Origin: Streptomyces sp. ITFR-16
GTDB taxonomy: Bacteria > Actinomycetota > Actinomycetes > Streptomycetales > Streptomycetaceae
Reading direction: 5' to 3'
Length of the DNA: 64,000 nt
Assembly (NCBI RefSeq): GCF_031844705.1
Contig: NZ_CP134609.1
Span: 3,038,001 to 3,102,000 of the forward strand
Numbering within the stretch: the stretch's first letter is position 1; each line of letters begins with the position of its first letter. Of the stretch, positions 1-64,000 are shown in pieces. Made by a program: the position numbers and the translations under genes. The notes beneath the pieces are model-generated. The model was not told the DNA's origin and did not search any database. It saw only the letters and a list, made by a program, of their open reading frames with translations.

Positions 1-929
1 CCGCCCTGCTCGCGCAGGCCGCGGCCACGACGGTGCTGCGGCCCGTGCAGCGTCTCGGTGACGCCGCGCGCAAGCTCGGCGAGGGCAAGCTCGACACCCG
101 GCTCGTGGTGTCCGGCACGGACGAACTCGCGGACCTCTCCCGTACGTTCAACCGGACGGCGGGCTCGCTGGAGAAGAAGGTCGCGGACATGAGCGCGCGG
201 GAGGAGGCCAGCCGCCGCTTCGTCGCCGACATGTCGCACGAGCTGCGCACCCCGCTCACCGCGATCACCGCGGTGGCCGAGGTGCTGGAGGACGAGGCCG
301 ACAGCCTCGACCCGATGATCGCGCCCGCCGTGCACCTGGTGGTCAGCGAGACCCGGCGGCTCAACGACCTGGTGGAGAACCTGATGGAGGTCACCCGCTT
401 CGACGCGGGCACGGCCCGTCTGGTCCTGGACACCGTCGACGTCGCCGACCAGGTGACCGCCTGCATCGACGCCCGCGCCTGGCTGGACGCGGTGGACCTG
501 GACGCCGAGCGCGGCATGCTGGTCCGCCTCGATCCGCGCCGGCTCGACGTGATCCTGGCGAATCTGATCGGCAACGCGCTGAAGCACGGCGGTTCGCCGG
601 TACGGGTCGCGGTGCGGACCGAGGGCGACGACCTCGTCATCGAGGTGCGCGACCACGGCCCCGGCATCCCCGAGGACGTCCTGCCGCACGTCTTCGACCG
701 CTTCTACAAGGCCAGCGCCTCCCGGCCGCGCTCCGAGGGCAGCGGGCTCGGGCTCTCGATCGCCATGGAGAACGCGCACATCCACGGCGGTGACATCACC
801 GCCGCGAACTCGCCGGACGGCGACGGGGCGGTGTTCGTCCTGCGCCTGCCGCGCGACGCCGAGGCACTGGGCCGCACCACCGGGGACGACGACGCGGTCC
901 ACCCGGACCAGGAGGACGACGCGACGTGA
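1..929 (+). CDS. Sensor histidine kinase, AfsQ2-like (5' end outside window)
   Basis: This is the cytoplasmic half of a two-component sensor kinase; the sensor and membrane part lies upstream of the window, and the frame is open from base 3. A HAMP linker comes first (LRPVQRLGDAARKLGEGKLDTRL), then the HisKA box with the phospho-accepting His (SHELRTPL), then the HATPase_c N box (NLIGNALKHG), G1 (DHGPGIPEDV) and G2 (GSGLGLS). It should autophosphorylate and pass phosphate to a response regulator presumably encoded just upstream. The stop overlaps the start of a lipoprotein gene (GTGA), so the two are translationally coupled. That pairing, and the adenosine deaminase nearby, recalls afsQ2 of S. 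coelicolor. The kinase call is certain; the AfsQ2 identity is inferred from context. Confidence 0.88.
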   Translation, partial: ALLAQAAATTVLRPVQRLGDAARKLGEGKLDTRLVVSGTDELADLSRTFNRTAGSLEKKVADMSAREEASRRFVADMSHELRTPLTAITAVAEVLEDEADSLDPMIAPAVHLVVSETRRLNDLVENLMEVTRFDAGTARLVLDTVDVADQVTACIDARAWLDAVDLDAERGMLVRLDPRRLDVILANLIGNALKHGGSPVRVAVRTEGDDLVIEVRDHGPGIPEDVLPHVFDRFYKASASRPRSEGSGLGLSIAMENAHIHGGDITAANSPDGDGAVFVLRLPRDAEALGRTTGDDDAVHPDQEDDAT

Positions 930-1543
930 TGCGCAGCGAACGACGGGGACGCCGCACGGCCGCGGCCCTGGCCGGTGCCGCACTCTGTGCCGTACTGGCG
1001 GCGGGCTGCGGAATCCGGACGACCTCGGTGCCGGTGGACGCGGGCGCGGCCCCGTCCCGGGTGCCGTGCGCGATGCCCGCCGAGGACGTCGCGTCCCAGG
1101 CCCAGCAGGGCATCCCCGTACAGGTCTATCTGGTCTGCGCCTCGCAGCTGGTCACCGTGGACCGCGCGGTGCAGGTCCAGGAGGCCAAGTCCGACCGGCT
1201 CCGGATCGCCACGGCGCTGCTGGACCAGTTGCAACAGGAGCCGCCGGCCGACGAGCGGCAGGCGGGCTTCTCCACGGACGTCCCGAAGACGCTGCGGGTC
1301 GCCGGCCCGCGCGCCGGCGACCGCAAGGACACCCTGCGGCTCAGCGAACAGCCGGAGGACCTGCCGTCCGAGGCACTGGCCCAGATCGTCTGTACGTTCA
1401 CCGAGAGCGAGGCGCTCGTCCCCAAGGAGACGGTGCGGCTGGGCGGCCCGGGGAACTACCCGGCGCGCGGCTATCTGTGCACGGCGGAGACGAAGGCCAG
1501 CCCGAAGACCGTGCCGACGCAGGGTGCCGTCGGCCTGCTGTAG
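926..1543 (+). CDS. Lipoprotein coupled to the sensor kinase
   Basis: A 205-aa exported lipoprotein. The N terminus is basic (MMRSERRGRR), followed by a hydrophobic stretch and a lipobox (VLAAGC) placing the lipidated Cys near residue 28. I do not recognise a catalytic domain in the rest. The GTG at 926 overlaps the kinase stop and sits 8 bases from GGAGGAC at 911-917; ATG at 929 is the alternative start. Streptomyces kinase operons often end with a lipoprotein that tunes the sensor (CseA is the known example), so an accessory role is inferred from position and topology only. Confidence 0.8.
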   Translation: MMRSERRGRRTAAALAGAALCAVLAAGCGIRTTSVPVDAGAAPSRVPCAMPAEDVASQAQQGIPVQVYLVCASQLVTVDRAVQVQEAKSDRLRIATALLDQLQQEPPADERQAGFSTDVPKTLRVAGPRAGDRKDTLRLSEQPEDLPSEALAQIVCTFTESEALVPKETVRLGGPGNYPARGYLCTAETKASPKTVPTQGAVGLL

Positions 1544-1632
1544 GCCGGGGCGGACCGCCTCTGCTGAACGGTGAGCCAGGTCTCCCCGGTCCGTGCGGAA
1601 CCGATCCTGCCGCAGCCCGCGTCTTGGGTGGC

Positions 1633-2181
1633 GTGCGTCAAGGTTCGGGCGGCCAAGCCGTCATCCGCTTCCGCGCGGTCGGGGTGTCTCTCCTCCTCGC
1701 GCATCTGCTGCTCGTCGGGTGGCTGACTCTTCGCCCGCTGGACGTGCCGTGGGTGACCGCCGCCAACCTCTCGCCGTTCGCCGGCATCAAGGCCGATCTG
1801 TCCCTCGGCCCGGCCGCCGCCGCCCGCCGGATCGGTGAGGGCCTCCTGCTGCTGGCGCCCCTGGGTGTGCTGCTCCCGATGGCCGGCGGCCGGCTGCACG
1901 TCTCCCCGTGGGCCTCGCTGGCCCGTACGGTCGCGGCCGGTTCGCTGATCTCGCTCGCGATCGAGCTGGGCCAGACCGGGGTGCCCGGCCAGGTCGTCGA
2001 CGTCGACTCGCTGTTCCTGAACACCATCGGCATCGCCCTCGCCCATGTCCTGGTCGTACCGGCGTGCCGGGCGCGGCTGCGCCGGCGCGGCGGGGAGCGG
2101 GTCCGGCCGGCCCGCCGGACCGGCCACGAGGCCCCTCAGGGGTCGACCCCGACGATTTCCAGGGTCGGTATCGCCCCGTAG
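1633..2181 (+). CDS. VanZ-family membrane protein
   Basis: About 182 aa with several hydrophobic helices (VSLLLAHLLLVGWLTLRPL, GEGLLLLAPLGVLLP, TVAAGSLISLAIELGQ, VDSLFLNTIGIALAHVLVV). The VanZ-type features are an early N/L-P-F element (NLSPFAG), the E-x-x-Q of the third helix (IELGQ) and the D-V-D-x-x-x-N-T-x-G motif (VDVDSLFLNTIG). VanZ proteins are linked to glycopeptide tolerance or envelope functions, but most chromosomal homologues are uncharacterised. The start is uncertain: GTG at 1633 is the earliest after the lipoprotein gene, TTG at 1624 and GTG at 1684 are alternatives, and none has a strong ribosome site. Confidence 0.78.
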   Translation: MRQGSGGQAVIRFRAVGVSLLLAHLLLVGWLTLRPLDVPWVTAANLSPFAGIKADLSLGPAAAARRIGEGLLLLAPLGVLLPMAGGRLHVSPWASLARTVAAGSLISLAIELGQTGVPGQVVDVDSLFLNTIGIALAHVLVVPACRARLRRRGGERVRPARRTGHEAPQGSTPTISRVGIAP

Positions 2182-2272
2182 AGCGACGCTTTGCCCCTGT
2201 TGTGCGCGCGATGCTGGATACATCGGGAGCACAACCGACGGCTCCCCGCAACGGTTCGCGAAGGAGCTCACC

Positions 2273-2476
2273 ATGGCCGCACTTGCCCGCCCCCGCGACG
2301 GACGCATGATCGGCGGAGTGTGCGCAGCGCTGGCACGACGCTTCGGCACCTCCGCGGGGACCATGCGCGTCATCTTCCTGGTCTCGTGCCTGCTGCCGGG
2401 GCCTCAGTTCCTGCTCTATCTGGCGCTGTGGCTGCTGCTGCCGCAGGAGGAGGGCTCGGCCTCGGCGGCCTGGTAG
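2273..2476 (+). CDS. PspC-domain small membrane protein
   Basis: A 67-aa protein that is almost entirely a PspC domain: a basic R-D-G-R-M-I-G-G-V-C-A-A-L-A motif, then R-x-F-G-T and a hydrophobic helix (LPGPQFLLYLALWLLLPQE). PspC domains sit in the membrane and in many bacteria take part in envelope-stress signalling; in Streptomyces such stand-alone versions are mostly uncharacterised. ATG at 2273 has AAGGAG at 2261-2266, fixing the start. A strong hairpin follows directly, so the transcript ends here. Confidence 0.85.
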   Translation: MAALARPRDGRMIGGVCAALARRFGTSAGTMRVIFLVSCLLPGPQFLLYLALWLLLPQEEGSASAAW

Positions 2477-2500
2477 CCGCGCCTGTTCCGTACGTACGCA

Positions 2501-2543
2501 CGCCTGTGGGCGGGCACCCGGTCGGGGTGCCCGCCCACAGGCG
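2501..2543. terminator. Convergent intrinsic terminator
   Basis: An 18-bp perfect inverted repeat (2501-2518 with 2526-2543, seven-base loop) lies between the PspC gene on the plus strand and the secreted-protein gene on the minus strand, placed to end both transcripts. It has no long T tract, as is usual in Streptomyces. Confidence 0.85.
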
Positions 2544-2558
2544 TGGAGCGGGGCGTGC

Positions 2559-2885
2559 TCAGTGGCCGAGGGGCAGACCGTTGGCGGACAGGCCGCTGGT
2601 GGTCAGGCCGCCCTGGGGCACACCGGTCGGCAGGCCGCCGAGGAGGCCCTTGGCCGGGGCGGTGACGTCGTCGACGACCTTCGCCTGGCTGGTGCCGAGG
2701 AGCTCGGTGGCGGTGTCCTGGAGCGGCAGGGTCGACGTGGCGTTCGCCAGGGCGCCGGCCACGGGCAGGGCGCTCGTGGCGGTGTCCAGCGGCAGCGCGG
2801 AGGCCGACGCGGTGCCGGCGGCGGCAGCGGCGAAAGCGGCACCGAGAGCGGCGACGCCGAGAGTCCTGGCAGCAGACTGCTTCAT
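2559..2885 (-). CDS. Small secreted protein of unknown function
   Basis: A 108-aa protein with a clear Sec signal peptide (MKQSAARTLGVAALGAAFAAAAAGTASASA; cleavage probably after ASA near residue 29). The mature part is about 80 aa of Ala, Leu, Thr and Gly with no cysteine (LPLDTATSALPVAGALANATSTLPLQ, then GLLGGLPTGVPQGGL). I recognise no domain. Single-gene unit bounded by hairpins at 2501-2543 and 2972-3005. An envelope-associated role is possible but not shown by the sequence. Confidence 0.75.
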   Translation of the reverse strand: MKQSAARTLGVAALGAAFAAAAAGTASASALPLDTATSALPVAGALANATSTLPLQDTATELLGTSQAKVVDDVTAPAKGLLGGLPTGVPQGGLTTSGLSANGLPLGH

Positions 2886-2971
2886 ATGACATTCATCCTT
2901 GGGGAAGGGGATGTGAGCGGCTCTGCAACGTAGTCAGCCCACACCCCGTCCCGCAAACATCCAGAAACACG

Positions 2972-3005
2972 GAAAACGGCCGGGATTTCCCTCCCGGCCG
3001 TTTTC
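2972..3005 (-). terminator. Intrinsic terminator of the adenosine deaminase gene
   Basis: A 14-bp inverted repeat (2972-2985 with 2992-3005, six-base loop) lies 15 bases beyond the adenosine deaminase stop. Read on the minus strand the stem ends in TTTTC, giving a short U tract. Confidence 0.85.
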
Positions 3006-3019
3006 GCGTCAACCTGCCG

Positions 3020-4174
3020 TCACTCGGAAACCGAGGTAGACACGCTGGTCGCAGCGGTCTGCTCGAAGAGCCATTCGGACTTCAGCTCGGCGTATCCGGG
3101 CTTGATGACGTCACTGATCATCGCCAGACGTTCATCGAAAGGAATGAATGCTGATTTCATCGCATTGACGGTGAACCACTGCATGTCGTCGAGCGTGTAT
3201 CCGAAGGTCTCGGTCAGCTTCTCGAATTCCTGGCTCATGCTCGTCCCGCTCATCAGCCGGTTGTCCGTGTTCACGGTGGCCCGGAAATGGAGCTTGCGCA
3301 GCAGCCCGATGGGGTGCTCGGCGTACGAGGCGGCGGCGCCGGTCTGCAGGTTCGACGTCGGGCAGAGCTCCAGCGGGATGCGCTTGTCCCGTACGTACGA
3401 GGCGAGCCGGCCGAGCTTCACGCTGCCGTCCTCGGCGACCTCGATGTCGTCGATGATCCGGACCCCGTGGCCGAGCCGGTCGGCGCCGCACCACTGGATG
3501 GCCTGCCAGATCGACGGCAGGCCGAAGGCCTCGCCCGCGTGGATGGTGAAGTGGTTGTTCTCGCGCTTGAGGTACTCGAAGGCGTCCAGGTGCCGGGTGG
3601 GAGGGAAGCCCGCCTCGGCGCCCGCGATGTCGAAGCCGACGACGCCCTGGCCCCGGTAGCGGTTGGCGAGTTCGGCGATCTCCAGCGAGCGGGCGGCGTG
3701 CCGCATCGCGGTGAGCAGGGCACCGACCCGGATCCGGTTGCCGTCCTGCCGGGCCCGCCGCTCGCCCTCACGGAAGCCCTCGTTGACGGCCTCGACGACC
3801 TCTTCGAGGGTCAGTCCGGCTTCCAGGTGCTGCTCGGGGGCGTACCGCACCTCGGCGTAGACGACGCCGTCGGCGGCCAGGTCCTCGGCGCACTCGGCGG
3901 CGACCCGGACCAGCGCGTCACGGGTCTGCATGACGGCGCAGGTGTGCGCGAACGTCTCCAGGTACCGCTCCAGCGAACCGGAGTCGGCGGCCTCGCGGAA
4001 CCAGATGCCGAGCTTGTCGGCGTCGGTCTCGGGAAGTCCGTCGTATCCGCTCGCCAGGGCGAGGTCGACGATCGTCCCGGGGCGCAGTCCGCCGTCGAGG
4101 TGGTCGTGGAGAAGGACCTTGGGGGCACGCCGGATCTGGTCCTGGCCGGGCACATTGAGGGTCGGGCTCATCAT
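3020..4174 (-). CDS. add: Adenosine deaminase
   Basis: Hydrolytic deamination of (deoxy)adenosine to (deoxy)inosine in purine salvage. The 384-aa protein has the metallo-dependent TIM-barrel signature: HDHLDG near residue 24 for the first zinc ligands, HAGE with the zinc-ligand His and catalytic Glu, LGHGVR with the catalytic His, and an NTDN segment for the last Asp ligand. The start has two Met codons in a row and no good ribosome site; a TAGAGT -10 element at 4181-4186 places transcription start at or near the start codon, so the mRNA may be leaderless. A perfect CTACGCGCGTAG palindrome at 4191-4202 sits just upstream of that -10 and is shared with deoA and the nucleoside transporter genes, suggesting common repression. 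Confidence 0.95.
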
Positions 4175-4180
4175 TCACGC

Positions 4181-4202
4181 ACTCTAACGCCTACGCGCGT
4201 AG
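4181..4202 (-). promoter_or_regulatory. add promoter with nucleoside-regulon palindrome (site 1)
   Basis: On the minus strand a 12-bp perfect palindrome CTACGCGCGTAG (4191-4202) is followed four bases later by TAGAGT (4181-4186), which fits the TAnnnT -10 consensus and lies 6 bases before the start codon. The same palindrome recurs at 19990-20001, 24663-24674 and, in degenerate form, 25908-25919. Binding by a repressor is inferred from position. Confidence 0.65.
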
Positions 4203-4277
4203 AGCGCTGCTCGCCGATGCGTAACAGAGACCGCGAATACGGGTGGCGTACACCTGCCCTTCTGACACTGTTACGTC

Positions 4278-5063
4278 ATGGCACAGCGCGCACTCCCCCT
4301 GCCTGCTGCGAGGCTGGGACGGGCCGTCAGGACGGCCGGATCATCGACAGCGGTCAGCGGCGTGGTCCTGCTGCTCCCGGACGGCGAGCCCTACTCGTAC
4401 CGCCGCCCCTCCTCCCTGGCGTACGCCCTCCAGCTCCCGCTGGCGCGCACCCTGGCCCGCGCGGGCCGGGACGACGGCCTGGCCGCGCATCTGGTCCACT
4501 ACCGCTGCCGCGGCTGGAACACGGCGGACGCGCATCCGGCGGCGGACGCCGAATGGGCGGTGGAGGAGGTGGTGCGCCGCTACGGCGACGTCCCCGTCTG
4601 CCTGGCCGGCCACGGCATGGGCGCCCGGGCCGCCCTGCGCGCCGGCGGCCACCCGGCGGTGGCGGCGGTCCTGGCACTGGCCCCCTGGCTGCCGCCGGAC
4701 GGGAACACGGAAGGGGACGGCGACGCGGCCGACGTCCCCGAGCCGGTGAAACACCTCTCCGGCCGCCCGGTGCTGCTGGTGCACGGCACGAATGACGCGC
4801 GCTGCGACCCGGAGCTGTCGTTCCGGCTGGCCCAGCGCGCGAAGAAGGCCAACCGGGACACCTGCCGCTTCGAGGTCCACTCGGACGGCCACGCACTGCG
4901 CCAGCACCACGCCGAAGTGGCCGCTCTCGCCTCGGACTTCGTACGCGGCGCACTGTTCGGCCACGCCTACGCCCGCCCGGTCGCCGACGCACTCGCGGCG
5001 CCGCCGCCACTGGGGCTGCGGATGCCGCTGGCGGCAGGTTTCGGCAAGTCGCTGCGGGGCTGA
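4278..5063 (+). CDS. Alpha/beta-hydrolase-fold protein, nucleophile serine absent
   Basis: A 261-aa alpha/beta-hydrolase-fold protein. The nucleophile elbow normally reads G-x-S-x-G; here it is LAGHGMG, with Gly where Ser is expected. The acid and base positions remain recognisable (HGTNDARCD and SDGHALR). It may be a non-catalytic fold member or use another residue. The start ATG at 4278 follows 103 bases after the divergently transcribed add gene. No signal peptide. Substrate and role are unknown; the gene is monocistronic with its own upstream region. Confidence 0.72.
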   Translation: MAQRALPLPAARLGRAVRTAGSSTAVSGVVLLLPDGEPYSYRRPSSLAYALQLPLARTLARAGRDDGLAAHLVHYRCRGWNTADAHPAADAEWAVEEVVRRYGDVPVCLAGHGMGARAALRAGGHPAVAAVLALAPWLPPDGNTEGDGDAADVPEPVKHLSGRPVLLVHGTNDARCDPELSFRLAQRAKKANRDTCRFEVHSDGHALRQHHAEVAALASDFVRGALFGHAYARPVADALAAPPPLGLRMPLAAGFGKSLRG

Positions 5064-5204
5064 GGGGTTTCGGGCCGAATTGGGTCCCGCCGTGGGCCTT
5101 CGGGCCCTGTCCCTGGGCCCCCGTGCCGTCGCTACCGTCGTGGGAGGACATTCCGGCGGCTGCCAGGCTCCCGGCGACCCGACCGAGCCACGACGAGGTG
5201 ACAC

Positions 5205-6872
5205 GTGCATAGCAGCGAACGGATACGCCGAGGCGTACGGCTGCTCCGAGGCGTACGTACGAGCACGGGCGAGGCGGCGACGGAGTACGTGGCGATGGTG
5301 GTACTCGTCACCGCCCTGGTCGTCGCACTCCTCGCCACCAACCTCGGCGGCGACATCGCCGACACGGCGGAGCAGCAGGTCTGCCGCGTCCTGCAATGGG
5401 GCGACGGCGGGGGCGGGTGCGAGGACAGCCAGGCTGACAACGATGTCGGGGACGGCGGCCGGCCGTCCCCGGACGGGTCCGTGGAGCCGGCGGACGCACC
5501 GGGAGCGGACCCGGGCGAGCCGGGCGGAATCCCCGGCGGCAACCCGGGCGCGACCGCACCCCCCGGCGACGACAAGGACGAGGACAAGGGCAACGCGCTG
5601 CCCAGCCTGTGCTTCGAGCCGAGGGAACGCTCCTCGAACTCCAAAGTCTCCGTTCCCGGCAGCGGACCCGTCGGCACGGCGGCCGCCTGGGGGTACTCGT
5701 ACCTGGTCAACTTTGTCATCGACAAGATCAACAACGAGAAGAACAAGGAGAAGCGGGTCAAGCTGGCGCTCGACGACCTCTCCTACTGCCTCCCCGACTA
5801 CAACATCGTCATCGCGCAGCCCCACGAGGGGAATCTGCAGCAGATGGACGGCGCGGCGATGATCCAGACGGTCGAGATCAGCGGCACGACGTACCGCGTG
5901 TACGCCTTCAAGAAGGGCAAGTTCACCTGGGCGGACGACGCCGACCTGGGCTGGAAGAACCGCGCGTTCAAGGGCGTGTTCGACGTCAGCGAGGACCGCC
6001 GCACGGTCACCTTCGAGGAACCGCCGCGCCCGAAGCGCAAGAAGGACTGGAAGCCGGGCGACGAGGGCTGCCAGATCGAGGGCCAGGAGCCCCCGGACCG
6101 CAGCCGCTACTACAACACGTACTCCCCTCTGGACAACGAGGGTTCGGCCCAGGCGGTCCGCATGCTCGTCAACGACATGCGCCGCTGCTACCCCGACTAC
6201 AACGTGGTCGCCATGCACTCGGAACAGTCCTCGCACTGGGCCGAGGAGCCGGACAACCTCATCAACCACAGCCGGTTCCGCCTGAACGACCCCGAGTACC
6301 ACGAAGACGAATCCGGCAACGACATCGACTCGGGCCGCGCGGTCTTCGACGTCTACGTCTTCGACAAGGGCAAGTTCAGCAACGACGGCGACGGCGGCTA
6401 CACCAACTGGGCCTACTACGGCGACGTCACCCGGGACGGCAAGGAAGCCACGTTCAACCAGCCCGAACCGGCGGACCTGGACGCGGACTCCACCTCCACC
6501 GGCACGGAGTCGGTGGACTTCAACGACGGCACCCCGAAGTACACGGACACGGACAAGGGCCCGTACCCCGGCACGGACTACACCGGCAAGGTCCCGGGCG
6601 ACGACTCCGAGCGCACCCAGTCCCTGATCGACGAGTACAGCCGCAGCTTCCCGGACACGAACATCATCGCGGTGAAGAACTTCAACGAGATCTCCTTCTC
6701 CGGCGTCTCGGGCCTGGAACACCTGGCGGTGGTGGACGGGGTCGACATCTTCGCGGTCAAGGACGGCACGATCATCAACAACGGAGACGGCGGCTGGAAG
6801 AACTGGGGCTTCGCGGGGAACTACACGCGGGATGAGGACGACCCCAAGGAGGTACGGTTCAGCAGCCCGTGA
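5205..6872 (+). CDS. Pilin-leader protein with three C-terminal repeats
   Basis: A 555-aa protein of unusual design. After a basic leader, residues 19-50 carry a type IV/Flp-type prepilin motif: Gly22 followed by EAATE, with Glu at mature position 5, then a long hydrophobic helix (YVAMVVLVTALVVALLA). An acidic, Gly/Pro-rich linker (about residues 60-140) leads to three related modules near 195-265, 328-410 and 482-545. Each starts with PDYN or PDTN plus a hydrophobic strand and ends with a phrase such as GDGGYTNWAYYGD, GDGGWKNWGFAGN or LGWKNRAFKG. I do not recognise the module. Pilin-like export and surface display are inferred. No other tad/pilus gene is in the window. The CRISPR island starts 118 bases downstream. 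Confidence 0.72.
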   Translation: MHSSERIRRGVRLLRGVRTSTGEAATEYVAMVVLVTALVVALLATNLGGDIADTAEQQVCRVLQWGDGGGGCEDSQADNDVGDGGRPSPDGSVEPADAPGADPGEPGGIPGGNPGATAPPGDDKDEDKGNALPSLCFEPRERSSNSKVSVPGSGPVGTAAAWGYSYLVNFVIDKINNEKNKEKRVKLALDDLSYCLPDYNIVIAQPHEGNLQQMDGAAMIQTVEISGTTYRVYAFKKGKFTWADDADLGWKNRAFKGVFDVSEDRRTVTFEEPPRPKRKKDWKPGDEGCQIEGQEPPDRSRYYNTYSPLDNEGSAQAVRMLVNDMRRCYPDYNVVAMHSEQSSHWAEEPDNLINHSRFRLNDPEYHEDESGNDIDSGRAVFDVYVFDKGKFSNDGDGGYTNWAYYGDVTRDGKEATFNQPEPADLDADSTSTGTESVDFNDGTPKYTDTDKGPYPGTDYTGKVPGDDSERTQSLIDEYSRSFPDTNIIAVKNFNEISFSGVSGLEHLAVVDGVDIFAVKDGTIINNGDGGWKNWGFAGNYTRDEDDPKEVRFSSP

Positions 6873-6924
6873 GGCGGAGCTCGCAACCCCCGCCTCCCGA
6901 AGCCGCTGCCCGCCTCCCGGCCCT

Positions 6925-6956
6925 ACCCGGCCCGGCCGATTCTCGGCCGGCCGGGT
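6925..6956 (+). terminator. Terminator after the pilin-leader gene
   Basis: An imperfect 14-15 bp inverted repeat (6925-6939 with 6943-6956, one bulged C, three-base loop) lies about 50 bases after the stop codon and before the first CRISPR array, where it could stop transcription in either direction. Confidence 0.65.
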
Positions 6957-6990
6957 GGGTGGGTGACGGGTCGGCGTGGTGTTGCTGGTG

Positions 6991-7506
6991 GGGTCGTCCC
7001 CGCGTGCGCGGGGAGCAGGAACGTCCGCCGAGGGCGGTCACGGTGTCGCCGGGACCATCCCCGCACGGGCGGGGAGCAGGACGACGAGCGGTCGTGGTCG
7101 TAGACGACCATAGGACCATCCCCGCACGCGCGGGGAGCAGCAGGTCCGATTTGATGACCTGAAACAATGTCAGGGACCATCCCCGCACGCGCGGGGAGCA
7201 GGCATCGGCCCCTCCCGCCCCGGAGCGCACCGCAGGACCATCCCCGCACGCGCGGGGAGCAGGGGGACGCGGGCAGCAGCCGACAGGTGGCCCGGGGACC
7301 ATCCCCGCACGCGCGGGGAGCAGAGGTACCCCTGAAGGTCGTCGTCGGCGGCCCAGGGACCATCCCCGCACGCGCGGGGAGCAGATGGCCGACTTCCACG
7401 ACCGGGACCGGAACCTGGGACCATCCCCGCACGCGCGGGGAGCAGCAGTGCCGTCTAATGTCTTGCACGTGCAATACGGGACCATCCCCGCACGCGCGGG
7501 GAGCAG
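6991..7506 (-). CRISPR. CRISPR array 1, nine repeats, type I-E-like
   Basis: Nine 28-base repeats at a strict 61-base period (starts 6991, 7052, 7113, 7174, 7235, 7296, 7357, 7418, 7479) with eight 33-base spacers. Read on the minus strand the repeat begins CTGCTCCCCGC and ends GCGGGGATGGTCC, with a CCCCGC/GCGGGG hairpin typical of type I-E. The repeat at 6991 is degenerate (several changes) and the one at 7052 has a single change, so that end is the old, leader-distal end. The leader is at 7507-7574, and the array is transcribed on the minus strand. No cas gene is present in the window. Confidence 0.97.
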
Positions 7507-7574
7507 ACTGCGCGACCTGCGGTTCTATGGCGCGGCCATGCCGATTCCTGCCAACTTCACCGAGTACGACATAG
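7507..7574 (-). promoter_or_regulatory. CRISPR leader of array 1
   Basis: The 68 bases abutting the last repeat align without gaps, read on the minus strand, with the leaders of arrays 2 and 3: CTATG at -68, a GAAGTTGGCAG block about 50 bases before the repeat, and CGCAGGTC close to it, ending CAGT directly before the repeat. Leaders drive transcription and mark the side where new spacers enter. Confidence 0.8.
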
Positions 7575-8199
7575 CAGACGTGATCTCCCGAATCGGAACA
7601 CAGATGATCGCGCCCCACGGCAGCACCGTAGCGCCCCTACCCCTCCTGCGAGTCGCACTCGCCCTATGCCCGTCACCGCTTCAACGGCGAGACGTGTGAC
7701 CAACTCTGCGCCGCGACCCCCGTGGTCGTCTGCACGGCCGCCAAGCGTGACACTTACTCCCGGCCTTGTGTTGAGCCGAATTGCCGGGTTCTCGGAAGGT
7801 GTCGCAGAACGGCGGCCCGGAGTCCGACGCGTGATGCCGTAAGTGAAGAATTCCGCTCACTGCCCGCAGCGATGCCCCCTCACAACCGGCGCCGCCGACG
7901 CGATCGCCAGCCACCCACCGCACATGCGGGAACGCCCCAGCCAGCCCAGCCATCCAGCCACGCCAGGCTCGACGCAGAGAGCCCCCGCCCTCCTCGGGCA
8001 CCCACACCACTACTCCAGGGCGGATCGCTCCGTCGGCACGGTAGGCCGCGTCCTGCCGACGGAGCGGCGGCTACCTCAACGGCCGCACGATCGCTTCACC
8101 CGCCACGCAGCACGCAACCGGGATGCCTCAGAGCAGGCCCGGGCGGCGCGGCAGCGTTCGCAGCCGTACGTATGCCTGACGTATTCGCGGTATGCGGCA
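7575..8199. other. Region without a convincing gene
   Basis: About 620 bases between the array 1 leader and the next plausible gene. Several frames are open on both strands but none shows Streptomyces third-position bias throughout or a family I recognise. The best is a minus-strand frame at 7681-8010 starting VWVPEEGGGSLRRAW, which loses protein-like character in its second half and could be a gene remnant. Confidence 0.5.
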
Positions 8200-8472
8200 T
8201 CAGCCGCCGACCGCTTGGTCGGTGTGATCACGGGACTGTCCTTCCAGACAGGACGGGCACGCGCGCGGGAACCAGCGGACCGGGCAGCCGTCGAGGTCGA
8301 CCACGCGGACCCCCAGGTCGTGCGCGGTCCCGTTGAACAAAGGGCCTTCGCACCACACGCACCGGACACCCCGCCGCTGGAGCGTGGTGAGCCCAGCGAA
8401 GTCGGGGAGACCGTACGCGTCGGCAGCGGTCAACAGAACGTCTGGGGCGGCGAGTGCGGTGAGCCGTCCCAC
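8200..8472 (-). CDS. Small four-cysteine protein, possible zinc binder
   Basis: About 90 aa from a GTG at 8472. The core has two CxxC pairs, CVWC and CPSC, about 29 residues apart (RRGVRCVWCEGPL ... RWFPRACPSC), enough for a structural zinc site. Small proteins of this pattern, a CxxC, a DLGxR segment, then WFPRxCPxC, are common near XRE regulators in Streptomyces and have no assigned role. The frame extends upstream to 8670, but the part before 8472 is low quality and overlaps another reading frame, so I take the GTG. It has no clear ribosome site and overlaps the preceding gene by about 43 bases, implying coupling. Confidence 0.5.
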   Translation of the reverse strand: MGRLTALAAPDVLLTAADAYGLPDFAGLTTLQRRGVRCVWCEGPLFNGTAHDLGVRVVDLDGCPVRWFPRACPSCLEGQSRDHTDQAVGG

Positions 8473-8801
8473 CCCACGGCCACACCCAGCGCGTACGGCT
8501 GCGTGACCCGGTCGGACCAGCCGGCCGCAGCCGCCTCCTCCTCCGACCACACATCGACCGCTTCCGGGCGCCGCCCCGGCCGGCAGCCCATCCGCGACCC
8601 GGCGGGTCGGTGCCCCAACTTCCTTACGCACCTGCGAGCCTCGATGCCGACCGCTGCAATCTGACGCCATGCCGGCTCCGCTATCCGGTACGCGCGCACG
8701 GAGGCGGCCCGATCCGCACCGCCCCCGTCCAACGCGTCCACGCTCAGCGGCGGCGGTGCCTCATCCGCGAGGCAGTGGGCCGCCCCGATCGGGGTGACCA
8801 C
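8430..8801 (-). CDS. Hypothetical protein upstream of the four-cysteine gene
   Basis: About 123 aa from GTG at 8801, chosen because GGAG lies five bases upstream. The middle looks like real protein (AYRIAEPAWRQIAAVGIEARRC, then EAVDVWSEEEAAAAGWSDRV), without a domain I can name. No signal peptide or membrane helix. The 3' end overlaps the four-cysteine gene in another frame. Both probably belong to the XRE-associated accessory genes between the CRISPR arrays. Overlapping frames of similar quality make this tentative. Confidence 0.42.
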   Translation of the reverse strand: MVTPIGAAHCLADEAPPPLSVDALDGGGADRAASVRAYRIAEPAWRQIAAVGIEARRCVRKLGHRPAGSRMGCRPGRRPEAVDVWSEEEAAAAGWSDRVTQPYALGVAVGWDGSPHSPPQTFC

Positions 8802-8967
8802 GGAGTCTCCGGCCGTCCGTGCGGCGCGACCGCTGGACCCCGATGCCGAGCAACGGGCCGGCCACCGTGCGGAAGCCGAGAGAAGACTGCGTTCGCGCGT
8901 GTACATGCAGCGACGATAGGAATTCGAGCCTCTCGGAAGGTAGTGGATTCCACGAAATTCTATGAAT

Positions 8968-9816
8968 TCACCCGAGCCGTCGCAGAGCGTCCATCATGAG
9001 CGCTCGCGCCTCGCCTCCGTACACAGCGTGATCGGACAACTCGGCGAACGCCGAGGCGTACTGGCTCACCTCGTGCGCCTGCGAAACCGTGAGGTACCCC
9101 GAAACCAGCTCAACCGTCACCCGGGAGGAATCGAAGATCCAGAACTCTTCGACGGGCATGTGGGTGCGGTCCGGCCGCGCCGGGATGACACCGAGACTGA
9201 TATTCGGCTGCGCCCCTGCGGTGATCAGGTGGCCAAGCTGCCCCACCATGACCTCGCGGCCACCGATTCCCGCGCGCAGCACGGACTCCTCGAGCAGGAA
9301 CGCGAATACCTTGCCCGGATCGTGCAGCACGCGTTGCCGCTCCACCCGGGCGTCCACCGCGGCTGCGACATCGTCGATCGCGACACGACGCCGCTGCACC
9401 GCCCGCAGGACGGCCTCGGTGTAGGCGCGGCTCTGTATCAGGCCGGGCACCACCGATGGCGAGTAGGACCGGAATCGCGATGTACGTTCGAACAGCGGGC
9501 GGACGGCGACCTGCGCCTGCCGCAGTCCGTCTCGCTCCATGCGGCGCCACTCGACGAACATGCCCTCGACCGTGCGCAGCGAGCGCACCAAGTCGGCGGC
9601 CTGATCCGTTGCGTCGCACGCGTCGCACCAGACCTGGACATCCTCCGCCGACGGCGCGGTGCGGGCGTTCTCGATCCGGCTGACCTTCGAGGGGTACCAC
9701 CCGAGGCGCGCGGCCAAGCCCTTACCGGACAGGCCGGCGTCTCGACGGATCTCGCCCAGCCGGTCTGCGAGATCCTGTCGGGCGGCCTGAACGCTCGATG
9801 ACGGAGAGGCGTCCAT
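8968..9816 (-). CDS. XRE-family regulator with DUF5753 domain
   Basis: A 282-aa regulator: N-terminal helix-turn-helix (about residues 12-70: GEIRRDAGLSGKGLAARLG, then SKVSRIENARTAPS), followed by the DUF5753 domain typical of Streptomyces XRE regulators (VVPGLIQSRAYTEAVLRA, VDARVERQRVL, FLLEESVLRAGIGG, ISLGVIPA, DSSRVTVELVSG). Its start overlaps the stop of the DUF6879 gene (TGATG), so the two are co-translated. Such XRE proteins are normally paired with a small DUF397 or DUF6879 protein and control development or secondary metabolism in studied cases. Intact, in contrast to the second XRE gene at 11877. Confidence 0.9.
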   Translation of the reverse strand: MDASPSSSVQAARQDLADRLGEIRRDAGLSGKGLAARLGWYPSKVSRIENARTAPSAEDVQVWCDACDATDQAADLVRSLRTVEGMFVEWRRMERDGLRQAQVAVRPLFERTSRFRSYSPSVVPGLIQSRAYTEAVLRAVQRRRVAIDDVAAAVDARVERQRVLHDPGKVFAFLLEESVLRAGIGGREVMVGQLGHLITAGAQPNISLGVIPARPDRTHMPVEEFWIFDSSRVTVELVSGYLTVSQAHEVSQYASAFAELSDHAVYGGEARALMMDALRRLG

Positions 9817-10343
9817 CAGACGGGGTCACACTCCGCATGCGGGACGGCCCGCCGCCGAACAGCCTCCGACGCTTCTCTTGCACAGGACGGCTTGGCCCGG
9901 CTCGGACCGGTGACGTACTCCCGTCCTTTCACAGCGAGTTCGCCGCCGCCTCCGACGAAATGACGGAACGGTACGAGTTCGTCGTCGAACACCCGGAAAT
10001 CCACGACGGGCAGGGCAAGAGCAGTCGTCCACCGGCGCGGCAACCAGCGTGCTTCTTCGCCGGCGGCGAGGTTGGTGGGCGTCAGGTCGTGCTCGTAGCG
10101 CACATAGTCGGTAACGGGCTCCGAGACGATCAGGTCCCGGCGAGCCATGACACCTGGGACGGCCACTTCCCCGACATGGTCATGCCTCGACCCCCACCAC
10201 GATGCCCGGTCGGCGAGATAGACCCCCTGCCTGTTCCACCAGGCGAGGTATCTCGGGTCGTCGAGGACGTAGCCGTCGCGCATCTCCATTTGCACAGCGC
10301 CGCGTTGGGCACGTGCGCGAGCCTCACGTGCGGGTGGGTGCAC
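9816..10343 (-). CDS. DUF6879-family partner protein of the XRE regulator
   Basis: A 175-aa protein recognised by the string EMRDGYVLDDPRYLAWW, the IVSEPVTDYVRYEHDLT strand and the GEEARWLPRR and DFRVFDDELV elements, which recur in small proteins encoded beside XRE/DUF5753 regulators. Function is unknown; a sensor or antagonist role for the adjacent regulator is inferred from constant pairing. I choose GTG at 10343, preceded by GGAGAGG, which overlaps the end of the 80-aa gene by 20 bases; ATG codons nearer the conserved part are alternatives. Its stop overlaps the XRE start. Confidence 0.72.
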   Translation of the reverse strand: MHPPAREARARAQRGAVQMEMRDGYVLDDPRYLAWWNRQGVYLADRASWWGSRHDHVGEVAVPGVMARRDLIVSEPVTDYVRYEHDLTPTNLAAGEEARWLPRRWTTALALPVVDFRVFDDELVPFRHFVGGGGELAVKGREYVTGPSRAKPSCAREASEAVRRRAVPHAECDPV

Positions 10344-10566
10344 TGGCCTCTCCGGACAGCATGTACGCGGGGAGCCGGATGACCGCCTCGCTCTGAGGGG
10401 CGGTGGAGTGCCCGGGGCTCGAACCCACGGCCTGAGCCGGATCAATGGCGCCGCCGTCGACACTGTACGACTGAATGATCGGGTCACCAGTGGTGTCGTC
10501 CTGCCAGATGCCGGTCGCCCGGTCGACCGGCCTGGTCAGGTCGCCATCGAGGAGGCGCAGTGCCAT
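10324..10566 (-). CDS. 80-aa protein, first gene of the XRE cassette
   Basis: Starts MALRLLDGDLTRPVDRATG and contains a GDPIIQSYSVD strand and an EAVIRLPAYML segment, a layout I associate with short uncharacterised proteins encoded ahead of DUF6879/XRE genes. ATG at 10566 has GGAGGG eight bases upstream. An imperfect palindrome with GTGGA/TCCAC arms lies just upstream at 10583-10603. No membrane or catalytic signature. The three genes form one minus-strand operon with overlapping ends. Confidence 0.62.
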   Translation of the reverse strand: MALRLLDGDLTRPVDRATGIWQDDTTGDPIIQSYSVDGGAIDPAQAVGSSPGHSTAPQSEAVIRLPAYMLSGEASAPTRT

Positions 10567-10582
10567 GGCGGATACCCTCCGA

Positions 10583-10603
10583 GTGGATTGCACAGAATTC
10601 CAC
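10583..10603. promoter_or_regulatory. Imperfect palindrome before the XRE cassette
   Basis: A 21-base element with GTGGA and TCCAC arms, 17 bases before the start of the 80-aa gene. A related sequence containing the 11-bp palindrome GTGGATTCCAC lies at 8943-8953, beyond the other end of the same operon. It could be the operator of the cassette's XRE protein; this is a guess from placement. Confidence 0.35.
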
Positions 10604-10895
10604 GACCTTTGCGTGGCCCGATGGGGCAGTCAAGGACGCACTTCTTGCCAGATGTCCGAGACACGCAAGTCCCGCGTCGCTCAGCGCACAAGCGAGCGAC
10701 TGGGCGCCAAGAGGCCACGACCGCAGCGTTTCAGCGGCGGACGCCTAGGGCTGGACCGGGCAGTGAGACTAGGCTTCCGGACGCGGCCGTCCTGCAGCAC
10801 GGTGTCCGCCGCCTCGAACCATCTCCATCCCCGACTTCGCCCCTCACTTTCTGCGCGATACTGCAAACCGATTGCCGGATTGAGGGCTTTGACCG
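10604..10895. other. Intergenic region between XRE cassette and array 2 leader
   Basis: About 290 bases with no supported gene on either strand. On the minus strand it should hold the promoter of the XRE cassette; a TTGACT hexamer occurs about 70 bases before the 80-aa gene but has no good -10 partner. Confidence 0.5.
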
Positions 10896-10963
10896 CTATG
10901 CCACAATCAATGAAATTGACTGAAGACAGCACCCCGGCTCCCTAAGACCGCAGGTCGCACAGT
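10896..10963 (+). promoter_or_regulatory. CRISPR leader of array 2
   Basis: The 68 bases before the first repeat share CTATG at -68, a TGAAATTGAC block and CGCAGGTC close to the repeat with the other two leaders. More diverged in the middle than leaders 1 and 3, but with the same spacing. Confidence 0.75.
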
Positions 10964-11235
10964 CTGCTCCCCGCGCGTGCGGGGATGGTCCCTCATCCAG
11001 CACCTGCCGGAGCGGGACCATCGGCTGCTCCCCGCGCGTGCGGGGATGGTCCCGCTTCGATGAACTTCGCATCTCGGACAATGGCCTGCTCCCCGCGCGT
11101 GCGGGGATGGTCCCGACAGAGCAGCGTGGCGGCGCTGGTCGCGGGGCTGCTCCCCGCGCGTGCGGGGATGGTCCTGCGGGGCTCGGAGCCAAGCGCGCGA
11201 TCAACCACTGCTCCCCACGCCTGCGGGGATATCCC
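10964..11235 (+). CRISPR. CRISPR array 2, five repeats, type I-E-like
   Basis: Five 28-base repeats at 61-base spacing (starts 10964, 11025, 11086, 11147, 11208) and four 33-base spacers. The first four repeats are identical to those of array 3; the fifth has several changes in its stem and last bases, marking the leader-distal end. Same repeat as array 1 but on the opposite strand. No adjacent cas gene. Confidence 0.96.
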
Positions 11236-11291
11236 GATTTCGCGGAAGAGCCGTCCGAGGATACGGGTGCCACCTTCGCCATTGCCGCCCC

Positions 11292-11732
11292 TCAAGGCCG
11301 GCCCGCCTCCGCCCACACCGTCTTGCCCGGACCGATCCGGTCGCTCACACCCCAACGAGCGGCCACCGCTTCCACGATGAGCAGGCCCCGGCCTCCGTCG
11401 GCGTCCGGGTCGGGCTGCGGCACCGGTGAAGCATCGGGCCAGTCCTCATGCGTGTCCGACACCTCGATCCGTACGAGCCCGGACTCGTACGGATACACGA
11501 GCCGCAGCTCGAAATCGCGCCCCGGTACACGCCCATGGAGAACCGCGTTCGCCGCAAGCTGCGCGACGATCAGCGCCACAGTGTCGGAGAGCGGACTGCC
11601 GTACGGGATTTCCCACTCATCGAGCTTCCATACGGCCAGGCGCCGCGCCAGCATCGCCCCGCGGCGGGTGGCGGAGCATCACTGGACGAACACACTTACG
11701 GTCACGGGTGGTTGGGCTTGCAGAGCTGTCAT
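11292..11732 (-). pseudogene. ATP-binding anti-sigma-like gene with in-frame stop
   Basis: A HATPase_c_2 (RsbW/AbaA-ORF-like) protein. From ATG at 11732 the frame reads MTALQAQPPVTVSVFVQ, then TGA at 11679-11681, then continues in the same frame with CSATRRGAMLARRLAVWKLDEWEIPYG, NAVLHG (N box) and DADGGRGLLIVEAV (G box). Intact relatives, from memory, read QRFSSTPRGARLARRLA at this point, so the stop probably replaced an Arg codon. An ATG at 11654 could restart translation and give a 120-aa protein lacking the first strand. It is divergent to the XRE/DUF397 pair, the layout of whiJ-type clusters. No sequence is lost, so decay is recent, or the stop is a sequence error. Confidence 0.78.
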
Positions 11733-11777
11733 GCGCCCAGCGTTCCGCCTCGACCGGCTCCACCAGCAGGAACAACA

Positions 11778-11830
11778 CCCATACGGATTCTCCTGTATGG
11801 GTTGACCCTCTGGACAGGGTGAGTAACCCT
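11778..11830 (+). promoter_or_regulatory. Divergent control region with inverted repeat, WhiJ-like cluster
   Basis: An inverted repeat CCCATAC-N10-GTATGGG (11778-11784 with 11795-11801) is followed directly by TTGACC (11802-11807), a candidate -35 for the XRE gene, and an ACCCT/AGGGT repeat. The -10 is not clear. Placement between the divergent ATP-binding gene and XRE gene suggests the XRE protein binds here; this is inference. Confidence 0.4.
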
Positions 11831-11876
11831 CCGTGATCCTGACTGGGTTGATCGATGCGCGAAAGACGGGGCGGCG

Positions 11877-12724
11877 ATGACGGCGGACCACGACAGCACC
11901 ACGACCAATGGTGAGCTCGAGCTGTCCGACAGCCTGAAGACCTACGGGGCGGTCATGAAGGCCCTGCGCGAGGCGGCCGGCCTCACACAGGAGGAGTTCG
12001 CGCCCCGGGTGCGGTACTCGTCGGCCAACGTCGCCAAGATCGAGCAGGGCAAGCGATTCCCGCCAGAGAACCTGCCGGAGCGGGCGACGGAGGCCCTCGG
12101 GCCGGTCGCCGGCAAAGTGCTCGCGGCAGCGGCCCGGAGCCTACGCAGGAAGGCGGGCCTGGCGTCCTGGTTCCTGCAGTGGGCGGGGATCGAGGAGGAA
12201 GCGATCACGCTGTACGCGTACGAGTGCCGGGGCATTCCGGGGCTCTTACAGCCGGAGGCGTACATCCAGGCAGTGTTTGAACGCCAACTCCCGCCTCTTA
12301 CCGAAGCGCAGATCGCGCGCCAGGTGTCAGCCAGAGTCGAGCGTCAGCGGCTCCTGACCGAACACCCAAACACCGCCTTCAGCTTAATCATTGAGGAGAG
12401 CATTCTGCAGCGGCAGGTGGGCGGGCCGGACGTAACCCGCCAAGTCATCGACCACTTGCTGAACGCCGGGCGCCACACAACATCGAGATCCAGGTCATGC
12501 CGGTCGTACAGGAGGATCACTCCGGCGTCGACGGGCAGATGTACTTGGCGGAGAGCCCGGACAATCAGTGGTTCGGCTATACCGAGGGGCATCGTTCGAG
12601 TGCCTTGATCACCGCTTCCAGCGAAGTAAGCATCCTGCTTCAGCGCTGTGGCAAGCTGCGTTCCCAGGCCCTGGATTGCCGGGCTACGGCAAGCTTGTTG
12701 GAACGGATGCGAGGAGCGCTATGA
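11877..12724 (+). pseudogene. XRE/DUF5753 regulator (WhiJ-like) with one-base frameshift
   Basis: The first part is a normal XRE regulator: HTH at about residues 24-75 (VMKALREAAGLTQEEFAPRV, then ANVAKIEQGKRFPP) and the first half of DUF5753 (ECRGIPGLLQPEAYIQAVF, RVERQRLL, LIIEESILQRQVGG, VIDHLLNAGR). Near 12475 the frame shifts: the expected continuation N-I-E-I-Q-V-M-P-V-V is encoded in another frame, which runs as normal DUF5753 (GQMYLAESPDNQWFGYTEG, ALITASSEVSILLQRCGKLR) to a stop at 12724. Loss of one base in a CACCAC-like stretch (now CACACAAC) explains it. The unshifted frame ends at 12608 in nonsense. The correct-frame stop overlaps the DUF397 start, showing the two were once coupled. 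Confidence 0.85.
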
Positions 12725-12918
12725 GCACGACCACAGAGCTGAACTGGTTCAAGAGCAGCTACAGCGGCGGCGACGGCGACAACTGCATTGAGGTCGCAGC
12801 GGATGCGGAGACCATCCACATCCGCGACTCCAAGGACATCGCGCTTCTTCCTCTGGCCGTCTCCGGCAGCGCCTGGGCCGACTTCACCGCGTACGCGTCA
12901 AGCAGCGAGGTCTGCTAG
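12721..12918 (+). CDS. DUF397 small protein (BldB-like family)
   Basis: A 65-aa protein with the DUF397 signature: LNWFKSSYSGGDGDNCIEVA near the N terminus, IHIRDSKD in the middle and WADFTAYA at the end. DUF397/BldB-like proteins are regulatory partners encoded next to XRE/DUF5753 regulators and are required for development in known cases (BldB, WhiJ cluster). ATG at 12721 overlaps the TGA of the frameshifted XRE gene. This gene looks intact, but if the XRE gene is dead it has lost its partner unless it works with another XRE protein. Confidence 0.88.
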   Translation: MSTTTELNWFKSSYSGGDGDNCIEVAADAETIHIRDSKDIALLPLAVSGSAWADFTAYASSSEVC

Positions 12919-12996
12919 GTCGACTGTGGGGCAACGGCAGATCCTCGATGCGATCAGCGCGTCAGAGCCAACAACACCATCTGAGGCTTTTGGCGC

Positions 12997-13064
12997 CTAT
13001 GACGGATTCAGCGAAGTTGGCAGAAATTCACACGCCGACCCAATGAACTCGCAGGTCAAGCAGT
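12997..13064 (+). promoter_or_regulatory. CRISPR leader of array 3
   Basis: Sixty-eight bases before the first repeat, gap-free alignment with the array 1 leader: CTATG at -68, GCGAAGTTGGCAG, then CGCAGGTC and CAGT at the repeat. Seventy-eight bases separate it from the DUF397 gene. Confidence 0.8.
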
Positions 13065-13577
13065 CTGCTCCCCGCGCGTGCGGGGATGGTCCCCGTGGGT
13101 ACGGCGGAACCGGGCACGATCCCGCCTGCTCCCCGCGCGTGCGGGGATGGTCCCACGCGTCGGGCCCGGCCGGGAGCAGTGGGGAGCTGCTCCCCGCGCG
13201 TGCGGGGATGGTCCCTAACCGCTGTCGAGGCTCCCGCCGCTGGCCCGCTGCTCCCCGCGCGTGCGGGGATGGTCCCACGGCGCCCTGCCGCTGCCCGCAC
13301 CCGGCCGACTGCTCCCCGCGCGTGCGGGGATGGTCCCCGGTCCACGGTCCAGGCGTACGCCCGCTGCAACTGCTCCCCGCGCGTGCGGGGATGGTCCCGC
13401 CGCCGTACCTCCAGGTGGTGCAGGAGCTGCCTGCTCCCCGCGCGTGCGGGGATGGTCCCGTCTCGGGGTCCTTGACGTAGACAATGGCGACCTGCTCCCC
13501 GCGCGCGGGGATGGCCCCCGGAGAAGCAGGGGCTGAAGGAGCTGTCCTCCCGCTCCCCGCCCATGCGGGGACACCCC
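13065..13577 (+). CRISPR. CRISPR array 3, nine repeats, type I-E-like
   Basis: Nine repeats (starts 13065, 13126, 13187, 13248, 13309, 13370, 13431, 13492, 13550) and eight spacers. The first seven are identical 28-mers; the eighth has lost two bases of the loop and carries one change, and the ninth is strongly degenerate, so the distal end is on the right. Same strand as array 2. The eighth spacer is followed only by LysR-regulator sequence, and there is no cas gene before the window returns to core chromosome. Confidence 0.97.
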
Positions 13578-13629
13578 ACCCGCACCCCAGAACGCAAACA
13601 CCCACCCCCACCCCCTCACCCCCACCCCC

Positions 13630-14583
13630 TCACTCCGGCAACAAACACCCCCGCCGTGACAGCAGGAACGTCTTGAACGCCGCCACCGGGGGTGTGTCCG
13701 GGTGGCCGTCCAGCCAGGCGACGCCGATCTCGCGGGCGGCCCGGGGGGCCGTTACCGTCAGTTCGACCACGCCGGGGCGGGCCACCGCCGGGGGTGGGAG
13801 CAGGGCCACGCCCAGGCCCGCTGCCACCAGGCCGCGCAGCGTTTCCGCCTCCTCGCCCTCGAACGCAACGCGGGGGACGAAGCCCGCCTCCGCGCAGAGG
13901 TCGTCCGTGATGCGGCGCAGGCCGTAGCCGGGTTCGAGGGTGACGAAGGTTTCGTCGGCGGCCTCGGCCAGACGGATGCGGCGGCGGGTGGCCAGGCGGT
14001 GGTCGTCGGGGACGACCAGGCGCAGGCGTTGTTCGTCCAGGCGGCGGGTGACCAGGTCGGGGGCGTCCGGGACCGGTGAGGTGAGGCAGAGGTCGAGGCC
14101 GCCGGCGCGGAGGCGTTCGATCATGGCCTCGCCGTAGTTCTGGACCAGCTGGAAGCGGACCCTCGGGTGGTCCGCGCGGAAGGCGCGGATCAGGGACGGG
14201 ACCGTTTCCGAGCCCATCGTGTGGAGGAAGCCGAAGGCCACCCGGCCCGCGGTGGGGTCCGCGTCCGCCCGTACCGAGTCGGCCGCCTTCTCCACCTCCG
14301 CGAGCGCCCGCTCCGCCGAGCCGAGGAACGTGCGGCCGGCGGGGGTGAGGGAGACCGTGCGGCCCCTGCGGGCGAACAGGGCCACGCCCAGGTCCTGTTC
14401 CAGCCGGACCATCGCACGCGAAAGCGTGGACTGGGGGACGCCGAGCTCCTGCGCCGCGCGTGTGACGTGCTCGTGGCGGGCCACCGCCTCGAAGTACGCC
14501 AGGCGCGGCGCCAGGACAGCCCGAATGTCTTCTTCGTAACTGCTTGGTGACAGCCGAGGCTGTGAGCTGCGTTGATGCGCCAT
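13630..14583 (-). CDS. LysR-family transcriptional regulator
   Basis: A 317-aa LysR regulator. The winged HTH is near residues 20-80 (LAYFEAVARHEHVTRAAQELGVPQSTLSRAMVRLE), followed by the substrate-binding domain (GRVAFGFLHTMGSETVP, LDLCLTSP, ETFVTLEPGYGLRRITD). Start ATG at 14583 (MAHQRSSQPRL). It is divergent from an MFS exporter gene with about 63 bases between starts, the usual layout in which a LysR protein controls its neighbour in response to a small molecule. The effector is unknown. Confidence 0.9.
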   Translation of the reverse strand: MAHQRSSQPRLSPSSYEEDIRAVLAPRLAYFEAVARHEHVTRAAQELGVPQSTLSRAMVRLEQDLGVALFARRGRTVSLTPAGRTFLGSAERALAEVEKAADSVRADADPTAGRVAFGFLHTMGSETVPSLIRAFRADHPRVRFQLVQNYGEAMIERLRAGGLDLCLTSPVPDAPDLVTRRLDEQRLRLVVPDDHRLATRRRIRLAEAADETFVTLEPGYGLRRITDDLCAEAGFVPRVAFEGEEAETLRGLVAAGLGVALLPPPAVARPGVVELTVTAPRAAREIGVAWLDGHPDTPPVAAFKTFLLSRRGCLLPE

Positions 14584-14646
14584 GGGATTGATTATCGGGG
14601 GTTTGTGCATTGGACGCATGAAGAGGAGGCCGCCTACGTTCATGGC

Positions 14647-15951
14647 ATGCCTCCCGCCAGTACCGGGGCGTCCACCCTCACCGTGGCCGCCTCTGCCCCG
14701 TCGTCCTCCGTCGCCACCGCCACCGCCCCCGACCGGCTCGAGCCCGGTCGCCCCGGCTACCGCCGGATGAGCTTCGCGCTCTTCGCCGCCGGCGTCGCGA
14801 CGTTCGCGCTCCTCTACTCCACCCAGGCGCTGCTGCCCGCCGTCTCCGCCTCCTTCGGCGCCACGGCCGGGCAGGCGAGCTGGACGGTGTCCGCCGCGAC
14901 GGGTGCGCTGGCGCTGTGCGTGCTGCCGATGAGCGCGCTGTCCGAGCGGTTCGGGCGGCGGCAGATGATGACCGCCTCGCTGGTGGTCGCGGTGACCGTG
15001 GGCCTCTTCGTACCGTTCGCACCCTCGCTCGGCTGGCTGATCGCCCTGCGCGCCGTGCAGGGCGCCGCGCTCGCCGGGCTGCCCGCCTCCGCGATGGCGT
15101 ATCTCGCGGAGGAGGTACGGCCGAAGGCGCTGGTCGCCGCGATCGGGCTCTTCGTCGCCGGCAACAGCATCGGCGGGATGAGCGGCCGGATCCTCACCGG
15201 CTGGATCGCCCAGCTGTGGGGCTGGCGCGCGGCGCTCGGCGCGGTCGGGCTGCTGGCCGCGGCCTGCGCCGTCGTCTTCCACTTCATGATCCCCCGGGCG
15301 CGGCACTTCACCCCCGGTTCGCTGAACCCGAAGGCCCTGGCGAAGACCGTCGGCGGACACCTCGCCGACCCGCTGCTGCGCCGGCTGTACGCGATCGGCG
15401 CGCTGTTCATGACGGTGTTCGGCGCCGTGTACACAGTGATCGGCTACCGGCTCGTGGACGCCCCCTTCAACCTTCCGCAGGGGATCGTCGGTTCGATCTT
15501 CCTCGTCTACCTCGTCGGTACGGTCTCCTCCGCCGCGGCGGGCAGGCTCGTCGCCCGGCTGGGGCGCCGCGGTGCGCTGTACCTCGCCGTCTCCACGACG
15601 GCCGCCGGCCTGCTGCTCTCGCTCGCCGACCAGCTGGCCGCCGTACTCGTCGGCCTGGTCCTGATCACGGCCGGCTTCTTCGCCGGGCACGCGGTCGCCT
15701 CGTCCTCCGTCAGCCGTACGGCGACCAAGGGCCGCGCCCAGGCGTCCGCGCTCTACCAGTCGGCGTACTATCTCGGCTCCAGCGCGGGCGGCACGCTCGG
15801 CGCGGTCGCCTTCCACGCCGGCGGCTGGGCGGGCACGGTCTCGCTGGGGCTGCTCGCCGTGCTCGGTGTCGTCTCCATCACGCTGTACGGGACGAGGGCC
15901 GCCCGCGCCGAGCGGCTGCGGCCCGCGCGGGTGGTCTCCGTACAGAACTGA
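14647..15951 (+). CDS. MFS transporter, drug-efflux type
   Basis: A 434-aa major facilitator with about 12 helices. After a 40-residue variable N terminus come helix 1 (FALFAAGVATFALLYSTQALLPAVS) and the loop 2-3 motif (ALSERFGRRQMM), and a second-half counterpart (GRLVARLGRRGALYL). Probably exports a small molecule with proton antiport. I use ATG at 14647; an in-frame GTG at 14605 is possible, and AGGAGG at about 14624 fits neither perfectly. Likely regulated by the divergent LysR protein. Confidence 0.88.
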   Translation: MPPASTGASTLTVAASAPSSSVATATAPDRLEPGRPGYRRMSFALFAAGVATFALLYSTQALLPAVSASFGATAGQASWTVSAATGALALCVLPMSALSERFGRRQMMTASLVVAVTVGLFVPFAPSLGWLIALRAVQGAALAGLPASAMAYLAEEVRPKALVAAIGLFVAGNSIGGMSGRILTGWIAQLWGWRAALGAVGLLAAACAVVFHFMIPRARHFTPGSLNPKALAKTVGGHLADPLLRRLYAIGALFMTVFGAVYTVIGYRLVDAPFNLPQGIVGSIFLVYLVGTVSSAAAGRLVARLGRRGALYLAVSTTAAGLLLSLADQLAAVLVGLVLITAGFFAGHAVASSSVSRTATKGRAQASALYQSAYYLGSSAGGTLGAVAFHAGGWAGTVSLGLLAVLGVVSITLYGTRAARAERLRPARVVSVQN

Positions 15952-16038
15952 GACATTCGGCGCACAACCAACCACTCCCCGGCACGCGTCTAGCAGGCGG
16001 AATCACCGCACTGCGCGCGTGAAGGGGAGTTGGCGTAC

Positions 16039-16764
16039 ATGGGAGTCACAGGGAACATGTGGAACATATCGGGCGCACGAGCACGGCGCGGCCTCGCGCT
16101 GTCCGTCGCCGGCCTGACCGCGATACCGGCCTTCGTCCTGGGCACGGGCACAACCGCCCAGGCGGCGTCCTGCACGGCCTCCAAGGGGCCGTACCAGAAG
16201 CAGGCCGAGAAGTACCTGCACCTCAAGGTCGACGGCAAGCAGTCGGCCGCCGACTGCAAGGCGATCCGGTCGTTCCAGAGCACCTACGGGGTCACCCCCA
16301 CCATCGGCTACGCCGGGCCCGTCACGTGGCGCACCATGCAGACGCTGACCGCCCAGAAGGCGGCCGGGAAGAACCCGAACAAGGCCGGGAAGTGCCCCAC
16401 CAACAAGGGGCGCATCGCGTGCGTCGACCTGACGCGGCAGATCAGCTGGATCCAGGACGGCAAGAAGCTGAAGTTCGGGCCGGTGCCGGTGCGGACCGGA
16501 CGGGACAAGTACGAGACCCGGACCGGCGCGAAGAAGATCTACTGGCGCCACAAGAACCACGTCTCGTCGATCTACCACGTGTCCATGCCGTACTCGCAGT
16601 TCTTCGACGGCGGCCAGGCCTTCCACGCGGTCGGCGTGAAGATGTGGAACCCGCCGGGGTCGCACGGCTGCGTCAACATGCGCACCGCCGACGCGAAGTC
16701 ATACTGGAACCTGTTGAAGAACGGCGACGACGTGTACGTGTACGGGCGCAAGCTGGGGACCTGA
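16039..16764 (+). CDS. L,D-transpeptidase, secreted
   Basis: A 241-aa exported enzyme that makes 3-3 cross-links in peptidoglycan or attaches proteins to it. Signal peptide near residues 15-45 (RRGLALSVAGLTAIPAF, ending TTAQA), a peptidoglycan-binding-like region (YLHLKVDGKQSAADCKAIRSFQ), and a YkuD domain whose active site reads SHGCVNM with the catalytic Cys; the upstream His is in AFHAVG. Start ATG at 16039 is nine bases from GGAG; an upstream in-frame TTG at 16030 sits too close to it. A second L,D-transpeptidase lies at 44515. Confidence 0.92.
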   Translation: MGVTGNMWNISGARARRGLALSVAGLTAIPAFVLGTGTTAQAASCTASKGPYQKQAEKYLHLKVDGKQSAADCKAIRSFQSTYGVTPTIGYAGPVTWRTMQTLTAQKAAGKNPNKAGKCPTNKGRIACVDLTRQISWIQDGKKLKFGPVPVRTGRDKYETRTGAKKIYWRHKNHVSSIYHVSMPYSQFFDGGQAFHAVGVKMWNPPGSHGCVNMRTADAKSYWNLLKNGDDVYVYGRKLGT

Positions 16765-16877
16765 CCGCTTTCCGCTCTTCCCGCCCCCGTTGTCAGTCCC
16801 CTGCGGTAGCTTCCGAAGTGTTGACGGAAGTGAGCGGTGTCACAGCGCGATGACGCGCGGCAGGGGTGAACGACGCG

Positions 16878-17870
16878 ATGAGTGATCTGACGGCGGCGAC
16901 GGCCGATATCGACAGCCGCCTGGAGGGGCACCGGGTCGAGCTGACCGGTTACTGCTACCGGATGCTCGGCTCGGCCTTCGAGGCCGAGGACGCGGTCCAG
17001 GACACGCTGGTGCGCGCCTGGCGCAACTTCGACAAGTTCGAGGGACGTTCGTCGCTGCGGTCGTGGCTGTACCGCATCGCGACGAACGTCTGCCTCGACA
17101 TGCTGAACGCGGGCAACAAGCGGGCCCGGCCCGTCGACCTCTCCGGCCCGACGCCCCTCGCACAGGCCGCGCTCAACCCGCTTCCGGAGAACACCTGGCT
17201 GGAGCCGATGCCCGACGGGCGCATCCTGCCCTCGGTCGCGGACCCGGCCGAGGCCGCCGTGGCGCGCGAGTCGGTACGGCTCGCGTTCGTCGCCGCGCTC
17301 CAGCATCTGCCGCCCAAGCAGCGGGCGGTGCTCATCCTGCGCGAGGTGCTCGCGTGGAAGGCGGCCGAGGTCGCCGAACTGCTCGGCACCACGGTCGCCT
17401 CGGTCAACAGCGCCCTCCAGCGCGCGCGGGCCACACTGACCGAGCAGCAGAACTCCCCCGCCGACGCGGCCGACCCGCTCGACGAGGAGCAGCGCAAGCT
17501 CCTGGAGCGGTACGTGGCGGCGTTCGAGGGGTACGACATGGCGGCGCTGACCGCGCTCCTCCATGAGGACGCTGTGATGACGATGCCGCCGTTCGACCTC
17601 TGGCTCCAGGGGCACGACGACATCACCGGCTTCATGACGTCCTTCGGCGCGAGCTGCGCCGGCTCCCGCCTGATCGCGACGTCCGCGAACGGCACCCCGG
17701 CCTTCGCCCACTACAAGCCGAATCCGGACGGCCCCGGGTTCGTGCCGTGGGCGGTGCAGGTCATCGACATCCGGGACGGCGCGATCACGGGTATGCACTG
17801 CTTCCTGGACACCCCGCGCTGGTTCCCGCTGTTCGGTCTGCCGGACCACCTGGAGGCCGGTGCCGCGTGA
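16878..17870 (+). CDS. ECF sigma factor with C-terminal SnoaL-like domain
   Basis: About 330 aa. Sigma region 2 (ELTGYCYRMLGSAFEAEDAVQDTLVRAWRNFDKFEGRSSLRSWLYRIATNVCLDML) and region 4 (LQHLPPKQRAVLILREVLAWKAAEVAELLGTTVASVNSALQRAR) are followed by a SnoaL/NTF2-like domain from about residue 205 to the end (LLERYVAAFEGYDMAALTALLHEDAVMTMPP, GSRLIATSANGTPAFAHYK). In ECF sigma factors of this type the extension replaces an anti-sigma factor and modulates activity. ATG at 16878 is chosen over GTG at 16866 because of AGGGG spacing. Its stop overlaps the start of a small membrane-protein gene. Confidence 0.92.
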   Translation: MSDLTAATADIDSRLEGHRVELTGYCYRMLGSAFEAEDAVQDTLVRAWRNFDKFEGRSSLRSWLYRIATNVCLDMLNAGNKRARPVDLSGPTPLAQAALNPLPENTWLEPMPDGRILPSVADPAEAAVARESVRLAFVAALQHLPPKQRAVLILREVLAWKAAEVAELLGTTVASVNSALQRARATLTEQQNSPADAADPLDEEQRKLLERYVAAFEGYDMAALTALLHEDAVMTMPPFDLWLQGHDDITGFMTSFGASCAGSRLIATSANGTPAFAHYKPNPDGPGFVPWAVQVIDIRDGAITGMHCFLDTPRWFPLFGLPDHLEAGAA

Positions 17871-18202
17871 GACGTGGTGCGGTGCGGGGGCTGGTGGCGG
17901 GCTGGGTCGCCTTCGCCGTCGCGGGATGGGGAGCCGCGCAGTGGCTGGGCGAACCGGCGGCCACGCCGGGCCCGGCCCCCGGTTCCGTAGCTCCGCCGGC
18001 CCCGGAGGCGGAGCCGGGGCCGCAGCCGGACCCCGCGAACGACTGCGAGAAGGCGATACGGGCCGCGGAGCCGACCCGCCCGCCCGCCCCTTCGGCCACG
18101 GGACTGCCGCCGGCCGGCACGGCTCCGGACGCTGCGGCCGAGGACGGCGCGAAGGCCCTGCTCTACGCGGAGACCTGCGACACGGTGGTGTTCAGCAACT
18201 GA
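17867..18202 (+). CDS. Small membrane-anchored protein coupled to the sigma factor
   Basis: A 111-aa protein with one N-terminal hydrophobic helix (GLVAGWVAFAVAGWGAAQWL), a Pro/Gly/Ala-rich middle and two cysteines (NDCEKAIRA and AETCDTVVF) that could form an extracytoplasmic disulfide. GTG at 17867 overlaps the sigma factor stop (GTGA). No family recognised. Tight coupling suggests a link to the ECF pathway, perhaps as a sensor, but it lacks an anti-sigma domain. Confidence 0.72.
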   Translation: MRRGAVRGLVAGWVAFAVAGWGAAQWLGEPAATPGPAPGSVAPPAPEAEPGPQPDPANDCEKAIRAAEPTRPPAPSATGLPPAGTAPDAAAEDGAKALLYAETCDTVVFSN

Positions 18203-18221
18203 CGGGACGCCGTTCCCCGGA

Positions 18222-18566
18222 TCAGCCGCCGGAGGCCGGGGCCGGCCGCTCCGCCGCCGGGGGCCCGTCGTCGTCCAGGCCCACGACGTCCGCCAGGCCC
18301 ACCAGGTCCAGCAGGGTCCGGAGTTCCGGCGGTACGCGGCGCAGCCGGAGTCTGGGGCCGCCGGCCCGGCGTGCGACGAGCCCCAGTCGGGCTATCGCCT
18401 CGACCAGGGCCAGATCCGGTTGTTCGACCCCGCCGACGTCGCAGTCCACCGGCCGGGCACGGGCGGTTTCCCCGGGCGCGTGCAACAGCGTCTCCAGCTC
18501 CGCGCAGAGTCCGGGCACGGCGGCCCGGGTGACGCGTCCGGAGACGACCAGAACGATCGGGGTCAT
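18222..18566 (-). CDS. STAS-domain protein (anti-anti-sigma type)
   Basis: A 114-aa stand-alone STAS-like domain: MTPIVLVVSGRVTRAAVPGLCAELETLL at the start, VDCDVGGVEQPDLALVEAIARLGLVAR for the strand-turn-helix region, then LRLRRVPPELRTLLDLVGLADVVGL, the usual end of such domains. The phosphorylatable Ser of anti-anti-sigma factors is not clear; the position reads GGVEQPDL, so it may not be regulated by phosphorylation. Start ATG at 18566; GTG at 18575 is possible. Convergent with the preceding small gene. Confidence 0.75.
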   Translation of the reverse strand: MTPIVLVVSGRVTRAAVPGLCAELETLLHAPGETARARPVDCDVGGVEQPDLALVEAIARLGLVARRAGGPRLRLRRVPPELRTLLDLVGLADVVGLDDDGPPAAERPAPASGG

Positions 18567-18649
18567 GGCATCCACATCAGGGAGACCGGCCGGGCGGCGA
18601 AAACTCATCGCCGCCCGGCCGTGCCGTCGCCCCGGCCGGGGGCTGCGCG

Positions 18650-19927
18650 TCAGGCGATCCGTTCCCGCACCACCGGCACCGCCGTGAACGCCGTGCCCGG
18701 GGCCGCGATGTCGTACGCGTCCGGCAGGGCCTTCAGGGCGTAGTCGAACTTCTCCGGGGTGTCCGTGTGCAGGGTCAGCAGCGGCTGGCCCGCCGTCACG
18801 GTGTCGCCGGGCTTGGCGTGCAGTTCGACGCCCGCGCCGGCCTGGACCGGGTCCTCCTTGCGGGCGCGGCCCGCGCCCAGGCGCCAGGCGGCCACGCCGA
18901 CGTCGTACGCGTCGAGGCGGGTCAGGACGCCGGAGGCGGGGGCCGTCACGACGTGCTGTTCGCGGGCGACGGGGAGCGTGGCGTCCGGGTCGCCGCCCTG
19001 GGCGGAGATCATCCGGCGCCAGACGTCCATCGCGGAGCCGTCCGCGAGGGCCTTCTCCGGGTCGGCGTCCTTGAGGCCCGCCGCGTCCAGCATCTCGCGG
19101 GCGAGGGCCAGGGTGAGGTCGATGACGTCCCGGGGGCCGCCGCCGGCCAGGACCTCGACGGACTCGCGGACCTCCAGGGCGTTGCCGGCGGTGAGGCCGA
19201 GGGGGGTGGACATGTCGGTGAGCAGGGCGACCGTGCGGACGCCGCTGTCGGTGCCCAGCGCGACCATGGTGGAGGCCAGCTCGCGGGCGTCCTCGATGGT
19301 CTTCATGAAGGCGCCGGAGCCGACCTTGACGTCCAGGACCAGGGCGCCGGTGCCCTCGGCGATCTTCTTGGACATGATCGAGCTGGCGATCAGCGGGATG
19401 GCCTCGACGGTGCCGGTGACGTCGCGGAGCGCGTACAGCTTCTTGTCTGCGGGGGCCAGGCCGTCGCCGGCCGCGCAGATGACCGCGCCGGTGGTGTCGA
19501 GGACGTTCAGCATCTCGGCGTTGCTGAGGTGGGCGCGCCAGCCGGGGATGGACTCCAGCTTGTCGAGGGTGCCGCCGGTGTGGCCGAGGCCGCGGCCGCT
19601 GAGCTGCGGTACGGCGGCGCCGCAGGCGGCGACCAGCGGGGCGAGCGGCAGGGTGATCTTGTCGCCGACGCCGCCGGTGGAGTGCTTGTCGGTGGTGGGG
19701 CGGGAGAGCGCGTCGAAGTTCATCCGCTCGCCGGAGGCGATCATGGCGGCGGTCCAGCGGGCGATCTCCGTACGGTTCATGCCGTTCAGCAGGATCGCCA
19801 TGGCCAGTGCGGACATCTGCTCGTCGGCGACCTCGCCGCGGGTGTACGCGTCGATGACCCAGTCGATCTGCTCGGGGGTCAGCTCGCCTCGGTCCCGCTT
19901 GGTGCGGATGACGGAGATGGCATCCAT
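18650..19927 (-). CDS. deoA: Thymidine phosphorylase
   Basis: Phosphorolysis of thymidine (and deoxyuridine) to the free base and deoxyribose-1-phosphate in pyrimidine salvage. The 425-aa protein has the pyrimidine phosphorylase layout: an alpha domain (IRTKRDRGELTPEQIDWVIDAYTRGEV), the phosphate and substrate site KHSTGGVGDKITLPLAPLVAACG, the K-ESIPGW segment, a central SSIMSKKIAEG motif, and the C-terminal domain (HAKPGDTVTAGQPL). Start ATG at 19927, with GGAAGGAC about nine bases upstream; an in-frame ATG at 19999 lies inside the promoter. A near-perfect regulon palindrome with an overlapping TAGAGT -10 lies about 60 bases upstream. Confidence 0.95.
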   Translation of the reverse strand: MDAISVIRTKRDRGELTPEQIDWVIDAYTRGEVADEQMSALAMAILLNGMNRTEIARWTAAMIASGERMNFDALSRPTTDKHSTGGVGDKITLPLAPLVAACGAAVPQLSGRGLGHTGGTLDKLESIPGWRAHLSNAEMLNVLDTTGAVICAAGDGLAPADKKLYALRDVTGTVEAIPLIASSIMSKKIAEGTGALVLDVKVGSGAFMKTIEDARELASTMVALGTDSGVRTVALLTDMSTPLGLTAGNALEVRESVEVLAGGGPRDVIDLTLALAREMLDAAGLKDADPEKALADGSAMDVWRRMISAQGGDPDATLPVAREQHVVTAPASGVLTRLDAYDVGVAAWRLGAGRARKEDPVQAGAGVELHAKPGDTVTAGQPLLTLHTDTPEKFDYALKALPDAYDIAAPGTAFTAVPVVRERIA

Positions 19928-19984
19928 GGTCTGGCGTCCTTCCGGCCGGTACGTGCGTGCGCGATGGGTACGCATGAGTCCCGT

Positions 19985-20002
19985 TGACTCTACGCGCATA
20001 GA
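19985..20002 (-). promoter_or_regulatory. deoA promoter/operator (site 2)
   Basis: Read on the minus strand, CTATGCGCGTAG (19990-20001, one change from the add palindrome) runs directly into TAGAGT (19985-19990), a good -10 that shares bases with the palindrome. It lies 13 bases beyond the terminator of the upstream cdd operon, so deoA has its own start. A bound repressor would cover the -10. Confidence 0.65.
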
Positions 20003-20014
20003 GAGAAAAAGAGC

Positions 20015-20048
20015 CGCCGGGTGGGCCCGTGTGCGGGCCCACCCGGCG
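20015..20048 (-). terminator. Terminator of the nucleoside ABC/cdd operon
   Basis: A perfect 15-bp stem (20015-20029 with 20034-20048) with a four-base loop, followed on the minus strand by CTCTTTTTCTCTC. It lies six bases after the cdd stop. This is one of the few textbook U-tract terminators in the window. Confidence 0.9.
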
Positions 20049-20053
20049 GGTTG

Positions 20054-20476
20054 CTAGCCGAGGTGCGACGGGCCGAAGGCCTGGGGCAGCATCTCGTCCA
20101 GGGTGCGGAAGCCGTCCGGGGTCTCCAGGACGAGTTCCGGCCCGCCGAACTCGTACAGCAGCTGGCGGCACCTGCCGCACGGCACCAGGATCTCGCCCGA
20201 CCCGTCCACGCAGGTGAAGTGGGTCAGCCGGCCGCCGCCGGTGGCGTGCAGCTGGGAGACCAGGCCGCACTCGGCGCACAGCCCGATCCCGTACGAGGCG
20301 TTCTCGACGTTGCAGCCGACGATCGTGCGGCCGTCGTCGACCCGGGCGGCGACGCCGACCGGGTAGCCGGAGTAGGGCGCGTACGCCCGGGACATGGCCT
20401 CGCGGGCCGCGGCCCGCAGGGCGTCCCAGTCGGCCCCGGCCACGGCGGTGGCGCCCGCCCCGGAGGTGGGCGTCAC
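20054..20476 (-). CDS. cdd: Cytidine deaminase
   Basis: Hydrolytic deamination of cytidine and deoxycytidine. The 140-aa protein has the zinc-dependent cytidine deaminase signature: AYAPYSGYPVG substrate segment, NVENASYGIGLCAEC with the zinc-ligand Cys and catalytic Glu, and PCGRCRQ with the other two Cys ligands. This Cys3 type is the small tetrameric form. GTG at 20476 overlaps the permease stop (GTGA), making it the last gene of the nucleoside transporter operon, so imported cytidine can be deaminated directly. Confidence 0.95.
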   Translation of the reverse strand: MTPTSGAGATAVAGADWDALRAAAREAMSRAYAPYSGYPVGVAARVDDGRTIVGCNVENASYGIGLCAECGLVSQLHATGGGRLTHFTCVDGSGEILVPCGRCRQLLYEFGGPELVLETPDGFRTLDEMLPQAFGPSHLG

Positions 20477-21762
20477 TTGCCCTGGCCCTTGCGGTAGCGC
20501 ATACCGTCCGCCTTCGGCATCCGCAGCCGCTGCGCGGAGAGCGAGAGGACGAGCAGCGTGACGATGTACGGCGTGGCGCTCACGAACTCCGTGGGCACCG
20601 TGTCCGTGGCGAGGTACCAGACCAGGACGGCGGCGGCGATGACCGCGCTGACGACGCCCTGCACGAAGCTCTTGCGGTAGAGCTTCCAGACGGCGATGCC
20701 TGCCAGCACCACGAAGAGCAGCAGGAGCAGCGCGTGGACGGACTCGCCGCCGTTGCGCAGCTGGAGCGCGTCGGCGAAGCCGAACAGGCCCGCGCCCATG
20801 GCGAGTCCGCCGGGCCGCCAGTTGCCGAAGATCATCGCGGCGAGACCGATGTATCCGCGGCCGCCGGTCTGGCCCTCGTTGTAGATGTGCGAGGTGACCA
20901 GGGACAGGAAGGCGCCGCCGAGTCCGGCCAGGCCGCCGGAGACGATCACCGCGACGTACTTGTACGTGTAGACGTTGACGCCGAGCGACTCGGCGGCCAT
21001 CGGGTTCTCGCCGCAGGAGCGCAGCCGCAGGCCGAAGGCCGTCTTCCACAGGATGAAGAACGTCGCGACGAAGAGGACCACGGCGACGATCGTCAGCAGC
21101 GAGACGTTGGTGACGAGGCCGCCGATGACACCGGCGAGGTCGGAGACGAAGAACCAGTGGTGCTTCTCGATGGAGTGGAGTCCGGAGGAGAGGCCGGGGA
21201 TCGTCACCGAGGTGATGTCGTCGGCCGGCGGGGACTGCTTCGGTGAGCCGCCCTTGGCCGCCGCCTCGCCGGTGTTGAACCAGAGCTTGGCGAAGTAGGT
21301 GGTGAAGCCGAGCGCCAGGATGTTGATGGCGATACCGGAGATGATGTGGTCGACGCCGAAGGTGACGGTCGCGACCGCGTGCAGCAGTCCGCCGAGCATG
21401 CCGCCGATGACACCGGCGAGGACGCCGAGCCAGGGGCTGGTCTGCCAGCCGGCCCAGGCACCGAAGAAGGTGCCCAGGATCATCATGCCTTCGAGGCCGA
21501 TGTTGACCACGCCGGCGCGTTCGGACCAGAGGCCGCCGAGACCGGCGAGGCCGATCGGCACGGCCATCGCGAGGGCCGCGCTGATCTGCCCGGCCGAGGT
21601 GACGTCCTCCGCGCCGGTGATGGCGCGCACGGCGGACAGCGCGAGCAGCGCTCCGGCGATGATCAGCAGGATGACGGGGAAGGAGAGACGGGTACGGCCG
21701 CTCTTGCCGCCTGAGACCTTGGGGGCCGCGGGGGGCGGGGTGGAAGTCGCCGTGACGGTCAC
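20473..21762 (-). CDS. ABC nucleoside permease, second subunit
   Basis: A 429-aa inner-membrane permease of the BPD_transp_2 family, partner of the permease encoded just upstream. Multiple helices (FPVILLIIAGALLALSAV, AALAMAVPIGLAGLGGLW, GLEGMMILGTFFGAWAGW, IISGIAINILALG, YVAVIVSGGLAGLGGAFLSL, HALLLLLFVVLAGIAVWKLY). The family motif SERAGVVNIGLEGMM and the ATPase-contact loop GENPMAAESLGVNV are present. Together with the double ATPase and the Bmp lipoprotein it forms a Bmp/NupNOPQ-type nucleoside importer. Its start overlaps the upstream permease stop. Confidence 0.9.
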   Translation of the reverse strand: MTVTATSTPPPAAPKVSGGKSGRTRLSFPVILLIIAGALLALSAVRAITGAEDVTSAGQISAALAMAVPIGLAGLGGLWSERAGVVNIGLEGMMILGTFFGAWAGWQTSPWLGVLAGVIGGMLGGLLHAVATVTFGVDHIISGIAINILALGFTTYFAKLWFNTGEAAAKGGSPKQSPPADDITSVTIPGLSSGLHSIEKHHWFFVSDLAGVIGGLVTNVSLLTIVAVVLFVATFFILWKTAFGLRLRSCGENPMAAESLGVNVYTYKYVAVIVSGGLAGLGGAFLSLVTSHIYNEGQTGGRGYIGLAAMIFGNWRPGGLAMGAGLFGFADALQLRNGGESVHALLLLLFVVLAGIAVWKLYRKSFVQGVVSAVIAAAVLVWYLATDTVPTEFVSATPYIVTLLVLSLSAQRLRMPKADGMRYRKGQGK

Positions 21763-22874
21763 GCCGACACCTCCTGCTGGTCGGAGTTACGGGCGGCCTG
21801 TGCGGCGAGTTCCGCGCCGACCTTGCTCTGCTGGCGCTTGAGTCCGTAGCGGCGGACGACTTCGTAGGCGATGACGACGCACAGGACGATGACGCCCTGG
21901 ATCACGCCGACGATCTCCTTGTCGTACCCCTCGAACTCCAGCTTTCCGGTGCCGCGCTCCAGGAAGCCCCAGAGCAGCGCGCCGAGCGCGATGCCGATGG
22001 GGTGGTTGCGGCCGAGAAGGGCGATGGCGATACCGGTGAAGCCGATGCCGACCGGGAAGTCGCCGCTGAACTCGTAGCTGTCGTTGAGCAGCGTGGGCAT
22101 GCCGATCAGGCCGGCCACGGCACCCGAGATGAGCATCGAGGTGACGACCATCTTCTTGACGTTGACACCGCTGGCCTCGGCCGCGGAGCCGGAGGCGCCG
22201 ACCGTGCGCAGGTCGAAGCCGAACCGGGTGCGCGAGAGCGTGAACCAGTAGGCGATGCCGGCGACGACCGCGACCACGATGAAGCCCCAGACGGGCGTCG
22301 GGGTGGTCGGGAACTCGAAGAAGTGCGAGGACTCCGGGAGCGGCTTGGTGGAGATCTTGGTGCCGGCCTCGTCGAGGTGGCCGAGGCGGTTCTGCTGGAG
22401 CAGATAGCCGATGATCGCGGTGGCGATGGAGTTCAGCATGATCGTCGAGACGACCTCGCTGACGCCCCGGGTGACCTTGAGGACACCGGCGATCCCCGCC
22501 CACATCGCGCCGACGATCATCGCGGTGAGGATGATCAGCGGGATCTGGAGGGCGCCGGGCAGGGTCAGGGCGCCGCCGAGCGCGGCGGCGAAGAAGGCCG
22601 CGAGGCGGTACTGGCCGTCGACGCCGATGTTGAAGAGGTTCATCCGGAAGCCGACGGCCACCGCGAGACCCGCGAGGTAGTAGGTCGTCGCCTTGTTCAG
22701 GATGTAGACCTGGCTGTCCGACTTCAGGCCGTAGTCGAACATGATGCCGAAGGCGTTGAACGGCTCCTTGCCGGTGGCGGCGAGCACGAGTGCCGTCACC
22801 AGGAAGGCGACCACGATCGCGAGTACGGGGGCCGCGATCCCCAGGAGCAGCCGCTCCTTGTCGATCTTCTTCAT
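21759..22874 (-). CDS. ABC nucleoside permease, first subunit
   Basis: A 371-aa BPD_transp_2 permease. ATG at 22874 (MKKIDKERLL) overlaps the ATPase stop (ATGA). Helices include LLGIAAPVLAIVVAFLVTALVLA, TYYLAGLAVAVGFRMNLFNIGVDGQ (the family's periplasmic motif), IPLIILTAMIVGAMWAGIAGVL and VVSTIMLNSIATAIIGYLL; the ATPase-contact loop is GASGSAAEASGVNV. Imports nucleosides with its partner permease. Confidence 0.9.
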   Translation of the reverse strand: MKKIDKERLLLGIAAPVLAIVVAFLVTALVLAATGKEPFNAFGIMFDYGLKSDSQVYILNKATTYYLAGLAVAVGFRMNLFNIGVDGQYRLAAFFAAALGGALTLPGALQIPLIILTAMIVGAMWAGIAGVLKVTRGVSEVVSTIMLNSIATAIIGYLLQQNRLGHLDEAGTKISTKPLPESSHFFEFPTTPTPVWGFIVVAVVAGIAYWFTLSRTRFGFDLRTVGASGSAAEASGVNVKKMVVTSMLISGAVAGLIGMPTLLNDSYEFSGDFPVGIGFTGIAIALLGRNHPIGIALGALLWGFLERGTGKLEFEGYDKEIVGVIQGVIVLCVVIAYEVVRRYGLKRQQSKVGAELAAQAARNSDQQEVSA

Positions 22875-24532
22875 CGGTCCTCTCCCCCGTTCCGGGGGTC
22901 GGTGTCGGTGCGGTCGGCCGCCGGGTCGTCCGGGGCGAGTGACTTCCCCGGGGCCGGGGGCTCGTCGGACGGCTCCTGCGACGGCTCCTCCGGCGCTTCG
23001 AGGTGGCCGCTGGCCGCACCCGTCATGGCGGAGCCGAGCTCCTCCGGGGTGATGGTCGCCGGGTCGGCGTCCGCGACCAGGCGGCCGCGGTACATGACAC
23101 GCAGGGTGTCGGAGAGCCCGATCAGCTCGTCCAGGTCGGCGGAGATCAGCAGCACGGCGAGGCCCTCGCGGCGCGCCTCGCGGATCTGGTCCCAGATCTG
23201 GGCCTGCGCGCCGACGTCCACGCCCCGGGTGGGGTGCGCGGCGATCAGGAGCTTGGGCGCGTGGCTCATCTCGCGGCCGACGATCAGCTTCTGCTGGTTG
23301 CCGCCGGAGAGCGAGGCCGCGGTGACCTCGATGCCGGGCGTGCGGACGTCGTACTCGCGCACGATCCGCTCGGTGTCGGCGCGGGCCGCCTTGAGGTCGA
23401 GGAACGCGCCCTTGCTGTTGGGGCGTTCGGTGACATGGCCGAGGATGCGGTTCTCCCACAGCGGGGCTTCCAGGAGCAGGCCGTGGCGGTGGCGGTCCTC
23501 GGGGATGACGGCCATGCCGCTCTCGCGGCGCTCGCGCGTCGGGGTGCGGGAGATGTCCGCGGCGTCCAGGGTGAGGGTGCCGGTGTCGAGGGTGCGCATG
23601 CCCATGATCGCGTCGACGAGCTCGGACTGGCCGTTGCCCTCGACGCCCGCGATGCCGAGGACCTCGCCCTTGTGGATGGTGAAGGTGATGCCGTCGAGCA
23701 CGGCACGCACCGCGCCGTCCGGGTCGGTGGCGGTCAGCCGCAGCCCGTCGGCGGTGAGCATCGGGGTGTCGGTGACCGTCGACTCGCGCGTCTCCGGCGA
23801 GGGCAGCTCGCTGCCGACCATCAGCTCGGCGAGCTGCTTGGTGGTGGTGCTCCGCGGGTCGGCGGTGCCCACGGTGGTGCCGCGCCGGATGACGGTGATC
23901 TCGTCGGCGACGGACAGCACCTCGCCCAGCTTGTGCGAGATGAAGATGACGGTGAGGCCCTCGGCCTTGAGCTCGCGCAGGTTGCCGAAGAGCGCCTCGA
24001 CCTCCTGGGGCACGAGGACGGCGGTGGGCTCGTCGAGGATCAGGGTGCGGGCGCCGCGGTAGAGGACCTTGAGGATCTCCACGCGCTGGCGGTCGGCGAC
24101 CCCGAGGTCCTCGACCATGGCGTCCGGGCGGACGCCGAGGCCGTACGCGTCGGAGATCTCCTTGATCTTCGCGCGGGCGCGGTCGCCGATGCCGTACAGC
24201 TTCTCGGAGCCGAGTACGACGTTCTCCAGGACGGTGAGGTAGTCGGCGAGCATGAAGTGCTGGTGCACCATGCCGATGCCGCGGTCGATGGCGTCGCCCG
24301 GGTTGGAGAACGTGGCCTGTTCGCCGTCCACCGCGATGGTGCCCTCGTCCGGCTTCTGCATGCCGTACAGGATCTTCATCAGAGTGGACTTGCCGGCGCC
24401 GTTCTCACCGACGAGGGCGTGGACGGTGCCGCGGCGCACGGTGATGTCGATGTCGTGGTTGGCCACGACCCCGGGGAACCGCTTGGTGATGCCGCGGAGC
24501 TCCACGGCATGGGGACTGCTGGACGCGTTGAT
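22871..24532 (-). CDS. Double ATP-binding subunit of nucleoside ABC importer, odd start codon
   Basis: About 553 aa with two ABC modules, as in sugar and nucleoside importers. The first has Walker A GENGAGKS, Q-loop MVHQHFML, a signature region LGVADRQRVEILK and Walker B LILDEPTA; the second has GVEGNGQS, signature LSGGNQQK and LLIAAHPTRGVDVGAQ, with the usual weak Walker motifs. The tail is acidic and Pro-rich. The start is a problem: AAGGAG at 24541-24546 is ideally placed for codon 24530-24532, which is ATC. No ATG, GTG, TTG or CTG occurs between it and GTG at 24505, which would remove the first residues. Upstream frames (GTG near 24703, ATG at 24733) would place the promoter inside the gene. 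I take the ATC as the most likely position. Confidence 0.85.
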   Translation of the reverse strand: MNASSSPHAVELRGITKRFPGVVANHDIDITVRRGTVHALVGENGAGKSTLMKILYGMQKPDEGTIAVDGEQATFSNPGDAIDRGIGMVHQHFMLADYLTVLENVVLGSEKLYGIGDRARAKIKEISDAYGLGVRPDAMVEDLGVADRQRVEILKVLYRGARTLILDEPTAVLVPQEVEALFGNLRELKAEGLTVIFISHKLGEVLSVADEITVIRRGTTVGTADPRSTTTKQLAELMVGSELPSPETRESTVTDTPMLTADGLRLTATDPDGAVRAVLDGITFTIHKGEVLGIAGVEGNGQSELVDAIMGMRTLDTGTLTLDAADISRTPTRERRESGMAVIPEDRHRHGLLLEAPLWENRILGHVTERPNSKGAFLDLKAARADTERIVREYDVRTPGIEVTAASLSGGNQQKLIVGREMSHAPKLLIAAHPTRGVDVGAQAQIWDQIREARREGLAVLLISADLDELIGLSDTLRVMYRGRLVADADPATITPEELGSAMTGAASGHLEAPEEPSQEPSDEPPAPGKSLAPDDPAADRTDTDPRNGGEDR

Positions 24533-24659
24533 GACGCACTCTCCTTGGCAGGAGCGGAGGGCGGAGGCGGTGAGGACGGAGACGGGAGGGGCGGGTGGGG
24601 CTCGATGGCGTAGGCGGGGCTGTGCGGGCGGGGCGGAAAAAGGTACCGCGCCGAGGCCG

Positions 24660-24676
24660 ACGCTACGCGCGTAGCG
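24660..24676 (-). promoter_or_regulatory. Nucleoside ABC operon promoter/operator (site 3)
   Basis: CGCTACGCGCGTAGCG (24661-24676) is a perfect 16-bp palindrome whose core equals that of the add site. On the minus strand the core runs into TAGCGT (24660-24665), a TAnnnT -10, exactly as at deoA. The distance to the putative start is about 130 bases. Confidence 0.65.
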
Positions 24677-24748
24677 CCACCGAATCGTTGGCCACCTGAT
24701 CACAGGTGGCGGACCGGGGCCGGGTACTCCCATGCCGGGGGTACGTGA

Positions 24749-24794
24749 ATCGGGGCCCGGGCGGGCGGCGGAAGCCGCTCACCCGGGCCCCGAT
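24749..24794 (-). terminator. Terminator after the Bmp lipoprotein gene
   Basis: A 13-bp stem (24749-24761 with 24782-24794) encloses a smaller GCGGC/GCCGC hairpin. It begins 13 bases after the lipoprotein stop and separates that gene from the ABC operon, agreeing with separate promoters for each. Confidence 0.8.
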
Positions 24795-24806
24795 CGACGG
24801 GCCGGA

Positions 24807-25847
24807 TCAGGTCGTGGTCTTGACCTTGATGGTGCCGTCGACGATCTTCTTCTTCGCCTCGTCGAGCTGGGCCTGGATGTCCTTGAGGTGGTCACCCGTG
24901 GGGGTCAGGCTGACGCCGCCCTTGGCCAGGGAGTAGGTCTGCGTGCCGGTCAGCGGCTTGCCGTCCTTGACGGACTTGACCAGGTCGAAGACGCCCGAGT
25001 CAACGTTCTTGACGACCGAGGTCAGGATCGTGTCCTTGTACTTCGCCAGGGCCGGGTCCAGGGCCTGGTCGGAGTCGACGCCGATGGACCAGGCACCCTT
25101 CTGGCCGGCGACTGCCTCGATCGAACCGGCACCCGAACCGCCGGCGGCGGCGAAGATGACGTCGATGCCCTTGTCGAGCATGCCCTTGGCGGCGGCCTTG
25201 CCCTTGTCGGGGCTGCCGAAGCCGGACAGGTCCGAACCGGTGGACAGGTACTGGATCTGCACCGAGGCCTTGGGCTTGGTGTCCAGGACGCCCTGGCGGA
25301 AGCCGGCGGCGAACTTCTTGATCAGCGGGAGGTCCACACCGCCGATGAAGCCGACCTTGCCGTCCTTCGACTTCAGGGCCGCCGCGACACCGGCGAGGTA
25401 GGAGCCCTGCTCCTCGGTGAAGACGATGTTGGTGACGTTCTTGGCGTCGGACACCGAGTCGACCAGGCCGAAGCTGACCTTCGGGTACTTCGGGGCGATC
25501 TTGTCGACGGCCTCCTTGTACGCGAAGCCGATCGCGATGACCGGGTTGTAGCCGCCCTCGGCGAGCGACTGGAGGCGCTGGTCGCGGTCGGCCGCGCTCT
25601 CACCGGTCTTGGCGGTGAGCTCCTTCGTCTCGGCACCGAACTCGGCCTTGGCCTTGTCCAGACCGCGCGCGGCGGAGTCGTTGAACGAGTTGTCGCCACG
25701 GCCGCCGACGTCGTAGGCCATGCCGATCTTCATCTTGCCGTCGTCGGAGCTGCTGCTCTCGTCGGACGAGCTGCCGCACGCGGTGGCGGTGAGCGCCAGC
25801 GCCGCGGTAACGGCACAAGCTGCGGTGATCTTGGATACCCGGCGCAA
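24807..25847 (-). CDS. Bmp-family nucleoside-binding lipoprotein
   Basis: A 346-aa solute-binding lipoprotein of the BmpA/PnrA family, delivering purine or other nucleosides to the downstream ABC importer. Signal peptide and lipobox at residues 1-24 (ALTATAC), Ser-rich linker, then the Bmp domain (KIGMAYDVGGRGDNSFNDSAARGLDKAKAE, NPVIAIGFAYKEAVDKIA, GKVGFIGGVDLPLIKKFAAGF, DVIFAAAGGSGAGSIEAV, WSIGVDSDQA). The start is TTG at 25847 with AAGGAG seven bases upstream. It is transcribed on its own, between site 4 and a terminator; a separate strong unit for the binding protein is common in such systems. Confidence 0.92.
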   Translation of the reverse strand: MRRVSKITAACAVTAALALTATACGSSSDESSSSDDGKMKIGMAYDVGGRGDNSFNDSAARGLDKAKAEFGAETKELTAKTGESAADRDQRLQSLAEGGYNPVIAIGFAYKEAVDKIAPKYPKVSFGLVDSVSDAKNVTNIVFTEEQGSYLAGVAAALKSKDGKVGFIGGVDLPLIKKFAAGFRQGVLDTKPKASVQIQYLSTGSDLSGFGSPDKGKAAAKGMLDKGIDVIFAAAGGSGAGSIEAVAGQKGAWSIGVDSDQALDPALAKYKDTILTSVVKNVDSGVFDLVKSVKDGKPLTGTQTYSLAKGGVSLTPTGDHLKDIQAQLDEAKKKIVDGTIKVKTTT

Positions 25848-25902
25848 GGGAAGGCTCCTTCAAACCTGACCGAAGCGCCTCTTCCGGCGCTGGTTTCGCG
25901 GC

Positions 25903-25919
25903 GATCGTAACGCGCGTAG
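25903..25919 (-). promoter_or_regulatory. Bmp gene promoter/operator (site 4, degenerate)
   Basis: On the minus strand CTACGCGCGTTA (25908-25919) keeps the left half of the palindrome and overlaps by one base TACGAT (25903-25908), a good -10 hexamer. This is the fourth occurrence of the same operator/-10 arrangement; two mismatches in one half may mean weaker repression. Confidence 0.5.
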
Positions 25920-25985
25920 ATGTCAGATAAAGCCCTGTACGGAAGCCGTTATCGGATCGTCGCGAACCGGGGGTGGCCTGTCCGG

Positions 25986-27224
25986 TTACGGACGATTGCC
26001 GTCGAGCAACGCGCAGGCGGTGAACAGCTCGACCCCAACGGTGATCGCCTCCTCGTCCGCGTCGAAGTTGCCGCGGTGCAGGTCCAGCCCGCGCGTGTCG
26101 CCGGGGGTACGCACGCCGAGGCGGGCCATCGCGCCCGGCACATGCTCCAGATACCAGGAGAAATCCTCGCCCCCCAGGCTCTGTTCGGTGTCCTCGATCG
26201 CATACGATCCGCGGCGCGCGGCCATCGCGCCGGCGAGCAGATCGATCGACTCCGCGTCGTTCACCACGGGCGGGACACCCCGGATGTAGTCGATCACGGT
26301 CTTGGCCCGGTGCATTCCGGCCACCTCGTCGATCGCCGCGTGCACCAGGTCGGGCGCGTCGCGCCAGGCGGTCAGATCCAGGCAGCGAACCGTGCCGGAC
26401 AGCTCGGCGTGTTGCGGGATGACGTTGCAGGCGTGGCCGGTCTCCAGCCGCCCCCAGGTCACCGCGAGCCCCGCCCGCGCGTCGACCCGGCGGGCCAGCA
26501 GCGCGGGGACCTCGGTGACCACCTTGGCGGCGGCGGTGACCAGGTCGGTGGTCAGGTGCGGGCGGGCGGTGTGGCCGCCGGGCCCGTCCATGGTGACCTC
26601 CAGCCGGTCGCAGGCGGAGGTGATCGCCCCGGCCCGCAGTCCGATGCGCCCCACGTCGACCTTCGGGTCGCAGTGCACCCCGACGATGCGCCCGACGCCC
26701 TCCAGCACTCCGGACTCGATCGCGTCGGGCGCGCCGCCGGGCAGCACCTCCTCGGCGGGCTGGAAGATCAGCCGCACCGGGTTGGGCAGCAGCCCCCGCC
26801 GGTCGAGCTCGGCGAGGACGAGGCCGGCGCCGAGGACGACGGTGGTGTGGATGTCGTGCCCGCAGGCGTGCGCCCGGTCGGGCACGGTGGAGCGGTACGG
26901 GACGCCCGCCTTGCTGTCCGGGATCGGCAGCGCGTCGATGTCGGCCCGCAGCGCCAGCATGGGCCGCGTCCCCTCGCCCGGCGTCCCGATGTCGCACATG
27001 AGCCCGGTCCCGGAGTCCAGCACCCTCGGCGCGAGCCCGGCGAGCTCAAGCCGGGCCTTGATCGCCGCGGTGGTGCGGAACTCCTGGTTGCCCAGCTCGG
27101 GGTGCATGTGGAGATCGCGCCGGAAGGCGATCAGCTCGGCACGCAGCTCTTCGGGCAACGTACCGGGCAGCACCCGGCCTCCGGGCAGGTCGGCATCGGA
27201 CTCACGGGACATCAACTGGTTCAC
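25986..27224 (-). CDS. M20-family amidohydrolase
   Basis: A 412-aa zinc amidohydrolase of the IAA-amino-acid hydrolase/N-acyl-amino-acid deacylase type. Metal ligands are visible in HACGHDIH, in the general-base and ligand pair PAEE, in GVHCDP and in the C-terminal GGEDFSWY; the dimerisation domain holds MDGPGGHTARP. It cleaves acyl or amide bonds on amino-acid conjugates; the natural substrate cannot be read. GTG at 27224 or ATG at 27212 are both possible starts; neither has a strong ribosome site. It lies next to the Bmp gene but has no regulon palindrome. Confidence 0.9.
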   Translation of the reverse strand: MNQLMSRESDADLPGGRVLPGTLPEELRAELIAFRRDLHMHPELGNQEFRTTAAIKARLELAGLAPRVLDSGTGLMCDIGTPGEGTRPMLALRADIDALPIPDSKAGVPYRSTVPDRAHACGHDIHTTVVLGAGLVLAELDRRGLLPNPVRLIFQPAEEVLPGGAPDAIESGVLEGVGRIVGVHCDPKVDVGRIGLRAGAITSACDRLEVTMDGPGGHTARPHLTTDLVTAAAKVVTEVPALLARRVDARAGLAVTWGRLETGHACNVIPQHAELSGTVRCLDLTAWRDAPDLVHAAIDEVAGMHRAKTVIDYIRGVPPVVNDAESIDLLAGAMAARRGSYAIEDTEQSLGGEDFSWYLEHVPGAMARLGVRTPGDTRGLDLHRGNFDADEEAITVGVELFTACALLDGNRP

Positions 27225-27375
27225 CCGTTGAAGGGTAGGCCCCTTGCCCCGTCAACTGACCACAGATCAACAAAACTTCAGCCGCATAGAGGAACAAAAG
27301 GCGGCGGCGGGGCGTGTGGCGTGCGAAGGGGATGGGTACACTCGCCCGCCGGGCGCCGCGCCGCACTCGCGCTCC

Positions 27376-28434
27376 TCATGCCTCCGATGTCACCGCCGTC
27401 ACCCGCCACGGGGCCAGGCGCTGGACGTCGCGGGCTGTTTCGGTGACGCCCGCGAGGAAGCCCTCCGCTCGGGGGGATGCCGTTTCGCGGAGCCATTCCG
27501 GGGCGATGTCGCAGACCGCCACCTTGACCTCGGTGCCGACCAGGGCCAGCGGGAGGGTGTGGACCACCGTGGAGGGGAAGCTCAGGACCGTGCGGCCGAT
27601 GGGGCCGCGGCGGGCGATGAGTTCCAGGGGGAGGTCGGGGCGGACGATCTCCAGGCCGGTGGCGGCTTCCAGGGCGTGGAGCTTCTCGGTGGACTCGCGG
27701 CGGTGGGCGAAGTAGCGGGTGGCGCCGTGCGCGCGGGCCAGCGCCGCGACCGCCTCCAGGTACCGGGCCCGGTCGACCACGCCCGTCTCGACCAGGGAGG
27801 TGCCGACCATGTCGGCGCCCTTGGTGAGCAGGGGCGGGCCGAAGCGGGAGCGGGTCCAGGAGAAGGTGTTGGGGATGAGGGTGATGCCGGGCGGCGGGAT
27901 CACCGGCATGGCGGTGAACAGCTCGACCTCGCGAGCCGCCGTCGGGGTGAAGCGCCGGCGGGCGGTGGCCGTGACCGGGGCCAGGGCCAGGTCGCGGGGG
28001 CCGGAGCCGCCGCGCCGGTGCCAGCGCACCAGGCGCTCGCCCCGGGTCAGCTGGGCGACGAACTCCATGGTGGCGGTGCCGTCGTCGACCACGGTGAGCC
28101 GGCGGGGGCGCACCAGGGAGAGCAGCAGCTGCACGTAACGGGAGAACGGGTCCCCGATGACGATGTGGTCGGCGTTCCGTACGAGCTTGGTGAGGGCGCG
28201 CAGCGACTTCAGGGGGGTGCCCGAGTCGCCGCGCGCCTCCTGCCAGCGCACGGTCATGCCCTCGTCGCGGGCCAGCTCCGCCATCCGGCGCAGCTGACCG
28301 CGCGACATCGGGTCGACCGGAGGGAGGACGACGACGGTGACGTCCGAGAGGACACGGCCGCCGCCTCCCTCTGTGGTGGCCCACTCCAGGACGTTCAGGA
28401 GCTGGACCGGGCTCTCGACGAAGGCGAGGTTCAC
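27376..28434 (-). CDS. Nonulosonate cluster protein, possibly a GT-B sialyltransferase-like enzyme
   Basis: A 352-aa soluble protein, last gene of a four-gene minus-strand unit that contains the NeuB and NeuA homologues (11 bases after NeuB). The N terminus MNLAFVESPVQLLNVLEWA resembles the first strand of GT52 and polysialyltransferase families, whose members bind CMP-sugars; IVIGDPFSRYVQLLL and VVDDGTATMEF fit a Rossmann-like second part. I cannot assign a family with confidence. Context suggests transfer of the CMP-activated nonulosonic acid made by its neighbours. Confidence 0.7.
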   Translation of the reverse strand: MNLAFVESPVQLLNVLEWATTEGGGGRVLSDVTVVVLPPVDPMSRGQLRRMAELARDEGMTVRWQEARGDSGTPLKSLRALTKLVRNADHIVIGDPFSRYVQLLLSLVRPRRLTVVDDGTATMEFVAQLTRGERLVRWHRRGGSGPRDLALAPVTATARRRFTPTAAREVELFTAMPVIPPPGITLIPNTFSWTRSRFGPPLLTKGADMVGTSLVETGVVDRARYLEAVAALARAHGATRYFAHRRESTEKLHALEAATGLEIVRPDLPLELIARRGPIGRTVLSFPSTVVHTLPLALVGTEVKVAVCDIAPEWLRETASPRAEGFLAGVTETARDVQRLAPWRVTAVTSEA

Positions 28435-28445
28435 CGGTCGGCCCG

Positions 28446-29381
28446 TCAGACCGCGAGCGGCTCGGCGGCCGGGGCCGTCTCACCGCTCTCCGCGACGACG
28501 CCCGGGACCCGGCGGAGCTTCTTCATCGGGCCGAGCTCGGACTCGTACACCTTCTTGACGCCGTCGCCGAGGGAGGCCTCGATGGTGCGGATGTCGCGGA
28601 CCAGGCGGGTCAGGCCCTGCGGCTCGACGGACGCGGCCTGGTCGGAGCCCCACATGGCGCGGTCCAGGGTGATGTGGCGCTCGACGAACGCGGCGCCGAG
28701 GGCGACGGCGGCCAGCGTGGTCTGCAGGCCCGTCTCGTGGCCGCTGTAGCCGATCGGGACGTTGGGGTACTCCTGCTGGAGGGTGTTGATGACGCGGAGG
28801 TTCAGCTCCTCGGCCTTCGCCGGGTACGTCGACGTGGCGTGGCAGAGCAGGATGTTGTCCGAGCCGAGGACCTCGACCGCGTGGCGGATCTGGCGCGGGG
28901 TCGACATGCCGGTGGAGAGGATCACCGTGCGGCCGGTGGCGCGCAGCGAGCGCAGCAGCTCGTCGTCGGTGAGGGACGCGGAGGCGACCTTGTGGGCGGG
29001 GACGTCGAACTTCTCCAGGAAGGCGACGGCCTCGGTGTCCCACGGGGAGGCGAACCAGTCGATGCCGCGCTCGGCGCAGTGCTCGGAGATGGCGCGGTAC
29101 TCGGTCTCGCCGAACTCGACGCGGTGGCGGTAGTCGATGTACGTCATCCGGCCCCAGGGGGTGTCGCGCTCGATGTCCCACTGGTCGCGCGGGGTGCAGA
29201 TCTCCGGGGTGCGCTTCTGGAACTTGACGGCGTCGCAGCCGGCTTCGGCGGCCACGTCGATCAGTGCGAGGGCGTTGTCGAGGTCGCCGTTGTGGTTGAT
29301 GCCGATCTCACCCGTGACGTAGACGGGGTGGCCCGGGCCCGCGGTGCGGTTGCCGAGGGTGCGCAGACGGGAGGTGCTCAT
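28446..29381 (-). CDS. NeuB-family nonulosonate (Kdn-9-P/NeuAc) synthase
   Basis: A 311-aa synthase that condenses phosphoenolpyruvate with a mannose derivative to a nine-carbon 2-keto acid. The TIM-barrel signatures are GEIGINHNGDLDNALALI, AVKFQKRTPE, DWFASPWD, HKVASASLTDD, ILSTGMST, LLCHATSTYPA, GYSGHETG and ERHITLDRAMWGSDQAASVEP. The C-terminal antifreeze-like SAF domain of canonical NeuB (about 346 aa) is missing; only about 45 residues follow the barrel. The neighbouring transferase carries a fused phosphatase, which fits a 9-phosphate route to Kdn rather than direct NeuAc synthesis. Ten bases separate it from that gene. Confidence 0.9.
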   Translation of the reverse strand: MSTSRLRTLGNRTAGPGHPVYVTGEIGINHNGDLDNALALIDVAAEAGCDAVKFQKRTPEICTPRDQWDIERDTPWGRMTYIDYRHRVEFGETEYRAISEHCAERGIDWFASPWDTEAVAFLEKFDVPAHKVASASLTDDELLRSLRATGRTVILSTGMSTPRQIRHAVEVLGSDNILLCHATSTYPAKAEELNLRVINTLQQEYPNVPIGYSGHETGLQTTLAAVALGAAFVERHITLDRAMWGSDQAASVEPQGLTRLVRDIRTIEASLGDGVKKVYESELGPMKKLRRVPGVVAESGETAPAAEPLAV

Positions 29382-29391
29382 GGTGCGTTCC

Positions 29392-30627
29392 TTACTTGGG
29401 GAGGGGGGTGTTGACCGGGGAAGTGGTGAGGGTGGGGCCCAGCAGCCAGGCCGCGATCTCGCGGATGGCGCCGAAGCCGCCGGGGGTGTGCGTCACGGCG
29501 CGCGCGGCGGCGCGTACCGAGTCGTGCGCGCTCGCGACGGCGACGGGCCAGCCGGCGAGTGCGAAGCAGGGGAGGTCGTTGACGTCGTTGCCGACGTACA
29601 TGACGCGTTCGGGGGCGATGGACTGTTCGTCGCACCACTGCTTGAGCGCCAGGTCCTTGCGGTCGATGCCGTGCAGGACGGGGACGCGGAGCTTCTTGGC
29701 GCGGGCGGCGACGACCGGGTTCTGCTCCGTGGACAGGATCAGCAGCGGCAGTCCGGCCTTGCGCAGCGCGGCGATGCCGAGTCCGTCGCCCCGGTGCACG
29801 GCGACGGTCTCGTGTCCTTCGGCGTCGATGAGGACCCGGTCGTCGGTCTGGGTGCCGTCGAAGTCGAGGACGACCGCGTCGATGTCCGCGCGGGTGGGCA
29901 GCGGCGCCGGGTCGAGCAGCGGCGCGAGCGCGCGGGCGCGGGCCAGGTCGTGCGGGTCGTCGATCTCCAGGACCCGCGCGGGGTCGGTGCGCACCAGGGC
30001 GGTGTGGCCGAAGAAGCGGTGGCGGTGGGCGCGGAACCCGGCCGCGTCCATCGCGTAGGCGGCGCCCGTCTCCAGCAGGTCCTCGGGGCGGTCCTGGCGG
30101 CGGGGGCGGACCCGCTTGTCGTGGTTGACGCCGTAGTTGTGGTCCTCGACCGCGCTGCCGTCGCGCCACAGGAAGCCGTGGAAGGGGGCGACGGTGACGG
30201 CCGTGTCGGCGCCTTCCCGGGCGACCGCGGCGGCGACGCCGTCGATGTCCTCGCGGGCGACGAAGGGGCTGGTGCACTGGACGAGCAGGACGACGTCCAC
30301 GGTCCGTCCGTGCTCGGCCTCATAGGTGTCCAGGGCGTGCAGCACGGCGGCCTCGCTGGTCGCGGTGTCGCCGGCGATGGCCTCGGGGCGCTGCACGCAG
30401 TGCAGCCGGGCGCTCTCGCCGAGCGCCTCGCCGGCGGCCCGGGCGGTCTCCGCGACGGCCGGGGCGTCGGTCGTGACGACGACGTCCGTCACCTCGCTCG
30501 ACGCGAGGCAGGCGCGGACCGCGCGGACGACCAGCGGCACGCCGCCGACCTGGGCGAGGTTCTTGGCCGGTACGCCCTTGGATCCGCCGCGGGCGGGGAT
30601 CACGGCGAGCACGGTGGGCTGCGTCAT
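29392..30627 (-). CDS. CMP-nonulosonate cytidylyltransferase fused to HAD phosphatase
   Basis: A 411-aa bifunctional protein. Residues 1-230 are a NeuA/KdsB-type cytidylyltransferase (VIPARGGSKGVPAKN at 9-23, QRPEAIAGDTAT, QCTSPF, YAMDAAGF). Residues 245-411 are a KdsC-like HAD phosphatase with DFDGTQTDD at 255-263, LSTEQN and GNDVNDLP at 346-353. The pair would dephosphorylate a nonulosonate-9-phosphate and activate the product with CTP. The same fusion occurs in vertebrate CMAS and some bacteria. ATG at 30627. With the NeuB homologue it makes a complete route from a mannose phosphate to a CMP-nonulosonate. Confidence 0.92.
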   Translation of the reverse strand: MTQPTVLAVIPARGGSKGVPAKNLAQVGGVPLVVRAVRACLASSEVTDVVVTTDAPAVAETARAAGEALGESARLHCVQRPEAIAGDTATSEAAVLHALDTYEAEHGRTVDVVLLVQCTSPFVAREDIDGVAAAVAREGADTAVTVAPFHGFLWRDGSAVEDHNYGVNHDKRVRPRRQDRPEDLLETGAAYAMDAAGFRAHRHRFFGHTALVRTDPARVLEIDDPHDLARARALAPLLDPAPLPTRADIDAVVLDFDGTQTDDRVLIDAEGHETVAVHRGDGLGIAALRKAGLPLLILSTEQNPVVAARAKKLRVPVLHGIDRKDLALKQWCDEQSIAPERVMYVGNDVNDLPCFALAGWPVAVASAHDSVRAAARAVTHTPGGFGAIREIAAWLLGPTLTTSPVNTPLPK

Positions 30628-30743
30628 CGCTGCTCCAGTGGGTGTCGTGGAGGGGTCGTCGATCGGGGGGTGGAAGAAGGAGCGGGTCCGGGTGCCCGGA
30701 CCTGCGGCGCCGCCTCCCGTTTGACGCCCCCTCTTGGTGGTGT

Positions 30744-32129
30744 TCACAGCTCGCCCATCCGCCGGATGACCGGGGCGACGCGCTGGACGCCCTGGCGGTA
30801 CGCGCCCCGGGCCGCTTCGCGCACCGCCTCGCGCACCGCTCCCCTGACCCGGCCGGTCTCCCTGGGCGCGGCGGCGCCGGGCAGCGGGTGGCCGTCGGGG
30901 GCCAGGTGGTGGCGGGCGAGGATGCCCGGGAGGTAGCCGGGGGCGGTGGCGGGTGTGTAGTACGGCGCGAGGTCCGGCAGCCGGTCCTCGGCCAGCAGCG
31001 CGGTGACCCGGGCGCGGGCGGTGTCGTAGGCCGTGTCGTAGCTGCCGTCGGCGGCGACGCCCTGGCCGGCCAGCCACACGGCGTCCGGCTCGGGGTGCGC
31101 CCCGCCGTCGAGGTGGTCCCAGGAGGTGAGCAGGCCGGAGCCGACGAAGTGGTGGTTGCCGAGTGCTTCGCGCACCCCGAGGTCGGTGAGGACGGCGGTG
31201 GGGATGCGCCGGTGCAGGGACTCCAGGGCGGCGGTCGAGGAGACGGTGACCAGCAGGTCGGTGCGGTCCAGGACCTCACCCATGTGGCCGTACACCAGGC
31301 GGAAGTTGGGCGGGAGGCCGCCGGGCAGCTTCTCGGCGAGCCGCTGGTACGGAAGTTCCTCGATGTGGGTCGTGTGCTCGCCGGGCCGGGACCGCAGCTT
31401 GAGGACGACCTCGCGCTCCGGGTGCAGCCGGGCGTGCTCGACGAGCCGGCGCAGCAGGTACGTGCGGTCGGCGCGGGAGGCCGGTACGGAGGGCTGCGCG
31501 GCGAACACCACGGTGTCGCGGCCCTGTTCGGGACGGTACGGGGCGCCGCCGAGGAACGGCAGGGCGGCCTCCGTGACGGCCGACGCGTCGGCGCCCACCC
31601 CCTCGTACACCGCGCGGAAGCGCTCCGCGTCGTGGCGGGAGTTGGCGAGGACGACGTCGGCGCCGTGCCGCAGCAGCAGTCCGTCGGCGAGCTTCTCGTA
31701 GACGACACCGACATAGCCGGTGACGACGACGGGGCGCTTCGGCAGCCGGAGTGCGGCCAGGCCGTGCAGCATCGCCTGGACGCCGCCGCCGACGAGGGCG
31801 AGGACCACCAGGTCGTAGCCCTCGTCGCGCACGGTGTGCAGGAACTCGACGGCGGTGACCTCGCGCACCCCGGTGTCGATGCCGACGTCGCCGACCTCGG
31901 CGAGCTGGCGGGCCGTCGGAGTGGCCCGGCCCCGCAGCAGCAGTCCGCTGATCCGTGCGCGGGGCGCGCCCGCACGGCCGTCTCCCGAGGTCAGCCGGCG
32001 CGCGGTGAGCGCACCCCACTTCCATCGGGTGTCGGAGTCGGCGAGCACGGCCACCCGGAGCGCCGGGGACGGCGTGTCCGTGGATTCCAGCGCTGCTGGA
32101 GAAGCCGAATTGCTGTTGCTGAGGGGCAC
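30744..32129 (-). CDS. DUF6716-type putative glycosyltransferase
   Basis: About 461 aa, first gene of the nonulosonate unit. Looks like a GT-B enzyme: LRVAVLADSDTRWKWGALTARRL at the N terminus, LVVLALVGGGVQAMLHGL, VVTGYVGVVYEK, VLANSRHDAERFRAVYEGVG, then a second domain VVFAAQPSVPASRADR, VVLKLRSRPGEHTTH, VTVSSTAALESLHRRIPTAVLTDLG. Similar proteins are, as I recall, named DUF6716 putative glycosyltransferases. GTG at 32129 fits better than the upstream in-frame ATG at 32168. The divergent region of 211 bases to the GT2 gene probably carries promoters for both sides. Confidence 0.78.
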   Translation of the reverse strand: MPLSNSNSASPAALESTDTPSPALRVAVLADSDTRWKWGALTARRLTSGDGRAGAPRARISGLLLRGRATPTARQLAEVGDVGIDTGVREVTAVEFLHTVRDEGYDLVVLALVGGGVQAMLHGLAALRLPKRPVVVTGYVGVVYEKLADGLLLRHGADVVLANSRHDAERFRAVYEGVGADASAVTEAALPFLGGAPYRPEQGRDTVVFAAQPSVPASRADRTYLLRRLVEHARLHPEREVVLKLRSRPGEHTTHIEELPYQRLAEKLPGGLPPNFRLVYGHMGEVLDRTDLLVTVSSTAALESLHRRIPTAVLTDLGVREALGNHHFVGSGLLTSWDHLDGGAHPEPDAVWLAGQGVAADGSYDTAYDTARARVTALLAEDRLPDLAPYYTPATAPGYLPGILARHHLAPDGHPLPGAAAPRETGRVRGAVREAVREAARGAYRQGVQRVAPVIRRMGEL

Positions 32130-32340
32130 GTCCAAGACGTTAGGAAGGCCGGGGGGTGGGCAGCCCAACGTGAAAGCAACAAAGGGTTAACAGCCCGCCG
32201 ACGATTGCCGAACCGGCCGCCCGGCTCGTTGAAAAGCGGAGAAGAATACCGTCGTGGGCCTGTCGGTTCACTGTTCCGACGGATGCCGTTCACCTACCGG
32301 CCGCACGGCCGACAGGGCGAATGCCCGGCCCGGAACTAGC

Positions 32341-33330
32341 GTGAAGCGGGTGGTTAAGCTCTCCGTCATCGTGCCGTTCTACAACGTGCAGACATACGCG
32401 CCCGACACCCTCAGAAGTCTGCGGGCCAATGCCCGCGAGGACTTCGAGTTCATCCTCGTCGACGACTGTTCGACCGACGGGACGGCGGACATACTGCGCC
32501 GCGCCCAGGACGAGATTCCGGGGGTGGTCGTCCGCAGACACGAGCGGAACGGCGGACTGGCCACCGCCCGGAACACCGGTCTGGACGCGGCCCGCGGCGA
32601 ATACCTCGCCTTCCTGGACGGCGACGACTGGCTGGCCCCCGGTTTCTACGCCGAGCTGCTGGCCAGGACGGAGGCCCTGGGCTGCGACTTCGTCCGTACC
32701 GACCATGTGCAGGCCGACGGCAGGAACCGTACGGTCCACCGCGTCCCGCACGGCCGCAGGGGCGAGGTCATGGCCCCCCGGGACGCGATCCTGCCCGCCG
32801 CACGCACCACGTCGGTCGACTACGCGTACGCCTGGGCGGGCCTCTACCACCGCCGGCTCCTGGACCGGGGGCTGCTGCACTTCACCGACGGTCTGCGCAC
32901 GGCGGAGGACCGGCCGTGGATCTGGCGGCTGCACCGCGAGGCGGATTCCTTCGCGGTGCTGGGACTTCTCGGAATCTTCTACCGGCGGGGCGTCGCCTCG
33001 TCACTGACCCAGATCGGCGACATGCGCCAGCTCGATTTCATTCGCTCGTTCGACCAGGTCGTACGGGAAACGGCGGCGGACCGTGACGCACGGGAACTGC
33101 TGCCGAAAGCCGTGCGCAACTATTGCGCGATCATTTCCCATCACATGAGTTCGGTGGAAAGGTTCGAACCTTCGGTGGCCCGTGCACTGAAATCGATGAG
33201 CGCGGACGCGCTCGCGCGAATGCCGCAGGACGTGCTGGCCGAGGCCCTCGACTCGATGGACGTCAAGCGCGCGACCCTGCTGCGCCGGCTGCGCCGCCGG
33301 TCCACCGCGAAGGAGGTGGCGGCCGCGTGA
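32341..33330 (+). CDS. Family 2 glycosyltransferase
   Basis: A 329-aa cytoplasmic GT-A enzyme: KLSVIVPFYNVQTYAPDTLRSL, FEFILVDDCSTDGT, NGGLATARNTGLDAARGEYLAFLDGDDW with the D-x-D. No membrane helix. The C-terminal part is helical with basic residues (RLRRRS), as in teichoic-acid-type polymerases and priming enzymes. GTG at 32341, with GTG at 32350 as an alternative. Its stop overlaps the start of the polysialyltransferase-like gene, so both act in the same step series of the wall polymer. Confidence 0.88.
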   Translation: MKRVVKLSVIVPFYNVQTYAPDTLRSLRANAREDFEFILVDDCSTDGTADILRRAQDEIPGVVVRRHERNGGLATARNTGLDAARGEYLAFLDGDDWLAPGFYAELLARTEALGCDFVRTDHVQADGRNRTVHRVPHGRRGEVMAPRDAILPAARTTSVDYAYAWAGLYHRRLLDRGLLHFTDGLRTAEDRPWIWRLHREADSFAVLGLLGIFYRRGVASSLTQIGDMRQLDFIRSFDQVVRETAADRDARELLPKAVRNYCAIISHHMSSVERFEPSVARALKSMSADALARMPQDVLAEALDSMDVKRATLLRRLRRRSTAKEVAAA

Positions 33331-34706
33331 GCAGCAGCCGGAGCCGTACGACGCAGATCTTCCTCGCCTCCACGCTCTACGGCACGGCGACGCTCGCCGC
33401 CGCCCTGGACGCGGGCCTCTTCCCGGACGCCGGGCGCAGGATCCTGCTCGTCGCGAACAACGCGTCGGTGCCGGAGACGACCCCGGCGGTCGACGCGATG
33501 CCCGGGTTCGACGCGCTGCGCACCCGGTTCGACGACGTCGTGTCGTGGAACGCGACGATCGCGCCCCACCACCCGAGCGCCTGGGCCCCGCGCCCCGACG
33601 ACATCCCCCTGTGGGAGCGTCATCTGCGGCTCGCCTGGGGGCTCGGCGACGACGCCGTCGAGCTGGCCGTGGAGTCGATCCAGGTCAACCCGGCCATGGC
33701 CCTCTGCCAGATCTTCACCGGCGTGCCCCTCGATGTGTACGCGGACGGGCTGATGAGCTACGGCCCGACCAGGAACAAGATCGATCCGCTGGTCGGCACC
33801 CGGGTGGGGCGGCTGCTCCACCTGGATCTGGTGCCGGGGCTGCGGCCGTTGCTGCTCACCGAGTTCGGGGTGGCCCCGGAGACCGTGCCGACGGACGCCT
33901 TCCTGAAGGTGCTCGGCGAGCTGGGCGACGCGGCCGAGGTCGTGGCCGGGGTGCCGTCGGTGGAGTCGCCCGCGCTGCTGCTGGGCCAGTACCTCTCCGC
34001 GCTCGGGCTGATCAGCGCGGCGGAGGAGGAGGAGCTGCATCTGCGGATGATGCGCGGTGCGGTGCGCCGGGGCCACACCCGGCTGGTGTTCAAGCCGCAT
34101 CCGACGGCCCCGGCGCAGTGGTCGCGGGCGATGGAGGCGGAGGCGGAGCGGCTCGGCGCCGAACTGACCTTGCTGGACGCGGGGGTGCTGACCGCCCCGG
34201 TCCTCGCCGAGGTGCTGTACCGGCGGATGCGGCCGGCGCTGGTCGTCGGCTGCTTCTCGACCGCGCTGCTCACGGCGTCGGCGTTCTACGGGCTGCCGGT
34301 GGCGCGGGTCGGTACGGAGAAGCTGCTGGAGCGGCTGACCCCGTTCGAGAACAGCAACCGGGTGCCGGTGACGCTGGTGGACGCGCTGGTGCCGGACCTG
34401 GAGGGCGCGGGCGCGGACCGCGCCCCGGAGGCGGCGGCGGGGGCGCCCGCCGAGCTGAACGACCTGGTGACGGCGGTCGGTTTCGCCATGCAGCCGAAGA
34501 TCTATCCGGAGCTGCGGCCGGTCGCGGAGCGGTATCTCACGGCCCGGCTCACGGCCGCGACCTGGCGTTACTTCAAGCGCAGGCGGCTGACGTCGCTCGG
34601 TCTGCCGGGCGGGGTGCCCGAGCAGTTCGCTTTCCTGCCGCGCAACGCGGCGGTGCGGCGGGTGGCCCGGCGGGCGAAGGCGCTGCGGCGGATGGCGCTG
34701 CGGTAG
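33327..34706 (+). CDS. Alpha-2,8-polysialyltransferase-family protein
   Basis: About 459 aa, resembling the polysialyltransferase family (GT-B type). Features: QIFLASTLYGTATLAAALDAGLF at the N terminus, ILLVANNASVPE, DGLMSYGPTRNKID, RLVFKPHPTAPAQWS (the conserved K-x-H-P motif for CMP-sugar binding) and VVGCFSTALLTASAFYGLPVARVG (the conserved S-T motif). It would add nonulosonic-acid units to a growing chain. GTG at 33327 overlaps the preceding stop (GTGA). Ends at a convergent terminator. Confidence 0.85.
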   Translation: MSSSRSRTTQIFLASTLYGTATLAAALDAGLFPDAGRRILLVANNASVPETTPAVDAMPGFDALRTRFDDVVSWNATIAPHHPSAWAPRPDDIPLWERHLRLAWGLGDDAVELAVESIQVNPAMALCQIFTGVPLDVYADGLMSYGPTRNKIDPLVGTRVGRLLHLDLVPGLRPLLLTEFGVAPETVPTDAFLKVLGELGDAAEVVAGVPSVESPALLLGQYLSALGLISAAEEEELHLRMMRGAVRRGHTRLVFKPHPTAPAQWSRAMEAEAERLGAELTLLDAGVLTAPVLAEVLYRRMRPALVVGCFSTALLTASAFYGLPVARVGTEKLLERLTPFENSNRVPVTLVDALVPDLEGAGADRAPEAAAGAPAELNDLVTAVGFAMQPKIYPELRPVAERYLTARLTAATWRYFKRRRLTSLGLPGGVPEQFAFLPRNAAVRRVARRAKALRRMALR

Positions 34707-34718
34707 GAGAGGGCAAGA

Positions 34719-34754
34719 AGGAGGGGCGGGGGCCAACTGGCCGCCGCCCCTCCT
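34719..34754. terminator. Convergent terminator in the wall-polymer cluster
   Basis: A stem of 10 or more bases (GGAGGGGCGG at 34720-34729 with its complement at 34744-34753) lies between the polysialyltransferase-like gene and the convergent GT8/pyruvyltransferase gene. Immediately after it, four tandem TGCCG pentamers abut the stop of the minus-strand gene. Confidence 0.7.
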
Positions 34755-34785
34755 CCGTTGTGCCATGCCGTGCCGTGCCGTGCCG

Positions 34786-37116
34786 TCAGACCCGGATGCC
34801 GGGCCCGATCAGCTTCAGGTCCGCCGCGTTCGCCTCGGTGACCTTCCACAGTTCCTGCTGGCGGCCGTGCACGTCGGCGACCGCCGCCTGGTGGTCGTCG
34901 AGCAGCCCGGCCGCCCGTTCCACCAGCCGCTCCCCGAGGTGCCGGTCGTGGACGGAGATGCCCCAGTCGGGCCGGTCGATGTCGGACAGGAAGTACGCCA
35001 TCTTGGGGTGCGAGATCAGGCTGATGACCGGGGTGCCGCAGCCGAACGGGATCATGCCCGCGTGCCCGCGCATCCCGATGACCAGCTTGGTGCGGGCGTA
35101 GGTGTCCCGGATCTCGTCGTTGCCGAAGTCGTACATCGGGATCACCGGGAGCGAGATGCCGTGCTCGCGGCGCAGGTCGAAGGCGATCCGCTCGTCGTCC
35201 AGCGAGTGGGCCACGCACTTGACCTCGGCGCGCTTGCCGAGCCCCCGGACGGCGGTGGCCGTCTCGGCGAGGAAGTGTGCGTAGTCGTGGCCGAAGCGGA
35301 GCCCCGCCCGGTCGTACGCGGCGTTGAGCAGGACGGTGTCCTCGCGCTCGGCCGGGTCGGTCCAGCCCTCCACCAGCTGCCGGGTGACGGTCGTCGGGCA
35401 GGGCTGGAAGCGCACCTTGTCGTGCAGCGACGCCGGCAGCAGCTCGCGGACCTTCTGGATCGACCCGTGGTTGCGCAGGCCGAAGAACGAGGAGCGCTCC
35501 ACCAGTCTGCGCAGCGAGGAGAGGAACCGTTCGCGGCCGTGTCCGTACGCCTGGCCGTCGAAGGCGTTGAAGCCCACGGCGTAGACCATGACGGGCACGT
35601 CGATCCGGTCCAGCAGCCGGTCGGGGACGTTCCACTGCCAGCCGCTGTTGCCGTTCGGCGCGGTGTCCGGGATGAACAGGCCGCCGCCGCCGATGACGAG
35701 GCCCCGGCGGGCGTTGACCCGTTCGAGGGCGGCCTCGTCGAACAGCCGGTGGGCGTGGACGGAGTGCCAGCGGTCCGGTCCGGTGTCGCGGCCGAAGGCC
35801 AGCCGGACGCTCTCCGGGAGCAGCTTGTCGCCGGCGTTGCCCTGCCGTTCCATGTAGAACGCGACATGGGCGAGCTGCTGGTCGGCCGGGCCGTCGGCGG
35901 GGGGCCGGACGTCCTTGGTCCGCAGGTGCATCAGCCGGTTCGCCCGGTGGGTGGGGTCGACGCCGAGCCCCTGGAGGGCGTAGTCCGATGCCGCCTCGTC
36001 GTCGCCGTGGATCCAGGCGATCTGGGCCAGGCGGGAGAAGGCGGTGGCGGCCCGGTTGGGGGCGGCGGCGGCCAGCAGGAGCTGGGTGCGGGCCTCCTCG
36101 TAGCGCGAGACGCTCATCAGCGCGTGGCCGAGGACCTCGTGCGGCCAGGCCTCGTCGACGGGGATGCGGACCGAGCCGAGGAGGTCGGCCGCCTCCTGGT
36201 ACTCACCGGCGCCGATGTGGGCGGCGGCGACCCGGCGGGCGCTCTCGGGGTCGCCGGTGCGCCGGACGTGCGGGGTGCCGTAGTGCACCAGCAGGTCGTG
36301 GTGCTTGGTGCCGGAAGCCGCCAGGTACCGGGCGTGGAACTCGGCGTCGGTCAGCTCGAAGTCGCGCCAGCGCTCCTCGGCCTTGCCGTACCCGGCCTCG
36401 CCGCCCTGCCAGGGCTTGTGGCGCCCGGTGAAGTGCAGGATCGCCGTGGTGTCGGGCACCGCGAGGTCGCCGGAGAGCCGGCGCTTGACGTAGTTGTAGC
36501 GGGCGTCGAGCTGCACGAAGTCGCCGTCGAGCACGGCGTTCAGGATGCCCTGGTCGTGCTTGTCCAGCTCGTACGCGCCGGAGCGGCCGGTCTCGTCGAT
36601 CCGGGCGCAGAAGGCGTCGCTCAGATACTCGCGCTGGATGACCAGCAGACCGCTGTTGAGCTTGTGCTGCCCGTAGAAGAACTGCGGGACGGCGGCCAGG
36701 CCGTCGCGCAGCCTGAGCAGCTCGCCCAGGTCGCCGAGGACGACCATGTCGGTGTCCAGGGTGATCACGGTGTCGTAGTCGCGGACCCGGAAGACGTCGA
36801 GGATGAAGTAGGCCTTGCGCACCAGGTAGTTGTCCTGGTCGCCCTTGGCGTACGTGTCGTAGTGCGCGGCGTCGACCCGGCGGAAGTCGACGCGGGGGTG
36901 CAGGGCCCTGATCCGTTCGACGGAGGCCGGGCGCAGCCCGTCGTGCAGGACGATGAAGTCCTCGCAGACGCCCGGGTTGGACAGCGCGAGGCTGCGGAGC
37001 AGGGTGAGGAATCCGGGCAGGTAGTTCTCGTCCACGAAGCTGGCGAAGGCGACGCGGCGCTTGCCGGTGAGGGTGTTGGCGGGGGCGGGGGGCGCGGCGG
37101 CAGGGGTCGTCGTCAT
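34786..37116 (-). CDS. GT8 glycosyltransferase / TPR / pyruvyltransferase fusion
   Basis: A 776-aa three-part protein. Residues 15-285 are a GT8-like domain (RRVAFASFVDENYLPGFLTLLRSL, D-x-D in TLDTDMVVLGD at 119-129, HKLNSGLLVIQ, ILHFTGRHKPW). Residues about 300-410 form helical TPR-like repeats. Residues about 415-776 match polysaccharide pyruvyltransferases (FYMERQGNAGDKLLPESVRLAFG, LVIGGGGLFIPD, FFGLRNHGSIQKVRELL, KLVIGMRGHAGMIPFGCGTPVISL). It would add a hexose and a pyruvate ketal or related group to the polymer. ATG at 37116 overlaps the stop of the sialyltransferase-like gene (ATGA). Confidence 0.88.
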   Translation of the reverse strand: MTTTPAAAPPAPANTLTGKRRVAFASFVDENYLPGFLTLLRSLALSNPGVCEDFIVLHDGLRPASVERIRALHPRVDFRRVDAAHYDTYAKGDQDNYLVRKAYFILDVFRVRDYDTVITLDTDMVVLGDLGELLRLRDGLAAVPQFFYGQHKLNSGLLVIQREYLSDAFCARIDETGRSGAYELDKHDQGILNAVLDGDFVQLDARYNYVKRRLSGDLAVPDTTAILHFTGRHKPWQGGEAGYGKAEERWRDFELTDAEFHARYLAASGTKHHDLLVHYGTPHVRRTGDPESARRVAAAHIGAGEYQEAADLLGSVRIPVDEAWPHEVLGHALMSVSRYEEARTQLLLAAAAPNRAATAFSRLAQIAWIHGDDEAASDYALQGLGVDPTHRANRLMHLRTKDVRPPADGPADQQLAHVAFYMERQGNAGDKLLPESVRLAFGRDTGPDRWHSVHAHRLFDEAALERVNARRGLVIGGGGLFIPDTAPNGNSGWQWNVPDRLLDRIDVPVMVYAVGFNAFDGQAYGHGRERFLSSLRRLVERSSFFGLRNHGSIQKVRELLPASLHDKVRFQPCPTTVTRQLVEGWTDPAEREDTVLLNAAYDRAGLRFGHDYAHFLAETATAVRGLGKRAEVKCVAHSLDDERIAFDLRREHGISLPVIPMYDFGNDEIRDTYARTKLVIGMRGHAGMIPFGCGTPVISLISHPKMAYFLSDIDRPDWGISVHDRHLGERLVERAAGLLDDHQAAVADVHGRQQELWKVTEANAADLKLIGPGIRV

Positions 37117-38660
37117 CGCAGTGAGATCCTCGTATCGGTGACGCTCTGGGCGCGTTCCATGACCCACGCCTTCTCGCTGGTGTACTCGTGCACGGAGGTG
37201 ATGGGCATCTTCATCGCGGCGGGCAGCCGGTAGGCGCCGCTCTCGTAGAAGTCGAAGCCGATCAGGTCGAGCCGGGTGCTGACGTCCAGGTGGTCCAGCA
37301 GCCAGAGCATGTTGAAGCCGCTGGTGGGGATGGACGGCCAGACGTCCGTGCCGACCTTGCCGATGTCGCGCAGCGGCCAGCGCAGCGACTCGTCGCCCAG
37401 ATACCGCTGGGCGCCCGGCACCAGCCGGTTGCGCAGGGAGTACTTCCAGTCGCCGGAGATCCCGCCGAAGACCAGCCGGGTGTCGACCTTCTTGTCCCAG
37501 TTGAAGCCGTGCTTGTGGATGGTGGCGTGGATGTCGGTCCGGCTGCCGGTGGCGGCCGGGTCGATCCGGTACGAGTTGAAGCGGACGACCAGGTCGTACG
37601 CGTCGATCTCGGCGCCCAGTGAACTGCTGCCGACGCGCTGGGAGTTGGCGATCAGACAGATGGACTTCCCCGCGATGCGGTTGCGGAACTCCCCGAGCGT
37701 GGTCCACTCGACGCCGCCGAAGACCGGGTCGGCGACCGGGCCGCGCATCCGGGCCCGGCGCTGGCCCGCGTAGAGCTCGACGAGTTCGGTGAGCAGGGCG
37801 GGGTCGCCGCCCGTGGCGGCGGCGCGGCCGCCGCTGCCCGGTGCGCCGGCGGCCTCCAGGGCGAGGCCGACGTACTGGCCCAGCGCCTCCTGGATCTCCG
37901 GCACCGGGGCGCCGGTGCGGTCCTGGGCGATCAGGGCGCCGATCAGCCGGGAGCGGGCCCGGTTCCAGTCGCCGTGTCCGGCCAGGGCCAGGCCCTCGGC
38001 CCAGGTGTCGGTGACGGAGGCACCGGCGAAGGCGGCCGCCTCGGGGCAGCCCTGCTCCAGCTTCCGCAGCAGCTCGGCCTGGCGCTCGGCGCCGGCCCGC
38101 AGCCCGGCGGTCTTCGCCGCGATGCCGAAGCCGTCCTCGTCGGTGAGGTCGAGGTAGCGCTCGTACGCCTCGACTGCGGCGCTCTCCGCGCCCATCGCCT
38201 CCAGCACGCGGGCCCGCAGCCGCCAGGCCGCCCGGGAGCGCCTGCGCTGGGTCAGCACGGTGTCGGTGACGAGGACGGCGAGCTTCAGTTCGTCCTCGTA
38301 CCCGCAGTCCAGGGCCTTGTTGCCGACCGCGAGCAGCGGGTCGAGCAGCTTGTCGCCGAGGACCAGGGCGGAGCCGGGCCCGCTCCGGGAGGCGCGCCGC
38401 AGCAGCGGGACCGGGGCGGTGTCCGGGGAGGTCTGCTCCATCGAGGCGTGGGCGGCCAGCAGATTCCGCAGGGCCTCCGCCAGCGCCGTGCGCCGCCGGT
38501 CCAGCCCTGCGACCAGCTTCCCGCTGTGCGCGGCGCAGGCGCGCAGGCAGGTCTCCAGTTCCGTCGGGCGGACGGTCGCGGGGGAGGGCGTGCCGTCGCC
38601 GGACGGTATCGGCTCCTCCGCCTCACTCTGTCGTGGCCAACGGGTGCGGGCTTTCGTCAT
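37113..38660 (-). CDS. GT29-like sialyltransferase with full set of sialylmotifs
   Basis: A 515-aa protein. The first 310 residues are helical and TPR-like (WRLRARVLEAMGAESAAVEAYERYL). Residues 315-505 read as a family 29 sialyltransferase: motif L at about 332-380 (KSICLIANSQRVGSS, EIDAYDLVVRFNSY, TGSRTDIHATIH), motif S at about 439-470 (PSIPTSGFNMLWLLDHL, LIGFDF) and motif VS as H491-x4-E496 in HEYTSE. GT29 is best known from animals and plants; bacterial members are rare. It lies beside the CMP-nonulosonate pathway, so its donor is probably CMP-Kdn or similar. First gene of a two-gene unit, ATGA overlap with the next. No signal peptide or membrane helix, unlike the Golgi enzymes. Confidence 0.82.
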   Translation of the reverse strand: MTKARTRWPRQSEAEEPIPSGDGTPSPATVRPTELETCLRACAAHSGKLVAGLDRRRTALAEALRNLLAAHASMEQTSPDTAPVPLLRRASRSGPGSALVLGDKLLDPLLAVGNKALDCGYEDELKLAVLVTDTVLTQRRRSRAAWRLRARVLEAMGAESAAVEAYERYLDLTDEDGFGIAAKTAGLRAGAERQAELLRKLEQGCPEAAAFAGASVTDTWAEGLALAGHGDWNRARSRLIGALIAQDRTGAPVPEIQEALGQYVGLALEAAGAPGSGGRAAATGGDPALLTELVELYAGQRRARMRGPVADPVFGGVEWTTLGEFRNRIAGKSICLIANSQRVGSSSLGAEIDAYDLVVRFNSYRIDPAATGSRTDIHATIHKHGFNWDKKVDTRLVFGGISGDWKYSLRNRLVPGAQRYLGDESLRWPLRDIGKVGTDVWPSIPTSGFNMLWLLDHLDVSTRLDLIGFDFYESGAYRLPAAMKMPITSVHEYTSEKAWVMERAQSVTDTRISLR

Positions 38661-38928
38661 GGCGCTCCAAGCGTCTGGTGCCCGTGGGGGGAGGGGGCGT
38701 GGAGAGGGGTACGGATGTTCGTCACCCGTTTGCGGTTGCGTCGCACGCTAGGAAACCTGAACGGCCGCAGGATGAACTCGCCCTGTCGGCGAGGAAAACT
38801 GCGTTTCGGCCCGCCGTCCGCGGGGGTTGGCCGGTCCCGGAAGGCCGGATGAACGCCTGCGGACCATCGGGTGAACCGCCTTTTCGGCCGCGGGTTTTCA
38901 CGATGTTCGATGACATATTCGACGCATC

Positions 38929-41442
38929 ATGAGGACTCCGTCGCTTCTCCGATCGCCGCGCGGCCGGGGTGCCGCCTGGGCCGCCCTGCTCGCCGTCGTG
39001 ACCGTCTGCGCGGGCGACGCGGTGGCCCGCAGCTACCCCTTCGGCCCGCGCACCCGCAGCGTGAACGACCTGGGCAATCAGTTCGTCCCGTTCCACGCCC
39101 ACCTGTGGGACCTGCTGCACGGGAAGGCGGACGGCGGGCTGCTGCTCAACTGGCAGTCCGGCTACGGAAGCAGCTTCCTGCCGGATCTGGGCACGTATCT
39201 CACCAGCCCGTTCGCGCTGCTCGTCGGAGTGTTCCCGAGGGACCGCGTCGACCTGGCGGTCTACGTGGTCACGCTGGTGAAGACGGGCGCGGCGGCGGCC
39301 TCCATGACCTGGCTGCTGACCGCGTTGCGCAGGGGCCGGGGCCGGGAGTGGGCGGCGGCGGTGCTCGGCGCCTCGTACGCGCTGTGCGGCTGGTCGGTGA
39401 TCGAGGCCGTGTACAACCCGATGTGGCTGGACGGGCTGATCGCCCTCCCGCTGCTGTGCCTGGCCGGTGAGTGGGCGCGGACCGGCCGGCGGCCGGTCCT
39501 GGGCACGCTTCTGGTGACGCTCGCCTGGGTGTCGAACTTCTACACCGCGTACATGGCCACGCTCGGCGCGGCGCTGGTGCTGGGGGTACGGCTGCTGCTG
39601 GAGGACGGCACCTCGCGCGAGCGGGTACGGGGGCTGGCACGGGCCGTCCGCACGGTCCTGCTCGGCATCGGTCTGGCCGCGCCGGTCCTGCTGCCGGTCT
39701 TCCTCGGGACGCGGCACGCCTACCCGGGCTGGACCCGGGAGTTCGCCCCGGCCGCCTGGCCGGACGCCGCCGCCCGCCTGCTGCCGGCCACCTACGGCTT
39801 CTTCAGTCCGGCGCTCTTCCTCGGCACCGGATCGCTGCTCCTGGCCTGCGCGCTCGCCTTCCACCGGGGGGTGCCGCGCGCCGAGCGGTGGGTGTGGCCG
39901 GGGCTGGTGGCACTCGTCGCGCTGTCGTTGCAGTGGGGGCCCACACATCTGCTGTGGCACGCCTTCGCGACGCCGAACGGCAGCCCGTTCCGCCAGACGT
40001 TCGTCCTCTCCGGCCTCGTGGTGATCGCCGCCTGGACCGCCGTCGCCCGGGGCTGGCCGGACCGGCGGGCGCTGCTGGGCGGGGGCGGGGTGCTGGTGCT
40101 GATCGCGGCGGGCGCCGCGCCCAGCGACCTGGTCACCCGGTGGACGTATCCGCTGTTCGCCGCAGGCCTTGTGGCGGCGCTCTGCGCGCTCGCGCTGGTA
40201 CGCGGCGGGAGGTTCGCGGTCCTCGCGGTGGCGCTGCTGGTGGGGGCGCAGGCCGGACAGGCGGCCGCGACCACCGCGTACGCCGACCGGCAGCGGCTGA
40301 AGCAGCTCGACGACTACGCGCCCTGGGGCGAACGCCAGCGCCTGGAGGCCGACGCGGTCGCCCGCGCCGACGGCTGGCCGCGCTACCGCACCGATCCGGG
40401 CCGGGAACAGAGCACCGCCAACGACCCGTTGACCGTCGGCGGCCAGGGCGGGGCGTACTACAGCAGCCATACGCCCGACGTGACGACCCGCACCTTCCTC
40501 GCGCTCGGCGGCGGCTGGACCTCGCGCGGGCGGGCGCTGCAGAGCCTGGACAACCCGGTGACCGACGCGGTGTTCTCGGTCGGCGCCCGGGTCCATGTGC
40601 CGCGCGATCCGCACCAGGTCTGGAACCGCCCCGACGACCGGCCGGTGACCGTGACCCGGCAGGACGTACCCCCGCTGGTGACGGTACGGGCCGCGGGCTC
40701 CGGCTCCCCGGGCTGGGTGCGCTCGCCGTTCCGCAACCAGGAGAAGCTGCTGGGCGCGCGGGTGTACACGCTGCCGGCGACCGCCCTGCGGTCGGCCGAG
40801 GGCGCGCCCGCCACGGACCGGAACGCCCGCGCGTACGCGGTGGAGCCCGGCGCGTACACGCTGAGCGCGAGCTGTCCTGCGGGCAGCCGGGTCTTCCTGT
40901 GGGCGCCGGATCTGTTCGGCACCGCACTGCTGGGGACGACGGGTGATCCGCAGGACGTCCGGGGCGATCTGCCGGCCCGGCGGGCCGGTATCCAGCCGCT
41001 CGGCGCGGGCGCGGGCCGGATCACGGTGTCGCTGCGGGTGGAGCGCGCCGGGACCCTGCCGCACGACGCGGTCGGCTGTCTGGACCCGGGGCGGCTGGCC
41101 TCGGCGGTGGCGGGGCTGAAGCGGACGGGGGCGGTGCGGGTGACGGTGTCCGGCAGCGGTGTGCACGCCGAACTCCCGCCGCACGCCCGGGGCATCGCGG
41201 TCCTGGCCGCGCCCCGGATCGCGGGCTGGAGCTGCGACGGCCGCCCGGCCGGCTCGTACCTGGGCCTGGTCGCGGCACCACTGGCCGGGGACCGGACCTC
41301 GGTGGACTGCGCGTTCCGGCCCCCGGGCCTGCGGGCGGGCAGCGCGGTGGGGGCGGCCGCACTGGCGGGCCTGCTGGCCGTGGCATTCACCCCGGCGGTC
41401 CTGAACCGGGTACGGGGGCGGCGGGGACGGGTGCGGGTGTGA
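38929..41442 (+). CDS. YfhO-family membrane glycosyltransferase-like protein
   Basis: An 837-aa integral membrane protein with about a dozen helices in the first 450 residues (AAWAALLAVVTVCAGDAV, TLLVTLAWVSNFYTAYMATLGAALVLGV, TVLLGIGLAAPVLLPVFLG) and one near the C terminus. The N-terminal signature RSVNDLGNQFVPFHAHLWDLLHGK, with the YGSSFLPDLGTYLTSPF loop, is that of YfhO/GT-C proteins, which in Firmicutes glycosylate lipoteichoic acid from a lipid-linked sugar. The 400-residue C-terminal half is mostly extracytoplasmic. An extracellular decoration step on the wall polymer is inferred. ATG at 38929, divergent from the GT29-like gene across 268 bases. Confidence 0.85.
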   Translation: MRTPSLLRSPRGRGAAWAALLAVVTVCAGDAVARSYPFGPRTRSVNDLGNQFVPFHAHLWDLLHGKADGGLLLNWQSGYGSSFLPDLGTYLTSPFALLVGVFPRDRVDLAVYVVTLVKTGAAAASMTWLLTALRRGRGREWAAAVLGASYALCGWSVIEAVYNPMWLDGLIALPLLCLAGEWARTGRRPVLGTLLVTLAWVSNFYTAYMATLGAALVLGVRLLLEDGTSRERVRGLARAVRTVLLGIGLAAPVLLPVFLGTRHAYPGWTREFAPAAWPDAAARLLPATYGFFSPALFLGTGSLLLACALAFHRGVPRAERWVWPGLVALVALSLQWGPTHLLWHAFATPNGSPFRQTFVLSGLVVIAAWTAVARGWPDRRALLGGGGVLVLIAAGAAPSDLVTRWTYPLFAAGLVAALCALALVRGGRFAVLAVALLVGAQAGQAAATTAYADRQRLKQLDDYAPWGERQRLEADAVARADGWPRYRTDPGREQSTANDPLTVGGQGGAYYSSHTPDVTTRTFLALGGGWTSRGRALQSLDNPVTDAVFSVGARVHVPRDPHQVWNRPDDRPVTVTRQDVPPLVTVRAAGSGSPGWVRSPFRNQEKLLGARVYTLPATALRSAEGAPATDRNARAYAVEPGAYTLSASCPAGSRVFLWAPDLFGTALLGTTGDPQDVRGDLPARRAGIQPLGAGAGRITVSLRVERAGTLPHDAVGCLDPGRLASAVAGLKRTGAVRVTVSGSGVHAELPPHARGIAVLAAPRIAGWSCDGRPAGSYLGLVAAPLAGDRTSVDCAFRPPGLRAGSAVGAAALAGLLAVAFTPAVLNRVRGRRGRVRV

Positions 41443-41453
41443 CGGCGAGGCGG

Positions 41454-41484
41454 GCGGGCGCGGGGCCCCGGGGCGTGCGCCCGC
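41454..41484. terminator. Possible convergent terminator
   Basis: GCGGGCGC at 41454-41461 pairs with GCGCCCGC at 41477-41484, with further pairing possible inside the loop (GGGGCCCCGGGG). Lies between the convergent YfhO-like and TetR genes. GC-rich background makes it moderately certain. Confidence 0.45.
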
Positions 41485-41487
41485 GCG

Positions 41488-42132
41488 TCAGCGCTTCCCG
41501 TACCGGGCCTCGATGCCCGCGATGATCAGCCGCAGGCCGTCCTCGAAGCGCTCGTCGTAGTTGGCGAAGATCTCCGGTCCCGCCGCGGCGGCCAGCGGGT
41601 AGCGGGCCAGCCGTTCCGCGCGCTCGCCGACGTCGAAGCCCTCGCGCTGCTGGTCGGGCAGCGGGCGCACGCCCTGCTCCTCGCTGACGAACCCCATCGT
41701 GTAGGAGTACGCGGTGGTGCCCGCCCGTACCGCCTGCCACAGCTCGAAGCCCGCGTCGACCATGGTCCGCAGATGGCCCTCGAGCCCCTCGGCGTGATCG
41801 GTGCCGGTGAACTTCGCGCCGCCGTAGACCTTGGCCCCGTCGCGGTAGCGCAGCAGCGCGTGGCGCAGCCCGCTGTTGTACGCGACGAGCTGGTCCTGCC
41901 AGCACTCCGGGGTCGGTCCGGGCAGGTCGTCGTCGAGCATCCGCCGGTACATCAGCGTGGCCATCTCGTCGAGCAGCGCCTGCTTGTCCTTGAAGTGCCA
42001 GTAGAGCGCCGGCGCCTTGACGTCCAGCTCCTTGGCGATGGCGCGCAGGCTGAGGCCGTCGAGGCCCACCTCGTTCAGCAGCCGCAAGGCCGTGTCGGCC
42101 ACCCGGGACCGGTCGATCTTCGTCGTACCCAC
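41488..42132 (-). CDS. TetR-family regulator (TetR_C type)
   Basis: A 214-aa repressor: HTH at residues 5-50 (IDRSRVADTALRLLNEVGLDGLSLRAIAKELDVKAPALYWHFKDKQALLDEMA), then a C-terminal domain of the tetracycline-repressor type (AYNSGLRHALLRYRDGAKVYGGAKFT, TTAYSYTMGFVSEEQ, FEDGLRLIIAGIEARY). It is divergent from an FAD monooxygenase gene, the classic TetR arrangement. The 58-base intergenic region and the first codons of the monooxygenase hold its likely operators. Confidence 0.92.
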   Translation of the reverse strand: MGTTKIDRSRVADTALRLLNEVGLDGLSLRAIAKELDVKAPALYWHFKDKQALLDEMATLMYRRMLDDDLPGPTPECWQDQLVAYNSGLRHALLRYRDGAKVYGGAKFTGTDHAEGLEGHLRTMVDAGFELWQAVRAGTTAYSYTMGFVSEEQGVRPLPDQQREGFDVGERAERLARYPLAAAAGPEIFANYDERFEDGLRLIIAGIEARYGKR

Positions 42133-42138
42133 GGTGCC

Positions 42139-42211
42139 AAGTTAACAGCCGCCCTTGACAACTTAACAGCGTTAAAGTCAGACTCGGACCATGGAACTTA
42201 ACAGCGTTAAG
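42139..42211 (+). promoter_or_regulatory. Monooxygenase promoter with two TetR operators, one inside the gene
   Basis: TTGACA at 42155-42160 and CAGACT at 42179-42184 (18-base spacer) predict a start at 42191, the A of the monooxygenase ATG. CTTAACAGCGTTAAA at 42162-42176 lies in the spacer; CTTAACAGCGTTAAG, a 15-base palindrome, lies at 42197-42211 inside codons 3-7. A half copy, GTTAACAGC, starts at 42141. Identity of 14 of 15 bases between the two full copies supports one bound protein, most likely the adjacent TetR. Confidence 0.75.
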
Positions 42212-43615
42212 GAAACTGAGGTCCTGATCGTCGGCGCCGGCCCCTGCGGCCTCGCCCTGGCCTGCGACCTGGCCCGCCGGGGCGTGCCCGCCCTCGTGGT
42301 CGAGCAGGCGGCCACGCTCTTCCCCGGCTCACGAGGCAAGGGCATCCAGCCCCGCACCCGGGAGGTCCTGGACGACCTCGGGGTCGGCGCCGCGGTCCGC
42401 GAGCACGGCGGTCCGGCGCCCGTCGGGATGGCCTGGCAGAACGGCGAGCGGATGGGCGAGCACCGGATGTTCCGGGTCGCGCCCCCGACGGACCCCGAGC
42501 CGTACGGGGAGCCGTGGATGATGCCGCAGTGGCGGACCCAGGAGATCCTGCTGGCCCGGCTGCGCGAGCTGGGCGGGGATGTCGCCTTCTCGACCGCGCT
42601 GACCGGCCTCGCCCAGGACGCCGACGGGGTCACCGCACAGCTGAGCACCGGTACGGTCCGGGCCTCCTATCTGGTCGCGGCGGACGGCGGGCGCTCCGCG
42701 GTCCGGCGGGCGCTGGGCATCGCGATGGCGGGCGAGACGGTGGACCCGGCGCCGATGCTGGTGGCCGACGTACGGATCGCCGAGGCGGCCCTGGACCGCC
42801 TCAACTGGCACATGATGAACACCGACGCGGGGTTCATCACGCTCTGCCCGCTGCCCGGCACCGAGGACTTCCAGCTGGTCGCCCAGTACAAGGAGGGCGA
42901 GCCGGACACCTCGGCGGACGGGGTGCGCGCGGTGGTCGCGGCCCGGACGCATCTGGACGCGGCGGACGTCACCGAGGTGCGCTGGTCGTCCGACTTCCGC
43001 CCGCGCGCCGCCCTGGCCGACCGCTTCCGCGAGGGACGGGTCTTCCTGGCCGGGGACGCGGCCCATGTCCACTCCCCCGCAGGCGGCCAGGGGCTCAACA
43101 CCAGCGTCCAGGACGCGTACAACCTCGGCTGGAAGCTCGGGCAGGTGCTGCGCCACGGGGCGCCCGCCGCCCTGCTGGACACGTACGAGCAGGAGCGCCG
43201 CCCGGTCGCCGCCGAGATGCTCGGCCTGTCCACCCGGATCCACCGGGGCCAGCAGGAGCGCGGCACGGCGACCCAGCAGCTGGGGCTCGGCTACCGCGAG
43301 GGCCCGCTCTCGGCGGGCCGGGCGGGCGCGCTGGAGGCGGGCGACCGCGCACCGGACGGACCGGCCGGCGACCGGCGGCTGTTCGACGTCTTCCGGGGCC
43401 CGCACTTCACCCTGCTGGCGGTCGGCACGGAGGCGGAGCTGCCGGAGCCCGGCACCCCGGCGATCCGCACGCACCGGCTGGACGAGGCCTACGCGCCCTA
43501 CGGCACGGGCCTCTTCCTGGTCCGCCCCGACGGCTACATCGGCTGGGCGGGCGAGAACACGGCCGGACTCGCCCAGTACCTGGCGCCGCTGGGGCTCGCG
43601 CTCGCGACGGGCTGA
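42191..43615 (+). CDS. FAD-dependent aromatic/rifampicin-type monooxygenase
   Basis: A 474-aa class A flavoprotein monooxygenase. The FAD fingerprint VLIVGAGPCGLALACDLARRG begins near residue 11; the second FAD/NADPH motif is VAADGGRSAVRRALGI; the third is RVFLAGDAAHVHSPAGGQGLNTSVQDAYNLGWKL. The C-terminal thioredoxin-like domain (RRLFDVFRGPHFTLLAVG, DGYIGWAGEN) is typical of phenol hydroxylase and rifampicin monooxygenase relatives. NADPH-dependent hydroxylation of an aromatic or drug substrate is expected. The mRNA is probably leaderless, and the first codons contain an operator. TetR control suggests a detoxification function. Confidence 0.9.
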   Translation: MELNSVKETEVLIVGAGPCGLALACDLARRGVPALVVEQAATLFPGSRGKGIQPRTREVLDDLGVGAAVREHGGPAPVGMAWQNGERMGEHRMFRVAPPTDPEPYGEPWMMPQWRTQEILLARLRELGGDVAFSTALTGLAQDADGVTAQLSTGTVRASYLVAADGGRSAVRRALGIAMAGETVDPAPMLVADVRIAEAALDRLNWHMMNTDAGFITLCPLPGTEDFQLVAQYKEGEPDTSADGVRAVVAARTHLDAADVTEVRWSSDFRPRAALADRFREGRVFLAGDAAHVHSPAGGQGLNTSVQDAYNLGWKLGQVLRHGAPAALLDTYEQERRPVAAEMLGLSTRIHRGQQERGTATQQLGLGYREGPLSAGRAGALEAGDRAPDGPAGDRRLFDVFRGPHFTLLAVGTEAELPEPGTPAIRTHRLDEAYAPYGTGLFLVRPDGYIGWAGENTAGLAQYLAPLGLALATG

Positions 43616-43637
43616 GCGCCGGGACGCCCCGTCCGCC

Positions 43638-44306
43638 TCAGACGCTGCTGAGCGAGAGCTTGGCGGCGAAGCCGAGGAACAGCACGCCCGCCGCCGAGGT
43701 GGCCCCGGCCGAGAGCCGCTTGCGGCGGCGGAACGCGGCGGACAGCCGGGTGCCGCCGAATATCAGCATCGACAGATACAGGAAGCTGGCGATCTGGAGC
43801 AGGGTGCCCAGCACCAGGAAGGAGAGCGCGGGGTACGCGTACCCCGGGTCGACGAACTGCACGAAGAACGAGATCAGGAACAGGATGGCCTTCGGGTTGA
43901 ACAGGCTGACCACCAGCGCCCGCCGGTAGGGCCGCTCCATGGTCCCGGCCGTCTCGTCCCCGGCCCCCGACTCACCCGTGATCTCCGCGACCCGGCGATG
44001 CCGCTCGCGCCACATCGACACCGCGGCCCGCAGCATCCCGACGGCCAGCCAGGTCAGATACCCGGCCCCCGCGAACTTCACCACGGCGAACAGCACCGGC
44101 GTCGTCTGCAACAGCGACGAGGCCCCGAGCGCGGACAGCGTCATCAGCACGGTGTCCCCGGTCCACACCCCGGCGGCGGCCACATACCCGGTCCGCACCC
44201 CGCGCCGGGCGGCGACGGACAGCACGTACAGCGAATTCGGCCCCGGCAGCAGAACGATGAGCACGAGGCCGGCGAGATAGGTCGGAAGATCGGTCACACC
44301 CAGCAT
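43638..44306 (-). CDS. LysE/RhtB-family exporter
   Basis: A 222-aa membrane protein with six helices. Features: YLAGLVLIVLLPGPNSLYVLSVAARRGVRTG, the P-G-P-N loop typical of the LysE family, SLFNPKAILFLISFFVQFVDP as the second-half counterpart, and FLGFAAKLSLSS at the C terminus. Exports amino acids or related small molecules. ATG at 44306 (MLGVTDLPTYLAG); an upstream frame extension to 44396 is not convincing. Convergent with the monooxygenase gene. Confidence 0.88.
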   Translation of the reverse strand: MLGVTDLPTYLAGLVLIVLLPGPNSLYVLSVAARRGVRTGYVAAAGVWTGDTVLMTLSALGASSLLQTTPVLFAVVKFAGAGYLTWLAVGMLRAAVSMWRERHRRVAEITGESGAGDETAGTMERPYRRALVVSLFNPKAILFLISFFVQFVDPGYAYPALSFLVLGTLLQIASFLYLSMLIFGGTRLSAAFRRRKRLSAGATSAAGVLFLGFAAKLSLSSV

Positions 44307-44514
44307 GAAACGGAGTGTCGCACGCGGGTACGACAGTGCGGCCGGGGGGTTCGCGTGCTGGGACGGGGCGCGGGGGCGCTCGCCCCGGCCCCGCACCGGC
44401 CACGTCCCGGTAACCGATGCGTCTCGATACCGGTTCGGCCACCGTCCGCAGGATTCGGCAACCGGACGGAGCGGGAATCCGTCCCCTGGAATACCGCAGA
44501 TTCAGGGGGCCGAG

Positions 44515-45429
44515 ATGATACGCATCAGCAGGACCGGGCGCGGTGGCGCACGCAGGGGCGGCCGGGGGGCAGGAGCGGCCGCCGCCGTCACCGTTCTGGC
44601 GCTGGCCGCCGTGACCGCCGGGTGCAAGGTGCAGCCCGCCGGCAGCGCGGCCGCCGACCCGTCGGCGCCGGCGAGCAGTTCGCCCGCCGACGACGCCAAG
44701 CCCGGCGCGAGCGAGCCGGCCCCGGCCAGTCCGTCCGCCAAGCCCAGCGCGAAGCCCTCGTCCTCCGCGAAGGCCAGTCCCTCCCCCGATCCGCAGGGCC
44801 AGGTGCTGATGGCGAGCGGCGCGCAGAGCAAGCAGGTGCGTGAGCTGCAGGCCCGGCTGCGGCAGATCGGCCACTTCGACCGCAGCCCCACGGGCTACTA
44901 CGGCTCCGTCACGGTCGCCGCCGTGCAGTCCTTCCAGGGCAAGCGGGGACTGGCGCGGACCGGGAAGACCGACACCGTCACCTGGCAGAAGCTGCTCGGG
45001 ATGACGCACGAGCCCACGGCCGCCGAGCTGAACCCGCCGACCACACTGCCGGTCGCCAAGCCGGACAAGCGGTGTCTGACGGGCCGGGTGATCTGCATCA
45101 GCAAGAACAGCCGGACGCTGTCCTGGATGATCGACGGCAAGGTCGTCTCGTCGATGGACGTGCGGTTCGGCTCGCAGTACACACCGACCCGGGAAGGCAC
45201 CTTCTCCGTCTACTGGAAGTCCCGGCACCACGTCTCGACGATCTACCACACGGCCATGCCGTACGCGATGTTCTTCAGCGGCGGCCAGGCGGTGCACTAC
45301 TCGTCGGACTTCGCGGCCCGCGGCTACAACGGCGCCTCGCACGGCTGCGTCAATGTCCGGGACGAGGGGAAGATCGCCTCGCTGTTCGCCCAGGTGCGCA
45401 ACGGCGACAAGGTCGTCATCTACAAGTGA
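44515..45429 (+). CDS. L,D-transpeptidase, lipoprotein form
   Basis: A 304-aa lipid-anchored transpeptidase. Basic N terminus, hydrophobic segment and lipobox AAVTAGC near residue 38; a Ser/Pro/Ala/Lys linker; a PG_binding_1 domain (SKQVRELQARLRQIGHFDRSPTGYYGSVTVAAVQSFQ, RTGKTDTVTWQKLLG); then a YkuD domain with HYSSDFAARGYNGASHGCVNVRD holding the catalytic His and Cys. ATG at 44515. It is a paralogue of the secreted enzyme at 16039 (shared WKSRHHVSTIYHTAMPYA-like segment), with an anchor and binding domain added. Confidence 0.93.
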   Translation: MIRISRTGRGGARRGGRGAGAAAAVTVLALAAVTAGCKVQPAGSAAADPSAPASSSPADDAKPGASEPAPASPSAKPSAKPSSSAKASPSPDPQGQVLMASGAQSKQVRELQARLRQIGHFDRSPTGYYGSVTVAAVQSFQGKRGLARTGKTDTVTWQKLLGMTHEPTAAELNPPTTLPVAKPDKRCLTGRVICISKNSRTLSWMIDGKVVSSMDVRFGSQYTPTREGTFSVYWKSRHHVSTIYHTAMPYAMFFSGGQAVHYSSDFAARGYNGASHGCVNVRDEGKIASLFAQVRNGDKVVIYK

Positions 45430-45447
45430 CCGCCGACGCGGATGAGG

Positions 45448-45486
45448 GGCGCGGGCGGGACCGGGGGAACGTGTCCCGCCCGCGCC
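45448..45486. terminator. Terminator between L,D-transpeptidase and sigma-partner genes
   Basis: A perfect 13-bp stem (45448-45460 with 45474-45486) with a 13-base loop, between convergent genes. Confidence 0.8.
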
Positions 45487-45615
45487 ATTGCGCCGAGCCG
45501 TAGGTACGGGGGGAACCCCGGCTCCGGGCGCTGCCGATGACCAGTCGGCTCACTCTGTACTGCGCCCGCGCCCCGAAAAACGTCACACCTGGTGGCGGGC
45601 GGGTGGTGCGGACCC

Positions 45616-46749
45616 TCAGCGGGCCGCGCCGGAGACGGCCGGTTCCGGGGCGAGCGAGGGTGTGGAGTCCCCCGCACCGGGGCCCGGGACGAGGCCGGCG
45701 ACCGAGGGCTGCGGGGACACGGTGAACCGGGCGGCCGGGAGGGAGCCCGAGGCGTCGCCGCCGCCCGGCCCGCTGTTCCCCTCGCCGCCCTGCTCGTCGC
45801 CGCCCCGGTCGTCGTCCGTGCCGAGTATCCGGTCGCAGAACCGGTCCAGGTTGCGGGCGCCCTTGGCGAGCGCCTCCAGCCGGCGCCTGCGGTCGTCGTC
45901 GAGCTTGCCGTCGCGGTAGTCGCGGCAGGCCTTCAGCGTCTTGGCGTACCAGGCGCCCGAGCCGTTGTCACCGCCGTCGCCCGAGCGGTCCTCGCCGCCC
46001 TTGTCGCCCGTGCCGTCGGCGGGACCGGTCGTCGCACCGCCGGAGCGGTCCTCGCCGGTGCTCCCCCGTTCGCCGTCGGTGCGGCCGGACTGGCCGGTGG
46101 GACCGGTGGGACCGGGGCGTTCGGTCTCGGCCCCGGTGGTGGCGCCGGGGTCGGGGGCGTTCGGTGACGGGGTGCCCGGGTCCGGGGCGCCGGGCGGCGG
46201 GGCGGAGGTCTCGTCGTCGGTGGTGAGCCCGGAGCCCAGCTCCTGGGGGGACGCGGCGGCGGAGACCGAGGTGGCCGGTGCGGGGGTGTGCCGCCCGAAG
46301 GGGCCGGGCAGCATCCCGCTCCCGGCGGCCACGGCCACCCCGCCGATCGCGCAGCACGCGAGCGAGGCGACCAGGCCGAAGCGCAACGGCCGGCTCCAGC
46401 GGATCGGCCGGGCGCCGCGGGAACCCGCGGGCCCGGCGCCGGAGGCGGCCCTGCCTATGTGTACGGGTGCGAGCACCTCGGCCTCGGCCGAATCGTCCGC
46501 GGCCACGACGGAGCGGGCGGCGGCGGTACGGGAAGCGGGGCGGGGGACGGCGCGGAAGGCGGCCAGGGCGGCGGCCTCACCGGGCAGTTCGCGGGTGGCG
46601 GGCAGGGCCGAGCGGGCCGCTTCGTCCAGGGCCGCCGCGAGGCGCTCGGCTTCCTGCCGGGTCCGGCCGTCGGCAGGATCGACCGGTTCGCGGCGGAGCA
46701 ATTTCTCCGCCGCGTCCTTGTCAAGCCATTCGTACTGCTCGTCGGCCAT
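45616..46749 (-). CDS. Membrane protein co-encoded with ECF sigma factor, possible anti-sigma
   Basis: A 377-aa single-pass membrane protein. The cytoplasmic part (about 125 residues: MADEQYEWLDKDAAEKLLRREP, AERLAAALDEAARSALP) is followed by one helix (FGLVASLACCAIGGVAVAAGSG), then a long low-complexity extracytoplasmic tail rich in Gly, Asp, Pro and Thr, with a short folded-looking segment holding two Cys (KTLKACRDYRDGKL and NLDRFCDRIL). ATG at 46749 overlaps the sigma factor stop (TGATG). The layout suggests a sigma/anti-sigma pair; the zinc-binding HxxxCxxC motif of many anti-sigma factors is absent. Confidence 0.78.
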   Translation of the reverse strand: MADEQYEWLDKDAAEKLLRREPVDPADGRTRQEAERLAAALDEAARSALPATRELPGEAAALAAFRAVPRPASRTAAARSVVAADDSAEAEVLAPVHIGRAASGAGPAGSRGARPIRWSRPLRFGLVASLACCAIGGVAVAAGSGMLPGPFGRHTPAPATSVSAAASPQELGSGLTTDDETSAPPPGAPDPGTPSPNAPDPGATTGAETERPGPTGPTGQSGRTDGERGSTGEDRSGGATTGPADGTGDKGGEDRSGDGGDNGSGAWYAKTLKACRDYRDGKLDDDRRRRLEALAKGARNLDRFCDRILGTDDDRGGDEQGGEGNSGPGGGDASGSLPAARFTVSPQPSVAGLVPGPGAGDSTPSLAPEPAVSGAAR

Positions 46750-47630
46750 CACATGTCCTTCTGCGTCCACAGACGCGAATGCGTCACACCGGCGGGCGCC
46801 ACCAGGCCGGTGCGGGCGGGGCGTTGCGCGGGCACGGCACCGAGTTCCGCCGTCCGGCCTGCCGCGTTGTCCGGTGCGGGCCGGGCCGGGGCCGTACCGT
46901 CGACCGGGCCCCGGGGCGCACCCACCGCACCGGCCGCCCCGCCGCCGTGCGGAGCGCCGCCTTCCGCCGGACCGTCCGCACGGTCCTGGCTCTCGGAGCC
47001 GTCCTGGCTGTCCGCCCGCAGCAGTTCGGCGAGGCGCTTCAGTCCCCGGTGGGCGGCGGTGCGGACGGCCCCCGGCCGCTTGCCCAGCGTCTGCGCCGCG
47101 CTCTTCGCGTCGAGCCCGACCACCACGCGCAGCACGACGGCCTCCGCCTGGTCCTGCGGCAGCTGGGCGATGAGGGACATGGTGCGGCCGGTGGCCAGGG
47201 ACTCGATGGCCTCGTCGGCCGTGTCGGACTCGGCCGGCTTCTCGGACAGCTCCGACTCGTCGCCGCCGATGGCGGGGCGCCTGCCGCGCATCCGCAGATG
47301 GTCCAGGGCCCGGTTGCGGGCTATCCGCGCCGCCCAGCCCCGGAAGCGGTCGGCGTCACCGCTGAAGCGGTCGAGGTCCCGGGCTATCTGCAGCCAGGAC
47401 TCGGACGCCACGTCCTCGGCGTCCGGCTCGCCCACCAGCGTTCGTATGTAGCCCAGCAGCCGCGGCTGCACAGCGCGGTACACAGTACGGAAGGCGTCCT
47501 CGTCCCCGTCCTGCGCCGCGAGCACCGCGGCAGTAAGCCCCGCGTCGTCCCCCAGCACTCCCTCAACCTGCCCTGCTGTCCTGAATCGCAGCTGGTCACC
47601 ACTGCCGCGCCACCCTGCGCGACTCAGCAC
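46749..47630 (-). CDS. ECF-subfamily RNA polymerase sigma factor
   Basis: About 293 aa. Region 2: AAVLAAQDGDEDAFRTVYRAVQPRLLGYIRTLVGEPDAEDVASESWLQIARDLDRFSGDADRFRGWAARIARNRALDHLR; region 4: SLIAQLPQDQAEAVVLRVVVGLDAKSAAQTLGKRPGAVRTAAHRGLKRL. The tail of about 90 residues is low-complexity. GTG at 47630 (VLSRAGWRGSGD) is taken; an ATG further upstream at 47813 gives an unlikely leader. The overlapping downstream membrane protein probably controls it. Confidence 0.9.
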   Translation of the reverse strand: MLSRAGWRGSGDQLRFRTAGQVEGVLGDDAGLTAAVLAAQDGDEDAFRTVYRAVQPRLLGYIRTLVGEPDAEDVASESWLQIARDLDRFSGDADRFRGWAARIARNRALDHLRMRGRRPAIGGDESELSEKPAESDTADEAIESLATGRTMSLIAQLPQDQAEAVVLRVVVGLDAKSAAQTLGKRPGAVRTAAHRGLKRLAELLRADSQDGSESQDRADGPAEGGAPHGGGAAGAVGAPRGPVDGTAPARPAPDNAAGRTAELGAVPAQRPARTGLVAPAGVTHSRLWTQKDM

Positions 47631-47761
47631 GCTACGTCCTTCGCGGGCATCGCGTCCATGACTTGTACAACCCGCAACATTCTGCGGCCCGACTCCGGTG
47701 TGACAGAAAACGCACCCACGGCGCTGAGATGAGTACGGGGTCGTCCTGCGGCCCCGCGGAA

Positions 47762-47805
47762 GACGACCGGGGCCTCTCCTGTGGGGGGTGGCGGCCCCGG
47801 TCGTC
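47762..47805 (-). terminator. Terminator after the 189-aa gene
   Basis: A 13-bp inverted repeat (47762-47774 with 47793-47805) with an 18-base loop lies just beyond the stop of the minus-strand gene at 47847 and before the sigma factor gene. Confidence 0.7.
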
Positions 47806-47846
47806 CTCGTCACTTCCCGCGGAGCGCCGTCCGGCCCCGCCCCGCC

Positions 47847-48416
47847 TCAGCGCCGCACCCGGGCCCGTCGTGACACCGCCGCCCGCAGCACCTTCTGGCC
47901 CTCCGTCGAGATGTCGAGGACCTGGCGCAGGCCGGCTCCTCTGGGGGCCTCGTCGCCGATCTCCGCGAGCATCTCCAAGATCCGGGCCTGGCGGGCGGTC
48001 TCCCCGGACAGCAGGGGGCCGGCCCCCGTCGGGTCGCCGGCGCGGCAGCGGGCCACCAGTTCCCCGGCGTCCGGGCGGGCCGCGTCGTGGCCGAGGTGGA
48101 TGTCGAGGGCCAGCAGTGAGCAGGCGTCGGACCAGGCGCGCAGCTCCTCGCCCGCCCGGTCCTCGGGGGCCTCGCCGAGCAGCTTGCGGATGCGCAGGAC
48201 CGTTTCGCCCGGGTCCGGTACGGCGTCCAGGGCGATGCGTGCCTCGGCCAGCCGGTCCGGCCAGTCCTGCCGGTCGGCGCTGCCGGACCAGAGCGGGCGC
48301 AGCGGATCGGGTTCTGCCCCCGGCCCCGGCTGCGGCAGGCACCGGTCGAGGCAGGCGGCCGCGCTCGCGGCGAGCCCACGCTCATCGGCGGCGGCGATCA
48401 GTTCCAGCAGGCTCAT
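47847..48416 (-). CDS. Conserved hypothetical protein
   Basis: A 189-aa soluble, mostly helical protein (MSLLELIAAADERGLAASAAACLDRCLP, DRLAEARIALDAVPDPGETVLRIRKLLGEAP, RQARILEMLAEIGDE) with no signal peptide or membrane helix and a basic end (RRARVRR). I do not recognise a family. Codon usage and position between two clearly real genes support it. Terminator downstream; its own 187-base upstream region. Confidence 0.75.
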   Translation of the reverse strand: MSLLELIAAADERGLAASAAACLDRCLPQPGPGAEPDPLRPLWSGSADRQDWPDRLAEARIALDAVPDPGETVLRIRKLLGEAPEDRAGEELRAWSDACSLLALDIHLGHDAARPDAGELVARCRAGDPTGAGPLLSGETARQARILEMLAEIGDEAPRGAGLRQVLDISTEGQKVLRAAVSRRARVRR

Positions 48417-48603
48417 CGGCGTCTCCCGTCGGCCCTCCCCGTGCCGGGACGCATGGGGACGCAGCGCTTCCTGTTATCGCATTCAGCGGCGAATGGCCGA
48501 AAATCGTCACTGCGACGGCCGAAATCGCCTGGACCACCCGCCGGATTCGCGCGGCAGGCGGAACGTAGTCCCCGCCCGCCGCGCTGTCCACACCCAAGGC
48601 CGT

Positions 48604-50208
48604 TCAGCCCGCGTCGATCTCCTTCGCCAGTGCCGTGAACCCGTTCCAGCTCAGCTTCGGCTTGCCCGGGACCCACAGCTTCTGGGCCGTCGCCCGCAGC
48701 GGCATCCGGATGCCCTGCGCCACCTGTGCGGCGGTCTGGGCGTTCGGCAGGTCGCCCCAGACCGCGAACCGGCCGCCGAGGATCTGGTCGGAGTAGCGCG
48801 CCGGCACCGGGGTGGTGCCGCGCAGGACCAGCGGGGTCCACTGCTCGTAGATGCGCTTGCCCGTGGGATAGACGAAGGTGTTGGGCTGGCCGAGTACGTA
48901 ATAGAGGAACTCGTCGTTGAGGTTCATCACCCGGCGGCCCTCGCTCAGGTACTCCTGCGGCGGCCGGGCGCCGAATTCCTTGCCCGTCCAGTACTCGACC
49001 TCGATGTCCTTGTCGGCCTTGACGACGCCGCCGCGGAAGAAGCCGTCGTTCCACGCCTTGGGCTTCATGCCGTGCGGGCGGACCACCGCCGCGCGGTCGT
49101 TGAGCCAGCCGGTGGTGAGGTCCTTGATCCCGGCCCCCGCCCCGTACTTCTGTACGGCGGCGCGCTGGAGCTGCGGATAGGAGGCGGCCGGGTCGCGCGC
49201 CATCAGCGCGAGGTACTCGTCGGCGCCCAGGTGCCAGTACGCGCCGCCGAACAGCTTCGTGTACTCGCCGAGGAGCTCGTCGACGATCTTCGCCGCGCCC
49301 GGCTTGGAGATGTCGAGCGACCCGGTCGAGGGCACGCCCGAGACGTTGCGCAGCTGGAGGTCCGGGTGGGCGCGCAGCACGGCGCCGAGGTGGCCCGGGG
49401 AGTCGATCTCCGGGACGACCTCGATGTGCAGCCGCCCGGCCAGGGCGACGATCCGGCGCACCTGCGCCTTGGTCAGATGGTCCGGCGAGACCACCTCGGG
49501 GTGGGTGTCGGACTCGATACGGAAGGCCTGGTCGTCGGAGAAGTGCAGCCCGAGCTGGTTGAGCTTGAGGTCGGCCATCTCGCGCAGCCGGTCCTCGATC
49601 CAGCCCGCGCTGTAGTGCTTGCGCGCGATGTCGAGGTTGAGCCCGCGCTGCGGCTTGCCCGGCCGGTCGCGCACCTCGCCCTCGGGCATGGTGCCGTCGG
49701 CGCGCACGGACTGCTTGAGGGTGCGGGTCCCGTAGAAGACCCCGGCCTGGCCGGGCCCGCTGATGGTGACGCGGCCGTCGTGGGTGCGCAGGGTGTACGA
49801 CTCCGCCCCGCCGCCGGCCTTCGGGGTGAGGGCCAGCTCCACGTCGCCCGCGCGGGCGGGGGTCTCGCCCCGGTAGCCGATCTTCAGCTCACCGGCGAGC
49901 AGCCGGCCCTCGTCGGCGAGGCCCTTGCTGCCGTCGGCGATCACCACCGCGCTGTCCTTGCCCGGCCGCCAGCCGGGGCCGCGGGCGGCGGTGTGCTCCC
50001 GTACGGCGGGGATGGTGCGAGGTGCCTTGGAGAGCGGGTAGCTCCTGGTCGGGGAGGGTGTGGGGGAAGCGGAGGGGGACGACGCCGTCGAGGAGCGGGA
50101 TGTCTCGGCGCCGTTCCGGTGTGCGGTGCCGGAGCTGTCACAGGCGGCGAGGGTGACGGTCGCCGCGACGACCGCACCGGCCACCAGGGCACCGCGTGAG
50201 GGGGACAT
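48604..50208 (-). CDS. GH20 beta-N-acetylhexosaminidase, lipoprotein
   Basis: A 534-aa exported glycosidase releasing terminal GlcNAc/GalNAc from chitin oligomers or glycans. Signal and lipobox VTLAAC at about residues 18-23; Ser/Pro/Thr linker; GH20b domain (YTLRTHDGRVTISGPGQAGVFYGTRTLKQ); catalytic barrel from RGLNLDIARKHYS, with FSDDQAFRIESD, EVVPEIDSPGH and the catalytic acidic pair in WHLGADEYLAL. The usual H-x-G-G-D-E is H-L-G-A-D-E here. Substrate-assisted mechanism is expected. No DasR-type site was seen in the region upstream. Confidence 0.92.
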   Translation of the reverse strand: MSPSRGALVAGAVVAATVTLAACDSSGTAHRNGAETSRSSTASSPSASPTPSPTRSYPLSKAPRTIPAVREHTAARGPGWRPGKDSAVVIADGSKGLADEGRLLAGELKIGYRGETPARAGDVELALTPKAGGGAESYTLRTHDGRVTISGPGQAGVFYGTRTLKQSVRADGTMPEGEVRDRPGKPQRGLNLDIARKHYSAGWIEDRLREMADLKLNQLGLHFSDDQAFRIESDTHPEVVSPDHLTKAQVRRIVALAGRLHIEVVPEIDSPGHLGAVLRAHPDLQLRNVSGVPSTGSLDISKPGAAKIVDELLGEYTKLFGGAYWHLGADEYLALMARDPAASYPQLQRAAVQKYGAGAGIKDLTTGWLNDRAAVVRPHGMKPKAWNDGFFRGGVVKADKDIEVEYWTGKEFGARPPQEYLSEGRRVMNLNDEFLYYVLGQPNTFVYPTGKRIYEQWTPLVLRGTTPVPARYSDQILGGRFAVWGDLPNAQTAAQVAQGIRMPLRATAQKLWVPGKPKLSWNGFTALAKEIDAG

Positions 50209-50563
50209 CGGTCAGAAACCTCCAGATTCAGTGGGGAAACCGGGAAACAGAGCAGAAGCGAGGGGAAACAGGGCTGATGTGGGGAGATAGCCGGGCATTC
50301 TCCTCACAGATTCGCCCATCAGGCATCCTGAAACTCTCCCGTCCGGGTGAAATTCGCGCATCCGTCGGACGGCCGTTGCCCGGCCTCGCTACCTTTGAGG
50401 CACATTCGTCTCTCCCTTCACCCTGCATCCGCCTGGTCTCTTCGGTCCCTCCCTACTCCAGGTTCACAGATGCCGTTGATTCGAGGAGCCCACGCTGTCC
50501 AGGTCCAGCGAGTCCCACGCCGGCCTCCCGGAGCAACCGCACCCGTCCCCCCGGCGGACCGCC
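50209..50563. other. Divergent intergenic region
   Basis: About 355 bases between the GH20 gene (minus) and the OHCU-decarboxylase-like gene (plus). A-rich by local standards near 50220-50300, probably promoter DNA for the GH20 gene. No convincing gene or palindrome. Part of its right end could belong to the next gene if that starts earlier. Confidence 0.5.
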
Positions 50564-51073
50564 GTGCCCGTGCAGAACTGCGGCCCCGCACCCGACCGGG
50601 CCGCACCGCACGGCTGGGACCTGCACCGTTTCAACACCGCGCCCGCCGCCGATGCCGAGGCCGCCCTGCTGGAGTGCTTCGGCAGCCACCGCTGGGCCCA
50701 CCGGCTGGCCGGCCACCGCCCCTACCCGGACGTGGACGCGCTGCTGGCCGCCGCCGAGGAGGCGGGGTACGACCTCTCCCCCACCGACCGCACCGAGGCG
50801 CTCGCCGCCGAGGCCGCCCCGGGGCTGCACCCGGGCGCACCGCGCTCCGCGCACCTCGCGCTGGCCGCCGCGCACGCCGCGTACGAGTCGAGGTTCGGGC
50901 ATGTCTTCGTCATCTGCCTGGACGGCTTCCACCCCGCCGAGCACCCCGACCAGGTGCTGGCCGGCATCCGGACCCGGCTGGCGCACGACCCCGACCAGGA
51001 GCGGGTGGTCACGGCGGACGAGATGCGGCGACTCGCCCGGGGCCGCATCATCGAGCTGGTATCGAGTCAGTAA
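50564..51073 (+). CDS. OHCU-decarboxylase-like protein
   Basis: A 169-aa protein of the 2-oxo-4-hydroxy-4-carboxy-5-ureidoimidazoline decarboxylase family, which completes urate breakdown to allantoin. Matching segments: LHRFNTAPAADAEAALLECFGSHRWAHRLAGHRPY, AYESRFGHVFVICL, and a C-terminal ADEMRRLARGRIIEL. The usual HPxIG segment, with the catalytic His, reads AEAAPG here, so activity is doubtful. It is alone, without other urate-pathway genes. GTG at 50564; the frame is open upstream and the true start may be earlier. Confidence 0.75.
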   Translation: MPVQNCGPAPDRAAPHGWDLHRFNTAPAADAEAALLECFGSHRWAHRLAGHRPYPDVDALLAAAEEAGYDLSPTDRTEALAAEAAPGLHPGAPRSAHLALAAAHAAYESRFGHVFVICLDGFHPAEHPDQVLAGIRTRLAHDPDQERVVTADEMRRLARGRIIELVSSQ

Positions 51074-51223
51074 CGGGTTGGCGGCGGCCCCCGGGGCCCG
51101 GATTCCCCGTCACAGGCGGGTGAACAGGTGTGTCGGAGGCTGTCCATAGCCCGTCCGTGCCTGATTCGTTGCCACTTTGATCACACCAGAGGCCCCCGCG
51201 CGATCGAACCGACAAAGCGTCGC

Positions 51224-51229
51224 TACGAT
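51224..51229 (+). promoter_or_regulatory. Candidate -10 element of the sdh operon
   Basis: TACGAT lies 87 bases before the sdhC start, in the 242-base region between the OHCU-like gene and sdhC. The -35 partner is not clear. It matches the TAnnnT form of other promoters in the window. Confidence 0.4.
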
Positions 51230-51315
51230 GGCCGGGGCCGGTGGACCGTACCCGGCCGGGTCAGACCGACAGTCAAGCCGGCCGACCCCAATCCCCGCTC
51301 CCGGAGGGTTCTTCC

Positions 51316-51696
51316 GTGCCGGCTGGAACGCTGTACCGCGGCCGGGAAGGCATGTGGTCCTGGGTGGCTCATCGAGTCACCGGTGTCCTCATTTTCTTCT
51401 TCCTGTTCGTACATGTCCTGGACACCGCCCTCGTCCGCGTCTCCCCCGAGGCCTACGACGACGTCGTGTCCACGTACAAGACGCCGATCGTCGCGCTCCT
51501 CGAATACGGCCTGGTGGCCGCCATTCTCTTCCACGCGCTGAACGGTCTGCGCATCGTCGCCGTGGACTTCTGGGCCAAGGGCCCGCGCGTTCAGAAGCAG
51601 ATGCTCTGGGCCGTGCTGGGTATCTGGATCGTGCTGATGGTCGGGGCCCTGTACCCCGTCCTCGGTCACGCCGTACGCGAAGTCTTCGGGAGCTGA
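51316..51696 (+). CDS. sdhC: Succinate dehydrogenase cytochrome b556 subunit
   Basis: A 126-aa membrane anchor of complex II with three helices (VAHRVTGVLIFFFLFVHVLDTALV, TPIVALLEYGLVAAILFHALNGLRIV, QMLWAVLGIWIVLMVGALYPVLGH). The heme-ligand region HALNGLRIV and HRVTG are typical. Binds heme b and quinone with SdhD. GTG at 51316 has GGAGGG ten bases upstream (from 51303), so the longer frame from 51241 is not used. First gene of sdhCDAB. Confidence 0.93.
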   Translation: MPAGTLYRGREGMWSWVAHRVTGVLIFFFLFVHVLDTALVRVSPEAYDDVVSTYKTPIVALLEYGLVAAILFHALNGLRIVAVDFWAKGPRVQKQMLWAVLGIWIVLMVGALYPVLGHAVREVFGS

Positions 51697-51701
51697 GGCC
51701 C

Positions 51702-52175
51702 ATGTCCACCGAAACTTCCGCGATCGGCGCCGTCGAAGGCGTCTCCCTGTACGACGTCGACAATCCGGCGCCCGTGATCGAGCCGCCGCGCAAGCGGACC
51801 GGCAAGACCCCCAAGGGTTCGCGCACCAACTTCGAGATGTACGCCTGGCTCTTCATGCGCCTGTCGGGCATCGTGCTGGTCGTCCTGGTCCTGGGCCACC
51901 TGCTGATCCAGCTGGTGCTGGACGGCGGTGTCTCCAAGATCGGCTTCGCCTTCGTGGCCGGCCGCTGGGCCTCGCCGTTCTGGCAGGTCTGGGACCTGGC
52001 GATGCTGTGGCTCGCCATGCTGCACGGCGCCAACGGTCTGCGTACGGTCATCAACGACTACGCCGAACGGGACAACACCCGCTTCTGGCTGAAGATGCTG
52101 CTGTACACCGCCACGGTGTTCACCGTCCTGCTGGGCACGCTGGTGATCTTCACCTTCGACCCGAACATCCGCTAG
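51702..52175 (+). CDS. sdhD: Succinate dehydrogenase membrane anchor subunit
   Basis: A 157-aa hydrophobic subunit with three helices (AWLFMRLSGIVLVVLVLGHLLIQLV, VWDLAMLWLAMLHGANGLRTVI, MLLYTATVFTVLLGTLVIFTF) after a polar N-terminal extension of about 45 residues. LHGANGLR parallels the SdhC heme region. Begins five bases after sdhC. Confidence 0.93.
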   Translation: MSTETSAIGAVEGVSLYDVDNPAPVIEPPRKRTGKTPKGSRTNFEMYAWLFMRLSGIVLVVLVLGHLLIQLVLDGGVSKIGFAFVAGRWASPFWQVWDLAMLWLAMLHGANGLRTVINDYAERDNTRFWLKMLLYTATVFTVLLGTLVIFTFDPNIR

Positions 52176-52205
52176 GCGCCGGGCCCGAAGGACCAGAGGT
52201 AAACC

Positions 52206-53960
52206 ATGCAGATCCACACGTACGACACCGTCATCGTCGGCGCCGGCGGCGCCGGCATGCGCGCGGCCATCGAGTCGACCAAGCGCAGCCGCACCGCCGT
52301 GCTGACCAAGCTCTACCCCACCCGCTCCCACACGGGCGCCGCGCAGGGCGGCATGGCCGCCGCGCTGGCCAACGTGGAGGAGGACAACTGGGAGTGGCAC
52401 ACCTTCGACACGATCAAGGGCGGCGACTACCTGGTCGACCAGGACGCCGCCGAGATCCTGGCGAAGGAGGCCATCGACGCCGTCCTCGACCTGGAGAAGA
52501 TGGGCCTGCCGTTCGGCCGTACGCCCGAGGGCAGGATCGACCAGCGCCGCTTCGGCGGGCACTCCCGCAACCACGGTGAGGCCCCGGTCCGTCGCGCCTG
52601 CTACTCGGGCGACCGCACCGGCCACATGATCCTCCAGACGCTCTACCAGAACTGCGTCAAGGAGGGCGTGGAATTCTTCAACGAGTTCTACGTCCTGGAC
52701 CAGCTGGTCGTCGAGGAGGACGGCGTCAAGAAGTCCGCCGGCGTCGTCGCCTACGAGCTGGCCACCGGCGAGATCCACGTCTTCCGGGCGAAGTCGGTCA
52801 TCTACGCCTCGGGCGGCACCGGCAAGTTCTTCAAGGTGACGTCGAACGCGCACACCCTGACCGGTGACGGCCAGGCCGCCTGCTACCGCCGGGGTCTGCC
52901 GCTGGAGGACATGGAGTTCTTCCAGTTCCACCCGACGGGCATCTGGCGCATGGGCATCCTGCTGACGGAGGGCGCCCGCGGTGAGGGCGGCATCCTCCGC
53001 AACAAGGACGGCGAGCGCTTCATGGAGAAGTACGCGCCCGTCATGAAGGACCTCGCCTCGCGCGACGTCGTCTCGCGCTCCATCTACACGGAGATCCGCG
53101 AGGGCCGCGGCTGCGGTCCGGCCGGCGACCACGTCTACCTCGACCTGACGCACCTGCCGCCGGAGCAGCTGGACGCCAAGCTCCCGGACATCACCGAGTT
53201 CGCGCGTACGTACCTCGGCATCGAGCCCTACACGGACCCGATCCCGATCCAGCCGACCGCGCACTACGCCATGGGCGGCATCCCGACCAACGTCGAGGGC
53301 GAGGTGCTGGCCGACAACACCACCGTCGTCCCGGGCCTGTACGCCGCCGGCGAGGTCGCCTGCGTGTCGGTGCACGGCGCCAACCGCCTCGGCACCAACT
53401 CGCTGCTCGACATCAACGTCTTCGGACGCCGCGCGGGCATCGCCGCCGCCGAGTACTCCGCGAAGCACGACTTCGTCGAGCTTCCCGAGAACCCGGCCCA
53501 GCAGGTCGTCGACCAGGTCGAGCGGCTGCGCAACTCCACGGGCACCGAGCGCGTCTCGGCGATCCGTCTGGAGCTGCAGGAGTGCATGGACGCCAACGTG
53601 ATGGTGTTCCGCACCGAGCAGACGATCAAGACCGCGGTCGAGAAGATCGCGGAGCTGCGCGAGCGCTACCTCAACGTCTCCGTCCAGGACAAGGGCAAGC
53701 GGTTCAACACGGACCTGCTGGAGGCCATCGAGCTGGGCAACCTGCTCGACCTGGCCGAGGTCATGGCGACGTCGGCGCTGGCCCGCAAGGAGTCCCGCGG
53801 CGGTCACTACCGCGAGGACTACCCGAACCGCGACGACGTCAACTTCATGCGCCACACCATGGCGTACCGCGAGGTCGCCGACGACGGCACCGAGTCGATC
53901 CGGCTGGACTACAAGCCGGTCGTCCAGACCCGCTACCAGCCGATGGAGCGTAAGTACTGA
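52206..53960 (+). CDS. sdhA: Succinate dehydrogenase flavoprotein subunit
   Basis: A 584-aa catalytic subunit oxidising succinate to fumarate. FAD dinucleotide fold DTVIVGAGGAGMRAAIE; SHTGAAQGGMAAAL with the His that binds FAD covalently; FGGHSRNHGEAPVRRACYSGDRTGH; substrate-site segments FFQFHPTGIW, RGEGGILRNKDG and TAHYAMGGIPTN; GEVACVSVHGANRLGTNSLLD near the C-terminal FAD motif. Starts 30 bases after sdhD, and its stop overlaps the sdhB start (TGATG). Confidence 0.97.
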   Translation: MQIHTYDTVIVGAGGAGMRAAIESTKRSRTAVLTKLYPTRSHTGAAQGGMAAALANVEEDNWEWHTFDTIKGGDYLVDQDAAEILAKEAIDAVLDLEKMGLPFGRTPEGRIDQRRFGGHSRNHGEAPVRRACYSGDRTGHMILQTLYQNCVKEGVEFFNEFYVLDQLVVEEDGVKKSAGVVAYELATGEIHVFRAKSVIYASGGTGKFFKVTSNAHTLTGDGQAACYRRGLPLEDMEFFQFHPTGIWRMGILLTEGARGEGGILRNKDGERFMEKYAPVMKDLASRDVVSRSIYTEIREGRGCGPAGDHVYLDLTHLPPEQLDAKLPDITEFARTYLGIEPYTDPIPIQPTAHYAMGGIPTNVEGEVLADNTTVVPGLYAAGEVACVSVHGANRLGTNSLLDINVFGRRAGIAAAEYSAKHDFVELPENPAQQVVDQVERLRNSTGTERVSAIRLELQECMDANVMVFRTEQTIKTAVEKIAELRERYLNVSVQDKGKRFNTDLLEAIELGNLLDLAEVMATSALARKESRGGHYREDYPNRDDVNFMRHTMAYREVADDGTESIRLDYKPVVQTRYQPMERKY

Positions 53961-54736
53961 TGGCTACCCCCACCCTGGACAAGGCCGACAAGGCTCCCGA
54001 GCCCGAGGCCGGTTTCGCCGACTCGCCGTACATCACGGCGACCTTCCGGATCCGGCGGTTCAACCCGGAGGTCTCCGACGAGGCCCAGTGGCAGGACTTC
54101 CAGATCGAGATCGACCCGAAGGAGCGTGTGCTCGACGCCCTTCACAAGATCAAGTGGGAGACCGACGGCACGCTGACGTTCCGCCGCTCCTGCGCGCACG
54201 GCATCTGCGGTTCGGACGCCATGCGGATCAACGGCAAGAACAGGCTCGCCTGCAAGACGCTGATCAAGGACCTGAGCCCGGAGAAGCCGATCACGATCGA
54301 GGCCATCAAGGGCCTCACGGTCCTCAAGGACCTCGTGGTCGACATGGACCCGTTCTTCCAGGCCTACCGTGACGTCATGCCCTTCCTCATCACCAAGGGG
54401 AACGAGCCGACCCGCGAGCGTCTGCAGTCCCCCGAGGACCGCGAGCGCTTCGACGACACCACCAAGTGCATCCTGTGCGCCGCGTGCACGTCCTCGTGCC
54501 CGGTGTTCTGGAACGACGGCCAGTACTTCGGCCCGGCGGCGATCGTCAACGCGCACCGCTTCATCTTCGACTCGCGCGACGAGGGCGGCGAGCAGCGCCT
54601 GGAGATCCTCAACGACCGTGACGGGGTGTGGCGTTGCCGCACCACCTTCAACTGCACGGACGCCTGCCCGCGTGGCATCGAGGTCACCAAGGCGATCCAG
54701 GAGGTCAAGCGCGCGCTGATCACGCGTCGCTTCTGA
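53960..54736 (+). CDS. sdhB: Succinate dehydrogenase iron-sulfur subunit
   Basis: A 258-aa subunit passing electrons from FAD to quinone. [2Fe-2S] ligands in SCAHGICGSDAM and ACKTLI; [4Fe-4S] and [3Fe-4S] ligands in KCILCAACTSSCPVF and TTFNCTDACPRGIEV. Last gene of the operon; followed by a strong hairpin. Confidence 0.97.
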   Translation: MATPTLDKADKAPEPEAGFADSPYITATFRIRRFNPEVSDEAQWQDFQIEIDPKERVLDALHKIKWETDGTLTFRRSCAHGICGSDAMRINGKNRLACKTLIKDLSPEKPITIEAIKGLTVLKDLVVDMDPFFQAYRDVMPFLITKGNEPTRERLQSPEDRERFDDTTKCILCAACTSSCPVFWNDGQYFGPAAIVNAHRFIFDSRDEGGEQRLEILNDRDGVWRCRTTFNCTDACPRGIEVTKAIQEVKRALITRRF

Positions 54737-54754
54737 CCTTCCCGGCCGGACTCC

Positions 54755-54799
54755 AGGGGCCCCGTCCCCCGCAGGAACACTGCGGAGGGCGGGGCCCCT
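54755..54799 (+). terminator. Terminator of the sdhCDAB operon
   Basis: A long, nearly perfect hairpin (54755-54774 with 54780-54799, five-base loop, small internal mismatch) 18 bases after the sdhB stop. Confidence 0.85.
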
Positions 54800-54836
54800 T
54801 GCCGTAGGCCGGGGTCCCGGAGGTACGGTCGGCCGC

Positions 54837-55676
54837 ATGGCCGTTCTCCGGCATTCCGTCAGCGTCCTCGCCCTGGATCAGGAGCGGGTCCGGGAGGCCG
54901 TCGCGGCGCTCTGCGACCTCGCCGAGTCCTCCCGGGCGCACGGTGAGGTGATCCTGACGGGCGACGGGCAGACGGTCGCGGACATCCGGCTCGCCGGAGG
55001 CCGCCATCTGCGGCCCGGGGCCCGGTACGAGCTGATGGAGCCGGGCGCCACGGACCGGGTGACCCTGCGCCTGCGGGAGTGGCGGCGCTCCACCGCGATC
55101 GCCGTGGAGCAGCTGATGAGCGCGCCGGAGATGAGCGCCCGGCTCGCGGTGCGGCTGGCCAGTCCGGACCGGCCGCGCCTGCTGGAGGCCGAGGGGCGGT
55201 TCCGGGGCGCGGAGGGCTCGGGGCGGATGCGGCGGGGCTCGGGGAAGGCCCGGCTCGACCTGGCCGCGTGGTGGGCCGCCGCCGGACTCCCGCCCGGGGC
55301 CCCGCCGGTGGCGCGCGCCCCGGCGACGGTGCGGGTGCGGCATCTGCTGGGCGAGGCGCGGCTGTATCTGCGGCCCCGGCGGGACGGTGACGGGCGGTGG
55401 CTGGTGGAGGCGGCGGTCACCCTGCGCGGGCGGTGGCTGCTGCGGCCGGTCGCGGCGGTCGCCCTGCTGCCGGCGGGCGGGATGCTGCGGCGGGGCTTCC
55501 GCTCGGGGGTGGAGCGGGCGGCCGAGGGGTGGAACGAGGCGGTGGCCGAGCTGCTGGCCCTGTCCCCAAAGGAGCTGCGGGCCGAACTGACCCGGCAGGC
55601 GACGGAAGGCCGTACGCAGGAGCCGCGGGACGCTCCGCAGGATGCCCAGGGGCCGCGGGACGCCGAGGAGGGGTGA
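54837..55676 (+). CDS. Hypothetical protein
   Basis: A 279-aa protein I do not recognise. It begins MAVLRHSVSVLALDQERVREAVAALCDLAE and has two related beta-rich stretches (GDGQTVADIRLAGGRHLRPGARYELMEPG and VRVRHLLGEARLYLRPRRDGDGRWLVEAAVTLRGRWLLRP). One hydrophobic segment (LRPVAAVALLPAGGM) is too short for a clear membrane helix. The C-terminal tail is acidic and Gln/Pro-rich. Convergent with the MarR gene; monocistronic after the sdh terminator. Confidence 0.72.
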   Translation: MAVLRHSVSVLALDQERVREAVAALCDLAESSRAHGEVILTGDGQTVADIRLAGGRHLRPGARYELMEPGATDRVTLRLREWRRSTAIAVEQLMSAPEMSARLAVRLASPDRPRLLEAEGRFRGAEGSGRMRRGSGKARLDLAAWWAAAGLPPGAPPVARAPATVRVRHLLGEARLYLRPRRDGDGRWLVEAAVTLRGRWLLRPVAAVALLPAGGMLRRGFRSGVERAAEGWNEAVAELLALSPKELRAELTRQATEGRTQEPRDAPQDAQGPRDAEEG

Positions 55677-55691
55677 GCCGGGCGGCCCGGG

Positions 55692-56201
55692 TCAGTCCCA
55701 GGCCGCGCCGCCCCGGTCCTCCGCGACGACCATGACGCGCCGCAGCATGTCGTTGAGCTGGGTGCGCTCCTCCTCGTCCAGGGTGCGCAGCAGCCGTTCC
55801 TCCTCGTGGCCGAGGACCTCCATCGCGCCGATCCAGGTCGAGCGCCCCTCGTCGGTCAGCTCCACGTCCACGCGCCGCCGGTCCGTGGTGGACGGCCTGC
55901 GGCGGACGAACCCCCGGCGCTCCAGGGCGTCCAGCCTGCCGGTGACGGAGGCGGGCGCGAGGTCGAGGTCGGCGGCCAGCTCGGAGGGGGCCGCCTTGCC
56001 GCCCCGGCCGGCCAGCTTGTGCAGGGTGTCGAACTCCTGGCGGTCCAGGTCGAAGTCGACCAGGGACTGTTCGCGCACCCGGCGCAGATGGACGGAGATC
56101 TTCTTCATCCGTGTCACCGCGCCCTCGATGTCGGGATCGAGGTCGGGAAGCACCGGCTTCCACCGCTCCACATGGCCGTCGGTCCAGTCCCGTTGCTGCA
56201 T
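55692..56201 (-). CDS. MarR-family regulator
   Basis: A 169-aa winged-helix regulator: VDFDLDRQEFDTLHKLAGRGGKAAPSELAADLDLAPASVTGRLDALERRGFVRRRPSTTDRRRVDVELTDEG covers helix-turn-helix and wing, flanked by dimerisation helices. Divergent from an MFS gene, with two operator-like repeats between them. Probably represses the exporter and itself until a ligand binds. Confidence 0.92.
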   Translation of the reverse strand: MQQRDWTDGHVERWKPVLPDLDPDIEGAVTRMKKISVHLRRVREQSLVDFDLDRQEFDTLHKLAGRGGKAAPSELAADLDLAPASVTGRLDALERRGFVRRRPSTTDRRRVDVELTDEGRSTWIGAMEVLGHEEERLLRTLDEEERTQLNDMLRRVMVVAEDRGGAAWD

Positions 56202-56249
56202 GGGTCACAGCCTACGCCGGACCGGCTCCCATGCTTCGGTGTCCGATAT

Positions 56250-56276
56250 TTCGTTGACGAATAGTTCGGAAGCGAA
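56250..56276. promoter_or_regulatory. Tandem operator between MarR and MFS genes
   Basis: Two TTCG-N4-CGAA elements on the same strand: TTCGTTGACGAA at 56250-56261 (arms of five bases) and TTCGGAAGCGAA at 56265-56276, 15 bases centre to centre, that is about 1.5 helical turns. Placed within the 90-base gap between the divergent genes, overlapping where the MFS promoter must be. Confidence 0.6.
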
Positions 56277-56291
56277 ATAGATTCCCGTCCC

Positions 56292-57566
56292 ATGCCTCTG
56301 CCCGTGTCCCACCACACGCCCGAGTCCGAACCCCGGCCCACACCGCACCCGTTGCGGACCCGCTCGTTCCGCCTGCTGTTCGCCGGCCGCTCGCTCTCGC
56401 TGCTCGGCGACGCCGCGATCCCCGCCGCCCTCACCCTCGCCGTCTATCTGGCCACCGGCTCGACCGGCGCCCTCGCCCTGGTGCTCGCCTGCGCGATGGT
56501 GCCGAAGCTGCTCCTGCTGCCGCTGGGCGGGGTGGCCGGCGACCGCTTCAACGCCCGCACGGTCGCGCTGACCACCGATCTCGTACGGTGCGTCACCCAG
56601 CTGTTCGTCGGCGCCGAACTGCTCTCCGGCACCCCGGCGCTGTGGCAGATCGCCGTGGCCGAGGCGATCGGCGGCGCCGCCGGTGCCTTCTCGATGCCGA
56701 CCGTCTCGCCGCTGATCCGCGGCACCGTGGACGCGTCGGGGCTGCTGCGCGCCAACGCCCTGATGGCCGTGGTCAGCAGCACGGCCCGGATCGGCGGCCC
56801 CGCCGTCGCCGGGGCCCTGGTCCTCACCGCCGGACCCGGCTGGGCGTTCGTCCTCGACGGCGCCAGCTTCGCGGTGAGCGCCACCCTGCTGGCCGTGATC
56901 GACGTCCGGCACGTCCCCATCCCCCGGCGCCCCCTGCTCGCCGACCTCAAGGAGGGGTGGGGCGAGGTCCGCAGCCGCGACTGGTACTGGACCAGCCTGA
57001 TCGCCCACGCCGTCTGGAACGGGGCGGCGGCCGTCCTGATGACGGTGGGCCCGGCGCTCTTCCTCAGCGACCTGGGCGGCAAGGGCGTCTGGGTCGTCTT
57101 CCTGCAGACGGGCGCCGTCGGCCTGCTGCTCGGCTCACTGGTGGCCGGCCGGGTCCGCACGCGCCGCCCGGTCCTGACCGCCAACCTGGGCGGCGCCCTC
57201 TACCTGCTCCCGCTCTGCCTGCTGGCCGTCCACGCCCCGGTGGCCGTCTGTGTCACGGCGTACGGGATCGCCATGGCCGGCCTCGGCTATCTCAACCCGG
57301 TCTGGGAGACCGCCGTCCAGTCCGCCGTCCCCGCCCACGCGCTCGCCCGCGTCACCTCGTACGACTGGCTGCTCTCGCTGGGCGCGACGCCGCTCGGTTA
57401 CGCGCTCGCCCCGCTCGCCGCCTCCGCCTGGGGCGCCGAGGTCCCGCTGGGGGCCGCCGGGGTGCTGGTCGGCGCCGCCTGTCTGGCCACCGCGCTGGTG
57501 CCGGGCGTACGGCACTTCGGGGCGGCGGCGGCCACGGTGAAACCCACTGCGGAGAGCACGACTTGA
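56292..57566 (+). CDS. MFS transporter
   Basis: A 424-aa twelve-helix transporter of the EntS/MFS_3-like type: RSFRLLFAGRSLSLLGDAAIPAALTLAVYLATGSTGALALVLACAMVPKLLLLPLGGVAGDRFNARTVALTTD at the N terminus, and EVRSRDWYWTSLIAHAVWNGAAAVLM in the middle. Such proteins export drugs or siderophores. ATG at 56292. The stop codon lies within the first operator of the next operon. Confidence 0.9.
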   Translation: MPLPVSHHTPESEPRPTPHPLRTRSFRLLFAGRSLSLLGDAAIPAALTLAVYLATGSTGALALVLACAMVPKLLLLPLGGVAGDRFNARTVALTTDLVRCVTQLFVGAELLSGTPALWQIAVAEAIGGAAGAFSMPTVSPLIRGTVDASGLLRANALMAVVSSTARIGGPAVAGALVLTAGPGWAFVLDGASFAVSATLLAVIDVRHVPIPRRPLLADLKEGWGEVRSRDWYWTSLIAHAVWNGAAAVLMTVGPALFLSDLGGKGVWVVFLQTGAVGLLLGSLVAGRVRTRRPVLTANLGGALYLLPLCLLAVHAPVAVCVTAYGIAMAGLGYLNPVWETAVQSAVPAHALARVTSYDWLLSLGATPLGYALAPLAASAWGAEVPLGAAGVLVGAACLATALVPGVRHFGAAAATVKPTAESTT

Positions 57567-57620
57567 ACATGTTCAAAGTCAGGTCTACAGTCCATGACAA
57601 CAGCATTTGAACGCGTTCAA
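57563..57620 (+). promoter_or_regulatory. Promoter with two TetR-type palindromes
   Basis: TTGAACATGTTCAA (57563-57576) and TTGAACGCGTTCAA (57607-57620) are 14-bp perfect palindromes with identical arms. The first overlaps TTGAAC, a -35 at 57563-57568, paired over 17 bases with TACAGT (57586-57591) as -10; the predicted start is near 57598, so the second palindrome lies in the 5' leader. The TetR gene three genes downstream is the natural candidate to bind them. Confidence 0.75.
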
Positions 57621-57633
57621 GGGAGGGTGGGGC

Positions 57634-58068
57634 ATGGACCTCACTGTTGTCGCGTACGTCATCTACCTGCTCATCAGCGTGGCGCTCACCGTCTGGGTCG
57701 CCCGCACACTGAGCCGCAACGGCAAGGTGTTCCTCGCCGATGTACTGCACGGGAACGAGAAGCTCGCCGATGCCGTCAACCACCTGCTGGTGGTCGGCTT
57801 CTACCTGGTCAACCTGGGGTTTGTGACGCTCTATCTGAAGAACTCCGACGGGGTGGCCGACGCCCGGGGGCTGTTCGACGCGCTCTCGGTGAAGGTCGGC
57901 GTCGTCCTGCTCGTCCTCGGGGTCCTGCACCTGTGCAACGTCTTCGTGCTCAACAAGATCCGCCGCCGGGGCCTGATGGAGCGTGAGCAGACCCCGCCGG
58001 TGCCGCCGCAGGGCTGGACGGCTCCCGGTGCGGGGCCGTGGGCCGCGCCCGTCCCGCCCAAGGCATGA
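57634..58068 (+). CDS. Membrane protein, first gene of a TetR-controlled operon
   Basis: A 144-aa protein with three hydrophobic helices (LTVVAYVIYLLISVALTVWVARTL, VNHLLVVGFYLVNLGFVTLYL, VKVGVVLLVLGVLHLCNVFVLN) and a Pro-rich cytoplasmic tail. I do not know its function. ATG at 57634 follows GGGAGGG by several bases; the upstream TTG at 57607 is part of an operator. Confidence 0.8.
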   Translation: MDLTVVAYVIYLLISVALTVWVARTLSRNGKVFLADVLHGNEKLADAVNHLLVVGFYLVNLGFVTLYLKNSDGVADARGLFDALSVKVGVVLLVLGVLHLCNVFVLNKIRRRGLMEREQTPPVPPQGWTAPGAGPWAAPVPPKA

Positions 58069-58077
58069 GGGCCGGCC

Positions 58078-58515
58078 ATGGCACCCCGTCCGGGTGGGGA
58101 CCAGCCGCCCGTCGCACGGCTCACCGTGCTCTACGACGCGCAGTGCTCGCTGTGCACGCATGTGCGCCAGTGGCTGGGCGGACAGCGCCAGCTGGTCCCG
58201 CTCGACCTCGTCCCGGCCGGCTCCGCTCAGGCGCACCACCGCTTCCCCGGGCTCGACCACTCCGGAACGCTGGAGGAGATCACGGTGATCGGTGACCGGG
58301 GGCAGATCTACCGGGGCACCTCCGCGTGGATCGTCTGCCTCTGGGCCCTGGCCGAGCACCGGCCCCGGGCCCACTGGCTGACCACCCCGGCCGGCCGCCC
58401 GTTCGCCCGGGCGACCGTGCTCGCCGCCGCGAAGTACCGCTCGCTGACGGCCGCGCCCTGCCGGGCGGACGGGGGCGGCGCGTGCGCGGTGCCGGGCCCG
58501 GAGCCCGGCACGTAG
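58078..58515 (+). CDS. DCC/DUF393-family thiol-disulfide protein
   Basis: A 145-aa protein with the family signature D-x-x-C-x-x-C in LTVLYDAQCSLCTHVRQWL near residue 20 and ITVIGDRGQIYRGTSAWIVCLWAL in the middle. DCC proteins resemble thioredoxin-fold redox proteins and are often encoded with membrane proteins. Begins nine bases after the preceding gene. The substrate is unknown. Confidence 0.85.
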   Translation: MAPRPGGDQPPVARLTVLYDAQCSLCTHVRQWLGGQRQLVPLDLVPAGSAQAHHRFPGLDHSGTLEEITVIGDRGQIYRGTSAWIVCLWALAEHRPRAHWLTTPAGRPFARATVLAAAKYRSLTAAPCRADGGGACAVPGPEPGT

Positions 58516-58538
58516 GCAACCCCGATACCCTCGGGACC

Positions 58539-59252
58539 GTGGTGAAGGAAGAGAAGGACGTGAAGGAAGTCAAGGCTCCCAAGAGCGAGCAGACCCGCAC
58601 GCTCATCCTCGAAACCGCGCTCCGGCTCTTCCAGGAACGCGGCTACGACAAGACGACGATGCGGGCCATCGCCCAGGAGGCCGGCGTCTCCGTCGGCAAC
58701 GCCTACTACTACTTCTCGTCCAAGGAACACCTGGTCCAGGGCTTCTACGACCGGATCGCCGCCGAGCACAGGGCGGCGGTCCAGCCGGTTCTGGACGGCG
58801 ACAGGGACCTTGCGGTGCGCATCCGCGGGGTCCTCATCGGCTGGCTGGACGTGGCGGAGCAGTACCACCGCTTCGCCGCCCAGTTCTTCAAGAACGCCGC
58901 CGACCCGGAGAGCCCGCTCAGCCCCTTCTCACCGGACTCGGTCGCGGCCCGCGAGGCGGCGATCTCCATCCATGAGCGCTGCCTCGCCGGCTCCTCCACC
59001 AAGTCCGACCCCGAACTCGCCGAGCTGCTGCCGCAGCTGATGTGGCTGATGCAGATGGGCCTGGTGCTGTTCTGGGTGTACGACCGGACGGACCACGCCG
59101 AGCGCAGCCGGCGCCTGGTCGAGCGCACCGCCCCGATCGCGGCCCGGGCCATCGCCCTCTCCCGCTTCCGGGTGCTGCGGCCGCTCGTGCGCCAGGTCCA
59201 CGAAGTGCTGGAGGAGTTCCTGCCGGGCGCGGCCGCCCGCGCGGCCGAGTAG
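58539..59252 (+). CDS. TetR-family regulator
   Basis: About 237 aa. The HTH is at residues 17-65 (EQTRTLILETALRLFQERGYDKTTMRAIAQEAGVSVGNAYYYFSSKEHLVQGFY), followed by a ligand domain (VLIGWLDVAEQYHRFAAQFFKNA, LPQLMWLMQMGLVLFWVYDRTD). Last gene of the operon, so probably autoregulated through the two palindromes at 57563-57620. The start is GTG at 58539, 58542 or 58560; the Lys/Glu-rich first residues are variable and do not decide it. Confidence 0.9.
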   Translation: MVKEEKDVKEVKAPKSEQTRTLILETALRLFQERGYDKTTMRAIAQEAGVSVGNAYYYFSSKEHLVQGFYDRIAAEHRAAVQPVLDGDRDLAVRIRGVLIGWLDVAEQYHRFAAQFFKNAADPESPLSPFSPDSVAAREAAISIHERCLAGSSTKSDPELAELLPQLMWLMQMGLVLFWVYDRTDHAERSRRLVERTAPIAARAIALSRFRVLRPLVRQVHEVLEEFLPGAAARAAE

Positions 59253-59279
59253 CGCGGGCAGCCGGAGCGTGCGGGCGGA

Positions 59280-60833
59280 TCAGATCCAGCCCAGCTCCCA
59301 CAGGCGCCAGATGCCGGTGCCGTCGGAGAGGTACTGCGATCCGGCGACGTCGGACTTGGCGACCACGTAGTCCTTCTTCTGCCACAGCGGCACCAGGGGC
59401 ACGTCCTCGCCGACCAGCTTCTGGAGCGCCTTGAAGTCCGCCGAGGTACGGCTCCGGTCGCTGTACTGGAGCGTGGAGCTGATCAGCTGGTCCATCTTCT
59501 TGCTGGTGTAGCCGTTGTGGAGGCTGCTGTCCCGGCCGACGAGCGGCTGGCTGAAGGTGTCGGGGTCCGGGTAGTCGGGGAGCCATCCGACGGTGTACGC
59601 GTCGTACTTGCCGGCCGCGTACCCCTTCTGGAACGCCTGCCACTCCACGGCCTTCACGGTGACCTTGAACAGCCCGTCCGCCTCCAGCTGCCGGCGGATC
59701 TCGGCGGTCTCCTTCGTGTACGCGGCGTCGGCGCGGTAGGCGAAGGTGATGTGCAGCGGCAGTTGGACGCCGGCCTCCTGCATGAGCTGCTTGGCGCGCT
59801 TCGGGTTCGGCGAGGGGTACGCGTCGAAGAACGGGGTGCTGTGCCCGATGTAGCCCTGCGGGATCAGCGAGTAGAGCGGGTCGACCGTGCCCTTGTAGAC
59901 GTCGGAGACCAGCGGCCCCCGGTCGATGATCGCGGCGATGGCCTGCCGGACCTTGCGGTTGGAGAGCGGGGATCCGTCGCGGACGTTGAAGACCAGGTTG
60001 CGGATCTCGGCGCTGTCCGCCTCCGTGACGCGCTGGTCGGAGTCACCGGGGTTCAGGTCGGCGAGCGTGGACGGCGGGAGCTGACGGTGCGTGACGTCGA
60101 CCTGGCCGGACTTCCAGGCGGCCAGCAGGTCGTCGGACTCCTTGTAGTACTTCACCGTGACCGGACCGCCGGTCTTCGTCAGCGCGCCCTTGTACTTGGT
60201 GTTCGGCACCAGTTCGGCGCTGACGCCCGGCTCGTACGACTTGAGCACGTACGGCCCCGAGCCGCTGACCTTGTCGTCGGCGCGCAGCTTGTGCTCCGAG
60301 TAGGAGGACCGCTCGACGATCGAGCCCGCACCGGTCGCGATCTTCTGCGGGAAGGTCGCGTCACGCGCCGACAGGTTGAAGGTGACGACCCGTCCGTCGG
60401 TCACCACGTTCTTCAGGCTGGGGAACAGGACGGAGGGACCGACATCCGTCTTGATGTCCAGCATCCGGTCGAAGGAGTACTTGACGTCCTCGGCGGTGAT
60501 CTTCCTGCCGTCGGAGAACGTCAGGTCGTCCCGGAGCTTGCACTGGTACGTCTGCAGCTTGCCGCCGATGAAGCCGCAGCTCTCGGCCGCGTCCGGCTCG
60601 GGGACGATCGCCCCGGACTTGAACGTCATCAGGGACTGGTAGACGTTGCTGTACATCGCCCAGGAACCGGCGTCGTACGCCCCGGCGGGGTCGAGCGAGG
60701 TCACTTCGTCGGTCGTGCCGACGACGACCGGATCGGTCTTCCCCTCGTCCGAGGGAAGCAGCTGCCAGGCGCCGACGCCTGCGATGACCAAAACCGCGAG
60801 AATCGCGAGAATCCGTAGTCGGATCGACCGCAT
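59280..60833 (-). CDS. Extracellular solute-binding protein, family 5
   Basis: A 517-aa SBP_bac_5 protein (oligopeptide or similar ligand). An N-terminal hydrophobic segment (LRILAILAVLVIAGVGAWQLL) has no lipobox Cys, so it is a signal anchor or cleaved signal rather than a lipoprotein. Domain markers: VVVGTTDEVTSLDPAGAYD, YQSLMTFKSGAIVPEPD, KLRDDLTFSDGRKITAEDVKYSFDRML, GSGPYVLKSYE, VRQAIAAIIDRG, AAGKYDAYTVGWLPDYPDPDTF. No permease or ATPase genes are nearby, so it is an orphan binding protein or serves a distant importer. ATG at 60833. Confidence 0.9.
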   Translation of the reverse strand: MRSIRLRILAILAVLVIAGVGAWQLLPSDEGKTDPVVVGTTDEVTSLDPAGAYDAGSWAMYSNVYQSLMTFKSGAIVPEPDAAESCGFIGGKLQTYQCKLRDDLTFSDGRKITAEDVKYSFDRMLDIKTDVGPSVLFPSLKNVVTDGRVVTFNLSARDATFPQKIATGAGSIVERSSYSEHKLRADDKVSGSGPYVLKSYEPGVSAELVPNTKYKGALTKTGGPVTVKYYKESDDLLAAWKSGQVDVTHRQLPPSTLADLNPGDSDQRVTEADSAEIRNLVFNVRDGSPLSNRKVRQAIAAIIDRGPLVSDVYKGTVDPLYSLIPQGYIGHSTPFFDAYPSPNPKRAKQLMQEAGVQLPLHITFAYRADAAYTKETAEIRRQLEADGLFKVTVKAVEWQAFQKGYAAGKYDAYTVGWLPDYPDPDTFSQPLVGRDSSLHNGYTSKKMDQLISSTLQYSDRSRTSADFKALQKLVGEDVPLVPLWQKKDYVVAKSDVAGSQYLSDGTGIWRLWELGWI

Positions 60834-61064
60834 TGCCGTGCTCTCCCTTACCAGCCCCACCTCGGCGTCGCGCTCAGATACGCAGACCACCGCACGTTCG
60901 CGCTCAGCCAATCACACGATTTTCACATCTGGAAGAGGAAATCAGAGGCTCATAGCCTTTTGTTCGTTACTTGAAACCTTGGGCCGTTACGTCGAATACA
61001 GAGGGTTCACGGCCGGTCACCCGATCGGCAATTTGCGGGGGGCTCGCCGCCGTTCGCCGGTGAT

Positions 61065-62369
61065 TTACGCCTGACGGGACGCAAGCTCCACGACGGTGAT
61101 GTCGGAAGGGGCGCCGACGCGTACCGGCGGACCCCACGCACCCGCACCGCGTGTCACGTACAACTGGGTGTCGCCGTAGCGTTCGAGCCCGGCGACCGTG
61201 GGGTTGGAGAGCTCCGCGATGTAGTTGCCCGGCCACAGCTGGCCGCCGTGGGTGTGACCGGAGAGCTGCAGGTCCACGCCGTGCGCGACCGCCTCGTCGA
61301 TGACCACGGGCTGATGGGCCATGAGGACGGCGGCGCGGGTGCGGTCCCGGTCGCCGAGGGCCCGGCCGAAATCGGGACCGTGCCCTTCGCTCTCGCCCCC
61401 GATGTCATTGACCCCGGCCAAATCGAAGCCGTCGATCTCCACCCGCGCGTTCTCCAGCGGATGCAGCCCCAATTCCCTTACGTGATCAACCCATTGGGCC
61501 GCGCCCGAGTAGTACTCGTGATTGCCGGTGACAAAGAACGCGCCGTGCCGGGAGCGGAGCCGGGCGAGCGGTTCGGCCGCCGGACCGAGATCGGCGACCG
61601 ATCCGTCGACCAGATCCCCGACCACCGCAATCAGATCGGGCTGGGTCCGGTTGACCGTGTCGACGATCCGCTGGGTGTGGGCCCGGCCCAGGACCGGGCC
61701 CAGATGGATATCGCTGACGACCGCGATCCGGAAGCCGTGCGCGGAGCGGGGCAGCCGGGCGAGCGGCACGGTGACCCGCTTGACGCGGGGTCCGCGCAGC
61801 ACCCCGTACGTGCCGTAGCCCACGGTGCCCAGACCGGCGACGGCGGCGGCGCCCCCGACGGCCCGCGCCACGAACAGCCGGCGTGACGGGGCGTCGGGTG
61901 CGGCGGCGTCCGTACGGTCGGGCGCGTCCGGCGAAGTGCCGGCCGGGCCGTCCGGCGCGTCCGGCACCGCCGGGCCGGAGGCTGCGGGCGGGCCGGTGAG
62001 GACGGCGGCGGGGACGGCCGCGGGCTCGGCGGCCGGGGCGCGGCGGGCGAGCAGCCGGCGCAGCAGCGGCCGCACCGCCTCCCCGGCCAGCAGGGCGAGG
62101 GTCAGATAGAGGAGCGCGGCGAGCCAGAGGAAGCCCGGCCAGGCCAGCACGCGCTGGAGCCAGAACGGCGCGCCCGCGCGGCCGGAGACCAGGGCGCCGA
62201 CGCTCAGCAGCGGCAGCACGTACGCCGCGACCGTGCCGGCCCTGCGCCAGGGGCTGCCCGCCGCCGTCGTGTCACCGACGAAGCGGCGCCACACATAGCG
62301 GTGCACCGCGACGAGCAGGCCCAGCACCAGGACCGCCACCAGAGCGAACCCCACGACCGCCACGCGCAC
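61065..62369 (-). CDS. Membrane-anchored metallophosphoesterase
   Basis: A 434-aa protein with four or five N-terminal helices (AVVGFALVAVLVLGLLVAV, AAYVLPLLSVGALVSG, FLWLAALLYLTLALLAGEAV), a Pro/Ala-rich linker, and a calcineurin-like phosphoesterase domain from about residue 215: DIHLG, GDLVDGS, GNHEYYSG, MAHQPV and SGHTHGGQ carry the dimetal ligands. YkuE/YaeI-like; substrates may be phospholipid headgroups or wall-precursor phosphates. ATG at 62369. The 230 bases between it and the binding-protein gene hold no gene I can support. Confidence 0.92.
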   Translation of the reverse strand: MRVAVVGFALVAVLVLGLLVAVHRYVWRRFVGDTTAAGSPWRRAGTVAAYVLPLLSVGALVSGRAGAPFWLQRVLAWPGFLWLAALLYLTLALLAGEAVRPLLRRLLARRAPAAEPAAVPAAVLTGPPAASGPAVPDAPDGPAGTSPDAPDRTDAAAPDAPSRRLFVARAVGGAAAVAGLGTVGYGTYGVLRGPRVKRVTVPLARLPRSAHGFRIAVVSDIHLGPVLGRAHTQRIVDTVNRTQPDLIAVVGDLVDGSVADLGPAAEPLARLRSRHGAFFVTGNHEYYSGAAQWVDHVRELGLHPLENARVEIDGFDLAGVNDIGGESEGHGPDFGRALGDRDRTRAAVLMAHQPVVIDEAVAHGVDLQLSGHTHGGQLWPGNYIAELSNPTVAGLERYGDTQLYVTRGAGAWGPPVRVGAPSDITVVELASRQA

Positions 62370-62428
62370 TCCCCCGCCTCGTTCGTCCCTGTCTGTCCTG
62401 AATTCGGCCGCGGCCGGAAACCGGCGCG

Positions 62429-62674
62429 CTAAGCGTCCTGCCGGCGCAGGGCCCTGACGCCGCGGAACCCGATGATGCCCACGGCCGTCCCCAGGAGAAA
62501 GGACGTGATGGCGAGCAGCAGATGCACCCAGAAGTACGCAGTCGGGTCACCCGCGTCGTCGAAGGCGAGACCACTGCCGTCCTTCCACAGGTTCTTGACG
62601 AAAGTGATCCAGATGAACCAGCTCCACACCCCGAAAGCGAGCAGGAACCAGGAGACGGGGCGGCTGAGCTTCAT
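62429..62674 (-). CDS. SCO4848-family small membrane protein
   Basis: An 81-aa protein with two helices (WFLLAFGVWSWFIWITFVKNLW and YFWVHLLLAITSFLLGTAVGIIGFRG). From memory this family is named after SCO4848 of S. coelicolor and sits beside the D-Ala-D-Ala carboxypeptidase gene, as here. Function unknown. ATG at 62674 (MKLSRPVSWFLL). The upstream extension of the frame overlaps the divergent gene and is not coding. Confidence 0.85.
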   Translation of the reverse strand: MKLSRPVSWFLLAFGVWSWFIWITFVKNLWKDGSGLAFDDAGDPTAYFWVHLLLAITSFLLGTAVGIIGFRGVRALRRQDA

Positions 62675-62795
62675 GGAATCAGTATCTCCGCCGCGCTCCG
62701 GCAGGCTCGCCCGGGGTGGTCCGTCCCGGCGGCGCATACGGCGGGTCATAGCGCCGGTACACATAATCAGATCAACTGCATGTACGTTTTCGACC

Positions 62796-64000
62796 GTGCC
62801 AGCTCTCAAGAAGGCCGCACTCGCGGTCACCTCTGCCGCTCTGCTGTCCGCTTTTGTCGTGACCCCGGCTTCGGCCACCGGCCGGGACGCGGCCGCCAAG
62901 GCGCCCAAGCCCCCCTCCGGCATGTCCCAGGTCGGGGGCGAGCAGCTCGGGCGGGCCGGCACCCAGGTCAATCTCGGCCCCGGCGCGCCGGTCCTGCCGA
63001 AGGATCTGACGGGCCGGTCCTGGATGGTCTCGGACGCGGAGACCGGCGAGGTGCTCGCCTCGCACAACCCGCACTGGCGGCTGCCCCCGGCCTCCACGCT
63101 GAAGATGCTCTTCGCGGACACCCTGCTGCCGGACCCGGCGCTCCAGCCGAAGACGCGTGAGTACACCGTCAAGGACGAGGACCTGGCCGATCTCGGCGAG
63201 GGCAGCAGCCTGGTCGGCATCAAGGAGGACCTCAGCTACACGGTCCACGACCTGTGGCTCGGGGTCTTCCTGCGGTCGGGGAACGACGCGGTGCACGTCC
63301 TGGCCTCGATGTACGGCGGTGTCCCCAAGACCGTGCAGGCCATGCAGGCGCACGCGGTGGAGCTCCAGGCCCTGGACACCCATGTGGTCTCGCCGGACGG
63401 CTACGACGCACCGGAGCAGGTCTCCAGCGCCTACGACCTCACGCTCTTCGCCCGCAGCGGCCTGCAGAAGGCGGACTTCCGGGAGTACTGCTCGACCGCC
63501 ACGGCGGAGTTCCCGGGCAAGAAGGAGAAGGGCAAGAAGCGCGAGGAGTTCGGCATCCAGAACACCAACCGGCTGCTCACGGGGGCGGACGGGGTCGGTG
63601 CGTACAAGGGCATCGCGGGCGTCAAGAACGGCTACACGACGCACGCCGGCAACACCTTCACCGGTGTCGCCGAGCGCAACGGCAAGGTGCTCCTCGTCAC
63701 CGTCATGAACCCGTCGTCGGACGAGACGCACGCGGTCTACAAGGAGGCGGCGAGCCTGCTCGACTGGGGCTTCGCCGCGAGCGGCAAGGTCACCCCCGTG
63801 GGCGAACTCGTCCCGCCGAAGTCCGCCGTGACCGGGGACGGTACGGGCAAGGGCGCCGAGTCCGACAAGCAGACAGGCAGCAAGGGCGGGCACGGCCCGG
63901 ACCGCGCCACCACGAAGGCGGCGGCCGCCGACGGATCCGGCGGCGTCGGGATCGCGCTGGGCATCACCGGCGGCGTGCTGGTGCTGCTGGCCGGAGCGGT
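62796..64000 (+). CDS. D-alanyl-D-alanine carboxypeptidase (3' end outside window)
   Basis: A class A low-molecular-mass penicillin-binding protein that trims the terminal D-Ala of peptidoglycan stem peptides. GTG at 62796 starts MPALKKAALAVTSAALLSAF, with signal-peptide cleavage likely after PASA. Active-site motifs: SxxK as STLK (PPASTLKM), SxN as RSGNDAVH, and KTG replaced by KNG in GVKNGYTTHAGN. A Lys/Gly/Asp-rich linker and a C-terminal helix (GIALGITGGVLVLLAG) anchor it. The window ends inside the gene, after that helix. It is the expected neighbour of the SCO4848-like gene; I recall its orthologue being linked to the wall glycopolymer locus. Confidence 0.93.
   Translation, partial: MPALKKAALAVTSAALLSAFVVTPASATGRDAAAKAPKPPSGMSQVGGEQLGRAGTQVNLGPGAPVLPKDLTGRSWMVSDAETGEVLASHNPHWRLPPASTLKMLFADTLLPDPALQPKTREYTVKDEDLADLGEGSSLVGIKEDLSYTVHDLWLGVFLRSGNDAVHVLASMYGGVPKTVQAMQAHAVELQALDTHVVSPDGYDAPEQVSSAYDLTLFARSGLQKADFREYCSTATAEFPGKKEKGKKREEFGIQNTNRLLTGADGVGAYKGIAGVKNGYTTHAGNTFTGVAERNGKVLLVTVMNPSSDETHAVYKEAASLLDWGFAASGKVTPVGELVPPKSAVTGDGTGKGAESDKQTGSKGGHGPDRATTKAAAADGSGGVGIALGITGGVLVLLAGA

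Follow-up and report, generated by a model that had tools for sequence, protein, structure and literature searches.

A GT29-like protein with a TPR-like N-terminal domain and no motif III, encoded in a putative wall-polymer gene cluster of Streptomyces

Does Streptomyces encode a protein of the glycosyltransferase family GT29, best known for the sialylation of animal glycans, and, if so, what could such a protein do in a soil actinobacterium? The question is raised by a gene in a 64,000-nucleotide stretch of the Streptomyces sp. ITFR-16 genome (NZ_CP134609.1, positions 3,038,001 to 3,102,000; hereafter, the window). The gene occupies positions 37113–38660 on the minus strand and encodes a protein of 515 aa, comprised of a TPR-like part and a GT29-fold domain; its boundaries and the order and placement of sialylmotifs L, S, and VS are exactly those of the preliminary description. 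That this is a genuine gene follows from the open reading frame itself, codon statistics, conservation, and dN/dS. In particular, the GC content at the three codon positions is 70/53/95% with a Streptomyces-like codon bias, dN/dS relative to close relatives is ∼0.24, and no fewer than 80 named Streptomyces loci retain the gene. Ordinary Streptomyces codon use and genus-wide conservation rule out contamination as its source. Hydropathy analysis reveals no membrane segment in the 515-aa protein, which is cytosolic. The gene is joined to the next gene downstream by an ATGA overlap, while on the other side it shares an intergenic region with a divergent gene encoding a YfhO-family membrane protein (38929–41442).

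The window protein itself matches PF00777 with E 0.0013, and its C-terminal domain alone with E 3e-4, the score of the latter, 20.6, being under the Pfam cut-off of 23. In a diverse alignment, PF00777 was matched independently by all fourteen full-type members, that is, those with the full set of motifs discussed below (14/14, best E 3e-8), and the member at locus L020 scores over its PF00777 cut-off. A family profile searched against PDB yielded, at E < 1, only GT29 chains, all of them mammalian (ST3Gal1 with E 2.5e-4, ST6Gal1, and ST8SiaIII). A chance motif match is rejected by these two results. For the window protein, searches in other collections produced no PHROGs family match and only weak TPR/chaperone-type matches in NCBIfam.

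In the full-length AF2 model, the TPR part is good and the GT29 part is poor, and the VIA list for this model was filled by TPR proteins; therefore, the domain was modelled separately, from 58 homologues, with pLDDT 58, that is, at modest to low confidence. For this model, the top 30 Foldseek matches are all GT29 (ST6Gal1 with E 9e-5 and prob 1.00), and the first unrelated match appears at E 0.29. Similarly, the top 14 VIA matches are all GT29, with Z from 9.2 to 6.7, followed by an unrelated fold at 6.6. As the latter margin is small, the case for GT29 rests on the sequence, Foldseek, and VIA results jointly. CstII of family GT42 has a related fold but matches much more weakly, with Z 4.6, under every GT29 entry, and there is no GT42 Pfam match for the window protein; GT42 membership appears unlikely. 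We conclude that the C-terminal half of the protein has a predicted GT29 fold; both the structure comparison and the HMM search proposed in the preliminary description thus gave GT29.

The sialylmotifs are found in the expected order. Motif L (aa 332–384, positions 37509–37667, minus strand) was located by PF00777 and PDB profile alignments and contains N339-S340 and R360-F-N362, as well as H382 and H384, invariant in 78 sequences. Motif S (aa 445–469, 37254–37328, minus strand) is strongly conserved; its PTSGF...LDLIGF aligns with PSTG...VDLYGF of ST3Gal1 (the PSTG..LYGF pattern of pST3Gal1 in the HMMER alignment), a match that is weak taken singly. Motif VS, H491-x4-E496 (37173–37190, minus strand), carries the putative catalytic base. 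N339, S340, N362, H491, and E496 are invariant in the 78 sequences and are also kept in relatives from other actinobacterial families down to 48% domain identity. In ST3Gal1, N147, S148, and N170 contact the donor, while H299 of motif III serves as the acid and H316 as the base (PMC6884586); the motif alignment and motif order make N339, S340, N362, and H491 the counterparts of N147, S148, N170, and H316.

The exception is motif III (H-Y-Y-E/D). The window protein has no histidine between motif S and H491, and the aligned full-type relatives have no conserved histidine column between motifs S and VS; therefore, motif III is missing, which, like the ATGA overlap, goes unmentioned in the preliminary description. 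The cysteine pair forming the L–S disulphide is absent from the family as well. Candidates for the role of the motif-III acid are the invariant R478, H382, and H384. Plant GT29 sequences lacking both motifs III and VS have also been reported (PMC5811610). Separately, in another actinobacterium we observed a GT29 domain that has an HYYD motif III (L039:6032-8485, PF00777 E 1.7e-11). It is part of a fusion with a GT4 domain, and its neighbours are genes encoding NeuB and a CMP synthetase.

The N-terminal part of the window protein (aa ∼32–303, positions 37752–38567, minus strand) is a TPR-like helical repeat domain, as had been proposed. It is supported by AF2 helices (pLDDT ∼80–94 across aa ∼121–260), TPR-type structural neighbours, and weak Pfam TPR matches.

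The gene is a part of a larger cluster. The translationally coupled downstream gene (34786–37116, minus strand) encodes a fusion of GT8, TPR, and polysaccharide pyruvyltransferase domains (PF01501, PF04230) and adjoins the GT29-like gene in all 80 named Streptomyces loci (80/80). Further on are a polysialyltransferase-like (polyST) gene (33324–34706, plus strand; PF07388, E 1.8e-25), a GT2 glycosyltransferase gene identified by a Pfam-type domain match (32344–33330, plus strand), and a conserved gene assigned by a domain match to DUF6716, a putative glycosyltransferase (30744–32168, minus strand). They are followed by a gene for a CMP-nonulosonate synthetase fused to a HAD phosphatase of the KDN-9-phosphatase/KdsC-like type (29392–30687, minus strand; PF02348), whose product also matches NF058599, TIGR01670, and TIGR03584 under their cut-offs, and by a gene encoding a NeuB-family nonulosonate synthase (28446–29381, minus strand; PF03102, E 1e-81). 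Another conserved gene of the cluster (27376–28434, minus strand), present in 38 of the 80 named loci, encodes a 352-aa protein with no match in Pfam or NCBIfam, possibly an undescribed transferase. Hence, the placement of the GT29-like gene beside NeuB and CMP-nonulosonate synthetase genes, noted in the preliminary description, was borne out, and the cluster combines NeuB, CMP-nonulosonate synthetase, and polyST-like genes, the gene set that marks teichulosonic acid clusters.

The upstream regions contain candidate regulatory sites. In an alignment of these regions, orthologues share a promoter-like element, GTTCAYC...TTTCCTAGnnTG, ahead of the GT29-like start (38745–38777, minus strand). A pattern search of the window yielded two predicted PHO-box-like repeat pairs, compared to 0.07 expected: one intergenic, upstream of the GT29-like gene (38848–38876, minus strand), and one between the DUF6716 and GT2 genes (32266–32294, plus strand). 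In S. coelicolor, the genes of the teichulosonic acid cluster SCO4873-SCO4882 are controlled by PhoP (PMC13011467), and Gal and Kdn are constituents of the polymer (PMC11481543). With its NeuB, CMP synthetase, and polyST genes, the window cluster recalls SCO4873-SCO4882 at the level of gene kinds, and with its candidate PHO-box-like sites it may be regulated by PhoP. A Kdn-containing wall polymer is a feature of the S. coelicolor system and is the predicted product of the window cluster.

Taken with the active-site residues, this setting leads us to favour, with somewhat better than even confidence, the reading that the window protein is an active CMP-Kdn (nonulosonate) transferase contributing to a wall polymer of the teichulosonic acid type. 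The neighbouring NeuB and cytidylyltransferase-phosphatase would make a CMP-nonulosonate, most likely CMP-Kdn, as the fusion of a KDN-9-phosphatase-like domain to the cytidylyltransferase suggests the Kdn-9-phosphate route and hence Kdn. The cytosolic GT29-fold protein would then move the nonulosonic acid from the CMP-sugar onto a growing wall-glycopolymer intermediate. CMP would be held by N339, S340, and N362, as it is by N147, S148, and N170 in ST3Gal1; the catalytic base would be H491, with the missing motif-III acid perhaps replaced by R478, H382, or H384. Docking onto the GT8-TPR-pyruvyltransferase partner is probably the function of the TPR-like domain, in which case the hexose of the partner and the nonulosonate would be added within one complex.

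We then considered the distribution of the family. It is carried by 53 of 199 Streptomyces genomes and, together with the partner gene, by several other actinobacterial families. A PF00777 search in 198 Actinomycetota genomes at E 0.001 gave no matches, but the controls were equally silent, and hence this result is uninformative. The A2 profile search in 396 Actinomycetota genomes gave a single match beyond Streptomyces, and the remaining non-Streptomyces members were found using this match as a query. NeuB is present in all eight non-Streptomyces genomes with the family (8/8), compared to 51 of 149 overall (p = 1.3e-4, kinship ignored). Within Streptomyces, NeuB is found in 184 of 199 genomes, and co-occurrence inside the genus therefore says little. 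Two Streptomyces genomes, G517 and G538, retain a closely related full-motif gene and have no PF03102 or PF02348 (CTP_transf_3) protein; both assemblies are drafts of 480–550 contigs. The full-motif GT29-like gene and its partner form the pairs L037:9208-13094 and L038:8596-12428 in the two genomes without NeuB or CTP_transf_3, with suf genes near the former.

About 40% of the family-bearing Streptomyces genomes hold a degenerate form of the gene, located in the same slot of the same cluster. It lacks H491, N362, and H382/H384, with the R-F-N triad, the I-H-x-H motif, and a stretch of ∼15–20 residues including the VS histidine being lost, while E496 and W499 are kept. In the tree, a single, well-supported split (99/96) separates the degenerate forms from the full-type ones. 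Their reading frames are open, and dN/dS is 0.25–0.41, compared to 0.15 to 0.29 in close full-type pairs; the degenerate clade is under purifying selection. Moreover, a second GT2-polyST pair is present in all nine degenerate loci with a visible cluster (9/9) and in none of the 71 full-type loci (0/71). This association is confined to one clade and so amounts to a single event; still, it is what one would expect had a polyST-type enzyme taken over the GT29 step.

A selected form without an active site makes one think of a non-catalytic scaffold, in which the TPR-like and GT29-fold parts would serve mainly to bring in or control the GT8-pyruvyltransferase or the acceptor, catalysis being secondary or lost even in the full-motif members. 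Such a role would agree with the absence of motif III throughout the family and with the persistence of the gene in G517 and G538, although a pure scaffold would have no need of the CMP-contact and base residues that are invariant in the 78 full-clade sequences and in other actinobacterial families. Besides, other GT29 enzymes keep these residues, suggesting that their loss in the degenerate clade is derived. We regard the scaffold as unlikely for the full-motif proteins.

The same two genomes bear on the choice of the donor. A full-motif gene without NeuB or any CTP_transf_3 protein could belong to an active GT29-fold transferase using another cytidine-activated donor, e.g. CMP-Kdo or a sugar or polyol linked to CDP, the more so as donor-site conservation is clear for the CMP half only. 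However, NeuB accompanies the window copy and every non-Streptomyces genome with the family, and G517 and G538 are only drafts, which makes such a donor improbable. More doubtful still is modification of a protein acceptor by a nonulosonosyltransferase, as in OGT/SPINDLY or flagellin-modifying Maf: the TPR-GT architecture recalls it, and SPY and OGT are the leading Foldseek matches of the full-length model via its TPR part, but the gene resides in a wall-glycopolymer cluster with polyST, is coupled to the GT8-pyruvyltransferase in every named locus, and has no candidate acceptor protein among the genes of the cluster.

Returning to the nonulosonate transferase that we favour, the main points against it are the missing histidine of motif III, required in ST3Gal1, and the retention of the gene by G517 and G538 without NeuB and CMP-sugar synthetase. 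The preliminary description held that the location of the gene supports real activity. The adjacency of NeuB and CMP synthetase speaks for this, but the claim was too strong, given the missing motif-III acid, the degenerate sister clade, and the two genomes without NeuB or CMP-ulosonate synthetase.

The view that GT29 is unusual for bacteria likewise needs to be narrowed. Bacterial GT29 sequences, mostly from alpha-proteobacteria, were reported in 2018 (PMC5811610), and so the novelty lies in the phylum and the architecture rather than in GT29 in bacteria as such; we found no paper describing an actinobacterial GT29. The window protein shares with the GT29 enzymes of CAZy (ST6Gal1, ST3Gal1, ST8SiaIII) the predicted fold, motifs L, S, and VS, the CMP-contact Asn/Ser, and the base His. 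Unlike them, it has no motif III HYYE, L–S disulphide pair, or membrane anchor, is cytosolic, and has an N-terminal TPR-like domain and a shorter GT29-like domain. Like the family considered here, the bacterial proteins of PMC5811610 have motifs L, S, and VS and lack the conserved disulphide; by their description, they differ in having motif III, whereas the window family lacks it, is actinobacterial, fused to TPR, and coupled to the GT8-pyruvyltransferase. The new features are the fusion to a TPR-like domain, the absence of motif III, the GT8-pyruvyltransferase coupling in a wall-polymer setting, and the pseudo-enzyme clade.

A bolder reading, which we consider less likely than not, is that a GT29 lineage without motif III builds a part of the wall polymer, and that its sister clade is a retained pseudo-sialyltransferase whose job has been taken by a second polyST-like enzyme, forming a natural series from an active GT29 to a scaffold in one operon slot. 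The degenerate clade offers a direct way to test both activity loss and replacement. If the favoured reading is true, the role of GT29 extends to the building of wall polymers in Gram-positive bacteria, where the enzyme is soluble, fused to TPR, and free of both disulphides and the motif-III acid. Such an enzyme would be convenient for work on the GT29 mechanism and for the production of Kdn-glycans. The GT29 tree would also become broader on its bacterial side, which touches upon the proposal that eukaryotic sialyltransferases originated in bacteria.
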